Below, piece after piece: positions 1 to 64,000 of a stretch of DNA of 64,000 bases; within the stretch, counting starts at the first letter, position 1, and the number at the start of each line of letters is the position of its first letter. The DNA lies in NCBI GenBank assembly GCA_029257405.1, contig JARIBO010000008.1, positions 37,266 through 101,265 on the forward strand, given 5' to 3'. Position numbers and translations under genes: made by a program. The notes beneath the pieces are model-generated. The model did no database searches. It was given only the letters and a program-made list of their open reading frames with translations, and was not told the origin of the DNA. This stretch comes from Caryophanales bacterium. Lineage in GTDB: Bacteria > Bacillota > Bacilli > Bacillales > Amphibacillaceae.

Positions 1-214
1 CTTGTTGATCATTCATAGCGCGCATCATTTGATTTATTTTCTTTTGACTTGGCTTTTGACCCATTTGCATCATTAATGTACGTAACATTTGCTCGTTAAT
101 AGGTGGATTTTTCTTTAAATAATCCATCATATATTTTCTAGCAATAAAGAAACCTAATGCTACACCAGCAATTAATGCTACTAATGCAATAATTACAACC
201 CAAATTGTTGACAT
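1..214 (-). CDS. yneF: YneF family (UPF0154) small membrane protein, truncated by window edge
   Basis: Reverse-strand translation [70 protein letters not shown]...; N-terminal TM plus conserved tail; next to tkt. Confidence 0.85.
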
Positions 215-295
215 TGACTCGTCCCCCTCTTAACTAAAGTACCTTATATATTATAGTAAAAAACATGAATTAAAACAATCTTTTATTAAATATAA

Positions 296-2305
296 TTATT
301 TAATCTTATTTTCTACTTGTTTAACAACATTTTCAACGTTAAATCCATATTCTTCTAAAACTTTATTACCAGGAGCAGAAGCACCGAATGTGTCAATACC
401 AATTATTGTACCTTCCATACCCACATAGCGTTCCCACCCAAGTGGATTAGCCATTTCGATTGCAATACGGTTAGTTATATTTTTAGGTAGGACAGAATTT
501 TTATAGTCTTCTGACTGAGCTTCAAATAAATCCCATGAAGGCATACTAACAACAGAAGTATTAATTCCCTTTGTTTCTAGTTCCTTTTGTGCTGAAATCG
601 CTAGTTGAACTTCTGATCCAGTAGCAATCAAGATTGCTTCAGCATTTTCTGCAGGACTAATAACATATGCACCTTTTTTAACATTTTCGTATGTTTCATT
701 AGCATCTTTAGTTATTGTTGGTAATCCCTGACGCGTTAAAACTAGTGTAGTCGGTTTATTTGTCGACTCCATTGCTAAACGCCAAGCAGCTTGAGTTTCA
801 TTACCGTCTGCTGGACGAATGACAGAAAGGTTAGGCATTGCTCTTAGTGAAGCTAATTGCTCCACAGGCTCATGTGTTGGTCCATCTTCACCAACTGCGA
901 TTGAGTCATGGGTAAACACGTAAGTAACTGGCGCATTCATAATTGCCGACAAACGTATGGCTCCGCGCATATAGTCACTAAATACGAAGAAAGTTCCGCC
1001 ATATGGCTTTAGTCCACCATGAAGCGCAAGTCCATTAAGTGCTGCACCCATTGCAAATTCTCTTACACCAAACCATATATTACGGCCTGCGTAATTATCT
1101 GCTGTATAATCATCTTCTTCTTTCATCATTGTATTATTTGAACTAGCTAAGTCAGCACTCCCTCCAAATAACTGCGGAACTGATTTAGATAAGGCGTTAA
1201 TTATTTCACTTGAAGCAACACGTGTAGCTAACGTATCTTCTCCAAATTTATAATTTGGTAAATTCTGATCCCATTCTTCTGGTAATTCATTTTTCATCGT
1301 TTGATTAAATTCATTAGCAAGTTCTGGGTATGCTTTACTATATTTTTCTAATAACTCATTCCAAGCTGCTTCTTTCTCTGCACCTTGATCAGCGATTTTA
1401 GTTTTAAAATCATCATAAACTTCTTCAGGTACTTCAAATGGATCATGTGGCCATTTATAATTAGCTTTAGTCAAAATTGCTTCATCTTCTCCTAAAGGCG
1501 CACCATGTGATGCTGAAGATGCTGATTTATTCGGCGAACCGAATCCAATAACCGTTTTAATCTCAATTAATGTTGGTTGGCTTGTATTTTCATGAGCAGC
1601 TTTTAATGCAGCTCTAATTTCTTCAATATTATTCCCATCTTCAACACGAATAACTTGCCAATTGTAAGCTTCAAAACGAGCATGAGTATTATCTGAGAAT
1701 GAACGATCTAAATCACCATCTAATGAAATATCATTAGAGTCATATAAAACGATTAATTTATCTAAAGCTAAATGACCAGCAAGTGACGCAGCTTCATGTG
1801 AAATACCTTCCATAATGTCACCATCACCTACAAGTGAGTATGTGTAGTGATCAACTACATTAAATTCATTGCGGTTGTATTTAGCAGCTAAATGACTCTC
1901 AGCCATAGCCATTCCAACAGCCATCGAAACACCTTGTCCAAGTGGACCAGTTGTTGCTTCTACACCATCAGTATCTAATACTTCTGGGTGTCCTGGTGTA
2001 CGTGATTCCCACTGACGAAAATTCTTTAAATCATCAATTGTGACATCATATCCCGATAAATGTAACAGACTATAAAGTAACATCGAACCATGGCCTGCTG
2101 AAAGAACAAAACGATCACGGTTAAACCATTGTGAGTGACTTGGGTTCTGATTCATAAAATCAGTCCATAAAGTGTAAGCCATTGGAGCTGCTCCCATAGG
2201 TAAACCTGGATGTCCTGAATTAGCTTTTTCAATTGCATCGATAGATAGTGTACGTATTGCGTTAATAGATTGTTGTTCAATTGATTTTGACATTTTATTT
2301 ATCAT
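296..2305 (-). CDS. tkt: transketolase
   Basis: ORF with transketolase motifs ([25 protein letters not shown], full length 669 aa). Confidence 0.97.
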
Positions 2306-2307
2306 CC

Positions 2308-2544
2308 TTATTTAGATTGTTTTTGTTCTTTTAATTGTTTTACTTTATCAGGAGTTACATCATTACCTTCAGGATCAACAACTTTTAATGTAGTGATTTG
2401 ATTTGTAAACGAGCTTCGAATACCGTCTAAATATTTTTGTCTCAATATTTTTTGCTCTTCTTTTTCTTCAATCGTTAAACCTTCAGTTGTTTTCGATTTT
2501 CTTGCAAGTTCATTTATACGATTTATTTCTGTATCTAATATCAT
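2308..2544 (-). CDS. DUF896 domain-containing protein (YnzC-like)
   Basis: 78-aa [33 protein letters not shown] motif, between lexA and tkt. Confidence 0.85.
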
Positions 2545-2649
2545 ATTTAACGCTCCTTAATATTTATAACATTACCAATCTCTATTATACTTCATATCAA
2601 TGCGTTATAAAAGTGAAGTGAATGTAAATAGCTTTGTTCTACAAATATG

Positions 2650-2663
2650 CGAACTTATGTTTG
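2650..2663. promoter_or_regulatory. LexA/SOS box candidate CGAACTTATGTTTG overlapping the -35 (TTGACT, 2661-2666) of lexA
   Basis: Matches Bacillus-type CGAAC-N4-GTTYG/C palindrome; TTGACT-16 nt-TAAAAT promoter; just upstream of lexA. Confidence 0.75.
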
Positions 2664-2723
2664 ACTTTTTAGTGCTAAATGATAAAATTATGATTAACCA
2701 AGCATGAAGATAGAGGTGATTAT

Positions 2724-3344
2724 ATGGAAAAGTTATCTAAAAGACAACAAATGATTTATGATTTTATAATAGCTGAAGTCGAAATGAAGGGATATCCACC
2801 TTCAGTTCGTGAAATAGCTAAAGCTGTAGGGCTTGCATCTAGCTCGACTGTTCACGGACATTTAGAAAGAATTGAAAACAAAGGATTTATCAGACGCGAC
2901 CCAACTAAACCAAGAGCAATTGAAATTATTGACCTCGATTACAATGATGTAGATAAAGACATAGCACGTTACGCTCCTTTAATTGGTAAAGTTACAGCTG
3001 GGATTCCGATTACTGCAGTTGAAAATATTGAAGAATATATTCCTGTACCGAGTTCAAGTGCTAATAAAAGTGATAATTTATTTGTGCTTATTGTTGAAGG
3101 TAGTAGTATGATTAATGCCGGTATTTTAGATGGTGATAAAGTTATTGTAAAACAACAAACAACTGCTAATAATGGCGATATTGTTGTTGCAATGACTGAT
3201 GATGAAGAAGCTACTGTGAAAAGATTTTTCAAAGAAAAAAATCATTTTCGTCTTCAACCTGAAAATGATAGTCTAGATCCTATTTTATTAGATAATGTAA
3301 TTATATTAGGTAAAGTTATCGGTTTACACCGACAAATCACTTAA
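2724..3344 (+). CDS. lexA: LexA repressor
   Basis: N-terminal wHTH ([21 protein letters not shown]), Ala-Gly cleavage site (KVTAGIPI), GSSM catalytic Ser. Confidence 0.98.
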
Positions 3345-3350
3345 ATAAGT

Positions 3351-3413
3351 ATCCCTAAATCAGTATAACTAGATTTTAATCTACATACTTACTGATTTAG
3401 GGATTTTTTTATT
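3351..3413. terminator. bidirectional rho-independent terminator
   Basis: ATCCCTAAATCAGTA...TACTGATTTAGGGATTTTTTT inverted repeat between convergent genes. Confidence 0.8.
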
Positions 3414-4641
3414 GCTCTAAAAGATTCATCGCTTCAATGACTGCGATTTTAACATGAGAGTAAGTTAAGCCACCTTGTAAAAATGCGATGTAAGGCGGTT
3501 TAATTGGACCATCGACCGAAAGCTCAATACTTGACCCTTGAATAAATGTACCAGCTGCCATAATAACTTTTTCATCGTATCCTGGCATTTCACTTGGATA
3601 TGGTTCTACATAGGAATTAACCGGAGATCCTTTTTGAATATTTTGACAGAATGCAATCATTTTTGACTCATCTTCAAATTTTATTGTTTGAATAATATCA
3701 GTTCTTTTAGCATCATATGCAGGATTCACTTTATAATTTTTTAATTCTAGATAACGTGCCGTAAATACTGCTCCTTTAAGAGCTTCACCAACCACATGAG
3801 GTGCTAAAAAGAAGCCTTGATACATTTCTTGGAGCATATTTAAGGTTGCACCTGTCTCTTTTCCAAGTCCTGGAGCTGTTAAACGATTAGCTGCATTTAA
3901 TATTAGTTCTTCACTACCTGCTATATAGCCTCCAGCTCGAACTAAACCACCACCAGGATTTTTAATTAATGATCCTGCAATAATATCCGCGCCAACATGA
4001 GTGGGTTCTCTTTCCTCGACAAATTCACCATAACAATTATCCACAAAAACAATCAAGTCTGAATTTATTGATTTAACGTAATCAACCATTTCTTTTATTT
4101 CTGAAATTTTGAATGAAGGTCTATCTTCATAACCTTTTGACCTCTGTATGCCAATTACTTTAGTTCGTTCGTTAATTTTATTTTTTACCTCGGCAAAGTT
4201 TACTGCACCATCTTCAAGTAAATCAACTTCATCGTAAGAAACACCTAGGTCTTTTAATGAACCTGAGCTATTACCACGTATCCCTATTACTTCTTCTAAA
4301 GTGTCATATGGGCTTCCTGTAATATATAATAACTCATCATTTGGTCGTAATATTGAAAAGAGAGCTGTTGAAATTGCGTGTGTTCCTGACACAATTTGAG
4401 GACGCACAAGTGCATCCTCAGTTCCAAAAACATCTGAATAAACCGCTTCTAGATTTTCTCTTCCACTATCGTCATATCCGTAACCATCACTTGACATAAA
4501 ATGAAAATCACCAATATAATTTTTTCTAAACGCATCTAAAACACGTTTTTGATTTACCTCGACATTTTGATTAATTAATTTATATACTTCCTGACAATCT
4601 GTTTCTGCTTGAATAACTGTTTCATTTATTAATGTATGCAT
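3409..4641 (-). CDS. PLP-dependent methionine gamma-lyase family / aluminium-resistance-like protein (YnbB-like)
   Basis: 410 aa, next to hflX as in Bacillus/Staphylococcus; SGTHAI, GSLIKNPGGG motifs. Confidence 0.85.
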   Translation of the reverse strand: MHTLINETVIQAETDCQEVYKLINQNVEVNQKRVLDAFRKNYIGDFHFMSSDGYGYDDSGRENLEAVYSDVFGTEDALVRPQIVSGTHAISTALFSILRPNDELLYITGSPYDTLEEVIGIRGNSSGSLKDLGVSYDEVDLLEDGAVNFAEVKNKINERTKVIGIQRSKGYEDRPSFKISEIKEMVDYVKSINSDLIVFVDNCYGEFVEEREPTHVGADIIAGSLIKNPGGGLVRAGGYIAGSEELILNAANRLTAPGLGKETGATLNMLQEMYQGFFLAPHVVGEALKGAVFTARYLELKNYKVNPAYDAKRTDIIQTIKFEDESKMIAFCQNIQKGSPVNSYVEPYPSEMPGYDEKVIMAAGTFIQGSSIELSVDGPIKPPYIAFLQGGLTYSHVKIAVIEAMNLLEQ

Positions 4642-4642
4642 A

Positions 4643-5896
4643 TTATGTTCGTTTCTCCTTTATAACACCTTGTATTGGGTGGTCACGTCTGATATAACCT
4701 GCTAAATAATATTCGTTTCTTGTTTCATCATACTTACTTTCTTCAAGAATTGTTTCGCGTTCAATTTGGTGCATGACCTGTCCTTCTTCTGGACCTAGAT
4801 TAATTGAAAAATAATCCCAGTCGTCTTTTAACTCTTTTTCTATCCGGAAGAGTAGTTCATCTAAATCAGTTTGATCATATGCACTAATTAACATATAAGG
4901 ATGTTGTGTAGGAATAAAGTCATCTTTTAATTTATCTCGCTTATTATATACTGTTAAAATCGGAATGTTTTTTGCATCGAGATCTTTTAAAATATTAATG
5001 ACTGTTTCTTCTTGCTGGTCTTTATCTTCATGTGTGACATCAACAACATGAATAATCAAGTCCGCTTCTGCTACTTCTTCTAATGTAGATTTAAACGCCG
5101 CAATAAGCGATGTAGGCAAGTTTTGTAAGAATCCTACTGTATCTGTAACTAAACATTCAAAGCCCGATGGTAATGCGATTTTTCTTGTTAAAGGATCAAG
5201 AGTAGCAAACAATAAGTCTTCTTCTAAAGAAGTCTCATCTGTTAAGCGATTAAAAATCGTCGATTTACCTGCGTTTGTATAACCAACAATTGCAATTTGA
5301 ATGATATTATTTGATTTCCTGCGTTCACGGTACTGTTTTCTTTGCTTAACAACTACTTTTAAACGTCTTTTAATTTCATCAATTCTTCTTCTAATATGTC
5401 TCTGGTCAGACTCTAACTTCGTTTCACCCGGACCTCTTGTACCAATCCCCCCACCTAAACGCGAAAGGATTGTTCCCATACCATGTAGGCGTGGTAGCAT
5501 ATATTGTAACTGCGCAAGTTCAACTTGAAGCTTACCTTCTTTGGTATCTGCTCTTTGAGCAAAGATATCTAAGATCAACTGACTTCTATCAATGATTCGA
5601 ATTCCTAATTGGTCATTTAAGTTTCTTAATTGCCCTGCCGACAATTCGTCATTACAGACAACTAGATCAATTTCATTTGCTTCGATAAATTCACTAATCT
5701 CTTCTACTTTACCTTCTCCAACATAAGTTGCAGAATGAATTCTTTCTCTTTTTTGCGTTATTATATCAATGACTTCTCCACCAGCTGTTTCACTTAAAGA
5801 CTTCATTTCTTCTATCGTAGAAGCAAAATGTGCGTCAGAGTTTTTTTGTAACTGGGCGCCAATTATTAATACTCTTTCTTTTGACAAATGAATCAC
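4643..5896 (-). CDS. hflX: GTPase HflX
   Basis: GYTNAGKSTIFNRL P-loop, GGGIGTRGPGETKLE motif. Confidence 0.96.
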   Translation of the reverse strand: MIHLSKERVLIIGAQLQKNSDAHFASTIEEMKSLSETAGGEVIDIITQKRERIHSATYVGEGKVEEISEFIEANEIDLVVCNDELSAGQLRNLNDQLGIRIIDRSQLILDIFAQRADTKEGKLQVELAQLQYMLPRLHGMGTILSRLGGGIGTRGPGETKLESDQRHIRRRIDEIKRRLKVVVKQRKQYRERRKSNNIIQIAIVGYTNAGKSTIFNRLTDETSLEEDLLFATLDPLTRKIALPSGFECLVTDTVGFLQNLPTSLIAAFKSTLEEVAEADLIIHVVDVTHEDKDQQEETVINILKDLDAKNIPILTVYNKRDKLKDDFIPTQHPYMLISAYDQTDLDELLFRIEKELKDDWDYFSINLGPEEGQVMHQIERETILEESKYDETRNEYYLAGYIRRDHPIQGVIKEKRT

Positions 5897-5918
5897 CTCT
5901 TTTTATTTTTTTAACAAA

Positions 5919-5950
5919 GAAAGCAACTATCTCTACTGATAGTTGCTTTC
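5919..5950 (-). terminator. hairpin between hfq and hflX
   Basis: GAAAGCAACTATC-tctact-GATAGTTGCTTTC, 13-bp perfect stem. Confidence 0.6.
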
Positions 5951-5958
5951 AAGCTAAT

Positions 5959-6180
5959 CTATTCACTTAGATTAACATTTTTTACAGGTACAAATGTTGA
6001 GATTGCATGTTTATAGATCAATTGTTCCTTACCATCTGAGTCGAGTAGTACTGTGAAATTATCAAAACTCTTAATATGACCCCTTAACTGAAAGCCATTC
6101 GTTAGAAATACTGTAAGAGCTGTTTTGTCTTTTCTTAAAGTATTTAAATATTGATCTTGAATATTAACTAATTTTGACAT
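5959..6180 (-). CDS. hfq: RNA chaperone Hfq
   Basis: 73 aa, Sm1/Sm2 motifs ([22 protein letters not shown]); between miaA and hflX. Confidence 0.95.
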
Positions 6181-7125
6181 CTACTCGGCTCCTTTCTTAA
6201 TAGTCCATGTAATAATATCTCTTTTAATTGTATCATAAAGTGAGGTTTCATTGCTAGTCGAGAAATCGTACCACGGTATATCCATTTTATTTTTAAACCA
6301 CGTGTATTGTCTTTTAGCAAAACGACGTGAATTTCTTTTTAATATATTAATACAAGCTTCAAGTGACATCTCATTTTTAAAATAAGGAATGAATTCTTTA
6401 TAACCTATCCCACTCATCGACTGACTACTCTCACCCACTTGATCATACAAGGCTTTTACTTCAGCAAGTAAGCCCTGTTCAATCATCAAGTCAACGCGGT
6501 TATCTATTAGTGGATATAAGACACTTCTTTCTTTTTCAAGTCCAATAATTTTAGCGTCATAAAGGGGTGTTATTTTTTGTCTCTGTTGAATTTCGGTCAT
6601 TGTTAAACCGGTTGTTTTATAAATTTCGATTGCTCTAATCACTCGCCGGTGATTATTCGGATGTATTTTTTTAGCTTGTTCTGGATCAATTCGAATTAAC
6701 TTCTCATACAAGGGATCAATCCCATTTAGATTTACTTCTTCTTCAAGCTTTTTTGTTACCTGATCATTTCGAGCTTCGGTCGGGAATTGATAATCATAAA
6801 GGACGCTTTGAATATAAAGGCCGCTTCCCCCCACAATAATGGGGAGTTTACCACGAGCGGTAATCTTTTTAATCAATGCTCTTGCTTCTGTTTGAAATTG
6901 TGAAACCGTAAACTCAACTCCCACATCGATGATATCAATCAAATGATGCGGTACAATGCTTTGTTCTTCTTTAGTAGCTTTAGCAGTTCCAATATCTAAT
7001 CCTTTATAGACTTGCATTGAATCCCCACTAATTATTTCTCCATCTAAATCTTTAGCTAGCTTTAAGCTTAATTCTGTCTTTCCTACAGCCGTAGGCCCGA
7101 CAATGACGATTACTTTATCTTTCAT
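6181..7125 (-). CDS. miaA: tRNA dimethylallyltransferase MiaA
   Basis: GPTAVGKTELS, DSMQVYKGLDIGTAK motifs. Confidence 0.97.
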   Translation of the reverse strand: MKDKVIVIVGPTAVGKTELSLKLAKDLDGEIISGDSMQVYKGLDIGTAKATKEEQSIVPHHLIDIIDVGVEFTVSQFQTEARALIKKITARGKLPIIVGGSGLYIQSVLYDYQFPTEARNDQVTKKLEEEVNLNGIDPLYEKLIRIDPEQAKKIHPNNHRRVIRAIEIYKTTGLTMTEIQQRQKITPLYDAKIIGLEKERSVLYPLIDNRVDLMIEQGLLAEVKALYDQVGESSQSMSGIGYKEFIPYFKNEMSLEACINILKRNSRRFAKRQYTWFKNKMDIPWYDFSTSNETSLYDTIKRDIITWTIKKGAE

Positions 7126-7147
7126 ATTTATCTCCTTAAGTCAGTTA

Positions 7148-8956
7148 TCACATAATCCGTTTAAACATTTTTTCAATTTCGTAGGTTGTAAAATGAACAA
7201 TCACTGGTCGGCCATGAGGACAAGTAAATGGATCTTCACAAGCTCTTAAATCATTTAATAATCGATTCATCTCACCTATATCTAAATGATGATTTGCTTT
7301 AATTGATCGTTTACAAGACATCATAATTGCTACTTCTTCACGAATTTTTTTAACATTTATTGTACTATCAACAATTATTTGTTCAATCATATCTCGAACA
7401 ATTTCTTCTTCAGTCCCTTTAGGAAACCATGTTGGTACATCTCTAATTGCGAGCGTCTGATGTCCAAATGCTTCAAAAAATAAACCCACATCATTTAATA
7501 ATGTTTCATTTTCTTTAATAAACATAAGTTCTTCGTTTGTAAATTCAAAAGTAACTGGAATTAATAAAGACTGTAATTCATTATTGGTTTTTGCTAATTT
7601 GTCTCTGAAAAATTCATATTTAATTCGCTCTTGTGCAGCATGTTGATCAATCATATAAAAGCCTAACTCATTTTGTGCTAAAATATATGTTCCTTGTAAT
7701 TGACCAATTGGATAAAGAGGTGGAATGCGCTCTTGTGGTAATACGTCATTATCACTCTTAGCAAACGCTTCTGCAAACTCTTGATGCTCACTCACAGATT
7801 CCGCTTCGTCACTTTTTATTTCTGCGTAATTTTCTGCAAATAAATTTGGACGTTCAACCGCTTCAAAAGACTCCAGAGACTCTTGTTGAAAATTTTCTGC
7901 ATCCATTTGTAAAGTCTTTTGTTTTCGTGTTTTTTCTACTGGTTGTGTTACATGAGGAATTAATGTTAAATCTTTAAAACTCGTTTTAATCGTTTGCTCA
8001 ATTAAAGAAATGAGTTCTTTTTCTTTACTGAACCTGACTTCTAATTTAGTTGGGTGGACGTTTACATCAACTAATATCGGATCCATTTTAATTGCAATTA
8101 CGACAATCGGGTTCCGGTGAATAGGTAATAAAGTATGATAAGCTCTTAAAACTGCTTGAGTTAGTCCTTGGTTTTTTATATAGCGTCCATTAATAATTAA
8201 GGTAATAAAATCACGTGATGACCTTGTTACTTCAGGCTTACAAATGTAGCCTGAAATTTTAAAGTCTTTTGTTTCTTCTTTTATTGGGATCATCTGGCGG
8301 GCAACATTATTACCGTAGATATTAGCGATAACTTGTAGCAACTGATTCGTACCAGCTGATTTAAATAAAACCTTATTATTATGCGTGATTTCAAATCTAA
8401 CATTCGGGTGCGCTAGTGCATAGCGATTAATTAAATCAGTTATATGACCTAATTCAGTATAAATTGTTCGCATATATTTTAACCGAGCTGGTGTATTATA
8501 AAATAAATGTTCAACCGTTATTTCAGTTCCCTGTCTTGCATCACTTTTAGAGGCTTCAATAATTTTACCACCTTCTAAATAAAGCTTTGTTCCAGCTTGC
8601 TCACCAGTTGATGTTTTAATTGTTAATTTACTAACTGCTGAAATACTTGCTAAAGCTTCCCCTCTAAATCCAAGTGACTTCACATGAAATAAATCGGTAT
8701 CAAACTCAATTTTACTCGTTGCATGTCTGAGAAATGAACGTTTAACATCGTCTTCAGACATACCCACTCCATTGTCACTTACTCTAATTAAATTTAAACC
8801 CGCTTCTTCTACATCAACTTTAATCCATGTACTTTTTGCATCTATACTATTTTCAATGAGTTCTTTTACGACAGAAGCTGGCCTTTCAACGACTTCACCT
8901 GCAGCAATTTTATTAGCAAGTGACTCTGGTAATTGGCGTATCTTCAAACTTTTCAT
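7148..8956 (-). CDS. mutL: DNA mismatch repair protein MutL
   Basis: [28 protein letters not shown] ATPase; C-terminal CPHGRP motif. Confidence 0.98.
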
Positions 8957-8969
8957 TCCTCCTGTTAAT

Positions 8970-11567
8970 TTATTTTAATTTCGATTGTAATTCATATACT
9001 AGGTTCATTGCCTCAAGTGGCGTTAATTCCAGCAGATTTAATGCTTTTAGTTGATTTAAAACTTCAGTATCATGATTACTTAAGTTCTCTTTTGTTTTAT
9101 TCTTGTTTTTTGTTTGTACATTTGAGTCAACAAAAAATGTTAACTGGCCTGAGGGTTCATTAACTTGTTTTGTTTCAATATTTTCATTTTTCGTTTTTGC
9201 TTCAAGTTCGCCTAAAATCACATTTGCTCGGTTAATTAGCTTATCTGGCAGATCGGCTAATTTTGCTACATGGATACCATAACTTTGATCTGCCTTACCT
9301 TCATCGACTTTATGTAAGAAGACTATTTTTTCATCGAACTCCTCTGCTTTTACATGTAAATTTTTAAGCGCAGCTAGAGATGTTTCAAGCTCTGTGAGTT
9401 CATGGTAATGAGTTGAGAATAAAGTCTTTGCTTTTATCTCGTTATGAATATATTCAATAATTGCTTGAGCTAAAGCCATTCCGTCGTAAGTGCTCGTCCC
9501 TCTTCCAATTTCATCTAAAAGAATCAAACTGTCTTTAGTCGCATTTGCTAAAGCGTGATTTGCTTCAAGCATTTCTACCATAAAAGTACTTTGTCCTGCA
9601 ACTAAGTCATCTGCTGCACCAATCCGGGTAAATATTTGATCGAATAGCACGAGTTCTGCTTCTTCTGCTGGTACAAAACAGCCGATTTGTCCCATAATAA
9701 TAGTTAAAGCGAGTTGACGCATATACGTACTCTTACCCGACATATTAGGACCGGTAATAAGTAAGATTTGTTGGTCATCGTCTAAATAAATATCATTTGG
9801 TACAAACATTCCCTCATGCATGACTTTTTCAATGACTGGATGGCGACTGTCTTTTATATCAACGTGATGGTCATTAAAAGTAGGCCGCTTATAATTGTTT
9901 AGTTCACTTACTGTAGCAAATGATTGATAGTTATCAATTTCACTTAATGTTTTAGCAAGTGCTTGAACTTGTTCGATGTTTTCTTTTAAGGTTTCTCTAA
10001 TTTCTAAAAATAATTGATGTTCTAAATCAACACTTTTTTCATTCGCTTCAAGAATTAATTTCTCTCGTTCTTTTAATTCTGGCGTCACGTAGCGTTCGGC
10101 ATTTGTGAGTGTCTGTTTACGTTCATACCTACCTTTAGGTATCAAATGCTTATTTGCGTGAGTGATTTCAATATAATAACCAAAAACACGGTTATAGCCA
10201 ATTTTTAAAGATCTAATATTCGTTATTTCTTTTTCTTTTCGTTCAAGTTCTGCAATCCAATCTTTTCCGTGTTTGGATACATCCCTGTATTTATCCAATT
10301 GTTTATTAAACCCATCTTTAATTAAATTACCCTCAGTAATTGATATCGGTGGATTTTCAATGATACTTTCTTCTAATAACGCGACCAGCTCTTTTGGGAA
10401 GATTAATAAGTCATTAAGTTTATCTAATTCGTTTGTTTTGAAACTTGCTAAAGCTGTTTTAATCGCAGGTATCTGACTTAAAGATAATTTTAATTGATTT
10501 AAATCCCTGCCATTAACATTACCAAATGAAATACGACCTGCAAGGCGTTCTAAATCATACACTTGTTTTAATGATTCTCTTAAAGTTTCTCTTTCTAAAA
10601 AGCCATTAAACATTGATTCGACAATATTCAATCTGTTTTCTATAAGAGGACGACTAAAAAGCGGACGTTCGATCCATTTCTTTAGCGTTCGTGCGCCCAT
10701 TGCTGTAACTGTTTCATCAAGAATCCAGAGCAAGGAACCGTATTTTTCTTTCTTTAATAATGTTTCAGTTAATTCTAAATTACGTCTTGAGTACATATCT
10801 AAAGATAAATAACTATTAAGATGAATAATTTCAGCTTTTTGAAAATGATGGAGCGATCTTTTTTGAGTATACATTATATAATTTAATAAACGATTAAAAC
10901 TTGTAAGTAAGCGTTCGTTATGAATATCATCTACTAGATGACGAAATTTACCTGCAAAATTTACGTTATCTTCATATGAAAATGTAATATTTAAACGAGA
11001 TTTTAATTTTTGTTGTAAAGTTTCAGGAAAATCTGTAGCAATAACAAGCTCTTTAATGCCTCGATTACCTAGTTCATGAATGACAAAATCAAATCCTTCG
11101 TCAATTTCTACTAATTGGGATTCACCCGTTGAAAGCTCATGATAAACAATGACATAGATATCATCTTTAAATTGTGTAATACTTCCTAGATAGTTACTTT
11201 CTTTTTCCTTTAACATCGATGACTCCATAACTGTTCCTGGTGTAACTAATTGAACTACTTCTCTTTTAACGACACCTTTAGCAGTTTTAGGATCTTCTAC
11301 TTGTTCACATATTGCTACTTTATAGCCTTGGTCGACTAATGTTTTTATATAATTTTCAGCCGCATGGTGAGGTACACCACACATGGGAATAGAATCTTTT
11401 TTAGCAGAATCTCTTTTGGTTAAAGTGATTTCGAGTATTTGGGAAGCTTTTATAGCATCTTCAAAAAAGAGTTCATAAAAGTCACCTAATCGGTAAAATA
11501 AAAAAGCGTCTTGATGTTCTGCTTTTATACGTAAATATTGCTTCATCATTGGTGTTGTATTTGACAT
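8970..11567 (-). CDS. mutS: DNA mismatch repair protein MutS
   Basis: [21 protein letters not shown] Walker [15 protein letters not shown]. Confidence 0.98.
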
Positions 11568-11813
11568 ATTTGTTCCTCCAGAATTAAATCTTCTTACTAA
11601 TTATAACATATTTATATTTTTTTGAATTAATCCTTCCTCGCTGATTTGTTTAATAATCACTTGCTTGTAAGTTTATTAAGTAATTTTTATATACTGAGGA
11701 AAGAAAAAAAGTATTTCTCCGTAATAATGAACATCTTTCAATGATCTTTCCTTATACAAATCAACTAAAAAACGTTATACTTTAGATATTAAGTTTAATA
11801 TCGGGGGATTTTC

Positions 11814-12731
11814 ATGGAAATTACATTCTTAGGTACCGGAGCAGGTGTCCCTTCAAAAGAAAGAAATGTTTCTTCAATCGCACTAAATTTAACTGAAGAA
11901 ATCAATCAAATATGGCTTTTTGATTGTGGTGAATCAACGCAGCATCAAATTTTACATACGAATCTAAAACCTCGTAAAATTAATAAAATATTTATTACCC
12001 ATCTACATGGGGATCACATATACGGCTTACCGGGTTTATTAAGTAGCCGTTCATTTTTAAATGGTGATGATTTACTAACCGTTTATGGTCCACCAGGTAT
12101 AAAAGACTTCATCGAAACGAGTTTAAGTATCAGTGGAACACACTTAACTTATCCACTTGATATTACTGAGTTTACTGAAGGTGTTTTATTTCAAGATGAT
12201 ACATTTAAAGTAACAAGCTTTTTATTAGATCATGGCGTATCAAGTTACGGATTCCGTATTGAAGAAGCTGATAAATTAGGCGAATTACATGTCGATAAAT
12301 TAAAAGCTGCAGGTATCCACCCTGGTCCAATTTATAAAACAATTAAGTCGCAAGCTTCAACTCTTTTAGATGACGGAACGATTATTAAACGGGAAGATTT
12401 TATTGGTAAGACAAAAACAGGTAGAATAGTTTGTATTTTCGGTGATACACGCTTTAATCTTAATTTTAAGGAGCATGCCTTAAACGCTGATTTACTTGTC
12501 CATGAAGCTACTTTTGATGGTACTAAAGAAGATTTAGCATATAATTATTTTCATTCAACGACGACACAAGCAGCGACTCTTGCGAAGGCTGCTGATGTTA
12601 ACAAACTTATTTTAACGCATATTTCTTCTCGCTATCAAAATAATGCTCTCAATGATTTACTAGAAGAGGCAAAAGCAATTTTTGAACCGACTTTAATCGC
12701 ACATGATTTTTTAACCTACAAGATAAAATAA
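11814..12731 (+). CDS. rnz: ribonuclease Z
   Basis: MEITFLGTGAGVPSKERNVSS, HLHGDHIYGLPGLLSSR. Confidence 0.96.
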   Translation: MEITFLGTGAGVPSKERNVSSIALNLTEEINQIWLFDCGESTQHQILHTNLKPRKINKIFITHLHGDHIYGLPGLLSSRSFLNGDDLLTVYGPPGIKDFIETSLSISGTHLTYPLDITEFTEGVLFQDDTFKVTSFLLDHGVSSYGFRIEEADKLGELHVDKLKAAGIHPGPIYKTIKSQASTLLDDGTIIKREDFIGKTKTGRIVCIFGDTRFNLNFKEHALNADLLVHEATFDGTKEDLAYNYFHSTTTQAATLAKAADVNKLILTHISSRYQNNALNDLLEEAKAIFEPTLIAHDFLTYKIK

Positions 12732-12744
12732 AGGAGTTGGCCAA

Positions 12745-14121
12745 ATGAATGCTCAATTATTATTAGATTTACAGAAAGAAACATTTTTAAAAGGTGCAAC
12801 GCATAGTTATGAACATAGAGAACTTATGTTAACGACATTAAAAGTAATGTTAAAAGATAATGAATATGAAATTTATCAAGCACTTTATACAGACTTAAAT
12901 AAATCAGATCATGAGACACTTACTACAGAGTTAGGCATTCTTTATACTGAAATAGATTTTGCGCTCGATAATTTAAGTAAATGGATGAAAGATGAAAATG
13001 TTGCTTCTCCGATTACGCATAAAGGCACTAAAAATTACATTATTCACGAACCTTTAGGTAATGTACTCGTTATTTCACCATGGAACTACCCCTTACAGCT
13101 TGCTTTAGCACCTGCAATTGGTGCACTTGCAGCAGGAAATACAGTTGTTTTAAAACCATCTGAAGTAGCACCCGCTGTAGAAGAGCTTCTAGCAAGACTA
13201 ATTGCTGAGTATTTTGAAACAAAGTATTTTGCAGTTGTTACAGGAGATAAAGATGTAAGTGATGGATTAGTTGGCATGAGATTTGATTATATCTTCTTTA
13301 CTGGAAGCACGAATGTTGGAAAAAAAATAATGAAGCGAGCAAGTGAAAACCTAACACCTCTTACGCTTGAATTAGGCGGCAAGAGCCCTGCAATCGTAAC
13401 AGCTGATGCTAATATCAAAATTGCAGCGAAAAGGCTTGTATGGGGTAAATTTACAAACGCAGGACAAACGTGTGTTGCACCTGATTATATCTATGTGGAA
13501 GAAAAGATTAAAAATAAATTTTTAAAAGAACTTATTAAAAACATTAAACGTTTATATAAAAACAAGCCCTTAAACAATGGAAATTATGTTAAAATTATTA
13601 ATGCAGATCATTTTAATCGCTTAACTAATTTAATTAATCTAAGCGATGAAAATCAAATTATTTATGGTGGTTTAAGCGATAAAGAAACTCTGAAAATTGA
13701 ACCAACCTTGCTCCACAATATATCTTGGCAAGATGAAGTGATGAAAGATGAGATATTTGGTCCGATTCTTCCGATTTTAACTTTCACAGATATTGATGAA
13801 GCAATTACAGCTATTAATCGTCAAGAAAAGCCGCTTGCATTATATTTTTTCGGCGAAGATAAGAAAATTGAAACTAAAGTACTTAAATCAATTCGTTTTG
13901 GTGGTGGAGCAATAAATGATACTTTATATCACTTAGCAAATCCACATCTCCCATTTGGAGGTATTGGTCATAGTGGACAAGGTTCATATCACGGCAAATA
14001 TAGTTATCGCACGTTCACTCATCAAAAAAGTATGATGGAACAAACAACTAAATTTGATTTACCGTTCCGTTATCCAAACGCTAAATTTACAAAAAACTTA
14101 ACTAAATTTCTTTTAAAATAA
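12745..14121 (+). CDS. aldehyde dehydrogenase family protein
   Basis: SPWNYPLQLALAPAIGALAAGNTVVLKPSE, TLELGGKSPAIV, NAGQTCVAPDY. Confidence 0.95.
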   Translation: MNAQLLLDLQKETFLKGATHSYEHRELMLTTLKVMLKDNEYEIYQALYTDLNKSDHETLTTELGILYTEIDFALDNLSKWMKDENVASPITHKGTKNYIIHEPLGNVLVISPWNYPLQLALAPAIGALAAGNTVVLKPSEVAPAVEELLARLIAEYFETKYFAVVTGDKDVSDGLVGMRFDYIFFTGSTNVGKKIMKRASENLTPLTLELGGKSPAIVTADANIKIAAKRLVWGKFTNAGQTCVAPDYIYVEEKIKNKFLKELIKNIKRLYKNKPLNNGNYVKIINADHFNRLTNLINLSDENQIIYGGLSDKETLKIEPTLLHNISWQDEVMKDEIFGPILPILTFTDIDEAITAINRQEKPLALYFFGEDKKIETKVLKSIRFGGGAINDTLYHLANPHLPFGGIGHSGQGSYHGKYSYRTFTHQKSMMEQTTKFDLPFRYPNAKFTKNLTKFLLK

Positions 14122-14137
14122 ATGTATATAAAAAAAT

Positions 14138-14177
14138 AAACTTAAAATAAATGTAACCATCCATTTATTTTAAGTTT
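14138..14177. terminator. bidirectional terminator
   Basis: AAACTTAAAATAAATG...CATTTATTTTAAGTTT inverted repeat between convergent genes. Confidence 0.8.
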
Positions 14178-15417
14178 TTTTATAATCATTTAAAAAATCT
14201 TTTTGAAAACTAGTTTTAAATAGTTCTGATTTTACTTCTTTAGATGCTTGCTCATTTTTAATGTTTTTAAAAGTATCTTTGCCATATTTTTTTGATAATT
14301 CTGCTACCGTCGTTTCTAGCTTTTTTTGTTTAATACTTTCTTCATATGTAAATAAACTAAGTTGTTCATGGATTTCTGAAATATATAAAATGTCTTGTAC
14401 AGTCACACCGAGTAAACGAATCGGTTCTCCGCTCCAATGCTCATCAAATAAATCTGTCACGACTAACAATATTTCTTCTTTAGTATTTGTATATTGAGTG
14501 AGTCTGCGGCTACGGTTCACTGTTCTTCGGTCAGCATAACGCAAGGTAAGTTGTATTGTTCTTCCCATAACTTCTCGTCTTATGAGACGTGCTTCAACTA
14601 AACTAACTAATTTTAAAAACCACTGATAAATTACCGTCTCATCATCTGTATCTTCTTTTAAAGTTCGCGAGTTACCGATACTTTGAAATTCACTTGCTGC
14701 GTCTGGATCAACTTTACTTTTATCAATGCCATTTGCCCTATTTTTTAATCGCTCTCCGTTAATACCTAATAATTGACGTAAATTATAAACATCCGCATTT
14801 GCTAAATCACCAATCGTTAAAACATCTATACTATGAAGTTTTTCTGCTGTTTTTTTGCCAATTCCATACATTTCTCCAACATCTAACGGCCAGAGTAATT
14901 CTTCTATTTCTCTAATTCGAAGGACTGTTATTCCGAGTGGTTTTTTCATATCTGAAGCAGTTTTAGCTAGAAATTTATTCGGACCGATTCCAATACTACA
15001 TGGTAAATCAAGTTTCTTTAAAATATCATTTTGAATCCTTTCTGCGAGTTGAATAGGATCTCCTTCATAATCCGTGACATCCATAAATCCCTCGTCAATC
15101 GAAATAGGCTCTACTTGGTCTGTGATGTCATGAAGTAAAGAAAATATTTTATTTGATGCATGCCGGTACCTTTCCATGTTAGGAGGTAACACGATTAATT
15201 CCGGGCATAATTTTTTAGCTTGCCATAAAGGCATGGTTGTTTTAACGCCTTTTTTACGGGCTTCATAACTACTCGTTACAATAATTCCTTTTCGTTCTTG
15301 TGGATTACCTGCAACTGCAACAGGTTTACCTTTTAATTTTGGATTGTATGTGACTTCTACAGATGCATAGAAACTATTCATATCTAAATGAAAAATAATA
15401 CGTGCTTTGTTTGTCAT
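14170..15417 (-). CDS. dinB: DNA polymerase IV (Y-family)
   Basis: FHLDMNSFYASVE, SIDEGFMDVTDY, GIGPNKFLAKTASDMKKP; start set at MTNKARII. Confidence 0.95.
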   Translation of the reverse strand: MTNKARIIFHLDMNSFYASVEVTYNPKLKGKPVAVAGNPQERKGIIVTSSYEARKKGVKTTMPLWQAKKLCPELIVLPPNMERYRHASNKIFSLLHDITDQVEPISIDEGFMDVTDYEGDPIQLAERIQNDILKKLDLPCSIGIGPNKFLAKTASDMKKPLGITVLRIREIEELLWPLDVGEMYGIGKKTAEKLHSIDVLTIGDLANADVYNLRQLLGINGERLKNRANGIDKSKVDPDAASEFQSIGNSRTLKEDTDDETVIYQWFLKLVSLVEARLIRREVMGRTIQLTLRYADRRTVNRSRRLTQYTNTKEEILLVVTDLFDEHWSGEPIRLLGVTVQDILYISEIHEQLSLFTYEESIKQKKLETTVAELSKKYGKDTFKNIKNEQASKEVKSELFKTSFQKDFLNDYKKT

Positions 15418-15480
15418 TAAATACATCCTTTAAATATGAAATAAGAAATGCCCTATAAATGTATAGAGCATTTCTTATTT

Positions 15481-16617
15481 TTAAATTTTTATTGCATTAG
15501 AAATGATTGCTAAAACAAATTGAGTTAGCTTTTCTAAATCATCTTGATGGATACGTTCAGCTGTTGTATGGATGTGCTCATAACCAACTGATAAGTTAAC
15601 TGTTGGAATACCATAACCATTAAAGATATTTGCATCACTTCCGCCACCACTATTAAGTAGTTCACTCGAAAGCCCCAGTTGTTTAGCTACTAACTGAGCA
15701 TTACGAACAACTAGCGCATCTTTTTGATGTGAGAAACCTGGGTACATTATGTCAACATTTACAATTGCATTTCCACCAAGTGACTGAGCAGTCTCTTCAA
15801 ATTGTGTTTTGATGTGTGTTATTAAATCATTTAATTTTTCTTCTTTTAATGATCTTGCTTCAGCAAATATTTCTACATGATCACACACGATATTTGTTTG
15901 TGTTCCACCTTGAAAGGAACCTATATTTGCTGTTGTTTCTTCATCAATGCGTCCTAATTTCATTTTAGCTATCGATTTTGCTGCAAGCGTAATTGCAGAA
16001 ACACCTTTTTCTGGTGCGACACCAGCATGAGCAGACTTACCTTCGATAATAACATGAAATTTAGCTTGATATGGAGCAGAAACAACAATATTACCTATCT
16101 CACCATCACTATCTAAAGCATAACCAAAATCAGATTTAAGTAAATCCTGATTAATTTCTTTAGCACCAATTAATCCAGATTCTTCACCCGCTGTAATAAC
16201 AAACTGAAGCGGACCATGTGAAATATTGTTTTCTTTTAATAGCTTAATTGCTTCTAACATAACTGCAAGACCTGCTTTATCATCTGCACCAAGGATTGTT
16301 GTTCCATCAGAGACTATATACCCATCTTTTATAGAGGGCTTAATATTTTGACCTGGAACCACTGTATCCATATGTGATGTAAATAGTAACGTAGCAACAT
16401 TTGTGAAATCAGGTGATGATGCAGGTAAATTACATATTAAATTACCTGCCCCATGACCAGTTCTTTTAGCACTATCATCTTCGATAACTTCTAAACCGAG
16501 TTCATTAAATTTATTAGTTAATATTTTAGCTATATTTGTTTCAAATTTCGTCTCAGAGTCTATTTTAATTAATTCAATAAATTCATTAATTAATCTCTCT
16601 TGATTTACTAACACCAT
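15481..16617 (-). CDS. M20/M42-type tripeptidase-like peptidase (PepT/YqjE-like)
   Basis: TSHMDTVVPG, GADDKAGLAVMLEA, AGEESGLIGAKE. Confidence 0.9.
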   Translation of the reverse strand: MVLVNQERLINEFIELIKIDSETKFETNIAKILTNKFNELGLEVIEDDSAKRTGHGAGNLICNLPASSPDFTNVATLLFTSHMDTVVPGQNIKPSIKDGYIVSDGTTILGADDKAGLAVMLEAIKLLKENNISHGPLQFVITAGEESGLIGAKEINQDLLKSDFGYALDSDGEIGNIVVSAPYQAKFHVIIEGKSAHAGVAPEKGVSAITLAAKSIAKMKLGRIDEETTANIGSFQGGTQTNIVCDHVEIFAEARSLKEEKLNDLITHIKTQFEETAQSLGGNAIVNVDIMYPGFSHQKDALVVRNAQLVAKQLGLSSELLNSGGGSDANIFNGYGIPTVNLSVGYEHIHTTAERIHQDDLEKLTQFVLAIISNAIKI

Positions 16618-16635
16618 AATTAAAAATACCTCCGA

Positions 16636-18189
16636 TTATAAAGGAATATTCCCATGTTTCTTATAAGGTCTTTCTTCTTTTTTATGACGCAACATCTCAA
16701 GTGATTGCATTAACTTTAATCTTGTTTCTCGCGGATCAATGACATCATCAATCATTCCAAGACCTGCTGCAACATATGGATTTGCGAACTTTTCTTTATA
16801 CTCATCAATTTTTTCTTGACGTTTAGCATCTGGATTGTCACTTTCTGCAATTTCACGAGCAAAGATTATATTAGCAGCGCCTTCTGGACCCATAACTGCA
16901 ACTTCAGCATTAGGCCATGCAAATACTAAGTCTGCACCAATTGATTTACTATTTAATGCAACATAAGCACCACCAAATGCTTTACGAAGAATCACTGTGA
17001 TTTTAGGAACTGTGGCTTCAGAATACGCATAAAGAATTTTTGCTCCATGACGAATAATTCCGCCGTGTTCTTGTTGAATACCAGGGAAGAAACCTGTAAC
17101 ATCTTCAAACGTAATTACTGGAACATTAAATGAATCACAGAAACGAATAAAGCGAGCTGCTTTATCACTTGAATCGATGTCGATTCCACCAGCCATATAA
17201 CGCGGCTGATTACATACAAGACCAACAGAATGTCCATCAATACGAGCAAATCCAACAACAATATTTTTTGCAAATCCTTTATGAATTTCAAAGAAGCTAT
17301 CTTTATCTACTATTTCATTAATAACTTTCTTAACATCGTATGGCTTTGTACCATCATATGGGACAATTTCAGTTAACTCACTGCGGTAATTGTCTTCTTC
17401 GTCTTTTTCATATGGAATTGAAGGTGGTAATTCAGTATTATTACCAGGTAAGTAGCCTAAAATATCTCTTACCATTTCTAGTGCTTCTGCTTCATCTTTT
17501 GCATTTAAATGAGCATTACCACTCTTAGTATTATGTAATTTAGAACCTCCAAGGTTTTCAGCACTAATAACTTCTCCTGTAACTGTTTCAATAACTTTTG
17601 GTCCGGTAATAAACATTTTTGATGTTTCTTCAACCATAATTATAACATCTGTAATAGCAGGAGAATAAACGGCTCCACCAGCACTTGGTCCCATAATTAC
17701 TGATATTTGTGGAATAACACCTGAATAGATCGAGTTACGGTAAAAGATTTGACCATAACCATCAAGAGAAGTTACGCCTTCTTGAATACGCGCTCCACCA
17801 GAATCATTAAGTCCAATGAAAGGAGCACCACTTTTAGCAGCAAGATCCATAACATTCGCTACTTTTTTAGCGTGCATTTCACCAAGCGCTCCGCCAAACA
17901 CTGTAAAGTCTTGTGAAAATAAATAAACAGGACGTCCATCTATTTTACCATAACCCGTTACAACACCTTCACCATGTGTCTCAGCTTTATCCATACCAAA
18001 ATCTGTGGTTCTGTTTTTCATAAAAGGATTCAATTCAACAAAGCTATCTTCATCTAATAATTGATCAATTCTTTCTCTAGCTGTTTGCTTTCCTCGTTCG
18101 TGTTGTTTATCGATACGATCTTGTCCACCACCAAGCTCAATTTCTCTTTTACGATCGTATAAATCATCAATTTTTGAAAAAATATCCAT
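16636..18189 (-). CDS. acyl-CoA carboxylase carboxyltransferase subunit (methylmalonyl-CoA/propionyl-CoA type, YqjD-like)
   Basis: GGGQDRIDKQHERGKQTARERI, SGGARIQEGV, GAYVALNSKSIGAD. Confidence 0.93.
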   Translation of the reverse strand: MDIFSKIDDLYDRKREIELGGGQDRIDKQHERGKQTARERIDQLLDEDSFVELNPFMKNRTTDFGMDKAETHGEGVVTGYGKIDGRPVYLFSQDFTVFGGALGEMHAKKVANVMDLAAKSGAPFIGLNDSGGARIQEGVTSLDGYGQIFYRNSIYSGVIPQISVIMGPSAGGAVYSPAITDVIIMVEETSKMFITGPKVIETVTGEVISAENLGGSKLHNTKSGNAHLNAKDEAEALEMVRDILGYLPGNNTELPPSIPYEKDEEDNYRSELTEIVPYDGTKPYDVKKVINEIVDKDSFFEIHKGFAKNIVVGFARIDGHSVGLVCNQPRYMAGGIDIDSSDKAARFIRFCDSFNVPVITFEDVTGFFPGIQQEHGGIIRHGAKILYAYSEATVPKITVILRKAFGGAYVALNSKSIGADLVFAWPNAEVAVMGPEGAANIIFAREIAESDNPDAKRQEKIDEYKEKFANPYVAAGLGMIDDVIDPRETRLKLMQSLEMLRHKKEERPYKKHGNIPL

Positions 18190-18635
18190 TAAATGTCACT
18201 TCCTTTTTTATATTCACATAACTCATAAAGTACACCATTTGTTGATTTTGGATGTAGGAAAGCAATTTTTGCATCTCCTGCACCATCTTTTGCTTGTTCG
18301 TTAATTAATTTGATTCCATTTTCACGCATATCTGCTAATCTTTTTTCGATATTATCAACTTCTAAAGCGATATGATGTATGCCTTCACCTCGTTTATTAA
18401 TAAAACTTTGAATGGGTGAACTCTCATCTAATGGTTCTAACAACTCTAAGTGTGTTTCTCCTACTTTTAAAAATGCAACTTTTACTTTTTCTGAATCTAC
18501 TTCTTCAATTGCCTCTAACTCCATTTGTAAGACATCCCGGTAAAACGGTAATGCTTCTTCTAGATTTTTTACTGCAATACCTATATGGGCAATTTGTTTT
18601 ACATTGTCTTTTTTATGTAATGTTTGGTCACTCAT
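18189..18635 (-). CDS. mce: methylmalonyl-CoA epimerase / VOC family protein
   Basis: IAHIGIAVKNLEEALPFYRDVL, GEGIHHIALEVDNI; overlaps carboxylase. Confidence 0.9.
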   Translation of the reverse strand: MSDQTLHKKDNVKQIAHIGIAVKNLEEALPFYRDVLQMELEAIEEVDSEKVKVAFLKVGETHLELLEPLDESSPIQSFINKRGEGIHHIALEVDNIEKRLADMRENGIKLINEQAKDGAGDAKIAFLHPKSTNGVLYELCEYKKGSDI

Positions 18636-18732
18636 TATATCCCTCCATTAAAAATAATGTAAAAATACTTGTTCAATTAATCATTTAGCGATAAACTAGA
18701 TGATAGAACTATGTTTGAAGGAGGTTTATTTC

Positions 18733-18873
18733 GTGGCTAAGAATAAAAATAAGAATGTTAAACGTAAATCAAAACGAGCACGACGCAATAAAATAATCAT
18801 CTATATTATGGTCATAGCAATGGTAGTGTCCACTTTAACTGCAGGACTTGGAAGTGTGTTATCGCTTTTTTAA
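18733..18873 (+). CDS. small membrane protein, Prli42/DUF4044-like (GTG start)
   Basis: 46 aa VAKNKNKNVKRKSKRARRNKIIIYIMVIAMVVSTLTAGLGSVLSLF after a GAAGGAGG RBS; basic N-terminus plus one TM; absent from supplied ORF track. Confidence 0.75.
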   Translation: MAKNKNKNVKRKSKRARRNKIIIYIMVIAMVVSTLTAGLGSVLSLF

Positions 18874-18894
18874 TATGTAATAAAGGCAAATAAA

Positions 18895-19887
18895 TTATTT
18901 TTTATTTGTCTTTATTTTTTTCTTTATATTCAGTTTTCTTACATTAGGTTTTTTAAATCTTTGTTTTAATTTTAAATAAGATTCAAGTTCGTTGATTAAT
19001 TGGAATAAACTTGCTCTTGTTTCGAACTCTTCTTGAGTCTGTGGTAATTCTTTACCTTTAAATATTTCTCTAAGCTCATTTAGTTCTGTTAAAAATAAAA
19101 ACGCTGTATTATCTGGATGAATAGAGTCTGCTAATTTCAAAAAGAAATCTGCAACGAGTGTTGATACATCATCTTTTTTCGGTAATCTTGTAGCTAACGG
19201 TAACATGTTTTCTAAAATAGTAAATTGGTTTTGTCGCATTGTAAAATAAGTGTAATTTGAATGCTTATCTCTAAATAAATGGTTTTCTTTATCAAGCTCT
19301 ACAAGCTGCATTGCATCGTCTAATATTTTTTCTGCCTCTGCAAATTCTTTTCCATCCCAGTCTAAATTACCTTCTCGTATATACCTTGCAATTTCAGTTA
19401 ATATTATTTGGTAATTTTTTTCTAATTTAATTTGCTTTTCTTTTATTTTTCGATCAAGACTTGGCATATAAAGGTTCATTAGTAACCCAGTACCTATTCC
19501 GATGAGGATAAGGAAGATTTGTTCCTTTATAAAAGAAAATTGAATTGATCCAAGCGCATATAAATTAAGTGTAATAACTGTACTTGTCATAATACCTTTT
19601 TCAATTTTGAAAAAAACTGTTGTTGGGATAAATAAAGTTAATAATAGTGCTAGTGAAAGCGGTGTATAGCCCAATAGACCAAAAAATACAATCGAAAAAC
19701 CTATTGCAATAAAACATGCTACAAATCTATGCCATGCACTTTCTACTGATTTTTTTCGAGATGGTTGAATGCATAAAATAGTTAAAATTCCTGCTGACAT
19801 TATATTAGTAACACCAATTAATTGCGCAATTGTTACAGCAAGTGGTGTCCCAATTGCTGTCTTTATTGTGCGATATCCTATTTTCAC
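18895..19887 (-). CDS. aromatic acid exporter family / FUSC-like membrane protein (YqjA-like)
   Basis: MKIGYRTIKTAIGTPLAVTIAQLIG N-terminal TM domain, cytoplasmic C-terminal domain. Confidence 0.85.
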   Translation of the reverse strand: MKIGYRTIKTAIGTPLAVTIAQLIGVTNIMSAGILTILCIQPSRKKSVESAWHRFVACFIAIGFSIVFFGLLGYTPLSLALLLTLFIPTTVFFKIEKGIMTSTVITLNLYALGSIQFSFIKEQIFLILIGIGTGLLMNLYMPSLDRKIKEKQIKLEKNYQIILTEIARYIREGNLDWDGKEFAEAEKILDDAMQLVELDKENHLFRDKHSNYTYFTMRQNQFTILENMLPLATRLPKKDDVSTLVADFFLKLADSIHPDNTAFLFLTELNELREIFKGKELPQTQEEFETRASLFQLINELESYLKLKQRFKKPNVRKLNIKKKIKTNKK

Positions 19888-19965
19888 AATCTAAGCTCCC
19901 TTTTATGTGACTATTAAAAAAATAAGACTGGGCCTTTTTAAACTGACACAGCCTTATTCGTTAGT

Positions 19966-20397
19966 TTATAATGCTTCGCAATGCTCATCAAATAGTTTTT
20001 GCAACTTACCAATGACATCTACCGGAGAAAAACCTTCAATATCATGGCGTTCAATCATTGAAACAATTTGACCATCTTTTAAAAATGCAAAGGATGGAGA
20101 CGATGGTGGATAATCACCAAAGTAAGTTCTTGCTTGTTCTGTTGCTTCTTTATCTTGACCTGCGAACACAGTTACTAATTGGTCCGGGCGTTTATCGTAA
20201 TGAATAGCGTTTGTCGCTGCTGGTCTAGCAATTCCACCAGCACATCCACATACAGAATTAAGCATAACAAGTGTTGTCCCTTTTTGAGATAGCGATTGGT
20301 CAACCTCTTCTTTAGTTCTTAATTCTTTATATCCTGCTTCTGTCATATCTTCTCGTGCGACATTTGTAACGTCATTCATGAATACATCAAAATCCAT
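19966..20397 (-). CDS. BrxA/BrxB family bacilliredoxin
   Basis: [18 protein letters not shown] motif. Confidence 0.93.
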
Positions 20398-20491
20398 ATA
20401 TCAACATTCCTTTCAGAAATGAATTTTACTTACATCTTAAGTTTATCAATATTAGTGCGGATATTCAATCTAATTAAACTTTCTTTTACAA

Positions 20492-21760
20492 TTAAAATAA
20501 ATTTGTTGTTTGTTCATTTATACTTTCTAGTCTTTCTTTTATATAAGCTAAGAATCTACCACATACAAGACCATCTAAAATTCGGTGATCTAAAGATAAT
20601 GAAAGATTTACAATATCTCGCGCTGCAAACATTTCATTAATGATAACTGGTCGTTTAACGATTGATTCAATTTGTAAAATTGCTGCTTGAGGATGATTGA
20701 TAATTCCCATTGAGCTAATTGATCCAAAAGTCCCAGTATTATTTATTGTGAACGTACCACCCGAAACATCATCTTGAGTAAGTCTGTTTCGTCTCGCTTT
20801 TTCTGCTAATTCATTAATCTTTACGGCTATACCTTTAATACTCATTTCATCAGCACTTCGAATGACTGGAACAAAAAGTTGATCATCGTTTGCTACTGCT
20901 ATCGATAAATTAACATTTTGTTTTTGGATAATTTTATCTCCAGCCCACATGCTATTGAGTTCAGGGAATTTTTTTAAGGCATTTGCAATAACTTTTACAA
21001 AAAATGCAAAGTAAGTTAGATTGACGCCTTCACTTTCTTTGAATTCTTCTTTTACACGGTTACGATAGTTAACAAGATCAGTAACATCTACTTCCACTGT
21101 CATCCATGCGTGAGGGATTTCTTGTTTGGATTGTACCATTTTATTTGCTATTGTTTTACGTAACTGAGTTACTGGGATTTCAACATCTGTTTCATTTAAA
21201 GTAATATTTGAATAACTTTCTTCTTTTGTTTCTTTCACTGGTACTTTTTCTTGATTGACTTCTTTAGATATGGTTTTAACTTCATCTAGTTTTTGTTGAT
21301 TAGATTCAACCAAAGCTAAAATATCTTTCCGTGTTATTCTACCACCTAATCCTGTCCCTGTAACTTCTTGGAGGTTTATTTTATGTTCTTCAGATAACCT
21401 TAAGACTGCTGGGGAATACCTACCTGCCATTCGGACCTCGTTATCTACATTTTGATTATTTTTGATTTCTTCATTTTCAACTACATTGTTTTCAGAATCT
21501 TCATTATCATTTTCAGTTTCTTCTGTTTCTATATATGCAAGTAAACTACCAACTTTGACAGTCTCACCTTCACTGACAATAATTTCTTTAATTGTGCCTG
21601 AATAAGAGGAAGGAATTTCTGCATTGACTTTATCAGTCATTACATCAGCTAAAGGATCATATTCGTTAATATAATCCCCTTCTTTAACTAACCAATGATT
21701 AATAGTACCTTCTGTGACACTTTCCCCTAGTTGAGGCATAAGAATTTCTTTTTGTGCCAT
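20492..21760 (-). CDS. bkdB: branched-chain 2-oxoacid dehydrogenase E2 (dihydrolipoamide acyltransferase)
   Basis: Lipoyl domain (DVMTDKVNAEIPSSYSG), peripheral-subunit-binding domain, SLDHRILDG. Confidence 0.94.
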   Translation of the reverse strand: MAQKEILMPQLGESVTEGTINHWLVKEGDYINEYDPLADVMTDKVNAEIPSSYSGTIKEIIVSEGETVKVGSLLAYIETEETENDNEDSENNVVENEEIKNNQNVDNEVRMAGRYSPAVLRLSEEHKINLQEVTGTGLGGRITRKDILALVESNQQKLDEVKTISKEVNQEKVPVKETKEESYSNITLNETDVEIPVTQLRKTIANKMVQSKQEIPHAWMTVEVDVTDLVNYRNRVKEEFKESEGVNLTYFAFFVKVIANALKKFPELNSMWAGDKIIQKQNVNLSIAVANDDQLFVPVIRSADEMSIKGIAVKINELAEKARRNRLTQDDVSGGTFTINNTGTFGSISSMGIINHPQAAILQIESIVKRPVIINEMFAARDIVNLSLSLDHRILDGLVCGRFLAYIKERLESINEQTTNLF

Positions 21761-21775
21761 ATAAATCTCCCCTTT

Positions 21776-22759
21776 TTAAAATTCAGCTAATTTCCGAATT
21801 GCGTCTTCTATTTTTTCTTCAGTCACCATAAACTCTTTTTCTAATGGAGGCGCATACGGCATTGCTGGAACGTCTAATCCTGCAAGCCTTCTCACTGGAG
21901 CGTCTAATTCAAACAAACAATTTTCAGCAATAATAGCTGACACTTCACTAATTATACTACCTTCTAAATTATCTTCAGTAATTAATAATACTTTACCAGT
22001 TTCTTTAACTGCTTCAATAATTGTTTTTTTATCTAATGGATAAACAGTGATTAAATCAAGTAAATGAACTGATATACCTTCTGCTTCTAATTTCTTGATA
22101 ACTTGTAACGTTTGGTAAACACATAAACCATAAGTAATCACAGTAAGATCAGTGCCTGTATGTTTCACTTTCGCTTCACCGATTGGAATAACATAATCTT
22201 CATCAGGGACTTCTTCAGATATTAATCTGTACGCTCTTTTATGTTCAAAAAATAATACAGGATCATTATCTCTAATTGCTGCTTTTAAAAGTCCTTTTGC
22301 ATCATAGGGACTTGATGGTATAACAATTTTAAGTCCAGGTTGATTACTAAAAATAGCCTCCATTGATTGGGAATGGTATAACGCACCGTTAACCCCACCA
22401 CCAAAAGGTGCTCTAATAGTAATTGGACAGTTCCAGTCATTATTTGAGCGATATCTAATTTTAGCCGCTTCTGAAATGATTTGATTAACTGCAGGTAATA
22501 TAAAATCTGCGAATTGTATTTCCGCAATAGGTCTTAACCCATACATTGCAGCCCCAATAGCTACACCTACAATTCCTGATTCAGCTAGCGGCGCGTCAAT
22601 CACTCGTCTTTCTCCGTGCTTATCAAATAAAAAGTCAGTTGCCCTAAAAACGCCACCTTTAGCACCTACATCTTCTCCAAATACAAACACGTTTTCATCT
22701 CTATTTAATTCATCGTCCATTGCAGAAGTAATCGCTTGAAGATAATTCATCTCTGCCAT
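21776..22759 (-). CDS. bkdAB: branched-chain 2-oxoacid dehydrogenase E1 beta
   Basis: GEDVGAKGGVFRAT, QFADFILPAVNQI. Confidence 0.94.
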   Translation of the reverse strand: MAEMNYLQAITSAMDDELNRDENVFVFGEDVGAKGGVFRATDFLFDKHGERRVIDAPLAESGIVGVAIGAAMYGLRPIAEIQFADFILPAVNQIISEAAKIRYRSNNDWNCPITIRAPFGGGVNGALYHSQSMEAIFSNQPGLKIVIPSSPYDAKGLLKAAIRDNDPVLFFEHKRAYRLISEEVPDEDYVIPIGEAKVKHTGTDLTVITYGLCVYQTLQVIKKLEAEGISVHLLDLITVYPLDKKTIIEAVKETGKVLLITEDNLEGSIISEVSAIIAENCLFELDAPVRRLAGLDVPAMPYAPPLEKEFMVTEEKIEDAIRKLAEF

Positions 22760-22771
22760 TAAGATCCCTCC

Positions 22772-23767
22772 CTACTTATTTTCGTAAACATAATCATTTA
22801 TTGTAGATATATCAGCATATGGTGCTTGTTCTGCGTAAGTAGTTGCTTCATTAATTTCTTTATTTATTTCTAAAAGCATTTCTTCTTCTACTTTATCTGT
22901 TAACAAGTCATGTTCGATTAAATATTTTCTAAAACCTATATTACAATCTTTTTCTTTAGACAATTTTAATTCATCTTCTGTGCGGTACTGGCTATGGTTA
23001 TCATCACTTGAGTGAGCTGATAACCTTTCAGACACAGCTTCTATCAGAGTTGGACCTTCGCCGTTTCTAGCTCGATCGTGAGCATTTTTCATTGCTTCAT
23101 ATACTTCTAAAGGATTATTACCATCTACTCGGATTCCTGGCATCCCATATGATTTAGCTCTCACTGCAATATTTTCACTAGCAATTTGTTTTTCAAAAGG
23201 CACAGAAATGGCGATTTTATTATTTTCTACAAGTGTTATAACAGGTAGTTGATGAACACCAGCAAAATTAAGCCCCTCATGAAAATCACCCTGATTTGTT
23301 GAGCCATCTCCAAGTGTTGTTAAAGTTACGAAATCTTTTCCCTCATATTTCGCAGCAAAAGCAAAACCAACTGCATGAGGCACTTGAGTTGTAACTGGAG
23401 ATGACCCGGTGATAATTCGTAATTTTTTATATCCATAATGAGCAGGCATTTGTCTCCCACCTGAATTAGGATCTTCTGCTTTTCCAAATAAATGGAGCAT
23501 AACTTCTTTAGGCGTCATACCAGCAACTAAAACTAGTCCAAGATCTCGGTAATAGGGCGCGATATAATCTTTTGTTAAATCAAGAGCAAAACCAGCGCCA
23601 ATTTGAGTTGCTTCTTGACCTTGTCCTGAGATTGTAAAAGCTACCTTACCTGCTCTATTTAATAACAACATGCGTTCGTCAAGTTTTCTAGCAAGTAACA
23701 TATAGCGGTACATTTCTATTACTTTTTCATCTGATAAACCTAATTTTACATGATGAGGTTTTGTCAT
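22772..23767 (-). CDS. bkdAA: branched-chain 2-oxoacid dehydrogenase E1 alpha
   Basis: GDGSTNQGDFHEGLNFAGV TPP motif. Confidence 0.94.
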   Translation of the reverse strand: MTKPHHVKLGLSDEKVIEMYRYMLLARKLDERMLLLNRAGKVAFTISGQGQEATQIGAGFALDLTKDYIAPYYRDLGLVLVAGMTPKEVMLHLFGKAEDPNSGGRQMPAHYGYKKLRIITGSSPVTTQVPHAVGFAFAAKYEGKDFVTLTTLGDGSTNQGDFHEGLNFAGVHQLPVITLVENNKIAISVPFEKQIASENIAVRAKSYGMPGIRVDGNNPLEVYEAMKNAHDRARNGEGPTLIEAVSERLSAHSSDDNHSQYRTEDELKLSKEKDCNIGFRKYLIEHDLLTDKVEEEMLLEINKEINEATTYAEQAPYADISTINDYVYENK

Positions 23768-23778
23768 ATAATCACTCC

Positions 23779-25188
23779 TTAATTATGAATTTCTATATTT
23801 TCAAGCGCTAATGATGCTTCAACAAAAATTTCTGAAAGTGAAGGATGGGGGTGAATTGTTTCATGTATTTCCCATGGAATTGCATTTAACATTTTAGCAA
23901 GATTTGCTTCTGAAATCATATCTGTTACACCCGGACCAATCATGTGCACTCCAAGAATGTCTTTTGTATTCTTATTAATAATAAACTTGATAAATCCCTC
24001 TGTATCACCAATAATGATTGCTTTTCCTATACTACTAAAAGGAAATTTACTTACTTGATAATCTATTTTTTGATTTTTAACTTCTTGTTCTGTTAAGCCA
24101 ATCTGAGCTATTTCAGGTGCCGAATAAATACAAATAGGAACAGAATTTTTATCAATTGTTACCGGATTTAATTGTTGCATATGTTCAGCCGCAACTCGTC
24201 CTTCTGCCGAAGCCACATGAGCAAGTTGTAACCCTCCTATACAATCACCTATTGCATAAATATGAGATTCGTTAGTTTGATAATATTCATTCGTTACAAT
24301 ATTACCATTGTCAGTTTTAATCGACGTATTTGTTAAACCTATTTCCTCGACTAGAGCTTTTCGACCAATCGACACAATGACTTTATCGACAGTTACTTTA
24401 TCATCTTCATTTATAATAAAATCTATTGACTCATCCGTTTTATTCTCTGTAGTAAATGTGCTATTTAAATAAAAGTTAACACCTTTAGCTTCTAATGAAC
24501 TTTTAATTGCTTTACTTATCTCAAAATCCACTTGTGGGAGTATTGTTTCACCACTTTCAATAACTGTTACTTCTACATCTAAATCAATAAGCATAGAAGC
24601 CCACTCAATTCCAATTGCACCAGCTCCAATTATACAAATGCTATTAGGTAGTTCTGGTAAATTAAGCGCACCTGTCGAAGATAAAATTATTTTTTCATCA
24701 ATTGGCAAATCATTTAATTCTCGTGGTTTAGATCCAGTAGCTATAATTATTTTTTTAGGGATAATCATTGTATTTTCATCACTATTTTCGTGTTCAATAG
24801 AAATTGTACCTGGTAAAGGCGAAAAAATACTTGGACCTAAAATTCTACCGTGTCCTTCAAATATGTCTATTTTATTTTTTTTCATTAAATAATTTACACC
24901 TTGATAAAGTTGATCAATCGTTTGTTGTTTCTTTTTTTGCATTTGAGGGAAGTCTATTTCAGTTAATTCAGACTTCACCCCAAAATCAAAAGCGTTTAAA
25001 ACCATTTGATACACTTCAGCACTTTTAAGTAGAGATTTTGATGGTATACAACCTTCATGTAGACAAGTACCTCCTAGAAGGTGCTTTTCAACTAGTGCTA
25101 CACTCATACCTAATTGACTTGCCCTTATCGCAGCAACATAACCACCCGTACCTCCACCTAAAATTACTAAATCATATTCTTTAGTCAT
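23779..25188 (-). CDS. lpdV: dihydrolipoyl dehydrogenase E3
   Basis: GGTCLHEGCIPSKSLL redox-active disulfide; FAD/NAD motifs. Confidence 0.95.
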   Translation of the reverse strand: MTKEYDLVILGGGTGGYVAAIRASQLGMSVALVEKHLLGGTCLHEGCIPSKSLLKSAEVYQMVLNAFDFGVKSELTEIDFPQMQKKKQQTIDQLYQGVNYLMKKNKIDIFEGHGRILGPSIFSPLPGTISIEHENSDENTMIIPKKIIIATGSKPRELNDLPIDEKIILSSTGALNLPELPNSICIIGAGAIGIEWASMLIDLDVEVTVIESGETILPQVDFEISKAIKSSLEAKGVNFYLNSTFTTENKTDESIDFIINEDDKVTVDKVIVSIGRKALVEEIGLTNTSIKTDNGNIVTNEYYQTNESHIYAIGDCIGGLQLAHVASAEGRVAAEHMQQLNPVTIDKNSVPICIYSAPEIAQIGLTEQEVKNQKIDYQVSKFPFSSIGKAIIIGDTEGFIKFIINKNTKDILGVHMIGPGVTDMISEANLAKMLNAIPWEIHETIHPHPSLSEIFVEASLALENIEIHN

Positions 25189-25271
25189 CAGACCACTTCC
25201 TTCTTATACGTTCCTGTAAGTGCTTACAGTACTATATTTTTAAAATTACCATTTTAAAGCATATGGTAATT

Positions 25272-26369
25272 TTAATTATCTAAAATATGTGTTTTTGGTT
25301 GATTAAATTGATGACTTAATCGACTAATTTTACTTATTCTTTCTTCTGCCATTCGATCAGCCGCTAAATAAGTAGGTATATCCTCTTCTTTTGAGATTTC
25401 AAAAACACGCATTAAATTTTCATAGATTTTTTCTACTTTTTTCATCGCTCTTTCTTGATTATAACCGACCATTTCTTCAGCTACATTAATTACGCCACCT
25501 GCATTTATAACAAAATCTGGAGCATATGTGATACCCATTTCATGCAATAAATCTCCGTGTTTGTCTTCTTTTAGTTGATTATTTGCACTACCTGCTATTG
25601 CTTTTGCTTTAAATTGTTTAATTGTTTGATCATTAATTACTGCACCAAGTGCACAAGGTACAAATATATCACAATCGACAGAATAAATTTCATCAGGTTC
25701 TACAGCAGTAGCCCCGAAATCTACGACAGCACGACTTACAGCTTCTTTGTTAATATCTGTAACGATTAATTTTGCGCCTTCTTCAAATAAGTATTTACAC
25801 AAGGTATACGCTACATGACCTATCCCTTGAACTGCTATTACTTTATTTTCTAAAGAACGATTATTAAAAGTAACTTCAGCAGTTGCTTTAATTCCTTGAT
25901 AAATCCCATAAGCGGTCACAGGTGATGGATCTCCAGAGCTTATTCCACTCGAAGTACCAGCGACATACTTGGTCTCCATATTGATATAATCCATATCTTG
26001 TTCAGTTGTTCCTACATCTTCTGCAGTGATGTAACTTCCACCTAAACTATTAACATATTGACCAAATTTTCTAAACATCGCTTCACTTTTATCTACTCTA
26101 GGGTCACCTATAATAACTGCTTTGCCTCCGCCTAAATTTAAACCTGCAGCTGCATTTTTATAAGTCATACCTTTTGCAAGTCTAAGCGCATCTTCAAGCG
26201 CTTCTTCTTCTGAATGGTATGGCCACATACGTGTACCACCTAAAGCAGGACCAAGCGTTGTGTCATGAATGACGATAATTGCTCTTAAGCCCGTTTCTTT
26301 ATCAGAACAATAGATAACTTGTTCATAATCATCTTCTTCTAATCTTTCAAAAAGATTCATTGAAATCAC
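25272..26369 (-). CDS. bcd: leucine/branched-chain amino acid dehydrogenase
   Basis: [30 protein letters not shown]; Glu/Leu/Phe/Val DH family. Confidence 0.93.
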
Positions 26370-26575
26370 TCCTTATCATATTATTAATCATGTATAATTG
26401 TCAGAATATTAAGTCTATATGTGTGTTATTATAACTACACTGTATGGGTTTAAGCATACTTTATAGTAATAATTATCGCAAGTAATTATTGTATGCTATT
26501 TATCCATAATCATTTTAATAAATTAAAAGGTTTGCTATAATAAAATAAGAATTGAATAAATATGAGGAGATAGTT

Positions 26576-26845
26576 ATGATTAGGATTATTGCAGTTATGA
26601 TACTATTTATTCCTGGCATTATTGGAGCCTATGGAATTAAACTTATGAGAGATGCACTATTTAGTGATTTTTATCCAATATTCTTTCATATTAGCCTTCA
26701 ATTTATAGTTGGATTCATCATGTTTGCTGCAGGCCTTGCATTTATCGGTGGCTTTCTTTACAATCGCGATAAAAAACAGAATTTGATTAAAAATCCACGC
26801 TTTATTAATAAAAAAACAAAAGAACCTAACGGGGAGGATAAATAA
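26576..26845 (+). CDS. DUF2627 domain-containing membrane protein
   Basis: MIRIIAVMILFIPGIIGAYGIKLMRDALF after GAGGAG RBS. Confidence 0.85.
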   Translation: MIRIIAVMILFIPGIIGAYGIKLMRDALFSDFYPIFFHISLQFIVGFIMFAAGLAFIGGFLYNRDKKQNLIKNPRFINKKTKEPNGEDK

Positions 26846-28195
26846 ATGAAAGTTGCAAAATTCGGTGGTAGTTCACTTGCTAATGCTACACAATTTCAAA
26901 AAGTAAGTGATATTATTCAATCAGATAAAGAAAGAAAGTTTATTGTGGTCTCAGCACCTGGAAAAAGACACGGAGAAGACTTTAAAGTTACTGATTTACT
27001 TATTCAGTTAGTTGAAGCCTACATAAAAAATGATAAATATAAATCGTACCTGATTACCATAACAGATCGATTTAAAACAATTATAAACGATTTAAACTTA
27101 GATCCTAAGTTAATAACTGAAATAGAAAAAAATATTATTGATACATTAGAGAGTGATATATCAGATCATTTAAAATTGAATTCTATAAAAGCAATTGGTG
27201 AAGATAGCTCAGCTCTTATTTTAAGTGCTTACTTAAACTCTATTGGTATACCAGCTAAATATGTAAATCCAAAAGATGCTGGTATTATCGTAGAAGATTT
27301 AGACGGTGGCGCTCAAATAATTGATGAAAGTTTTGATATTATTAATCAATTAACTCTTGAAGAAGGCGTTATTGTTATTCCAGGATTTTTTGGATACACA
27401 AAAGAGGGTAATTTAGCCACTTTTTCTCGAGGTGGTTCAGATATTACAGGAGCAATAATAGCTAATGGAGTAAATGCTACGCTTTACGAAAACTTTACGG
27501 ATGTAGATTCAGTTTATTCTGTTAATCCTAACATCGTTGATAGTCCTAAAGAGATTACCACTCTTACTTATCGTGAAATGCGTGAATTATCATATGCTGG
27601 TTTTTCTGTATTTCATGATGAAGCACTTATACCAGCAGTCGAAAAGCAAATCCCTGTATGTATAAAAAATACTAATAACCCATCTGCACCTGGAACAATG
27701 ATTGTTGCTAACAAAGAGAAAACTCATAAATCTGTTGTCGGGGTAGCAAGTGATACTGGATTTATCAGTCTCTATGTAAGTAAATTTTTAATGAATAGAG
27801 AAATTGGTTTTGTTAGAAGACTTTTACAAATACTTGAAGAAGAATGTATCTCATTTGAACATGCTCCTTCTGGGATTGATGATATTTCAATTATTATTCA
27901 TGAAAAAGAATTAGATGATAATAAAGAGTTTATCATTATGAATCGAATTAGTACGGAATTACAACCAGATGTCGTAAGAATCCACCGAGACCTTGCATTA
28001 ATAATGGTTGTTGGGGAAGGCATGAAAGAAACAATAGGTGTCGCTCAGACTGCTACGCGAGCTTTAGGTGAAGCTCAAGTTAATCTTGAGATGATTAACC
28101 AAGGATCATCAGAAGTTTCTATGATGTTTGGCATTAAATCAAATGGCTTACATCGTGCAATAAAATCATTATATAATGCTTTCTTTGTTGACTAA
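26846..28195 (+). CDS. aspartate kinase
   Basis: MKVAKFGGSSLANA, C-terminal ACT domains. Confidence 0.93.
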   Translation: MKVAKFGGSSLANATQFQKVSDIIQSDKERKFIVVSAPGKRHGEDFKVTDLLIQLVEAYIKNDKYKSYLITITDRFKTIINDLNLDPKLITEIEKNIIDTLESDISDHLKLNSIKAIGEDSSALILSAYLNSIGIPAKYVNPKDAGIIVEDLDGGAQIIDESFDIINQLTLEEGVIVIPGFFGYTKEGNLATFSRGGSDITGAIIANGVNATLYENFTDVDSVYSVNPNIVDSPKEITTLTYREMRELSYAGFSVFHDEALIPAVEKQIPVCIKNTNNPSAPGTMIVANKEKTHKSVVGVASDTGFISLYVSKFLMNREIGFVRRLLQILEEECISFEHAPSGIDDISIIIHEKELDDNKEFIIMNRISTELQPDVVRIHRDLALIMVVGEGMKETIGVAQTATRALGEAQVNLEMINQGSSEVSMMFGIKSNGLHRAIKSLYNAFFVD

Positions 28196-28206
28196 TATCA
28201 TAAAAT

Positions 28207-28250
28207 AAAAGCATCTATAAATCGAATTAAATTGATTTATAGATGCTTTT
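28207..28250. terminator. bidirectional terminator between aspartate kinase and spo0A-like gene
   Basis: AAAAGCATCTATAAATC-N10-GATTTATAGATGCTTTT perfect 17-bp stem. Confidence 0.85.
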
Positions 28251-28258
28251 ATTAATTA

Positions 28259-29056
28259 TTAATAATTTTTATCTGGAGTATTTGGTTGAAAATCTATCGA
28301 CCTTAAATAATCACATATAATTGAAATAAACTTTTTATTTGGTGGACGTTTAATTAACTTATTCGTATACCCATAATTTTTAATCGCACTTTTTATAATT
28401 GCTTTATTTCCCCATGCTAATTCAATCGCATGTCGCATTGATCTTTCCACGTTTGCAGCTTCTGTTTGATAAATTTCAGCAACTACTGGGTATAATTCTT
28501 TAGTAACTGCATTTAATAATTCAGCCTCGTTATAAACTTTTAATATAGCCGTTTTCAAATAATCAAATCCACTAAGACTTGGTTTTATACCTAAATCAAT
28601 TAATAATTTAGAAATAACTCCATACATTTTATCATAAATCACATCCTGCTTAGTTAATTCTGATTTTTCTGATAATTTATCTCGATGTAAATTAATAGAA
28701 GTTGAGATTAACTTATCTATATCAAATGGTTTATTAATAATATATTTAACATCATAATCAATTATCCTTTTTATTGTTTTATCATTTGTTAACGCTGTCA
28801 TTATTATAATAGTTAAATCTTTTAAATTAGAATTTTCTTTAATAAAATCTAAGACTTCAAAACCTGCAACTTTTGGTAATAAGATATCCATAATTAGTAT
28901 ATCAGGTTTTGATTCTTTTAAACCTTCTATACACAAGTAGCCATCACTAGAAACATGAGTGATTTCAATATTATCATGCTTCTTTAAGCTTTCTAGCAAT
29001 AGCTGTTGCAATTTATTACTATTATCAGCTATTGCTATTTTTAAATTATTATTCAT
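28259..29056 (-). CDS. spo0A: Spo0A-like sporulation response regulator
   Basis: Receiver domain (PDILIMDILLP, IIIMTA, INKPFD) plus Spo0A-type C-terminal domain (GFDYLKTAILKVYNEAELLNAVTKELYPVVAEIYQTEAANVERSMRHAIELAW...NYGYT); next to recN as in Bacillus. Confidence 0.93.
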   Translation of the reverse strand: MNNNLKIAIADNSNKLQQLLLESLKKHDNIEITHVSSDGYLCIEGLKESKPDILIMDILLPKVAGFEVLDFIKENSNLKDLTIIIMTALTNDKTIKRIIDYDVKYIINKPFDIDKLISTSINLHRDKLSEKSELTKQDVIYDKMYGVISKLLIDLGIKPSLSGFDYLKTAILKVYNEAELLNAVTKELYPVVAEIYQTEAANVERSMRHAIELAWGNKAIIKSAIKNYGYTNKLIKRPPNKKFISIICDYLRSIDFQPNTPDKNY

Positions 29057-29086
29057 AACTTAAAATTTCTCCTCTCAATTTTCGTT

Positions 29087-30784
29087 TTATTTTTTCTTAT
29101 ATTTATTAGATAAATCAATTAAAGTTTTAGAATGCTCCATAACGGAGTCTGTCATTTTTGCTCCAGTCATCATTTTACTTAGCTCTATAACTTTATTATC
29201 AAGAGAGAGTTGGCTTACATTTGTTGTTGTTCTATTCTTTTTTTCTTCTTTTTTAATTAATAAATAATTATCAGACATAGCTGCTACTTGAGGTAAATGA
29301 GTAATACATAAGGTCTGGCTATTCATTGATACATCATACATTTTTTCAGCAATTGCTTGAGCTACTCTTCCACTCACACCTGTATCAATTTCATCAAAAA
29401 TAACTGTTGATATATTTTGGTGCTTAACAAAAATCTTTTTTAATATCAGCATAATTCGAGATAACTCTCCACCAGAAGCTACTTTCTCGAGTTGTTTTAA
29501 TGGTTCACCTAAATTTGTTGATAATAAGAAGTTTATTTTATCCAATCCATTTTCACTTATATCTTCTGAAGGATCAGAGGATAAAACGTTAAACTCCACA
29601 TCAAATTTAGCATTTTCTAAATATAAATCCTTTAATTCTAATTGCACTGTTTTAATTAATGTTTTCGCTATTTCTTTTCTTGAGCTTCTTAATTTTTTTC
29701 CAACTTCAATTACTTTAGTTGTATATTTGGCTATTTCATTCTCTAATTGTTCATTATGTATTTCTTTGTTTTCTAAAACTTCAATTTTTTGTTTAACTTC
29801 CTCGTAATATTCAATTATTTCGTTTACAGTCGTACCATATTTCTTTTTTAATCTAGCAATTTCATTTAACCGACTTTCCACTTCGTTTAATCTTGCTTCA
29901 TTAAATTGAATTTGTTCTTTATAGTCTCTAATTTGAAAACTTATTTCTTCTAAATTAAAGTAAAGACTAGTTAATTCTTCTGTTTTCTCTTTAATAAATG
30001 GGTCAAAGTCAGCTCCTTGTTGTAAAGCTGTTTGAGCAATATTTACCCATTCCAATCCTTTTTGATCACCATGAAGAGAATAATACGTTTCTTCTAAAGC
30101 GAGAAAGATTTTTTCAAAGTTAGCTAACTGAGTTTTTTCATCTTCTAATATCACGTCTTCATTTGGTTGAAGATCAGCTTCTTTTAATTCATTTGCTTGG
30201 AATAAATAAAGATCTAAACGTTGCGCTGCTTCTTGTTCATTTATAGCTAATTTATTATATTCTTGCTTATAATGCATAAGTTGTTTATATAAATCATGAT
30301 ATTGAGCTTTAATACTAGTAATTTCTTTTGAATTATATGCATCTAATAAATTGATATGAGCCTGTGAACTCATCAATTGATATGTGTCGTGTTGACTATG
30401 AATATCAACTAAATTATTTCCAAATTCTCTTAAAATCGTTAAGGTAACCAATTTTCCATTAATTCGACAGATTGATTTTCCTTTATCAGTAACAATTCGC
30501 TCTAAAACAACCATATTATCTGTTAAATCGATTCCATATTTATCTGCTAACAAAAAAAGATTAGACATATCATCAATAACAAATAAACCATTTAATTCTA
30601 GTTTACTCGCTCCATGTCTAATGTAATCGACTGACCCGCGACCACCTGATAAAAGATGAACTGCATCAATAATAATTGACTTACCAGCACCGGTTTCACC
30701 TGTTAAAACAGTTAATCCATTTTGAAAATTGACTGACAAATCTTCTATAATTGCAAAGTTTTTAATTGATAATTCGGTTAACAT
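29087..30784 (-). CDS. recN: DNA repair protein RecN
   Basis: LTGETGAGKSIIIDAV; IFDEIDTGVSGRVAQAIAEKM. Confidence 0.97.
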   Translation of the reverse strand: MLTELSIKNFAIIEDLSVNFQNGLTVLTGETGAGKSIIIDAVHLLSGGRGSVDYIRHGASKLELNGLFVIDDMSNLFLLADKYGIDLTDNMVVLERIVTDKGKSICRINGKLVTLTILREFGNNLVDIHSQHDTYQLMSSQAHINLLDAYNSKEITSIKAQYHDLYKQLMHYKQEYNKLAINEQEAAQRLDLYLFQANELKEADLQPNEDVILEDEKTQLANFEKIFLALEETYYSLHGDQKGLEWVNIAQTALQQGADFDPFIKEKTEELTSLYFNLEEISFQIRDYKEQIQFNEARLNEVESRLNEIARLKKKYGTTVNEIIEYYEEVKQKIEVLENKEIHNEQLENEIAKYTTKVIEVGKKLRSSRKEIAKTLIKTVQLELKDLYLENAKFDVEFNVLSSDPSEDISENGLDKINFLLSTNLGEPLKQLEKVASGGELSRIMLILKKIFVKHQNISTVIFDEIDTGVSGRVAQAIAEKMYDVSMNSQTLCITHLPQVAAMSDNYLLIKKEEKKNRTTTNVSQLSLDNKVIELSKMMTGAKMTDSVMEHSKTLIDLSNKYKKK

Positions 30785-30804
30785 AGTTCAACACCTCATA
30801 ATAA

Positions 30805-31254
30805 TTATAGCATACTAATAAAACGTTCTTTAATTTCTACAGCATCGTCTTCAGTTCGACAAATTAGTAAACATGTGTCGTCTCCACAAATTGTTCCCAT
30901 AATTTCATTCCACTCTAAGTTATCTATTAGTGCTCCTACAGCATGAGCGTTTCCAGGTAATGTTTTTAAAACAATAAATAAAGAGGTATGATCAATTTTT
31001 ACAAATGCATCCATAATTAAGCGTTTTAATTTCTCATGTGGATTAAACTTTTGATCGGCTGGTAGGCTATACTTATAATTTCCAGTATTAGAAGGAACTT
31101 TAACTAGGTGCAATTCTTTAATATCACGTGAAACAGTTGCTTGTGTTACGTCAAAATCAGATCTTTTTAATTGATCGACTAACTCATCTTGAGTGTCAAT
31201 TTCTTTTTCAGTAATTAATTCTCTGATTTTAATATGTCGTTGTAATTTACTCAC
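30805..31254 (-). CDS. argR: arginine repressor ArgR/AhrC
   Basis: [26 protein letters not shown]. Confidence 0.96.
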
Positions 31255-31267
31255 ATATAAAACTCCT

Positions 31268-32077
31268 TTAATTTTTCTTCGTTAAATTAGCATGTGCATT
31301 TGCAACAATCTCTTGAACATTTAATTCATTTTTTTGCGAATCTTTGCCTAAAGATAAATGCGCTAAAAATTCAATGTTTCCTGCACCGCCAGTGATTGGA
31401 GAATACGTAATTTCATGGATAGTATAACCATTTTCTAAAATAAAGTTAGTAACTCGAGTCAATACTTTTTCATGTATTTTCTTATCTCTAATAATACCTT
31501 TTTTTCCTACTTCTTCTTTTCGCGCTTCAAACTGAGGTTTTATTAATGTTACAATATCACTGCCAGATTTTAATATTTCTTTTAGTACTGGTAAAATAAG
31601 TGATAATGATATAAAAGATACATCAATCATAGCAAACTCAGGTAACCCTTTAGAAAACACTTCAGGTTTTACATACCTAAAATTAGTTTTTTCCATAACT
31701 ATTACGCGTTCATCACTACGAATTTTCCAATCTAATTGATTATAACCCACATCAATTGCATAAATTAACTGAGCTCCATTTTGTAAGGCACAATCTGAAA
31801 AACCTCCTGTAGACGCACCTATATCTACCAAGACTTTATCTAATACTGAAATATCAAACTCTTTTAATGCTTTTTCTAATTTTAAACCTCCTCTACTTAC
31901 ATAAGGTAATTTTCCCTTTACATATAATGGTATATCATAATCATATTTAGTTCCAGCTTTATCCAATTGTATATTATCAGAATATACTTGACCTGCCATA
32001 ATTAATCTTTTTGCTTTTTCTCTCGTATCAATTAATTTTCTTTCAACTAATAAAACATCTAATCTCTCTTTAGCCAT
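31268..32077 (-). CDS. tlyA: TlyA family 23S/16S rRNA (cytidine-2'-O)-methyltransferase (YqxC)
   Basis: S4 domain plus [20 protein letters not shown] FtsJ-like SAM motif. Confidence 0.93.
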
Positions 32078-32093
32078 ATAATCTATCCTTATC

Positions 32094-32660
32094 TTAAAAT
32101 ACTTTTATTTTTAATTTAGATTCTAAAATATAAATGAACTTCCCAGCAATAAGAATAATCTGGGTCGAAGCATTTATAGCTAAATATTTTCCTATTGCTT
32201 TTCCACCAACTGTTAAAGCTGCTATTACACTTGTTAAAAATACAGATAGTATAATCGGAAAAATCGAATCTTCTTTTAACTCAGTTATATTTGTTATTTC
32301 TATTATTACTATCGTCAGTGCACTACCACTAACAATACCTGAGATATCACCTATAACATCATTACAAAAACTTGCAAACTTATCTGCATTTTTTGTAATT
32401 AAAACAGCTTCTTTTGCACCTTTTACTTTTTCTGCAGCCATCGCATTAAATGGTACTTCATCTGCTGCAGTTGAAGCGATTCCTAACATATCAAATAAAA
32501 TACCGACAATGACAATAATCAAAACAATTAATAATCCTAATATCCAAGATACTTTACTGAGTATTGATGATGAGACAATTGAAAAAATAGCCGCTAACAC
32601 AAATGTGATAACCGCTATGTATATTGAAAATTTAATTGAGCCTTTAAGTTTAGTATTCAT
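32094..32660 (-). CDS. oapA: DUF21-like multi-TM protein, candidate OLE-associated protein OapA
   Basis: 188 aa, about 4 hydrophobic segments, central GIASTAADEVPFNAMAAEKVKGAKEAVLITKNADKFASFCNDVIGDISGIVSGSA; starts 33 nt after the candidate OLE RNA. Confidence 0.72.
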   Translation of the reverse strand: MNTKLKGSIKFSIYIAVITFVLAAIFSIVSSSILSKVSWILGLLIVLIIVIVGILFDMLGIASTAADEVPFNAMAAEKVKGAKEAVLITKNADKFASFCNDVIGDISGIVSGSALTIVIIEITNITELKEDSIFPIILSVFLTSVIAALTVGGKAIGKYLAINASTQIILIAGKFIYILESKLKIKVF

Positions 32661-32693
32661 TATAAAACTCCAATTTTTTATCTTATTAAAAGC

Positions 32694-33285
32694 AATGAAA
32701 TGGTCATCCCAGAAGTTAAGACTACGGCTTAGGTCCAGCAGGTTTTCCCAGATAAGTACCTCATGTCGCCATCGAGGCAGTTCCCTTTTAAACTTATCTT
32801 AACGATGTCGCCATCAATTAGACTGGATTACCACTTAGTCCGTACTAGAATCCCTCTGCGATGTCATAAAATGAACAGTCTAGGAGATTTCCTCAGCAAA
32901 CTTTAGCTACTCCCTAGCCACTTTTGCAACACTAATTTCATAAAGATCAATCCCTCTTTAGTGGCCACTAAAAAAGAATCAATAAACTCTAATCCCTTTA
33001 GTGTCACTCAAGGCAGGCTACGCTGTGAATGAATTAATGTCATTCTACAGGTTCATACCCCATTCCATAGATATTTTTAATCTACGAGAGATGGGCCTCC
33101 GCGATCACTGGGTCAAACGCCCACATGCCATTGTGGATCGCCCAATAATCTTAACTCCCAGCATAAGCCCAAGGCTGGGCGCCTCAGGCAAACACAAGGA
33201 ACTTCATCGATATGCCCTTTGGCAGATTTTTAGGCCTGCCTTCAGAAGTAAAGGTTTGACTAGAATACTGCACCATTTCATTATT
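32694..33285 (-). ncRNA. ole: candidate OLE (Ornate Large Extremophilic) RNA
   Basis: About 590 nt, higher GC than flanks, no convincing ORF; closing stem AATGAAATGG (33273-33282) / CCATTTCATT (32694-32703); many internal helices and two GCGA GNRA-loop hairpins; lies between ispA and oapA-like/tlyA/argR/recN. Confidence 0.82.
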
Positions 33286-33291
33286 ATCTTT

Positions 33292-33319
33292 ATTATACCA
33301 TATATTTTAAAAAATAAGA
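33292..33319 (-). promoter_or_regulatory. candidate promoter of the OLE RNA (extended -10 TGgTATAAT, weak -35 TTCTTA, 17-nt spacer)
   Basis: Minus strand reads TTCTTA-ttttttaaaatatatgg-TATAAT, about 7 nt upstream of the inferred 5' stem. Confidence 0.6.
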
Positions 33320-33325
33320 ATATAA

Positions 33326-34207
33326 TTAATGATCTCGATTTCCAAAATACGCCATTAATTTAATTAACATATCTTTTTTAGCAGTTGTTTTATCAAGTTC
33401 TGCTTTTGCTTTTTCAATATAAATTTCTTTTTGTTTTATTGCTCCCTTTAAACCGAGCAAATTAGGAAACGTGCTTTTTTGATTTGATTCATCACTTCCA
33501 ACAGGTTTTCCAAGTTTAGATTCATCTCCTGTTACGTCTAAAATATCATCTTGAATTTGGAATATTAAACCTAAATAATAAGCAAAGTTTTTTAAATGAT
33601 CCATCTCTTCTTTTGGTGCGTTCGCTAAGTATGCACCTGTCATAATTGCAAACTTAATCAACTCACCTGTTTTATATTCATGGATTTGTTCTAACTTTTC
33701 TAAACTAACTTTTTCTTTTTCAGCTTGCATATCGTATATTTGTCCGCCGACCATACCTGTAGGACCACTACATTTTGCAAGTAATTTAACTATACTTACT
33801 TTTTCTTCGTCTGATAGTAAATCGTCATCAGTAATGATTTCAAAACTATAAGTAAGTAATGCATCTCCTGCTAAAATTGCAGTTGCTTCGTCGAATTTTT
33901 TATGGTTAGTTTCTTTACCACGTCTAAAATCATCATCGTCCATAGCAGGTAAATCATCATGAATAAGTGAGTATGTATGAATCATTTCAAGTGCAGAAAT
34001 AGATGACATTACTTTTTGATTGTGTGCTTTGTATGCTTCAAAGCTTAACATAAGTAATACTGGTCTTAACCTTTTACCACCTGCCATGAGTGAATAGAGC
34101 ATCGAATCTTTTAATTCTTTTGGAGCATTTAATTTTTCTATGTTTATTTGCAGTTCTTTTTCGACTATTAATTTTTTTTCAATTAGATACTGGTCTAAAT
34201 TTTTCAC
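33326..34207 (-). CDS. ispA: polyprenyl (farnesyl/geranyl) diphosphate synthase
   Basis: SLIHDDLPAMDDDDFRRG and FQIQDDILDVTGD DDxxD motifs. Confidence 0.95.
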   Translation of the reverse strand: MKNLDQYLIEKKLIVEKELQINIEKLNAPKELKDSMLYSLMAGGKRLRPVLLMLSFEAYKAHNQKVMSSISALEMIHTYSLIHDDLPAMDDDDFRRGKETNHKKFDEATAILAGDALLTYSFEIITDDDLLSDEEKVSIVKLLAKCSGPTGMVGGQIYDMQAEKEKVSLEKLEQIHEYKTGELIKFAIMTGAYLANAPKEEMDHLKNFAYYLGLIFQIQDDILDVTGDESKLGKPVGSDESNQKSTFPNLLGLKGAIKQKEIYIEKAKAELDKTTAKKDMLIKLMAYFGNRDH

Positions 34208-34213
34208 CTTTTA

Positions 34214-34471
34214 CTATTCCTCCTGCAAATCAAATAATGTGGGTTGATTATTTTCATCTAATATTTCAGTCATTTTCTTTTCGGCGTTTGATAAAACTTT
34301 ATCACATATTTTTGATAATTCCATACCTTTTTCATAATACTTAATTGCTTTTTCAATAGGTACATCTGGTTCTTCAAGTTTTTTTACAATACTATCTAAT
34401 TGTTCTAAAGCTTCTTCAAAAGATAATTCTTTATTTTCCAATTTTTTTGCCCCTCTTTTGAGTAATTTCAC
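34214..34471 (-). CDS. xseB: exodeoxyribonuclease VII small subunit
   Basis: LSFEEALEQLDSIVKKLEEPDVPIEKAIKYYEKGM. Confidence 0.94.
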   Translation of the reverse strand: MKLLKRGAKKLENKELSFEEALEQLDSIVKKLEEPDVPIEKAIKYYEKGMELSKICDKVLSNAEKKMTEILDENNQPTLFDLQEE

Positions 34472-35786
34472 ATGATAAGATACCGTCTTTTAATTGAATG
34501 TCTATTTCATCGTTTACTTCAACTTCTTCAACTGATTTAATGAGGCTTTTATCCTCTGATTTATAAGCTAAAGAGAAACCTCTACTCATCGTAGTTAATG
34601 GATTTAATAAAATTAATTTATCAACTGCCGACGTAAAGTTATTTTCATGGTAAGTATAAATACGCTCTAAATTTCGTTTGCTGGATTCGTTTAATCTATT
34701 TAAATTTTCTTTTGCTTCAATTAATTTCTTTTCAGGATGTAAAAACTTTAAATTTTGTTTTACTATTGAAAACTCATTTTGTTTATTTTTTATAAGTGTT
34801 TTAAATGTGTTTTTAAAGTTATCAGTTGTTTGATCTAATTGTTGTTCTTTATTTAAAAATAATTGCTTTGGGTTTCTAAATATATACGATTGTTTTAAAT
34901 CATCTAATTTATTTATATTTATATTTAATAATTGAGAAACTGACCTTAACAATCTCTCTTTATATTGATTATTATTCGAAATAAGCTCGATTAATGAAGG
35001 TACTGCTAATTCAGCTGCTCCTGTTGGTGTTGGCGCTCTTAAATCTGATATATAATCACTAATTGTAATATCAGTCTCATGGCCAATTCCTGAAATAATA
35101 GGGATTTTTGATTTATAGATTGCTTCAGCAACAGCAATATCATTAAATGCCCATAAATCTTCTATTGATCCACCACCACGTCCTAATATAACAGAGTCGA
35201 ATTCCCCTAATTTGTTCGCTCGATTTATTGATTCAACAATCGAATCAATTGCTAAATCACCCTGGACTAGTGTAGGAATAATCGTCGTTTTGACAATCGG
35301 ATAACGTCTTTTAATCGTAATTAAAATATCTCTTACTGCTGCCCCTGTAGGTGATGTGATTATAGCTATATGACTTGGATATTTAGGTATTGGTTTTTTG
35401 TTTTCTTCATTAAAATAACCTGCTTTATTTAATTTTTCTTTTAATTGTTCAAAAGCTAAATAGAGAGCCCCAACACCATCGGGCTCCATACTTCTAATAT
35501 ATAATTGATATTGTCCGTGTGCTTCATATACACCTATATTACCTGTGATTAAGACTTCCATACCATTCTCAGGAGTGAATTTTAAATTACGATTATTACC
35601 AGCAAACATAACAGCTTTAATTTGAGATTGATTATCTTTTATCGTTAAATACATATGCCCACGACTATGATGGTTAAAGTTAGATATCTCACCTTTAATA
35701 TATACAGTCTGTAAATGTGGATCAATTTCAATTTTACGTTTAATATACTTTGTTAAGGCAGAAACGGATAAATATTTATTTTCCAA
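34431..35786 (-). CDS. xseA: exodeoxyribonuclease VII large subunit
   Basis: KGEISNFNHHSRGHMYLTIKD; SGIGHETDITISDYISDLRAPTPTGAAE. Confidence 0.96.
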   Translation of the reverse strand: MENKYLSVSALTKYIKRKIEIDPHLQTVYIKGEISNFNHHSRGHMYLTIKDNQSQIKAVMFAGNNRNLKFTPENGMEVLITGNIGVYEAHGQYQLYIRSMEPDGVGALYLAFEQLKEKLNKAGYFNEENKKPIPKYPSHIAIITSPTGAAVRDILITIKRRYPIVKTTIIPTLVQGDLAIDSIVESINRANKLGEFDSVILGRGGGSIEDLWAFNDIAVAEAIYKSKIPIISGIGHETDITISDYISDLRAPTPTGAAELAVPSLIELISNNNQYKERLLRSVSQLLNININKLDDLKQSYIFRNPKQLFLNKEQQLDQTTDNFKNTFKTLIKNKQNEFSIVKQNLKFLHPEKKLIEAKENLNRLNESSKRNLERIYTYHENNFTSAVDKLILLNPLTTMSRGFSLAYKSEDKSLIKSVEEVEVNDEIDIQLKDGILSCEITQKRGKKIGK

Positions 35787-36627
35787 TTTGCTTCGCCGCT
35801 TTAATCGTGTTTTTTAGTAACATAGTTATTGTCATTGGACCTACACCTTTAGGTACAGGTGTAATATAAGAAGCTACTTCTTTTACTGATTCAAAGTCAA
35901 CATCTCCAGTTAGTTTACCTTCTTTTGTACGATTTACTCCAACATCAATAACAACAGCGTCTTTTTTAACATGTTCTGCTTTAATTACATGTTCTTTACC
36001 AATAGCAACGACTAAAATATCAGCGTCCAGTGTATGTTTACTTAAATCTTTTGTTTTTGAATGACAATAAGTTACTGTAGCACTTTCATTTAATAATAGT
36101 TGTCCGACAGGTTTTCCTACAATATTACTTCTACCTATAACAACCGCATGTTTTCCAGTAATCTCTATGTCTTTAGACTTTAACATCGTAATAATTCCAT
36201 AAGGTGTACATGATAAAAATGTATCATTACCTAAAATCATATTTCCTACGTTAACTGGGTGGAAACCATCAACATCTTTTTTAGGACTAATTGCTTCTAT
36301 AATTTTTTGTTCATTTATTTGTTTTGGTAAAGGTAATTGAACAAGAATTCCGTGAACATTTATATTATTATTTAATTCATTTACCTTCTCTAATAAATAT
36401 GTTTCAGAAGTATCTTCAGGTAAATTTATTATTTCTGAACTTATTCCTATTTCTGCGGATGCCTTTTTCTTACCTTTTACGTAAGAATGTGATGCTGGGT
36501 CATCACCTACAATTATAACAGTTAAATGTGGATTAATATTTTGTTCATTTAATACTTTAACTTCCTTTTTTAATTCTGTTCGAATATCTTTAGCTAGTTC
36601 TGTTCCGCTAATTACCTCTGCTGACAT
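35776..36627 (-). CDS. folD: bifunctional methylenetetrahydrofolate dehydrogenase/cyclohydrolase
   Basis: SHSYVKGKKKASAEIGI; VIGRSNIVGKPVGQLL; TPVPKGVGPMTI. Confidence 0.97.
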   Translation of the reverse strand: MSAEVISGTELAKDIRTELKKEVKVLNEQNINPHLTVIIVGDDPASHSYVKGKKKASAEIGISSEIINLPEDTSETYLLEKVNELNNNINVHGILVQLPLPKQINEQKIIEAISPKKDVDGFHPVNVGNMILGNDTFLSCTPYGIITMLKSKDIEITGKHAVVIGRSNIVGKPVGQLLLNESATVTYCHSKTKDLSKHTLDADILVVAIGKEHVIKAEHVKKDAVVIDVGVNRTKEGKLTGDVDFESVKEVASYITPVPKGVGPMTITMLLKNTIKAAKQIGK

Positions 36628-36632
36628 GTGAA

Positions 36633-36998
36633 TTACTCCCTTACTTTAATTATTTTTGATAGTACGCCATTAATAAATTGGCCTGATTTTTCATCGCCAT
36701 ATTTATGGGCAAGTTCAATTGCCTCATTAATTGATACACTAACAGGGATATCTTCTAAATATTCTAACTCATAAGTAGCTATTCTTAAAATTGTTCTTTC
36801 TGCATAAGGCAATCTTTCTAAAGCCCAATTTTCTAAATGTGTACTAATTAGCAAGTCTATTTTTTCAATATTTTCATTCACGCCACGAATAACATTTTCT
36901 AAATAAGGATCATCATTTTTCAGTTCGCTTACATTATCATTTATATCAATTTGGAATAAGGTTTGGAATGCTTTTTCTCTTGCTTCATGACGTTTCAT
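36633..36998 (-). CDS. nusB: transcription antitermination factor NusB
   Basis: MKRHEAREKAFQTLFQID; PVSVSINEAIELAHKYG. Confidence 0.95.
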   Translation of the reverse strand: MKRHEAREKAFQTLFQIDINDNVSELKNDDPYLENVIRGVNENIEKIDLLISTHLENWALERLPYAERTILRIATYELEYLEDIPVSVSINEAIELAHKYGDEKSGQFINGVLSKIIKVRE

Positions 36999-37072
36999 AT
37001 TATTAACTCCTTGTATTTTAATCTCTTACAAATAGTATCAGATTTAAAGTATTTTAGCTAGAAAATGCAATG

Positions 37073-37106
37073 AAAAAGCCAAAAGGAATCATCCTTTTGG
37101 CTTTTT
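37073..37106 (-). terminator. terminator of accBC
   Basis: AAAAAGCCAAAAGGA-atca-TCCTTTTGGCTTTTT. Confidence 0.8.
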
Positions 37107-37121
37107 AAAAAACAAACTATT

Positions 37122-38483
37122 TTATTTTTTATCGAGCTCTAAAATTGGGTTATCTTCAAGGAAATTTGTATTAAAATCACCTTTTTTAAATACTTCATTA
37201 TCCATAATTAGAGAGTGAAAAGGAATTGTCGTATAAATACCTTCTACTACAAATTCGTCGAGCGCACGTTTCATACGTTTAATTGCTTCTTCTCTTGTCG
37301 GTGCATATGTAATTAATTTAGCAACCATTGAATCATAGAATGGCGGAATAGAATACCCTGGATAAACAGCAGAGTCTACTCTGACTCCGTATCCACCCGG
37401 TGCTAAGTACATATCAACTTTACCTGGTGATGGCATAAAGTTTTTAAATGGATTTTCTGCGTTGATTCTACATTCAATAGACCAACCCGTTAATTCAATA
37501 TCTTTTTGTTTATACGCTAATTCTTCACCGTTAGCTACACGTATTTGTTCTTTAATTAAGTCTACACCTGTTACCATCTCAGTAACTGTATGTTCTACCT
37601 GAATGCGTGTATTCATTTCCATAAAATAAAATTTTTGATCAATGCGATCAAAGATATATTCTATTGTTCCAGCTCCTGTATAATTAACTGCTTTTGCAGC
37701 TTTAACAGATGCATCACCCATTTTTTTACGTAATTCTGGTGTGATTGCTGGAGATGGTGTTTCTTCAACTAGTTTTTGTAATCGTCTTTGGATAGAACAA
37801 TCACGTTCACCTAAATGAATAACATTACCGTGTTCGTCAGCTAAAACTTGAATTTCAACATGACGGAAATCTTCAATGAATTTTTCTAAGTATACACCTG
37901 GATTACCAAATGCTGTTTCAGCTTCTTTTTGAGTGATTTTCATGCCTGATTTTAATGCTTTTTCATCTCTTGCTACACGAATACCACGACCACCGCCACC
38001 AGCTGTTGCTTTAATAATGACAGGGTAGCCAATTTCTTCAGCTACTTTAATTGCATCAGCTTCATCTGCTAGTATGCCATCTGAACCAGGGACAATCGGA
38101 ACGCCAGCTTCTGCCATTGTTTTACGAGCGATATCTTTGATTCCCATTTTTCGAATAGCTGCTGCTGATGGACCAATAAATTTAATATTACATTCTTCAC
38201 AAACTTCAGCAAAGTCAGCATTTTCAGCTAAAAATCCATATCCTGGATGAATCGCATCTACGCCAGTAGCAGATGCAACAGAAATAACATTAGTAATGTT
38301 TAAATAACTATCTGTTCCAGCTGCAGGACCAATACAGTAAGCTTCGTCTGCTAATTGAACGTGTAAAGATTCTTTATCTGCTTCTGAATATACTGCTACC
38401 GTTTGAATATCGAGTTCTTTACATGCTCTAATAATACGAACTGCAATTTCTCCTCGGTTAGCGATTAATATTTTTTTAATCAA
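37122..38483 (-). CDS. accC: acetyl-CoA carboxylase biotin carboxylase subunit
   Basis: [37 protein letters not shown]. Confidence 0.97.
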
Positions 38484-38495
38484 TTGAATCGCCCC

Positions 38496-38975
38496 TTATT
38501 TCGTTTTTACTTTGAATAGTGGCTGACCATATTCTACTAAATCGCCATCATTCACAAGAATTTCCACGATCTCACCGTTTAACTCTGCTTCAATTTCATT
38601 AAATAATTTCATTGCTTCTACGATACAAACAATCGTTTCATCATTTACTTTGTCGCCTACTGCAACATAAGGATCACTTTCTGGTGATGGCTTTTGATAA
38701 AAAGTTCCAACCATAGGTGATACAATTTCTTCAATTCCTGCATCATCTTCAACACTATCAGCAGGCACTTCTTTTTCTTTTTTTGGTTCTGCTTTAGCAA
38801 TAGCCGCTGCAGGTATTGTAGGTGCAACTTCAACAACAGGTGTTTCAACTTGAGTTGTACCAGTTGCTGTTTTTTTAATTTTTATTTTTGAATCATCTTT
38901 CTCATAAGAAAATTCATTAATTGTTGACTTATCTATTAAACGAATCAATTCACGCATTTCTTGAACTTTAAACAT
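38496..38975 (-). CDS. accB: acetyl-CoA carboxylase biotin carboxyl carrier protein
   Basis: [16 protein letters not shown] biotinylation motif. Confidence 0.96.
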
Positions 38976-39127
38976 TATAAACTCCCCTTTTTTAATACGA
39001 TATATGATTATAACTTTAATTCTACCATAGATTTGAAAAAATGTTGCGTTCTTTTCTCATTTGCAATATTCTGACACTCTAAAGTTGTAAAAAGCTGTTT
39101 AAACGGTTCATAATTGTTTAAACTGTT

Positions 39128-39691
39128 TTATGCATTATAACGTGAAACATAATTTCCATCACTTGTACTAATTACAAGAACATCCCCTTTATTTATAAAT
39201 AAAGGTACTTGCACTACTAAACCTGTTTCTAGTGTTGCTGCCTTAGAGCCTCCACTTACAGTATCACCTTTTAACCCTGGTTCAGTTTCTACAACTTCTA
39301 ATTCAACGTTTTTAGGTAGGTTGATCCCTAATACTTCACCTTCAAAAATAATTACATCTACTTCCATGCTTTCTTTAATATATTCAAGTTCGTTTGCAAT
39401 TTGGTCTGTTTGTAACTCTATTTGATTGTATGTATTAACATCCATAAAAGTATGCGTTGAACCAGCTGCATATAAATATTGCATTTTATTATGTTCAATA
39501 TGAGCACGTTTTACACGTTCCCCAGCACGAAATGTTTTTTCTTGTATATTATTATTTCTTAAGTTACGTAATTTTGTCCTAACAAAAGCTGCACCTTTAC
39601 CTGGTTTAACATGTTGAAACTCAATTACTTGCCAAATATTATTATCGTATTCTACCGTTGTTCCTGTTCTAAAATCATTTACTGATATCAT
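39128..39691 (-). CDS. efp: elongation factor P
   Basis: [44 protein letters not shown]. Confidence 0.98.
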
Positions 39692-39705
39692 TTATTTTAT
39701 CCCCT

Positions 39706-40767
39706 TTATAATATGATTAATTCTTTTTCTGAATGAGTCAGACGAACATTTCCATCTGTTGTTATGACAATATCATCTTCAATTCTACAGCCACCAATAT
39801 TTGGTACATAAATACCTGGCTCCACGGTAACAACCATATTTTCTTTTAGTACTGTTTCAGAACTTGTCGCTAATCTAGGATTTTCGTGAACTTCTAAACC
39901 TAAACCATGACCTGTAGAATGACCAAAGTATTCTCCATAACCTTGATTAGTTATATAATCTCTCGTTAAAGCATCTGCTTCTTTTCCTGTAATCCCTGGT
40001 TTTATTCCAGCGACTCCTAGTTTTTGAGCTTGCAATACTGTATCATAAATATTGCTTAGCTCTTCATTAATATCTCCAACTGCTATCGTTCGTGTAATGT
40101 CTGAACAGTAGCCCTTATAAAGTGCTCCAAAATCCATAGTGACAAGCTCACCTGTTTCAATTTCTTTATCTGACGCGACACCATGAGGTAAAGCACCACG
40201 GTACCCTGATGCTACAATAATATCAAAGCTAGAAGATGTCGCCCCTTCAGCACGCATGAGTCGTTCAAGCTCATTTGATACATCAATTTCTTTAACGCCA
40301 GGTTTAATATAATTTAAAATATTAGTAAAAGCATTATCTGCAATTTTTGCAGCTTCTTGCATAATTGTAAGTTCCTTTTGTGTTTTTATAATTCTAATAT
40401 TTTCAACAATCTCACTTTTAGGAATTAACTCAACTTTAAATGTTTTGTTAAAATCAGTATACTCTTTGTATGTTACTTGGTTTTCTTCAAAAGCTAAGTA
40501 CTTTATATTGTACTTATTTAATTGATTATTAATTTCTGATACAATTGAACCCGTGTGCTCAACTATTTTAAAATTATTAGTTTGATTATTCGCTTGTTCA
40601 ATATATCTAAAATCCGTTATCAGAATGGCTTCTTCTCGAGTAATTAATAAGTTGCCACTAGAACCCGTAAAACCGGATAAATAATGTCTATTATAAGGAT
40701 TAGTAATCAAAATTGCATCTAACTCTTGTTCTTGTAATTTAGTTCTTACTTTCTCAATCTTTGTCAT
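39706..40767 (-). CDS. Xaa-Pro peptidase (M24)
   Basis: GHSTGHGLGLEVHENPRL; TVEPGIYVPNIGGCRIEDD. Confidence 0.95.
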   Translation of the reverse strand: MTKIEKVRTKLQEQELDAILITNPYNRHYLSGFTGSSGNLLITREEAILITDFRYIEQANNQTNNFKIVEHTGSIVSEINNQLNKYNIKYLAFEENQVTYKEYTDFNKTFKVELIPKSEIVENIRIIKTQKELTIMQEAAKIADNAFTNILNYIKPGVKEIDVSNELERLMRAEGATSSSFDIIVASGYRGALPHGVASDKEIETGELVTMDFGALYKGYCSDITRTIAVGDINEELSNIYDTVLQAQKLGVAGIKPGITGKEADALTRDYITNQGYGEYFGHSTGHGLGLEVHENPRLATSSETVLKENMVVTVEPGIYVPNIGGCRIEDDIVITTDGNVRLTHSEKELIIL

Positions 40768-41338
40768 CTTATGTAATCTTCCTTTCTTTGAACATTCCTT
40801 CTAAGTTTAGCATATTTTATCAAATACTGATAATTAATTTCAGTCTTATAAGGATTAAACTAGTTATTTCTTATGATATTTAGTAAAATAAAGAATGAAG
40901 CTCTTTAAGTTTTTGGAAGTAAAATTAATATGTATATGATAGACAAGCATTTATAGATAGTACGATGTTAGCAGGTAAAAAATCATTTGTTTCTGCTATT
41001 AGAAGAAATATTAAGTCAATTGATTATTTTGAAGTAAGTAATAATGAATCAAATCTCTTAAAAAAGCTTCAAAAAACTCCTTTTATAAAAGAGTTTTTTT
41101 CATTAGTTCAAGCAAATTCTAACAGCGTTAAATATTTTGATTTTGCATCTATTGTTCCAAGTAAAATAAGGCAAGTTTTTTAGATGGGCTTTTTAAATTG
41201 CTATTATTATTAATATATATTTTATTTGATTTTTTTAACGAGAGTGATCAACAAGTACTTTTAGCGTTTTATTTAGAAAAATATTAAAAATGATGGTTAA
41301 ACTGTTTTGATAATCATCAAAGAAAGGATTGATTATTG

Positions 41339-41704
41339 ATGCGCAAATCTGGTTCATTACTGTTATATTTCTTTTTAGGGTTAGTAATAGTAGGATTAGC
41401 TACTCAATTAATTAAAAGTCCTGGTCAGTTTCTGACGAGTATTCTAATTTTATTAGGAATAACTTTTATTTTATTTATTATATTAAGAGCTGTTTTAAAT
41501 AGAAGACAAGGTCCAACTGATCCAGAAATGAAAAAGTATAAACAAGCAGTAAAACAGTCTCAAAAAAAACATGGCAAACCTGTAAATCCAAAAAATATAA
41601 AAAAGAAGAAAAAAGAAGATTCCAAGCCAAATTCTCGCAAAAGAAAAAGAAAGAAAAACCATTTAAAAGTTATTGAAGGCCATAAAAAAGATTCGAACAA
41701 ATAA
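41339..41704 (+). CDS. YqhP/SA1362-like conserved membrane protein with Lys/Arg-rich tail
   Basis: MRKSGSLLLYFFLGLVIVGLATQLI..., two TM segments, basic tail; gene neighbourhood. Confidence 0.65.
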   Translation: MRKSGSLLLYFFLGLVIVGLATQLIKSPGQFLTSILILLGITFILFIILRAVLNRRQGPTDPEMKKYKQAVKQSQKKHGKPVNPKNIKKKKKEDSKPNSRKRKRKKNHLKVIEGHKKDSNK

Positions 41705-41721
41705 ATGTTCGAATCTTTTTT
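41684..41721. terminator. bidirectional terminator
   Basis: AAAAAAGATTCGAACA...TGTTCGAATCTTTTTT between convergent genes. Confidence 0.8.
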
Positions 41722-42154
41722 ATTTAGGTGGATTTTCACTTACTTCATGTATTTTATTTAAATCTTTTATTCTAGTTTCATCTTCTTTAAAGTATTCAAT
41801 TAAGTCAGTCATTCTATCAATAGAGTTCCAACTTAGGTGATGTTCAATCCCTTCAACATCATCATAAATGTTTTCTTCGTCGACACCTATTATTTCTAAG
41901 AATTCTTCAAGTAAATCATGACGTTTAACTAATTTTTTCCCAATTTTATTACCTTTTTCTGTTAAAACAAAACCTCGATACTTTTCGTAATCTAAATAAC
42001 CGTCACGATCTAATTTTTGAACCATCTTAGTTACCGACGAAGGGTGAACGGATAATTCTTCTGCTATATCTGAAACTCTAGAGTATCCTTTTGTTTCAAT
42101 AAGATTGTATATTCTTTCAATATAATCTTCCATACTCGGAGTAGGTACTGCCAT
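41720..42154 (-). CDS. mntR: Mn-dependent DtxR-family transcriptional regulator MntR
   Basis: [44 protein letters not shown]. Confidence 0.95.
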
Positions 42155-42259
42155 AATATCGCCTCACTTCATTTTTTATAAATGACAAAATGTTGCCCTC
42201 TATAATATATACGAAAATGAAGACTTTCTCAAGTATTGTTACTAAGGCTTTCCTAAAGG

Positions 42260-43255
42260 TCAACTTAGTTGCATCTCTTTTGCTAAGAGTTTAAAAGATT
42301 CTAAACGGTCTTTATAATCATACGTATTTGTAACAATCATCAATTCTTCAGCTTGGTAGATATTAGTTAATTTTTTTAATTTCTCACTAACTATTTTTGG
42401 ATTACCTATAACCACTTTATTTAAAGTATTATTAATTTTCTCTTCAATTTCTGGAGAACCTTTAAATTCACTTGCTTCTTTGTAAGATGGGATTTGTTCA
42501 AATATTGGTGAATCACTAAGTCCCGACCATAAAGCTGTCGCTCTAGCAATTTTTTCTGCTTTCTCTGTTGTTTCTGCACAAATTACTGAAACTGCAATAA
42601 TAACTTTTGGTTTCTGTTTATGTTTAGTATAAAAATCTTTTTTATATTTAGTAACTATTTCAGAGCCATTTGCCGAACTCATAAAATGACCAAAAACATA
42701 ATTAAGTTGATTATCTATTGCTAATTCTGCACTCTTTTCACTCGTTCCTAACAACCAAAGATTCGGTTTTGTTTTTGGAAGCGGCGCTGCTTTTATTTTA
42801 TTAAATAATGGATTTTCTTGGGTTTGATTATTTATAAAATTATTTAATGTTTTAACTGATTCTGGGTAGAGTCTAACATTTTCTAAATAATTTCCTGAAA
42901 GCGCAATTGAAGCTTCTGCTGATCCACCTGGTGCTCTACCTATACCTAAATCGATTCTTCCTGGAAATAACACACTGAGTAAATTATATGTTTCAGCTAT
43001 TTTATAAGGGCTATAGTGAGGTAATAATACTGCTCCTGCACCTAACTTAATTTTATTAGTTTGTGACCCAATTAATGTGATTAATGTATCTGGATTAGGA
43101 CATGCTAGTCCTGTAAAATCATGATGTTCTGCTATCCAGTAGCGGTTATATCCTAAGTTTTCAGCTTCTTTAGCTAATTTTACAGATTCAGAAAATGCCA
43201 TTTCAATTTCAGCACCTTGAGGAACTGGAACTTGATCTAAAATACTTAATTTCAT
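42260..43255 (-). CDS. LLM class flavin-dependent oxidoreductase (luciferase-like monooxygenase)
   Basis: MKLSILDQVPVPQGAEIEMA; GRIDLGIGRAPGG. Confidence 0.93.
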   Translation of the reverse strand: MKLSILDQVPVPQGAEIEMAFSESVKLAKEAENLGYNRYWIAEHHDFTGLACPNPDTLITLIGSQTNKIKLGAGAVLLPHYSPYKIAETYNLLSVLFPGRIDLGIGRAPGGSAEASIALSGNYLENVRLYPESVKTLNNFINNQTQENPLFNKIKAAPLPKTKPNLWLLGTSEKSAELAIDNQLNYVFGHFMSSANGSEIVTKYKKDFYTKHKQKPKVIIAVSVICAETTEKAEKIARATALWSGLSDSPIFEQIPSYKEASEFKGSPEIEEKINNTLNKVVIGNPKIVSEKLKKLTNIYQAEELMIVTNTYDYKDRLESFKLLAKEMQLS

Positions 43256-44157
43256 TTATTTTTCACTCCTGTAAATGTATGAAATGGTGAAATTGCTTCT
43301 TGTTTTGCTTCATTTATCGTTTCAATAAATTTTTTTAAAGCTAAACTTTTTTTCTTTTCATCACGGTAAATAAATATTGTTGTAATTTCACTATATTCTT
43401 TAGGTAGTTGATGACATTTGATTAAGCCACTTGTTTCATAATGTTCGACAGCTGAATATGGAACATACGCTATTCCAAGTCCAGAAATAACACTACCTAA
43501 AGTTGTTTCTAAAGTTCCTAATTCCATGACTTTTGTCGGAACTATTTTTTCATGATTCAGCCATTCATTTAATTTTAATCGATATCCACATCCGTCACTA
43601 AACCCGAGTATTGGTAAATTAATAACGTCAGATAAATCTTTAGTATTAACGTCTGATATTAATACAAGCCTTTCATTAAAGACCTCTACTGATTTCAAAT
43701 TTTTATGGCTAGTATTAATATTTCTAGTAACAAAAGCCCCATCTAATTCATAATTTAGTACTTTATTTCTTAATTCTGTTGTGACTCCTGTTGAGAGTGT
43801 TAAATCAACTTCTTTATATTCTTTATTATATTTTGAAAGAATTAAGGGTAATTTTATTACAGTCTCTACTGACGCAATATCCAATTTACCACGTGGACTT
43901 TCATTTTCATTTAATGCTTCTTCCATCTCTTCAGCAATTGATAATATTTTATTGGCATAATCAATTAAAATATCACCCTCTGGTGTTAAAACCATACCAT
44001 TTTTACTTCTATAAAATAATTTTGTTGTAAAGTGTTTTTCTAACTTTTGTATTCGTGAACTTATATTTGATTGTACATAACTTAATTTTTCTGCTGTTTT
44101 ACTAATGCTTTTTTCATCAGCTACAGTGACAAATATTTCTAAGTCTTTTATATTCAT
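43252..44157 (-). CDS. LysR family transcriptional regulator
   Basis: MNIKDLEIFVTVADEKSISKTAEKLSYVQSNISSRIQKLE; start reassigned downstream of ORF start. Confidence 0.92.
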   Translation of the reverse strand: MNIKDLEIFVTVADEKSISKTAEKLSYVQSNISSRIQKLEKHFTTKLFYRSKNGMVLTPEGDILIDYANKILSIAEEMEEALNENESPRGKLDIASVETVIKLPLILSKYNKEYKEVDLTLSTGVTTELRNKVLNYELDGAFVTRNINTSHKNLKSVEVFNERLVLISDVNTKDLSDVINLPILGFSDGCGYRLKLNEWLNHEKIVPTKVMELGTLETTLGSVISGLGIAYVPYSAVEHYETSGLIKCHQLPKEYSEITTIFIYRDEKKKSLALKKFIETINEAKQEAISPFHTFTGVKNK

Positions 44158-44263
44158 AAATACACCTCTCTTTTTTAGTGTATCATAAAAAGAGATACTA
44201 ATCATTACTTATAATCGTTTTACATGATAGATAATCTAGTGTTTAATAAGAGTATAATTCTTT

Positions 44264-45244
44264 ATGAAAGTAGTTGAGTTAATAGTGAAAAAGAAAAATA
44301 TTTTATTGGGTTCCTTTTTAGCTATACTTGCAAGTGCTTCATACGGAGCAATGTTTCCAGTAGCTGATGATGCTTTTAATCATATCAGTCCTTATTATTT
44401 TACATTATACCGTTATGTACCAGTTACCATTGTTTTAATGATAATGCTTTTATTTTTTGAAGGAAAAAAAGCATTTAAAACAGACGGACAAGGTTTAATT
44501 CTTTGGATGTTTGGAATAATGGGATTCGTATTTTATAATCTTCTTATTTTCGTAGGACAAGACATGATTGGTGATGATGGAGTATTAATTGCTTCAATTA
44601 TGGAAGGTGCCGCACCAATAATTTCAATCATTGTGATGTGGATAGCTTATAAAAATAAACCAAGTTTATTTACTTTCCTAACTATAGTCGTTGCTTTTAT
44701 TGGTGTTTATTTTGTTGTTACTAATGGAGATGTTAGTTTATTATTCGGTGATAACCGATTATTCCCATTATTTATCTTATTTATTGCAGCCTTAGGTTGG
44801 GCTGTATATACAATTGGTGGAAGTCACTTTAATAAATGGTCTGTGCTTAGATATTCAACATTAAGTGCACTTTATGGTACGGGAACAGCAGTTGTTGTTG
44901 TATTAATTGGATCATTAATGGGGCTCATTCCTATCCCTACAATTGAAGAATCACTAAACGTAAAATACCACATGGCATTTATGATTATCTTACCTGGGAT
45001 TATCGCATTGCTTGGTTGGAATAAAGCAGTTCAAATATTAACACCAATTAACGCTATTTTGTTTATTAACTTTGCGCCAGTTACAACCATTATTATTAGA
45101 GTAATCCAAGGACATGAAATTGGAACATTTGAAGTAATGGGTGTTGCTCTTGTTATTTTAAGTATTATTGCTAACAACATGTACCAGCGTTACGTTAACA
45201 AAAAACTGGAAGCTAAACATGAATTCGAAAAAAAAAGCGCTTAG
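44264..45244 (+). CDS. EamA/DMT family transporter
   Basis: About 10 TM segments, two EamA repeats; divergent from lysR gene. Confidence 0.9.
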   Translation: MKVVELIVKKKNILLGSFLAILASASYGAMFPVADDAFNHISPYYFTLYRYVPVTIVLMIMLLFFEGKKAFKTDGQGLILWMFGIMGFVFYNLLIFVGQDMIGDDGVLIASIMEGAAPIISIIVMWIAYKNKPSLFTFLTIVVAFIGVYFVVTNGDVSLLFGDNRLFPLFILFIAALGWAVYTIGGSHFNKWSVLRYSTLSALYGTGTAVVVVLIGSLMGLIPIPTIEESLNVKYHMAFMIILPGIIALLGWNKAVQILTPINAILFINFAPVTTIIIRVIQGHEIGTFEVMGVALVILSIIANNMYQRYVNKKLEAKHEFEKKSA

Positions 45245-45273
45245 AGTCAACTTAAAATAAAATAATGATATAA

Positions 45274-45308
45274 AAACCCGTGAGTTATTTTTAATAGCTC
45301 ACGGGTTT
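45274..45308 (+). terminator. terminator of EamA gene
   Basis: AAACCCGTGAG...CTCACGGGTTT followed by T-rich. Confidence 0.8.
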
Positions 45309-45419
45309 ATTTTTGTTCTAAGATAGAAAGATTATATTAAGATGTTATTATGTAAACTACTAACACAACTTGAATACCAACTACTTTATATATTTTACCA
45401 TTAATCTTACTATTTACTT

Positions 45420-45965
45420 TTCTTTACTTACTATTCTAAAGTTTTTTAAATCTTCATTAGCAAATCCTTCTTTTATTTCTCCATTAATCCAATTAAAGTC
45501 TTCCTAACTGAAATAAATTCACCATTCTCTATATAGGAATGATAATTATCTGAAATAATATTAACTGTTATAAGTATTACATCAGAATATTTTAATACTT
45601 TTTCACTGATATCTAACATTTTATCCAATTTTGGAGACTCAAATTTAGTTATATTATCTAATCCTTAAAATCTTCTAATTATTAATCATCTTCATTTTGC
45701 ATTTTATCAAATAATTGCCCATTTACTTCTTTTTATTTTCTTCTTTTAACAAACGTCTTTCTTGGTCTATGTATTCTTTGTTACCTCTGTAGAGTAATGC
45801 ATACACATATTTTGTTGTAACTTTTCAAGTTCACTTGCTTTTGATTTAGTCATCGCTTCTTTATAAAGTCCTGAATCTGATAAAATACATCAAACACTTC
45901 TTGAGTAAGTAAATAATCTTTATTTTTTGCTGAATACATTGTAACTTCATAAAATTTAATCCATT
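45420..45965 (-). pseudogene. degraded coding region of unknown family
   Basis: Minus strand yields fragments in different frames separated by frameshifts/stops: KFYEVTMYSAKNKDYLLTQEVFDVFYQIQD, SGLYKEAMTKSKASELEKLQQNM, YALLYRGNKEYIDQERRLLKEENKK, VNGQLFDKMQNEDD, ITKFESPKLDKMLDISEKVLKYSDVILITVNIISDNYHSYIENGEFISVRKTLIGL, IKEGFANEDLKNFRIVSKEK. Confidence 0.6.
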
Positions 45966-45970
45966 ATTAT

Positions 45971-46010
45971 AAAATAAACCGTATGGAATAAATTCCATAC
46001 GGTTTATTTT
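45971..46010 (-). terminator. terminator of nrdJ
   Basis: AAAATAAACCGTATGGAA-taaa-TTCCATACGGTTTATTTT perfect stem. Confidence 0.8.
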
Positions 46011-46030
46011 TATCTATTTTATTCTATTAA

Positions 46031-48595
46031 TTATACGCCACACTTAAGTTGTGCTCCACAACTCGTACATGTGTTACAGCCACCAATTTCTGCAACGTGG
46101 CCTTCTCGACAAACTGGACAACGGTCACCAATTTCTGAACCAATTGTTACGTTTGTTTTTTCAAGTTCTTGGATTGTATCCATTAAAACGATTTTTGGCT
46201 TGGTTTCAATTGTATAGCCATCGTTTTCGTTTTCTTCATAATTATTTTGTTCAGCTTTTAATGTTAGTACTTGTGAATCTCTGCTTCCATCAACATAAAC
46301 TGTTCCACCTTTTGCGCCGCCTTTATAAAGACGCTGATAAACACTTTCTACTTGATCGACAGTGTATCCACGCGGAGCATTTACTGTTTTAGATATTGAA
46401 CTATCTACCCACCTCTGAATCACACACTGCGTATCAGCATGATCTTCTGGTGCTAGTTCCATAGCAGAGACAAACCAATCAGGTAAATCATTTTCATCTG
46501 CATCTGGATTATTATCTAAATATTCTTGAACTATTTTTGCTTTAACTTCGATAAATTTACCTAAACGACCACTTCTAAAGTAAGAGAATGAGAAGTAAGG
46601 CTCAAGTCCTGTACTAACACCTACCATTGTTCCTGTTGATCCTGTTGGAGCAACTGTAAGTAGATGTGAGTTACGAATACCATATTTTAAAACACCTTCT
46701 CTTATCTGTTCTGGCATTTGCTTCATATAGCCCGTATTAATAAATTTATGACGAAGTTCGTTTGTTTCTTCTTCAGTTTCGCCAACTAAGAACGGGAAAC
46801 TTCCTTTTTCTTTAGCAATTTCAATTGACGTCTGGTAAGCAGTTACTGCGATTGTTTCAAAAATTTCATCAACTAGCTTATTACCTTCATCTGAACCATA
46901 TCTTGTTTCAGTATAAATAAGTAGATCATGTAATCCCATAACACCTAAACCAATACGTCTTTCACCTAACGCTTGTTTTTTGTTAGCTTCTAAGAAGTAA
47001 GGCGTAGCATCAATCACGTTATCTTGCATACGAATACCTGTTGCTACAGTTGTTTTAATTTTTTCAAAGTTAATTGTTTTTTCTTTTTTATTAGCCATTT
47101 CAGCTAAGTTAACTGCTGCTAAATTACAAACTGAGTAAGGTGCTAGTGGTTGTTCACCACAAGGGTTAGTCGCAACTACTTGGTCACCATAAGCTTTAGC
47201 GTTAGTCATATCATTCGCGTTATCGATAAAGAAAATACCTGGCTCAGCTGAATACGTCGCACACACATTAATTAAGTCCCATAAATCTTTAGCTCTTATT
47301 TCACGATAAACTCTAACGCCGTGACCCATTTCTTCCCAACGTCTAACATCACCAATTTCATGCCACTGTTCGTTGTATTCTTTCATTTCTTCTTCACTGT
47401 AATTTTCTACATCTGGGAATTTAAGCTCATAAATTGCATCGTCTTCAACAGCTTGCATAAATTCTTTTGTAATTGCTACAGAAATATTAGCACCTGTTAA
47501 GAATTCTGAGTCTTGAACAGTGTATGTTCCACCTGTATTTAACTTTATTTCTGCTTCTTTAATTGCTTCTTCTGTAAAGCCACCATTGCCTGGAATTGGC
47601 TTATAGTTAACAATACTTTGATACATATCTTTTTCTGTTTCTGTTAAAGGTTTAAAATCAAGCTTTTCTTCCGCCATTTGTCTGATTTGTTCGTCTTGTG
47701 TATTTTCAATTAAATATCTTAATATTCTAGAGTTTTGCATTTTAGAAATGATAAATTCAACAATATCTGGATGAGAGTCAACAAGCATAATCATTTGTGC
47801 TCCTCGACGTGATCCACCTTGTTCAACTAAATGAGTAAGCTTTGCAATATCATCTAACCAAGAAACAGATCCTGATGATTTACCATTCACTCCTCTTGCA
47901 AGTGCGTTACGTGGTCTTAATGTAGAACCGTTAGTACCAACGCCACCACCACGTGACATAATTTCCATAACTTCTTTACGGTGATCTGAGATACCTTCTC
48001 TTGAGTCTTGTATATAAGGCATTACGTAACAATTAAAGTAAGTCACGTCAGTTTCAGAACCTGCTCCGTATAAAACACGTCCTGCTGGAATGAAGTTTAG
48101 GTTAGTTAATTCATCTGCGAACTCATTTAACCATTTTGTTTTTTCTTCTTCAGTTCCTTCAACACTAGATAATCCATAAGCGTTACGTTTTGCAATTTGC
48201 TCATAATATATTTCAAGTGGTTTATCTAATGCATCAATATTTCTTTTTATTATACCTGTTTCAATTTCTTGTTCATTATCTAAAATATTCATAAATTCAG
48301 GAGCTACTTTAATGTAAGCTTGTCCTGTCTCTTTATTTAGTTCTTTAATGATTCCATATCCACGTGCTGGAAATTGTGGATCAGCTTTAACAGTTAAAAC
48401 TACAAAATCACCATTTTTTAACGTTTTTTTCTCAGTATCTTTAAATGCATAGCGATCAAGCATAACTAATCTCGATACACCCTCATGTGTTATTTTCATA
48501 TCATTCGTAATTGGATACACTTGAGGAAATAATTTAATATCCTCATTCAATTGACTAATGATAATACCATCTTTATTTTTATTTTTAATTGACAT
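46031..48595 (-). CDS. nrdJ: class II (adenosylcobalamin-dependent) ribonucleoside-diphosphate reductase
   Basis: 854 aa; NPCGEQPLAPYSVCNLAAVNL, RIGLGVMGLHDLL, C-terminal Cys-rich CPVCREGHVAEIGGCNTCTSCGAQLKCGV. Confidence 0.9.
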   Translation of the reverse strand: MSIKNKNKDGIIISQLNEDIKLFPQVYPITNDMKITHEGVSRLVMLDRYAFKDTEKKTLKNGDFVVLTVKADPQFPARGYGIIKELNKETGQAYIKVAPEFMNILDNEQEIETGIIKRNIDALDKPLEIYYEQIAKRNAYGLSSVEGTEEEKTKWLNEFADELTNLNFIPAGRVLYGAGSETDVTYFNCYVMPYIQDSREGISDHRKEVMEIMSRGGGVGTNGSTLRPRNALARGVNGKSSGSVSWLDDIAKLTHLVEQGGSRRGAQMIMLVDSHPDIVEFIISKMQNSRILRYLIENTQDEQIRQMAEEKLDFKPLTETEKDMYQSIVNYKPIPGNGGFTEEAIKEAEIKLNTGGTYTVQDSEFLTGANISVAITKEFMQAVEDDAIYELKFPDVENYSEEEMKEYNEQWHEIGDVRRWEEMGHGVRVYREIRAKDLWDLINVCATYSAEPGIFFIDNANDMTNAKAYGDQVVATNPCGEQPLAPYSVCNLAAVNLAEMANKKEKTINFEKIKTTVATGIRMQDNVIDATPYFLEANKKQALGERRIGLGVMGLHDLLIYTETRYGSDEGNKLVDEIFETIAVTAYQTSIEIAKEKGSFPFLVGETEEETNELRHKFINTGYMKQMPEQIREGVLKYGIRNSHLLTVAPTGSTGTMVGVSTGLEPYFSFSYFRSGRLGKFIEVKAKIVQEYLDNNPDADENDLPDWFVSAMELAPEDHADTQCVIQRWVDSSISKTVNAPRGYTVDQVESVYQRLYKGGAKGGTVYVDGSRDSQVLTLKAEQNNYEENENDGYTIETKPKIVLMDTIQELEKTNVTIGSEIGDRCPVCREGHVAEIGGCNTCTSCGAQLKCGV

Positions 48596-48849
48596 ATCGT
48601 CACTCCTTTAAAACTATAGCCATATAGAATTTCCGTCCTTTTATCTATATGTTGTGTTTAAATAATACAATACTTACTACATCTTGTAAAGCATTGTTAT
48701 CTAATTTTTTAATTTTAGATTATTTATCTGATTAAAATCGCACAGGTAGCATTAAATTGACAGCTAAATTTATAATCTTTGTATTATTGTTTAATAACAT
48801 TTATACTAAGTAAGAGCTTGTTTAATTTTATTTATTTGGAGGCATATGT

Positions 48850-49230
48850 ATGGTTTTTTTATATCCAATAGCAGCAGTAATTTTAGGTTTTGTAATTATG
48901 TATTCGTTGAGACATTTTCAACAAAAAAAATATTTAAATGTATTATCTCAAGATGAATTTATAAAAGGATATCGAAAAGCCCAATTAATCGATATTAGAG
49001 AACCACAAGAATTTGACCGTGGTTACATCAGAGGTGCACGCAATCTTCCACTAACTCAAATGAAACAAAGATTAATCGAACTGAGACCTGATAAGCCAGT
49101 TTATTTATATGGACAAGGTAATGGACGATCAAAGCGAGCAGCTCACTTACTTTATAAAAATAATTATCAGGATATAAATATTCTTGATGGTGGGTTTAAA
49201 AAATGGACTGGAAAAGTTGATTCAAAGTAA
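48850..49230 (+). CDS. rhodanese-like domain membrane protein (YqhL-like)
   Basis: LIDIREPQEFDRGYIRGARNLP; active-site loop YGQGNGR has G in place of Cys. Confidence 0.88.
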   Translation: MVFLYPIAAVILGFVIMYSLRHFQQKKYLNVLSQDEFIKGYRKAQLIDIREPQEFDRGYIRGARNLPLTQMKQRLIELRPDKPVYLYGQGNGRSKRAAHLLYKNNYQDINILDGGFKKWTGKVDSK

Positions 49231-49247
49231 ATCACCATTTAACCGAT

Positions 49248-49287
49248 AAAAAAGATCTTAACAGAATTTTCTGTTAAGATCTTTTTT
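49248..49287. terminator. bidirectional terminator
   Basis: AAAAAAGATCTTAACAG...CTGTTAAGATCTTTTTT. Confidence 0.8.
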
Positions 49288-49529
49288 TATACGCCAAACC
49301 CTGGAACTAAAATAAATTCAGTATACCAAGTAAATCCGACCATAAACACTGTTAAATAAGCACCAAACATATACATATACATACGTTCTGATAACCTTAA
49401 ATAACTAAGTGTTAGGAAAAAAGCTGTTTGCACGAGAAATAATATTGCAGTGTTATACATATCTCCTACATAAAACATAATAGTAAAAATTCCTGTCCAA
49501 AATGCGAGTACGCGAAACATACGATCCAT
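49287..49529 (-). CDS. DUF2626 family protein
   Basis: MDRMFRVLAFWTGIFTIMFYVGDMYNTAILFLVQTAFFLTLSYL after GGGGAAAT RBS region. Confidence 0.88.
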   Translation of the reverse strand: MDRMFRVLAFWTGIFTIMFYVGDMYNTAILFLVQTAFFLTLSYLRLSERMYMYMFGAYLTVFMVGFTWYTEFILVPGFGV

Positions 49530-49601
49530 GCTTATTTCCCCTCCTTCTATAAACATAACCTAATACATATACATTATAGACCAGCTTATCTGTATTGTAA
49601 A

Positions 49602-50324
49602 TTAATTACTAGTTTCTAAAGTCAAAAATTTTATATCATAACTACAAACTTTACAATCATCAAACATATTAGTAATTTCTTTAAATTCTATCTCATTAAA
49701 TAATTCTGTAAACATTCCTTTTAAAAATTCATGGTGCAAATGACAGATTACATCGTCTTTTCCTGCAATAAGTTCTCTAAATGGACAATTTTTTATTAAA
49801 TATGACATAGTATCAGTTTTTTCATCATATTCAAAAGTAGCATATAAGCCTAAAAGATTAGATGTTTCTGTTAATAATTTTGTTTTTTCAAGATTAGATA
49901 TATTTTCTTCATAATTTGTTAAATTAAGATTTTCAATCATTTTTTTACCATAATCTTTTCCTACCTCAAATAAGATTTCTTTTCCCGCTTCACCTAACTT
50001 GGCTATGGCTCCTAATGTAATTGATGATAATAATTTATAGTCTCTATATGGAAAACTAATTTCTGTTGCTTCTTTACTTATTGTGTAAAGTCGATTTGGT
50101 CTACCTCTTCTTTTTGTATCATTTAAAAAAGACTCTACGATGTTAACTTCAGTTAATTTTGTTAAATGAAGTCTTGCAACGTTTGAATGAATTTTAAATG
50201 CTTCTGCTATTTCTTTAACTGTCACAGGTTCTGTTGCTTCAATGATATATTCATAAATGCCATGTCTTGTCGGATCGCTTAAAACATTCGTTAACTCAAG
50301 TGTTTTATTCTTCACTTGTTTCAC
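49602..50324 (-). CDS. HTH (ArsR/SufR-like) transcriptional regulator with C-terminal cysteines
   Basis: LSDPTRHGIYEYIIEATEPVTVKEIAEAF wHTH; C-terminal NCPF...CHLHHE...CKVC. Confidence 0.82.
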   Translation of the reverse strand: MKQVKNKTLELTNVLSDPTRHGIYEYIIEATEPVTVKEIAEAFKIHSNVARLHLTKLTEVNIVESFLNDTKRRGRPNRLYTISKEATEISFPYRDYKLLSSITLGAIAKLGEAGKEILFEVGKDYGKKMIENLNLTNYEENISNLEKTKLLTETSNLLGLYATFEYDEKTDTMSYLIKNCPFRELIAGKDDVICHLHHEFLKGMFTELFNEIEFKEITNMFDDCKVCSYDIKFLTLETSN

Positions 50325-50366
50325 CTCTTCTAAAACTATTATAACAAATAAAAGACGAGAATTGTA

Positions 50367-50726
50367 TCATTCTATATCAATTTCATAAGTCGTTTCATAA
50401 AGAGAATTATTATTTAGAGTCATCTCGTTGTTTACTATATACCTCGTATCATATTTGTTGTTTAATTTGATTTCTATCTCACCATTAGGATAAACAAAAT
50501 AAAAATCAAATTGTTCTTTTTCATTATTACTCAGTAAATCAACTTTACTCATTTGAATTAGTGTCTCTACTTCTAATTGCTCAAGTAAAAATTGTGTATC
50601 TTCGATTGTATTCATATATAATTTAATTGATGTTGTAAATAACATAAAAATAATTGAAGCGGATATAAGGACAAACAGTAACATTTGTCCTCGATCATTA
50701 TTAATCCACTTTAAATACTTTTTCAT
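50367..50726 (-). CDS. comGG: competence pseudopilin ComGG-like
   Basis: Last gene of comG cluster; N-terminal TM. Confidence 0.65.
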   Translation of the reverse strand: MKKYLKWINNDRGQMLLFVLISASIIFMLFTTSIKLYMNTIEDTQFLLEQLEVETLIQMSKVDLLSNNEKEQFDFYFVYPNGEIEIKLNNKYDTRYIVNNEMTLNNNSLYETTYEIDIE

Positions 50727-51114
50727 ACTTTTCACCATCTTTTAAACGTATTCTAACTTTTACACCATAATCTAAATTATCTGTTTCAAATTTAACGATA
50801 TTTCGCAAATAAATTTCATGACCTCGGTTATCTACTCTTCGTCTAATTAAATCCCCATATTGTTCAATAACAGCAATTTCATCAGTTGATAAATAGAAAT
50901 ACAATTTATTGTCTTTAGCAATTAATTGTTCAGAACGGTGAATATCTTCCTTAATAAATAACATAAATTTATATGGTGTAATTTCTAATTTTGATATTTT
51001 TTTTACTTCGTATAACAATTCATAGATTAAAGGTAGCGATATGAGCACAAGTGATAAAGAAATTAAAGTACTAACTAAAGTAAACCCTTGTTCATGTTTT
51101 CTCCTTTTTTCCAT
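50701..51114 (-). CDS. comGF: competence protein ComGF-like
   Basis: EQGFTLVSTLISLSLVLISLPLIYELL prepilin-like N-terminus. Confidence 0.78.
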   Translation of the reverse strand: MEKRRKHEQGFTLVSTLISLSLVLISLPLIYELLYEVKKISKLEITPYKFMLFIKEDIHRSEQLIAKDNKLYFYLSTDEIAVIEQYGDLIRRRVDNRGHEIYLRNIVKFETDNLDYGVKVRIRLKDGEKYEKVFKVD

Positions 51115-51457
51115 AATAACACCTGTTTTCTCTTTCATTCTTAATATTTGTCCATGTTCCACAAACTTCAATTAATTCCTTTTTATAAACAATTTTGAAT
51201 TGAAATAAATCATTTTCGCCAGTTTGATTTACGGAGTCGTGAGAATTGATTTCTTCGATTAGAATATCGTGTAATTTATATGCAGCTGTTAATTTTTGTT
51301 TGATTACAACTTGGTGTTTTTTAACAATAATAATACTTGGAACAACTGACGTTACTAATAAGATTACAATTGTAAAAGCAATTAGTGTTTGAATAAGTGA
51401 AATTCCTTTTTCTTCTTTTTGATTAGGAAGATACAATATAAAAACCTCCCTTACCAA
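51092..51457 (-). CDS. comGE: competence protein ComGE-like
   Basis: EKGISLIQTLIAFTIVILL prepilin-like N-terminus; overlaps neighbours. Confidence 0.7.
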   Translation of the reverse strand: MVREVFILYLPNQKEEKGISLIQTLIAFTIVILLVTSVVPSIIIVKKHQVVIKQKLTAAYKLHDILIEEINSHDSVNQTGENDLFQFKIVYKKELIEVCGTWTNIKNERENRCYYGKKEKT

Positions 51458-51851
51458 AAGGAAAAATTAATTCATGTTTCCTTTTCTTTCCTTCATTAAA
51501 AATAACACGCCCTGGCGTTTTAAATGTTCCATTCTTTTGATAAATAATACTTTGAAATACCCGTGTTTCGACTGTAACGTTCTCTGGATAACTCCTTTCT
51601 TTTATAAGTTCATTAGTAGAATTTTTAATTAACTTATAGCTGTTTGGATTAAATGTTAATTCATAAAAATCATTGGTTCGAAAATTTTGAGATTGAACTA
51701 AATCAACATCTGACTTTAATTCATCAAAAAACACATCCATTTTAGTTTTCGTTAAATTGCTGTACCCAAGGGGGATAATAAGCAAAATAATGATTAATTT
51801 TATAGCTAACACTACAAGCACTTCAACAAGTGTAAAAGCTTTATTAGACAT
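51423..51851 (-). CDS. comGD: competence pseudopilin ComGD
   Basis: KAFTLVEVLVVLAIKLIIILLIIPLG prepilin motif. Confidence 0.85.
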   Translation of the reverse strand: MSNKAFTLVEVLVVLAIKLIIILLIIPLGYSNLTKTKMDVFFDELKSDVDLVQSQNFRTNDFYELTFNPNSYKLIKNSTNELIKERSYPENVTVETRVFQSIIYQKNGTFKTPGRVIFNEGKKRKHELIFPFGKGGFYIVSS

Positions 51852-52151
51852 TTACTCTGAAACTACGCCATTTGTGATAGTTAATACATCCCCATTCTTA
51901 CACGTTTTTTGATTTTCATTTATAAGACCTGAATCAACTAAAGCATCAATTGAACTAACTTTACTCCCTTCTTCTAGTTCATACATATCAGCTTGCGATT
52001 GAACAGTTAATTTAAGAGCTTCACACCCATCAGCATGCATGTCACTCGTTTTGCTTCCAATACCAGGAAGAATTAATAAAATTAATACAGTAATAATTAA
52101 AAGCACAACTAACATTTCTATTAAGGTAAAACCTTTTTCATTTTTAAACAT
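51852..52151 (-). CDS. comGC: competence major pseudopilin ComGC
   Basis: MFKNEKGFTLIEMLVVLLIITVLILLILP prepilin motif; start reassigned. Confidence 0.93.
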   Translation of the reverse strand: MFKNEKGFTLIEMLVVLLIITVLILLILPGIGSKTSDMHADGCEALKLTVQSQADMYELEEGSKVSSIDALVDSGLINENQKTCKNGDVLTITNGVVSE

Positions 52152-52165
52152 TTTTCCGCCTCCAA

Positions 52166-53221
52166 TTATATTGTTTGCATCAACTGAATCATTGGCCACA
52201 TTAATGTGGCATAGATAAACACAATAAATAATGCAATGAGCACAAAAAATACGGGTTGTACTCTTTGAATGAATGTATCAGTTTTCAATTTTATTTGATC
52301 ATTAATTTGTTCACTATAAACACTTAAATCTCTTTCTAATAATTGTGAATCGATATTAGCATCAAATATTTGCGCTATATTTAATTCTAAAAAATACAAA
52401 TTCATAATTAAATAACTTAAGTTTTCACCATTACTTAATTGTTTAATCATTAATTTTGAATAATTGTTAATGATTAAATTTTCCTTTTGCATTGATAAGT
52501 GTTTAAGAATCGTTTTTAATGAGATACCTGTTTTTAAAAACATGCTCATTTGTAGTGAAAAATAGTAAGACGTTTGTAATCTCAATAAACTTCGAAAAAG
52601 AGGAATTTTTTGATAGATTCTCAGTAATTGTTCGATATCCAATTTTTTTTGAACTTTCTTAAAAAGAAACCATATTATAATTAAGACAATTGTCATAATT
52701 ATAAAAACACTACTTAACACATCTATAATCATAATCGAATAAACAACAGATTTTGCTGAATCACTATCCATTAGAAAAAAATTAGTAAAGGAAGGTAAGA
52801 CAAATTGTTTGATGATGATTAGTATGATGAAGAAAAAAACAAATAGTATAAAAGGATATTTTATTGTTTGTTTAATTTTTGCTACGTTTTTAATTCGATA
52901 AGCGTACATTTCTTGGCATTTTTCAATCGTTTGGACTAAATCATTATTCACTTTAACAAATGACATATAAGTGACTATTGTTGGGTGAAAATTTAACTTT
53001 GCAAAAGTCTCTTCTATAGGTAATCCTTCTGTTAAAGATTTACTAAATTTTTGAGCAATCGGTTTTAAATTAGGATCCCACTCCATTTTATTTAATGATT
53101 CTAATAAAGGATAACCATAAGATAAAAATCGATACAAACGTTCTAGAAAATAATTTTGTTCTATTTCTGACAGTTTATGATGATTTTTATTAAACAATTT
53201 TTTCTTTAGGAATGAAACCAT
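52166..53221 (-). CDS. comGB: competence type II secretion inner-membrane protein ComGB
   Basis: GspF-like membrane protein, overlapping comGA. Confidence 0.92.
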   Translation of the reverse strand: MVSFLKKKLFNKNHHKLSEIEQNYFLERLYRFLSYGYPLLESLNKMEWDPNLKPIAQKFSKSLTEGLPIEETFAKLNFHPTIVTYMSFVKVNNDLVQTIEKCQEMYAYRIKNVAKIKQTIKYPFILFVFFFIILIIIKQFVLPSFTNFFLMDSDSAKSVVYSIMIIDVLSSVFIIMTIVLIIIWFLFKKVQKKLDIEQLLRIYQKIPLFRSLLRLQTSYYFSLQMSMFLKTGISLKTILKHLSMQKENLIINNYSKLMIKQLSNGENLSYLIMNLYFLELNIAQIFDANIDSQLLERDLSVYSEQINDQIKLKTDTFIQRVQPVFFVLIALFIVFIYATLMWPMIQLMQTI

Positions 53222-54176
53222 AAAGATATGCCTTCTTTCTTAGTTCTTTAAATGATAAAAATTTAAACTCGTCTGTTTTTTCTTTTTTTAAATGAGGTGA
53301 AATTATTTCAGCAATAGCAGCTCTTCTTTTATAACCTTTAATTTTATTAAGTAAAATTAATTCAAGCGAGATAACTGATTTAACTGTTTGATTAATTTCA
53401 AGTTCAGAAATACCTATTTCCTTTAAACGATCTAAAGTACCTTTTGCGTTATTTGCATGAATCGTTGTCAAAACAAGATGTCCTGTTAATGCTGCCCGAA
53501 AAGCATATTTTGCAGTTAATGCATCTCTTATCTCTCCTAATAAAATAACGTCGGGGTCATGTCTTAAAATGGCTTTTAAACCACTTTCATAGTTAATCTG
53601 AGCAGTGTTATTAATTTGAATTTGAATAACGTCTGTTAAATTTCTTTCTATTGGATCTTCTAAAGTGATTATTTGGGAGTTTTTGGTTTCGAGTAATTTT
53701 TCAATTAAACTATACATTAGAGTTGTTTTACCTGACCCAGTAGATCCTGAGAATATAATAAGCCCTGAAGTTAATGATAAAAGTTCTGTTATTTTTTCAT
53801 GTTGAAAAGGGAATAAACAAAGTTCATCTATAGAGTATCGTTTTGTTTGAGGTAAAATCCTAATTGTTAAACTTTCAGTGTATTTAACCGGTAACGTAGA
53901 TAATCTCAAAGAATATTGATGATTCTTATATTTATAATCAAGCGCTCCATCTTGAGGTCTAAATGATTCACCAATATCCATTGAAGCGGAGAATTTCAAA
54001 TGGAGCAAAATAACAGTATATTGTTTAAAACTAATTTTCTTTTTTAATTGCCTCATTCCATTAATTCGATAAAAAACTTTAACTGAATCTTCTTCAACAT
54101 AAAAATGAATATCTGAAGCGGTTTCGTTGAAAGCAATAATTAAAATGTTTTTTATTATTTTTTCAGCATTGTTCAT
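53190..54176 (-). CDS. comGA: competence ATPase ComGA
   Basis: FSGSTGSGKTTLMYSLIEKL Walker A; ILLGEIRDALTAKYAFRAALTGHLVLTTIHANNA. Confidence 0.96.
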   Translation of the reverse strand: MNNAEKIIKNILIIAFNETASDIHFYVEEDSVKVFYRINGMRQLKKKISFKQYTVILLHLKFSASMDIGESFRPQDGALDYKYKNHQYSLRLSTLPVKYTESLTIRILPQTKRYSIDELCLFPFQHEKITELLSLTSGLIIFSGSTGSGKTTLMYSLIEKLLETKNSQIITLEDPIERNLTDVIQIQINNTAQINYESGLKAILRHDPDVILLGEIRDALTAKYAFRAALTGHLVLTTIHANNAKGTLDRLKEIGISELEINQTVKSVISLELILLNKIKGYKRRAAIAEIISPHLKKEKTDEFKFLSFKELRKKAYLYGFIPKEKIV

Positions 54177-54212
54177 AATAAATCACCTCCTTTTGAAATG
54201 CTCTACTGTCAT

Positions 54213-54239
54213 ATTCGCAGGAGATAGACTTATTCCTTT
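54213..54239 (-). promoter_or_regulatory. sigma-H-type promoter candidate upstream of comGA
   Basis: Minus strand AAAGGAATA (-35)-AGTCTATCTCC (11 nt)-TGCGAAT (-10); fits RnAGGAwWW-N11/12-RnnGAAT except R at first -10 position. Confidence 0.6.
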
Positions 54240-54255
54240 TTATTTTACAAAAATA

Positions 54256-54287
54256 AAAAAGTAGGAGAATGATATCTCCTACTTTTT
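54256..54287 (-). terminator. terminator of MBL-fold hydrolase gene
   Basis: AAAAAGTAGGAGA...TCTCCTACTTTTT. Confidence 0.8.
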
Positions 54288-54918
54288 AAAATTGATTCGT
54301 ATATGGGTTAGTTGTTTTTTCAATTCCAATAGTCGTTGATGTTCCGTGTCCTGGGTAAACCGTAAAATCTTCTGGCAATTTATATAATTTATTCATAATA
54401 CTATGAGCAAGTTCATCTATACTGCCATCGGGTAGATCTGTTCGCCCAATTCCGTGGTGAAATAAAACGTCCCCACTAACTACTAAATTATATTCCTTGA
54501 AAACAAAAGATATACTTCCTGGTGAATGACCTGGCGTATGAATGATATCAAATTCAAAAACATCTATTTTATGGTGCCCTTCATTTAATAGTTTTTCCGG
54601 TTTCGATGTTTTTATTCCTTCATTGGGACCTAAAAATAAGAGTGATCTATTTAACTCTGGGGTTTCTAACCAATCTTTTTCAAGCTCATGCATATAAACA
54701 TCTACTTGGTGAGTTTTTCTTAATTGATCTAATCCACCGATGTGATCAAAATGAGCATGCGTTAACAAAATTGCTTTTAAATCTAATCCTTCTTTTTCTA
54801 AATAATCTGTAATTATATGTGATTCCCCACCTGGATCAATTACTAATGCTCGATCATCTTTTGAAAGAACATAACAATTTGTACCGAGTGGACCAAGTGA
54901 AAATGTATTGACTTTCAT
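54286..54918 (-). CDS. MBL-fold metallo-hydrolase (YqgX/glyoxalase II-like)
   Basis: LTHAHFDHIGGLDQLR; HTPGHSPGSISF; YPGHGTSTTIG. Confidence 0.95.
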   Translation of the reverse strand: MKVNTFSLGPLGTNCYVLSKDDRALVIDPGGESHIITDYLEKEGLDLKAILLTHAHFDHIGGLDQLRKTHQVDVYMHELEKDWLETPELNRSLLFLGPNEGIKTSKPEKLLNEGHHKIDVFEFDIIHTPGHSPGSISFVFKEYNLVVSGDVLFHHGIGRTDLPDGSIDELAHSIMNKLYKLPEDFTVYPGHGTSTTIGIEKTTNPYTNQF

Positions 54919-55098
54919 TTTAATATTACCCCCATGATAAAATAATTATATTTGTTTATAAGCTGGAATGAATAATGCTCGACAAATCTTCTTCAATATT
55001 ATAGAATGATAATTAGTTGTACAGTTACATACTAATACAAATATATTTCTATTAGCAACCTTTTGTGTTTTAGAATTACATAAGGAGGATGTAAGAAT

Positions 55099-55278
55099 AT
55101 GATCTTAGCAATTATACTTTTAATCGTAGCATTACTTGCAGTTGTTTCTGTGTTCCGTCAAGTTAAATTTAAGAACTATTTTGCTTTAGGTTTTTCAGCG
55201 CTTGCGGCACTTAGCTTTGGCTTTTTCTCAGTTATGACAATTGTATGTGAATTAACTAGTGCTGGTATTTGTGCTTAA
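55099..55278 (+). CDS. DUF2759 family small membrane protein
   Basis: MILAIILLIVALLAVVSVFRQVKFKNYFALGFSALAALSFGFFSVMTIVCELTSAGICA (59 aa) with AAGGAGG RBS; missing from supplied ORF track. Confidence 0.8.
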   Translation: MILAIILLIVALLAVVSVFRQVKFKNYFALGFSALAALSFGFFSVMTIVCELTSAGICA

Positions 55279-55300
55279 AATAAGAAAGCAACTAATGTTT

Positions 55301-55332
55301 AAAAGCTATCATTAATAAAATGATAGCTTTTT
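55301..55332. terminator. bidirectional terminator
   Basis: AAAAGCTATCATT...AATGATAGCTTTTTT-like inverted repeat. Confidence 0.75.
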
Positions 55333-55532
55333 TAATTTTCTTTTTTTAACAGTCTACGTTCTTTTCTAATAATAAGTATGAATTTTAAATACAAGTCATT
55401 CTCTATAAAAGAATTTTCCTTTAATTCTTTTAACTCTTCTTCAATTAAATCGAGATCCAAAGATTTATCTTTCGTATAGATAAATGAATTATATCTTCTC
55501 AAGTACTCTCTTACTTCATACATTCTACTCAT
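55332..55532 (-). CDS. YqgQ family (DUF910) protein
   Basis: MSRMYEVREYLRRYNSFIYTKDKSLDLDLIEEELKEL; start reassigned. Confidence 0.85.
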   Translation of the reverse strand: MSRMYEVREYLRRYNSFIYTKDKSLDLDLIEEELKELKENSFIENDLYLKFILIIRKERRLLKKEN

Positions 55533-55536
55533 AAAA

Positions 55537-57066
55537 TCACTCTTTACTTTGTTTGATTTTTTCATACATTTCTTTAAATCTGTCTTGATCACTAGTTTGA
55601 CTCATTGCTCTATCGATATTTTCTTCAGCTTTATTAATTTCGCCTTTTTCATAATAAACGATTGCAAGATTATAATAAGCTTCAGGGAAATGGGGTTTTT
55701 GTTTTATACTTTTTTCTAAATCTGCTTGGGCTTGGTTTAGTTTATTGAGTTCAATATTTGCATACGCCCGTTGGAATAATAAATCTGCATCAAAATCGCT
55801 AGAATTTTTTAATCCTTTTGTTGCATAATCAATAGCCGCAACATATTCTTCACTTTTTATACTTTCTTCAGTTTGCATTAACAAGTATAAAGGATCTTTC
55901 TCATTCGAATCAATACCATAGAGTAATAACCCTGCAATAATTGCTATATAAACAAACAGAGAAAGAAATGATATTTTATAATTTTTCTTCTTTGGTAAAC
56001 TAACTATTGCTGAAGCTATAAAGCCGGTAATTAATCCGCCTAAGTGAGCTCCCATATCAATATTAGGTATTAATATACCTATAAACAAATTAAGCACTAA
56101 AATAAAAATAACGTTTCTTCCCATTGTTTGAAAAAAGAGTTTTTTGTAATTTACTCCAAAATAGAGTAACGCACCAAATAATCCAAATAATGCGCCAGAA
56201 GCTCCTGCGGAAACACTTGAAGAAAGTGCAAAACTAGTCATACTTCCACCTATTCCCGATAAAAAATAAATGAATAAAAAGCGTCTTGACCCATATATTC
56301 GTTCAAGAAGTACACCTAAAAAATAAAGTGCTAACATATTCATAAATAAATGTAATAGCCCTATATGCAAAAACATTGAAGTAATTGCTCTCCACCACTC
56401 ACCATCTATCATCGCTGGATTATATTTAGCTCCTAATTCTATTAGGTTTGGGATATCAGTGCTTCCACCTCTAGTTTCTAATAAAATAAATAGAAAGACA
56501 TTAATTGCAATGATTAAAAAAGTTAGTAATGGCTTTCCATATGAGAATATTTCTTCAATATCTTTTCTTTGTTTAGTAACATTATTTATCAAAATCTTCT
56601 TTTGATCTTTAGTTATTTCTTCTCCAAAATATTCTTGTTCTATATATTGAGCTTGAATTTTTTTATTTAATCTGTTAATTTCTTCAGTTATATTCTCATT
56701 TGTTATATAAAATACAGACATATTATAAATTAATTCATCTTCAAGCTTTAGTGGTTTTAGTAGATCTTTCCAGTCGTCAACAGGCTCTAAATCAGTTATA
56801 TAAATATTTTTAATATTAATGATTTTATGAGTATATGATTTTTTCATTGATCTAGCTCTTTGAAAAACTAAAGCCATATCGGACTTTAATCGGTTTTTCC
56901 AATCTAATCTTTTATTAACAATTCTAATAATACTCTCTGTTTTATCAATTTCTTTTGTTAGCCAAATTTCACTTTCTTTAATATTCATATATAAAACATT
57001 ATATTTTTTTTCGCTCACAAGATAAGTAGATAGGTCGTACATGAGAGATTCTTGTTTTAACTGCAT
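55537..57066 (-). CDS. rhomboid family intramembrane serine protease with TPR repeats (GluP/YqgP-like)
   Basis: GASGALFGLFGA catalytic Ser, HLGGLITG, C-terminal TPRs. Confidence 0.94.
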   Translation of the reverse strand: MQLKQESLMYDLSTYLVSEKKYNVLYMNIKESEIWLTKEIDKTESIIRIVNKRLDWKNRLKSDMALVFQRARSMKKSYTHKIINIKNIYITDLEPVDDWKDLLKPLKLEDELIYNMSVFYITNENITEEINRLNKKIQAQYIEQEYFGEEITKDQKKILINNVTKQRKDIEEIFSYGKPLLTFLIIAINVFLFILLETRGGSTDIPNLIELGAKYNPAMIDGEWWRAITSMFLHIGLLHLFMNMLALYFLGVLLERIYGSRRFLFIYFLSGIGGSMTSFALSSSVSAGASGALFGLFGALLYFGVNYKKLFFQTMGRNVIFILVLNLFIGILIPNIDMGAHLGGLITGFIASAIVSLPKKKNYKISFLSLFVYIAIIAGLLLYGIDSNEKDPLYLLMQTEESIKSEEYVAAIDYATKGLKNSSDFDADLLFQRAYANIELNKLNQAQADLEKSIKQKPHFPEAYYNLAIVYYEKGEINKAEENIDRAMSQTSDQDRFKEMYEKIKQSKE

Positions 57067-57083
57067 AAGACACCTCCCTTTTA

Positions 57084-57650
57084 TTATATTTTCACTTTAA
57101 TAATATTTTTATCTGTTATTAAGTAGTCTACATTTATATCATATTGATTTATAGGTATTTGTTCAATTAATTGAAAGTCAGCTAATAATGCAACTTTATT
57201 GTTATTAAAATCATTTAAATAACGATCAAAATAACCTTTTCCAAAACCAATACGATAACCATTTTTATCAAATACAACACCTGGTACAATCATTAAATCT
57301 ATTGTAGACTTTTCATAATATTTTTCATTTGTTTGGCTAATCGGTTCATATATTTTATAATTGCCTTCTTTTAAATCTTTTAAGCTATTAATTAAATAAA
57401 ATTTCATTGTATATGTCAAATCATTTGTTACAGGTATCACTACTTTTTTATTTTCTTTCCATGCTTGTTTTATAATTTCATATGTATCCCATTCTGGTTT
57501 ATAACTTAAAGTAACCCCAATAACTTGAGATTCATTCCATAGTTTTGAATTGAATAAGTTTTTATGGATATGGTCATTAATTGATTGTTTTGTTTCAATT
57601 GATAATCCATTTAATTTTTCTAGCATAGCTTTTCGGAGATGATGTTTCAT
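57084..57650 (-). CDS. 5-formyltetrahydrofolate cyclo-ligase
   Basis: DLMIVPGVVFDKNGYRIGFGKGYFDRYL. Confidence 0.95.
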   Translation of the reverse strand: MKHHLRKAMLEKLNGLSIETKQSINDHIHKNLFNSKLWNESQVIGVTLSYKPEWDTYEIIKQAWKENKKVVIPVTNDLTYTMKFYLINSLKDLKEGNYKIYEPISQTNEKYYEKSTIDLMIVPGVVFDKNGYRIGFGKGYFDRYLNDFNNNKVALLADFQLIEQIPINQYDINVDYLITDKNIIKVKI

Positions 57651-57726
57651 TTTTTAATTCCTCCTTTTCAAATAATATAAACAAAAAACTCCTACCATAA
57701 AAAAGATAAGAGTTTAAAGTTTATGT

Positions 57727-57879
57727 TTATTTTTTAGATTCACGATGCAATGTATGCTTTCTTAAACGCGGAGAGTACTTCATTAACTCAACACGATCTG
57801 TGTTATTACGATTGTTTTTAGTCGTGATATAATTTCTGTCTTTAGTTTCTGTACATTCTAATGTGATATTGACACGCAT
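57727..57879 (-). CDS. rpmG: 50S ribosomal protein L33 (Zn-free, non-CxxC type)
   Basis: [50 protein letters not shown]; missing from ORF track. Confidence 0.95.
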
Positions 57880-58033
57880 TTTTATCCCTCCAAACGAATC
57901 TTAATTTCTTTACTTTACTCCCTAATAATAACAAAACAATTACAATCAAGCAACAATCTTGTTATATTCTTATTATATAATAGAATTATTGTCTACATAG
58001 TAGTAGTATATAATAAGATTGGAGGTAAAGTCT

Positions 58034-58372
58034 ATGTTATACATTATAATAACCCTTGCGACAATAGCAATCATTTTATTCGTTTCTTCATTCTTTATGA
58101 ATGATCGATTTGCTAATATTGAAAAATTAGTTGAAGAACAATCAATTAAGACTTCCCAAGATGTTTTTGCATTAAAAAGAAAACTGACTGATTTAGATGA
58201 AAGAATTCAAACTAATGCATATGTCATTGATCGTACGGGTTTAGCTGATCAAACACCTTTAGTGACCCAAAAAGTATATCATCTATATCAACAGGGATTA
58301 TCTTATGAAGATATCGCTAATAGAACTGAATTAACTGTTGATGAAATAGAGTTAATCATAAAAAATAATTAG
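58034..58372 (+). CDS. hypothetical membrane-anchored protein with C-terminal HTH-like region
   Basis: N-terminal TM, coiled coil, C-terminal GLSYEDIANRTELTVDEIELIIKNN; GGAGG RBS. Confidence 0.7.
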   Translation: MLYIIITLATIAIILFVSSFFMNDRFANIEKLVEEQSIKTSQDVFALKRKLTDLDERIQTNAYVIDRTGLADQTPLVTQKVYHLYQQGLSYEDIANRTELTVDEIELIIKNN

Positions 58373-58390
58373 TTTCAAGGGAGTGTCAAG

Positions 58391-58957
58391 ATGAATCTGG
58401 TTTTACGTTATTTTTCTTTAGGGCTTTTTATTGCAAGTCTAATAATTTTCGTCTTTTTTTACTACTTTAATGAACCTGAAATTAATGCAAATGACTTCAC
58501 AACTGAAGAATTAATTGAGTTAATTGAAGATAAAGATTACCGAGTAATTACTGAAAAAGAATATATTTCTTATACAGTAAATGAAGATGCTGAAAAGAAA
58601 GAAAAAGAGAAAAAGGCAAAAGAGAAAGAAGCGAAAGAGAAAAAAGAAAAAGAGAAAGAAGCGAAAGAAAAGAAAAAGAAAGAGAAAGAAGCAAAAGAGA
58701 AAAAAGCGAATGAAAAGAAAGAGAAAGAAGAAAAAAAGAAAAAAGATGATGTTCAAAATTATACATTAACTATAAAAAATGGCATGTCTTCACAAGATGT
58801 ATCTAAATTACTATACGAGAAGAAAATCATTAAAGATGCTAATAAATTTTCAGCATACTTACAAAAAAATGATTATAGTCAAAAATTAAAGCCTGGTAAA
58901 TTTAAATTAAAGAGTGACATGTCTGAAAAAGAAATAGCTAAAGCAATAAGTAAATAA
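58391..58957 (+). CDS. membrane-anchored K/E-rich coiled-coil protein with C-terminal YceG/MltG LysM-like domain
   Basis: TM, then KEKEAKEKK repeats, then YTLTIKNGMSSQDVSKLLYEKKIIKDANKFSAYLQKNDYSQKLKPGKFKL. Confidence 0.7.
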   Translation: MNLVLRYFSLGLFIASLIIFVFFYYFNEPEINANDFTTEELIELIEDKDYRVITEKEYISYTVNEDAEKKEKEKKAKEKEAKEKKEKEKEAKEKKKKEKEAKEKKANEKKEKEEKKKKDDVQNYTLTIKNGMSSQDVSKLLYEKKIIKDANKFSAYLQKNDYSQKLKPGKFKLKSDMSEKEIAKAISK

Positions 58958-58966
58958 ATTTATTGT

Positions 58967-59003
58967 GATTCCACTATCGTTTAAAACGATGGTGGAATTT
59001 TTT
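58967..59003 (+). terminator. terminator
   Basis: ATTCCACTATCGTTTAAAACGATGGTGGAATTTTTT. Confidence 0.8.
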
Positions 59004-59011
59004 ATATATAA

Positions 59012-59052
59012 AAGAGATCTTACTCCTATTATTTTAGGAACTAAGATCTCTT
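59012..59052 (-). terminator. terminator of PBP gene
   Basis: AAGAGATCTTA...TAAGATCTCTT. Confidence 0.6.
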
Positions 59053-59074
59053 ATAATGACTCTTTATCTCTTGT

Positions 59075-61123
59075 TTATTCTTGTTTCATATCAAAGTAAG
59101 CATCCATGAGTTTTGTGCCTATAGCATGGTTAATTGGAACAGCTGCGCTTCTTTGTTTAGCAAGGTTAGGCACGAGGACAGCAAATGCTATTTCAGGATC
59201 ATCATAGGGTGCATAACCTATGAGTGATAAATTTTCTGTTTCTGCAATCAATTTTCCGTCTTTATAGATTAAATTTTCTGCAGTACCAGTTTTTCCAGCA
59301 GGATTATAATATTTACCTGCCCAGTAACGTGAACCTGTTCCACCAGGCGATTGAAATGCGCCACGAAATCCTTTTTGAATTCTATTTATTTCATTTTCAG
59401 TGATGTTCATTTTATTTAAAACTTCAGTTTCATTTGATTTATATAGTGATCCTATTTTTTTGTCTGGCGATGGGTGATGAATATCTTTTACTATGTGTGG
59501 CTTTACACGATAACCATCATTTGCAATGGTAGATACATATTGAGCTAATTGTAAGGTTGTATATGTATCATATTGCCCAATAGCAAAGTCAAGTACTTGA
59601 CCCCCTATAGGATTTGATCCAACAACCCCAGTTGCTTCATAAGGATAGTCAATACCAGTTTTAACACCTAAACCTGTTTGATTAAATGCATTTCTTAATT
59701 CTTGAATCCCACCTGTTGTAAAAGATAATTTCGCATTATCAGGAAATGGGTGTCTCATCTCCCCACTTAACTGCATTGCTATATAAAACATATAAACGTT
59801 AGAAGAACGTCTTAGAGCGTCCATGTCATTAACTGCGCCTAATGTCCCTACAGATGATTTCGAAGCACTTCCAGCAATTCTAAGTGGCCTATCAATAAAT
59901 ACAGTTCCAGGTGAAATAATATTATTTTCAAATCCAGCTGCAACTGTGGCTCCTTTTATTGTTGATCCTGGTAAATGTGTGTCAAATAAAGTTTTAACAC
60001 CTATATCTTCATACTTTCTGTTTTTTCGGTTATATGTTTGTCCACTTAAAGCTAATATTTCTCCTGTTTTAGGATTCATAACAACTGCCATAGCATCATC
60101 TAGGTGTGGACTTCCTCCTACATTATTTTTAAGTTCATTACGAACAATATCATCTACTTTTTTCTGATAATCCATATCAATTGAAAGAACTAAATCTTTT
60201 CCTCTTTCTCCCTCAACGAGGATATCGCTAGAAAGTACTTCACCTTTTTTAGTCGTTGTGTATTGTATTTGCTCTTTTCTACCTCTTAAGTACTCTTCGT
60301 ATTGTTCTTCTAAACCACTTTTACCTACTCTGTCATTTCGATTATAACCACGAGACATAAAATATTCTTCTTTTTCTCCAGGTATCCCTTCTTTTTCAGT
60401 CGTTATAGCACCAACAAATGTTTTAAATGTATCTTTATATAAATAATCTCGCTCCCAGTCTGTCGTAGCATTAATTCCTGGTAATTCGCTAAGATTTTCT
60501 GCAATTCGAGCATACTCTTCTACACTAATATTTTCATTTTTAATGATATGTGGTGTTAAAGAATAGGCTTTATCTAACTCTGATTTTATTGCAATTATTG
60601 GGTATTCTTCTTTTGTGATTGTTTCTATATCTTCATCAGTTATTCTCTCCAATGTTAAATCATAAAGTTCAACATTTTCTAGTTCTTTTTTTTCAGTATC
60701 ATTAGTTAATTCTAATGCTTCTTCTTCATGTATCAAATACCAATACTCTTTTTTCTCTCTAGATGTAATATTTTCGATTTTCTTTTTATCTAATTGAATG
60801 TAATCAACTAATGTTTTCGCTAACTCTAATTTATCTTCTGATTGAACACCTTTAGGAGGAGTATAAGTAATTGAATAGAGTGGGTTATTAGTTACAATTG
60901 GCTTATGGTTTTTATCATAAATAAGTCCTCTTGGTACTGGGACTTTTGTAACATCATCTATAGTGCGGTCAATTTCTTTTTGATATGCTTCTCCTTCTAA
61001 TATTTGGACAATTCCTAATTGGACAACTAAAAGAGCAAACATGATAAATACAACAAAGAAAAATATATTTAATCTAAAAGGTATTTTTAACCTGCTTTTA
61101 TTATCACTCGTTTTATTTTTCAC
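59075..61123 (-). CDS. class B penicillin-binding protein (transpeptidase, PBP3/PbpA-like)
   Basis: PGSTIKGATVAAGFE (SxxK), SSNVYMF (SxN), GKTGTAEN (KTG). Confidence 0.95.
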   Translation of the reverse strand: MKNKTSDNKSRLKIPFRLNIFFFVVFIMFALLVVQLGIVQILEGEAYQKEIDRTIDDVTKVPVPRGLIYDKNHKPIVTNNPLYSITYTPPKGVQSEDKLELAKTLVDYIQLDKKKIENITSREKKEYWYLIHEEEALELTNDTEKKELENVELYDLTLERITDEDIETITKEEYPIIAIKSELDKAYSLTPHIIKNENISVEEYARIAENLSELPGINATTDWERDYLYKDTFKTFVGAITTEKEGIPGEKEEYFMSRGYNRNDRVGKSGLEEQYEEYLRGRKEQIQYTTTKKGEVLSSDILVEGERGKDLVLSIDMDYQKKVDDIVRNELKNNVGGSPHLDDAMAVVMNPKTGEILALSGQTYNRKNRKYEDIGVKTLFDTHLPGSTIKGATVAAGFENNIISPGTVFIDRPLRIAGSASKSSVGTLGAVNDMDALRRSSNVYMFYIAMQLSGEMRHPFPDNAKLSFTTGGIQELRNAFNQTGLGVKTGIDYPYEATGVVGSNPIGGQVLDFAIGQYDTYTTLQLAQYVSTIANDGYRVKPHIVKDIHHPSPDKKIGSLYKSNETEVLNKMNITENEINRIQKGFRGAFQSPGGTGSRYWAGKYYNPAGKTGTAENLIYKDGKLIAETENLSLIGYAPYDDPEIAFAVLVPNLAKQRSAAVPINHAIGTKLMDAYFDMKQE

Positions 61124-61194
61124 TTAATTTCCTCTATTCTTATCTAAATTAACTCTGGCTATATTATACTTCTATCTAGTAAGTTAATTCAAAT

Positions 61195-61226
61195 AAAAAA
61201 ACACGAGATTTTTAAATCTCGTGTTT
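61195..61226 (-). terminator. terminator of sodA
   Basis: AAACACGAGATTTTTAAATCTCGTGTTT. Confidence 0.8.
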
Positions 61227-61231
61227 AAGCC

Positions 61232-61843
61232 TTACTTAGCTTCGTTATAATTTTTATCTACTTCGTCCCAATTAACAACTTCCCAGAATTTCTGTGCATA
61301 TTCTGGACGTCTGTTTTGGTAATTAAGGTAGTAAGCATGCTCCCATACATCTAAACCTAATATTGGTGTCTTACCTTCCATAATTGGTGAATCTTGGTTC
61401 GGCGTACTCATAATCTCTAGTTCACCATTATTTACTACTAACCAAGCCCAACCTGAACCAAAACGTGCTGCTGCAGCTTTTTGGAATTCTTCTTTGAATG
61501 CATCAAAGCTACCAAATTTAGCGTCAATCTTCTCAGCAACTTCGCCTTTAGGATTACCTCCACCATTTGGTGAAAGAACTTTCCAGAATAAACTGTGGTT
61601 TGCATGTCCTCCACCGTGATTACGAACTGGCGTACGGATTTCTTCAGGAAGTGAATCTATACTTGTAAGTAATTCTTCTAAGTTTTTATCTTGAAGATCA
61701 CTATGACCCTCAAGTGCACCATTTAATCCTTGTACGTAAGTGTTATGGTGTTTTGTGTGGTGAATATTCATTGTTTCCTTATCAATTGTTGGCTCTAAAG
61801 CATCATATGCATAAGGTAATTCAGGTAATTCAAACTTTGACAT
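61232..61843 (-). CDS. sodA: superoxide dismutase [Mn/Fe]
   Basis: [52 protein letters not shown]. Confidence 0.97.
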
Positions 61844-61963
61844 AAATAAACCTCTCCTTTAATTTTAATTTGTAATGTGGTAGTAAGGATAATAAAGCAT
61901 CCTTAACTCTAAGGTTATCAAACCAATTGTTTCTGTGCAAGCTTTTAGTTTAAATAAGCAAAT

Positions 61964-61993
61964 AAAAAACCCAAGCATGTATGCTTGGGTTTT
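61964..61993 (-). terminator. terminator of tRNA cluster
   Basis: AAAACCCAAGCATGTATGCTTGGGTTTT. Confidence 0.8.
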
Positions 61994-61997
61994 ACTA

Positions 61998-62070
61998 TGG
62001 CTCAAGACGGAATCGAACCGCCGACACAAGGATTTTCAGTCCTTTGCTCTACCGACTGAGCTATTGAGCC
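61998..62070 (-). tRNA. tRNA-Phe (GAA)
   Basis: GGCTCAATAGCTCAGTCGGTAGAGCAAAGGACTGAAAATCC...GGTTCGATTCC...TTGAGCCA. Confidence 0.95.
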
Positions 62071-62074
62071 GATA

Positions 62075-62164
62075 AGGAGGAAGAGGGATTCGAACCCCCG
62101 CGGGCTTTGACACCCCTGTTGGTTTTCAAGACCAATCCCTTCAGCCGGACTTGGGTATTCCTCC
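62075..62164 (-). tRNA. tRNA-Ser (TGA)
   Basis: GGAGGAATACCCAAGTCCGGCTGAAGGGATTGGTCTTGAAAACCAA...long variable arm...GGGTTCGAATCCCTCTTCCTCC. Confidence 0.93.
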
Positions 62165-62176
62165 AAATATTATAAG

Positions 62177-62250
62177 TGGACCCTGAAGGACTCGAACCTT
62201 CGACCGATCGGTTATGAGCCGATAGCTCTAACCAACTGAGCTAAGGGTCC
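62177..62250 (-). tRNA. tRNA with CAT anticodon, most like tRNA-Ile2 (lysidine-modified)
   Basis: GGACCCTTAGCTCAGTTGGTTAGAGCTATCGGCTCATAACCGATCGG...; body resembles Bacillus tRNA-Ile(CAU). Confidence 0.85.
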
Positions 62251-62267
62251 GTGTAATATAATAATGG

Positions 62268-62341
62268 TAGCGGCGGAGGGAATTGAACCCCCGACCTTTC
62301 GGGTATGAACCGAACGCTCTAGCCAGCTGAGCTACACCGCC
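62268..62341 (-). tRNA. tRNA-Met elongator (CAT)
   Basis: GGCGGTGTAGCTCAGCTGGCTAGAGCGTTCGGTTCATACCCG... Confidence 0.9.
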
Positions 62342-62345
62342 ATGT

Positions 62346-62420
62346 TGGCTCCGCAGGTAGGATTCGAACCTACGACCGATCGGTTAACAGCCGATTGCTC
62401 TACCACTGAGCTACTGCGGA
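62346..62420 (-). tRNA. tRNA-Asn (GTT), CCA encoded
   Basis: TCCGCAGTAGCTCAGTGGTAGAGCAATCGGCTGTTAACCGAT...CTGCGGAGCCA. Confidence 0.94.
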
Positions 62421-62739
62421 ATGATTAACTCATTAAAACGCTTGTATTGTTCGCCTGAACATCTATTAGATGCGGCAACAAGATTCATACTACATGACAA
62501 CTTATGTTTTGTCAACCCCTAAATCAAACCTTTTTAATTTTGTTTAAATTGATTTGGATTTAGACGTGTTAAATACGCCGAACTGTTGTCGATGTCTTTC
62601 GGACGTTGTTCTAACTTAACACGACATTTAGTTTTCGTCAACCCCTAACTACTATGTTTTTGTTTTTATCCTTTTAACATCTCTCATAATATACCCCCTT
62701 ATATAGTAGGGATTGAAAAAACACCTTATTAAATTAATT

Positions 62740-63189
62740 TTAATTTCTTTTTTTAATTTGTCCCCGACACTTCCCACATCGATATCTTTGTAAGTTTACT
62801 CTCCGCTTCCGTCTATAAACATGCTTACATGATTCACAAACATATGTATGTTGATATGCTTTCTTATCTGAAGGAAGTTGCGCACAGTGTCTTGGTGACC
62901 CTGTTGCTTTAAGTAATGCTTTAAATGATTCATCTCCGTGTTGATATCCTTTACCTTCTATATGTAGATGGTAATGACATAGCTCATGTTTAATAATCCC
63001 GTGAAATTCCGCTTCACCTAATTCTATTAAATACTTTGGATTAAGTTCTATTCTTCGGTAACGTGGTATATAACGTCCCCCTGTTGTACGTAACCGATAA
63101 TTAAAGACCACATCATCTACAAACGGCTTATCAAAATACGTTTCAGATAATGTGTTAACCAAACTATGTAATGCTTCTTGTGACATCAT
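62740..63189 (-). CDS. SprT family zinc metalloprotease-like protein
   Basis: IIKHELCHYHLH (HExxH) and C-terminal CESCKHVYRRKRRVNLQRYRCGKCRG zinc ribbon. Confidence 0.93.
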   Translation of the reverse strand: MMSQEALHSLVNTLSETYFDKPFVDDVVFNYRLRTTGGRYIPRYRRIELNPKYLIELGEAEFHGIIKHELCHYHLHIEGKGYQHGDESFKALLKATGSPRHCAQLPSDKKAYQHTYVCESCKHVYRRKRRVNLQRYRCGKCRGQIKKRN

Positions 63190-63925
63190 ATATTATACCT
63201 CCCCCGCTTATACAGCTTACTACTAATGATTAAACTTCAATATATACTTCTAGATACATACAGTCATACATAACCCTGACCCTATATATCCCGCTTCACT
63301 TTAATATCTTTTATTCCTATATACCTTACAACACTTCCGCACTTACCTCTTCAGCCTACTTACTCACTTTATATTTATACGTCATCATACGTATCGTACA
63401 CTATACTTAATCACGTCATTAGATATATCCTGTTATCTTTACACCTTTACGCACAGTTAACAGATACACATACACACTTATAGCATTCTACATAGATCTT
63501 ACTTCAACTCACCTACGCTGCTAATGATCATACACTCGCATCTTTAATCCCTTATCTTATATTCCGCTTCTACTTCTATCTTACCTATTTCTATAATGGT
63601 GAGACTCATGCGCCATATATAAATAATATATATGCCTAACGCCAATAATAGATTACCAAATGAATTGATAAGCTCAAGAAAATGAAACTCTAAATGTCTT
63701 AAGTGTATTAATGTACTGGAAGGCACAAACATATAAATGATGAAAAGACGTGATGCCATAAAAAAATGATGAAAGGTACAAACACATAAATAGCTAGCTA
63801 AACGAGTAGAGAATGAATCTATGTAGTGAATTAAAAGTAGATGAAAGTTTGTAAATATAAAAGACATAAATATAAAATCATCGTGTAAATAAACATCAAA
63901 AAAATAACCAGCCAGGATAACCTTA

Positions 63926-63964
63926 GTACTGGTTATTCTGACTGGTTATTTTGACTAGTTAATA
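63926..63964. repeat. three tandem about 13-bp imperfect repeats
   Basis: GTACTGGTTATTC / TGACTGGTTATTT / TGACTAGTTAATA; first unit also pairs with upstream AATAACCAG. Confidence 0.7.
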
Positions 63965-64000
63965 TTACATTACTACATTAGGCTATTACGCCTTAACTTC

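Follow-up and report, generated by a model that had tools for sequence, protein, structure and literature searches.

The gene next to the OLE RNA in the 64,000-nucleotide stretch of Caryophanales bacterium DNA that we analysed (hereafter the window) is, judged by its sequence and its setting, oapA, the gene for OLE-associated protein A. Among structured bacterial RNAs that still await a biochemical function, OLE is one of the largest. We consider it very probable that the four-helix product of this oapA gene binds the OLE RNA made from the same operon and serves as its membrane anchor, and that OapB and OapC, both encoded elsewhere in the genome, complete the ribonucleoprotein particle (RNP). 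The positions of the features discussed below are collected in Table 1.

Table 1. Features of the ole-oapA region, in window coordinates
Feature	Position	Strand	Description
folD	35776-36627	-	operon gene
xseA	34431-35786	-	operon gene
xseB	34214-34471	-	operon gene
ispA	33326-34207	-	ispA-like polyprenyl synthase, upstream operon gene
ole	32684-33292	-	noncoding RNA OLE, full-length match to RF01071 with 499.1 bits
oapA	32094-32660	-	OLE-associated protein A (188 aa), a membrane protein with several TM segments; DxxxD motif D101-D105
tlyA	31268-32077	-	rRNA methyltransferase (S4 + FtsJ), next gene after oapA
argR/ahrC	30805-31254	-	arginine repressor
recN	29087-30784	-	downstream cluster gene
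spo0A	28259-29056	-	downstream sporulation regulator

The protein encoded next to OLE is OapA

A preliminary description of this DNA had proposed that the gene encodes a multi-TM protein of the OapA type, and both parts of this proposal were borne out. The open reading frame occupies exactly the interval given in Table 1, begins with ATG and has a ribosome-binding site (GGAG) approximately 10 nt before this start. An AlphaFold2 model of its product (mean pLDDT 86, pTM 0.75) contains long membrane-type helices at residues 3-34, 39-65, 92-126 and 134-163, as well as shorter ones, matching the approximately four transmembrane helices expected of OapA. The window protein was 54-73% identical to 40 OapA proteins of named Bacillota genomes, Halalkalibacter species included, with its nearest named relative (73%) in a Pseudogracilibacillus metagenome-assembled genome. 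The DxxxD motif, which according to published work characterizes OapA and is lacking in CNNM domains (PMC11332333), is present as DVIGD, and its two aspartates were invariant in the window protein and in alignments of 27 family sequences and of 41 sequences, the latter including 40 from named genomes. These features, together with the operon position and the OLE co-occurrence described below, support the identification. The most strongly conserved core of OapA is FCNDVIGDISGIVSG, which contains the DxxxD motif, along with TVGGKA; the polar block TAADEVPFNAMAAEKVKGAKEA, which had been singled out as conserved, was so only in part and is not the defining motif. Searching solved structures by sequence with an OapA profile gave no match, and a search of NCBIfam turned up nothing meaningful.

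We considered whether the window protein is instead an ordinary CNNM/CorB-type Mg2+ transporter that lies beside OLE incidentally, as might be argued from its weak match to Pfam PF01595 (17.1 bits), from matches to the same family at E 0.01 or better in 26 of the 41 OapA sequences, and from its fold, for which the best four PDB matches were all to the archaeal CNNM protein MtCorB (probability 0.89-1.00, with weak E-values of 0.08-0.67 and TM-scores of 0.40-0.48). However, the Pfam score lies below the cut-off of 28.4, Pfam detected no CBS or CorC domains in the window protein, which ends at 188 aa, and the OapA-specific DxxxD motif is present; on these grounds we rejected an identity as an ordinary CNNM transporter. 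The exceptionless co-occurrence with OLE in 100 genomes, and its persistence in genomes where the genes are unlinked, also argues against an incidental neighbor, and this reading appears to us highly improbable. The OapA identified here resembles the MpfA/CorB/CNNM proteins remotely, in sequence and perhaps in the fold of the membrane domain, but differs from them in its domain content, its motif, its Pfam score and an anticorrelated distribution. The relationship between OapA and CNNM/DUF21 is thus distant, in line with the published view of OapA as a distant CNNM relative. The DUF21 label of the preliminary description therefore stands as a remote sequence resemblance and fails as a family assignment under the Pfam cut-off. 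Its warning that a transporter annotation might hide the OLE link was apt insofar as the distant likeness means that such an annotation could arise and mask the link, although the window sequence itself does not pass Pfam's own cut-off.

A full-length OLE RNA lies directly upstream of oapA

The candidate OLE RNA reported upstream of the gene proved to be a full-length match to Rfam RF01071 (499.1 bits, E 2e-143), covering the whole model at positions 1-616 and far exceeding the gathering score of 50 bits; the published threshold for full-length OLE is 390 bits, set with that paper's own model (PMC11332333). This is the single OLE copy in the window's genome. Aligned with relatives, this OLE has kept its P12.2/P13 GGCGAC loops and its J4a/5 stretch intact, where the naming of substructures is our own, and part of an OLE RNA dimer has been resolved by cryo-EM (PMC12286853). 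The Rfam result confirms the OLE assignment; the antisense matches of a custom OLE profile that was also used probably arose from mis-oriented seed rows, and only the stronger sense matches were counted.

On the same strand, the start codon of oapA follows the end of the Rfam model after 23 nt and the last paired base after about 44 nt; these distances replace the 33 nt given previously. No terminator was found between ole and oapA in a scan of this region, and a promoter scan around the two genes performed no better than it did on shuffled sequence.

Operon structure and co-occurrence of OLE and OapA

The order of genes in the window, folD-xseA-xseB-ispA-ole-oapA-tlyA-argR-recN, is the standard one. 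In pull-downs, the product of argR/ahrC reportedly interacts with OLE RNA (PMC10898510). When loci of named genomes were fetched with the OapA profile, OLE lay immediately upstream of oapA in 80 of 80, so that every one of the best homologues has OLE as its neighbor; homologues confined to genomes without OLE had been named in advance as telling against the proposal. At 79 of these loci, ispA preceded and tlyA followed the pair, with or without dxs, in the common order (folD-)xseA-xseB-ispA-ole-oapA-(dxs-)tlyA-(argR/recN); the remaining locus (L110) is truncated where its contig begins. The dxs gene was found between oapA and tlyA at 65 of the 80 loci and was absent from this place in 15, as it is in the window (32077-32094). 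No convincing dxs was found elsewhere in the window's genome, and a gene for HMG-CoA synthase was present, which suggests use of the mevalonate route. The operon has thus lost dxs in a lineage with a mevalonate-pathway gene, and this loss has no bearing on the identity of OapA.

A sample of 100 family genomes showed OLE together with OapA in 79 and neither of them in 21, with no exception. In a sample of 201 genomes of the class, 54 had both; full OLE was found in 55, and the one of these without OapA (G178) has its OLE 230 bases in from the beginning of a contig, where the downstream gene was probably cut off. A further genome in this sample (G208) retained only a remnant of OLE and had no OapA. 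Seven genomes from four other families (G111, G119, G133, G237, G248, G269 and G279) contained both ole and oapA far apart or on different contigs, and the retention of both genes while unlinked shows that the tie between them is more than linkage. Both genes were gone from a congener (G064, contig C190, locus L151), where ispA and tlyA are about 75 nt apart, and from genome G001, where they are about 44 nt apart.

The remnant in G208 (C1:9598-9671, minus strand; L150) sits between ispA and dxs and consists of a 5' GCAGTATTCTAGT element joined to a GAGGAAA...CTAGACTGTT element, with the P3-P9 part missing and the large 5' domain gone. At locus L129 (G061:C1:2174500-2179500), in a single-contig genome, a frameshift splits oapA beside an intact OLE of 508 bits; this frameshift may reflect either an error in sequencing or incipient decay.

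Partner proteins and the proposed RNP

The preliminary description had recommended a search of the genome for OapB and OapC, and both were found to be encoded elsewhere in the window's genome. It had, however, interchanged the two partners by describing OapB as L7Ae-like: OapB is a KOW protein, and the L7Ae-like partner is OapC, the k-turn-binding protein YbxF (PMC9723947). The OapB gene lies immediately ahead of infA, and its product, a KOW protein of 103 aa, matched the OLE-associated protein B of a published crystal structure (PDB 7k9b) with 119.8 bits and E 4e-34; the lack of an OapB homologue, which would have weakened the proposal, was therefore not observed. The OapC/YbxF gene lies between rpoC and rpsL. 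Another gene of the L7Ae family follows nusA; it is probably ylxQ, a paralogue of ybxF.

These findings are consistent with a model drawn from the OLE RNP (bTOR complex) of Halalkalibacterium halodurans. OLE RNA would be transcribed just upstream of oapA, in the same operon; OapA, probably as a dimer in the membrane, would bind this RNA and keep the RNP at the membrane; and OapB and OapC/YbxF, made from their own loci elsewhere, would complete the particle as RNA-binding partners. Cooperative binding of OLE RNA by OapA and localization of the RNA to the membrane have been published for H. halodurans only (PMC12265935), and dimerization and the stress phenotypes are likewise known from that species (PMC12265935, PMC9723947, PMC10898510), in which the RNP supports the growth of cells facing cold, alcohol, Mg2+ or carbon-source stress (PMC12265935, PMC9723947, PMC10898510). 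By analogy, the completed RNP of the window's genome may support growth under stress. The two systems are alike in the position of oapA directly after ole, in the DxxxD motif, in the four long helices and in having OapB and OapC in the genome. They differ in that the window cluster and apparently the whole genome lack dxs, with the HMG-CoA synthase of the mevalonate pathway instead. The window locus is a genuine, if ordinary, further case of an RNA-protein machine already known for its part in stress responses, and it changes nothing about the current view of OLE, while adding a small-genome host that has OapA, OapB and OapC and lacks MpfA.

MpfA and a possible role in Mg2+ export

No MpfA/CNNM protein scored above the cut-off in the window's genome, although the same search returned such a protein for 12 of the 14 control genomes. 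A second CNNM match in the genome (C8, 13.6 bits) was discarded, as it falls in a 662-aa open reading frame resembling a TRAP-type transporter. It has been proposed that OapA is an RNA-controlled Mg2+ exporter (PMC11332333); OLE would then replace the CBS/CorC regulation of MpfA, and the window's genome, lacking MpfA, would rely on this exporter. In agreement with such a role, and in the same direction as the published anticorrelation, family genomes with OLE had a mean of 1.47 CNNM matches versus 2.38 in those without it (Mann-Whitney p 2e-5, ignoring relatedness), where OapA itself may account for some weak matches in the genomes with OLE. Genomes G000 and G026 lack MpfA, and the congener that lost ole and oapA has it. 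However, most family genomes with OLE, including congeners G083 and G092, have kept MpfA, and its complete absence (8 of 79 OLE genomes versus 0 of 21 without OLE) was not significantly enriched (Fisher p 0.2). We therefore regard the exporter reading as rather unlikely for the window protein, and favor its role as the membrane anchor of the OLE RNP. The congener G064 carries MpfA and has lost ole and oapA together; set beside the window's genome, it offers a natural comparison by which to weigh the proposed common Mg2+ role of OLE-OapA and MpfA.

A second OapA in Virgibacillus-like genomes

The most unusual by-product of this analysis was a diverged OapA-like gene, here termed OapA2, that lacks an OLE in the several kb around it. 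Its product is 46% identical to OapA and keeps the DxxxD motif, and the gene lies beside one for a HelD/UvrD-type helicase. Elsewhere in the family and class samples, the only trace of it was a partial match in G072. We put forward tentatively the possibility that OapA-type proteins can work apart from an OLE copy of their own: OapA2 may pair with OapA in mixed dimers, offer the single OLE RNA a second mode of binding, or function with no RNA at all. OapA2 was intact in two Virgibacillus-like species (L125:3037-3639, minus strand, and L126:2924-3520, plus strand; G018 C205 and G097 C1), and in two other genomes (G059 and G080) it has decayed, being interrupted by stop codons.

Follow-up and report, generated by a model that had tools for sequence, protein, structure and literature searches.

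A very probable full-length OLE RNA gene, with its partner genes, in a Pseudogracilibacillus species

Described OLE systems and the RNA of this locus

OLE is a stress RNA of bacteria that is large, conserved and associated with the membrane. Published accounts describe it as a dimer that is located at the membrane together with OapA and has OapB, OapC and bS21 as further binding partners; it influences the responses to Mg2+, cold, ethanol and carbon source as well as Mn2+-related ones (PMC12265935, PMC10898510, PMC9723947, PMC12286853). Published profiling ties OLE positively to sporulation genes and negatively to MpfA, the latter as an anticorrelation (PMC11332333). The described systems closest to the locus presented here are the OLE RNA of the Halalkalibacterium halodurans type (RF01071), the variant 1 and variant 2 OLE RNAs known from the gut bacteria TANB77 and RF39 (PMC11332333) and the MpfA/CorB/CNNM magnesium exporters (PF01595). 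With the H. halodurans type, the locus and its host share the full-length structure, the conserved nucleotides, homologues of OapA, OapB and OapC, and the order xseAB-ispA-ole-oapA-tlyA-argR-recN. They differ from it in the lack of dxs between oapA and tlyA, in one peripheral stem that is about 10 nt shorter, and in a host that apparently does not sporulate.

The Rfam OLE model RF01071 matched the minus strand of the window (the whole stretch of 64,000 nucleotides that was analysed) at 33292-32684, with a score of 499.1 bits against a gathering score of 50 (cmscan, E 2e-143), and the match spans all model positions from 1 to 616. The resulting RNA gene of 609 nt (32684..33292) is slightly longer than the interval 32694-33285, in which the first-pass annotation had recognised OLE, proposing a search of 32650-33330 on the minus strand with the Rfam model; the significant match bears out that identification. 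The gene is present as a single copy in the host genome, 228 of the 249 conserved (upper-case) consensus positions are identical, and 147 of the 155 modelled pairs are standard. The high score, the full length, the correct neighbourhood and the adjacent oapA decisively support the identity of the RNA. Therefore, the stretch very probably represents a complete OLE RNA gene, accompanied by the standard partner genes, in a Pseudogracilibacillus species, and it is an ordinary further member in a family rich in OLE. The variant 1 and 2 RNAs resemble it in their small-genome hosts and shortened peripheral stems; the complete match to the model and the presence of OapB and OapC homologues, however, place it with the full-length type. 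Assignment to these variants, in which P7-P9 are shortened or P7/P8 missing and the OapB site is often missing, was rejected, because only one stem is clearly shortened and an OapB gene is present. No OLE was found in phage records.

The earlier description of about 590 nt without a credible gene also held, as the overlapping open reading frames of at least 60 aa on the plus strand (32134-32802 and 33001-33363) are antisense to OLE, apparently spurious, and were rejected as coding. The G+C content is raised as claimed, with 0.43 in 32694-33285 against 0.29 in both flanks and 0.316 in the whole window, and only 0.6% of 600-nt segments are as G+C-rich; the count of 32/60 given for 33121-33180 is exact.

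The 10-bp stem said to close the segment is present and perfect, and reads on the minus strand AATGAAATGG at 33282-33273 and CCATTTCATT at 32703-32694. It grows to 11 bp by addition of the pair 33272/32704, with the 5' arm at 33272..33282 and the 3' arm, which marks roughly where the structured RNA ends on its 3' side, at 32694..32704. This stem covaries although the Rfam match leaves both arms unpaired: in 45 relatives it is 86% paired, both sides are changed at 7 of the 11 pairs, pairing drops when the arms are slid, and both sides are changed in 36 cells versus 16 in shuffles. The three outermost pairs are largely specific to the host. Among the four internal helices proposed earlier, AGATAAGT/ACTTATCT, CCACA/TGTGG and GGCAG/CTGCC are real OLE helices, but GCGATC/GATCGC was rejected, as it does not belong to the consensus fold and relatives do not conserve its 3' half. 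A MAFFT alignment of 45 sequences, made independently of the RF01071 model, showed both sides changed at 94 pairs of the OLE helices, with 87.7% of the helix cells paired compared with 39-46% when slid. The shortened peripheral stem lies at 33056..33089 (minus strand), and its difference from the relatives is visible as alignment gaps in columns 225-234. A generic promoter/terminator scan revealed no terminator-like site near the 3' end of OLE, and this end is therefore probably made by processing.

Transcription of OLE

Directly upstream of the RNA, a conserved extended -10 block, TGG-TATAAT, is located at 33292..33300 on the minus strand (TG at 33300-33299, TATAAT at 33297-33292), for which a start at about 33285, three nucleotides before the terminal stem, may be inferred. 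The pattern TGnTAnnnT occurs upstream of OLE in 49 of 49 loci and in 0-14 of 49 control stretches, and the perfect TATAAT in 34 of 49 loci versus 2.3 expected in shuffles and 0-1 in control stretches, although the loci are mutually related and the counts hence non-independent. Its position is also conserved, as 44 of the 54 occurrences of TGnTAnnnT within 90 nt begin 23-26 nt before the TGGT anchor. The generic promoter scan gave 13 sites against 12.7 expected in shuffles, i.e. no excess, and was thus uninformative, for which reason the assignment of the block as a promoter, with predicted activity, is based on its conservation across species. No statement on an OLE promoter was found in the parts of the published OLE descriptions that were covered, which do not include the original description of 2006.

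Alternatively, OLE could arise exclusively from transcription that reads through from the ispA operon, in which case the TGnTATAAT block would not be a promoter. H. halodurans transcribes the OLE cluster as one polycistronic RNA (PMC12265935), which agrees with this explanation and means that a dedicated promoter may be part of the story only. The -35 box of the window is weak (TTCTTA, 3/6), and the lack of excess sites in the generic scan points in the same direction. Such exclusive read-through is nevertheless rather unlikely, since the block is near-fixed in both position and sequence at all OLE loci compared, in contrast to the control stretches. For the whole family, the putative promoter block predicts an OLE transcription start that can be tested.

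Gene neighbourhood, partner proteins and host

The genes on the minus strand are arranged in the order nusB, folD, xseA, xseB, ispA, OLE, oapA, tlyA, argR, recN and a spo0A homologue. They include xseA (34431..35786; TIGR00237, 498.2 bits), xseB (34214..34471; TIGR01280, 75.1 bits) and ispA, encoding farnesyl diphosphate synthase (33326..34207; NF045485, 399.9 bits), upstream of the RNA. Downstream of it lie oapA, which encodes a 188-aa membrane protein recognised by identity to ole-linked OapA (32094..32660), and, directly after it, a gene of the tlyA rRNA methyltransferase family (31268..32077; TIGR00478, 288.6 bits), followed by argR (30805..31254; NF003281, 262.1 bits) and recN (29087..30784; TIGR00634, 535.7 bits). 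The xseB-ispA-tlyA-argR-recN neighbourhood with adjoining oapA, on which the OLE proposal had drawn, was thus found, while the optional dxs is missing between oapA and tlyA (32077-32094), an arrangement shared by 29 of 36 distinct named relatives according to the length of the oapA-tlyA gap, with loci L029 and L030 counted once. In the genus members searched, HMG-CoA reductase is present and no convincing DXS was found; therefore, isoprenoids are probably made via mevalonate in this genus, although ispA remains in the OLE cluster. Elsewhere in the window, a cluster of five tRNA genes occupies 61998-62420 on the minus strand.

The oapA reading frame is intact and keeps the invariant motifs, and its product is 53-74% identical to the ole-linked OapA of nearly all relatives, the lowest value being 42%. 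Searches of OapA against Pfam and NCBIfam, and of its profile against PDB sequences, gave no match. An AlphaFold2 model of the protein (mean pLDDT 81.5) is predicted to be all-helical, and its top three PDB fold matches are the CNNM protein MtCorB, with non-significant E values of 0.17-0.88, which is consistent with a CNNM-like fold rather than proof of it. PF01595 also gave marginal matches in the OapA of 15 relatives, one of which exceeds the cut-off. Unlike the MpfA/CorB/CNNM exporters, however, OapA is too small to hold a CBS and a CorC domain and is linked with an RNA. Homologues of the other partners, which are common but not universal, are encoded away from the OLE locus, on contig C68: the best PDB match of the OapB homologue is 7k9b, OLE-associated protein B (E 4e-34), and the YbxF/OapC homologue, located between the end of rpoC and rpsL, has YbxF-type L7Ae-like proteins as its best PDB matches.

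The host (2.26 Mb, 74 contigs, 96.7% complete) belongs to Pseudogracilibacillus, a genus placed by NCBI in the family Bacillaceae. A midpoint-rooted tree of OapA, TlyA and ArgR, comprising OLE-bearing taxa only, groups the window with P. auburnensis and Ca. P. intestinigallinarum with a support of 0.98. The two congeneric genomes G001 and G005 correspond to Ca. P. intestinigallinarum and P. auburnensis DSM 28556, as the contig and coordinates of OLE in each coincide with those in the genomes G062 and G066, to which loci L003 and L007 belong. The first-pass annotation had seen a Staphylococcaceae-like host and hence an extension of the OLE range to relatives of pathogens. Only the RNA part of this proposal holds: membership of the same genus as the two named species, the tree and a Spo0A homologue encoded in the window refute the placement and make a Staphylococcaceae host for this OLE gene extremely improbable. 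Spo0A is not known from Staphylococcaceae. Nor would a pathogen-related host be new, because OLE, common in the family of the present host, has already been described from Clostridium botulinum and C. acetobutylicum (PMC12265935, PMC12286853). It could further be considered that the gene is a decaying remnant in a shrinking genome, as the genome is small, other functions have been lost, one peripheral stem is shortened and ole-oapA has been lost from a congener. Against this stand the 499 bits with nearly all conserved positions and standard pairs kept, the intact oapA with its invariant motifs and the intact promoter block, and decay is accordingly very unlikely.

OLE, sporulation and metal homeostasis in Pseudogracilibacillus

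Of 61 related genomes, 48 contain OLE together with OapA and 13 contain neither (Fisher p 1.5e-13, uncorrected for phylogeny), and OapB is present in 47 of the 48 genomes with OLE versus 5 of the 13 without it. Full-length CNNM copies number 1.6 on average in genomes with OLE, compared with 2.4 in those lacking it (Mann-Whitney p 0.002, uncorrected for relatedness), which agrees with the published OLE/MpfA anticorrelation (PMC11332333). In the host assembly of 74 contigs, no CNNM/MpfA (PF01595) protein was found above threshold, and zero CNNM copies alongside OLE were counted in five genomes, the host among them.

Within the genus, the host keeps OLE without the core spore genes spoIVA, spoIVB and spoIIIAA-AH, and the congener G003 (98% complete) shows the reverse. 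In G003, ispA runs straight into tlyA (L070:3889-5666), ole-oapA has been cleanly lost, no OapB was found and one CNNM gene is present; SpoIVA is retained, as are a SpoIVB-like gene beside recN and, between efp and accB, a spoIIIA-like block. The absence of OLE from G006 was not counted as a loss, as its assembly is 80% complete and also without tlyA. Targeted family searches gave no SpoIVA above threshold in the host (19.5 bits), and G006 is much alike. The host efp (39128-39691) adjoins accB (38496-38975) at a distance of about 150 nt, and the spoIIIA-like block present between these genes in G001, G002, G003 and G005 is missing; similarly, at 28259-30784 recN adjoins spo0A, and the spoIVB-like gene located between them in G001, G004 and G005 is missing there. 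The names spoIIIA and spoIVB were given from position, gene number, size and sequence reading, without a profile search. As the absences in the host come from targeted family searches and synteny in a fragmented assembly of 96.7% completeness, a gene counted as absent may be missing from the assembly. The host Spo0A shares just 33-35% identity with its counterparts in three congeners, which in the same alignment are far more similar among themselves, and it falls below the TIGR02875 cut-off (178.6 vs 200); therefore, it may be decaying or re-used. Judged from its gene content, the host is apparently incapable of sporulation, and OLE would thus be maintained in the absence of sporulation, and sporulation genes in the absence of OLE, in a dissociation that comprises two genomes and the sampled spore genes.

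OLE of the host would have a promoter of its own, the conserved extended -10 block, perhaps supplemented by read-through from xseA-xseB-ispA. The terminal stem of 8-11 bp would close the RNA, which would fold into the OLE structure. By analogy with the published work, it would dimerise, and OapA, a small membrane protein similar to CNNM magnesium transporters, would anchor it at the cell membrane, with OapB and OapC/YbxF bound to it. Such a complex may aid the handling of divalent metal (Mg2+/Mn2+) and the response to cold, solvent and carbon-source stress, as in H. halodurans, and it would be the only CNNM-like metal-handling device in the host. The chances are about even that the full proposal is correct, namely that OLE is doubly dissociated from sporulation, as the host and G003 suggest, and persists here as the sole CNNM-like device of metal homeostasis with its own promoter.

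Summarizing, with core spore genes and MpfA-type genes both apparently gone and OLE kept, the host may serve as a natural experiment on the role of this RNA. Three congeners (G001, G004 and G005) combine OLE with one CNNM gene; despite them, the contrast between the host and G003 would favour metal homeostasis over sporulation as what retains OLE in Pseudogracilibacillus.
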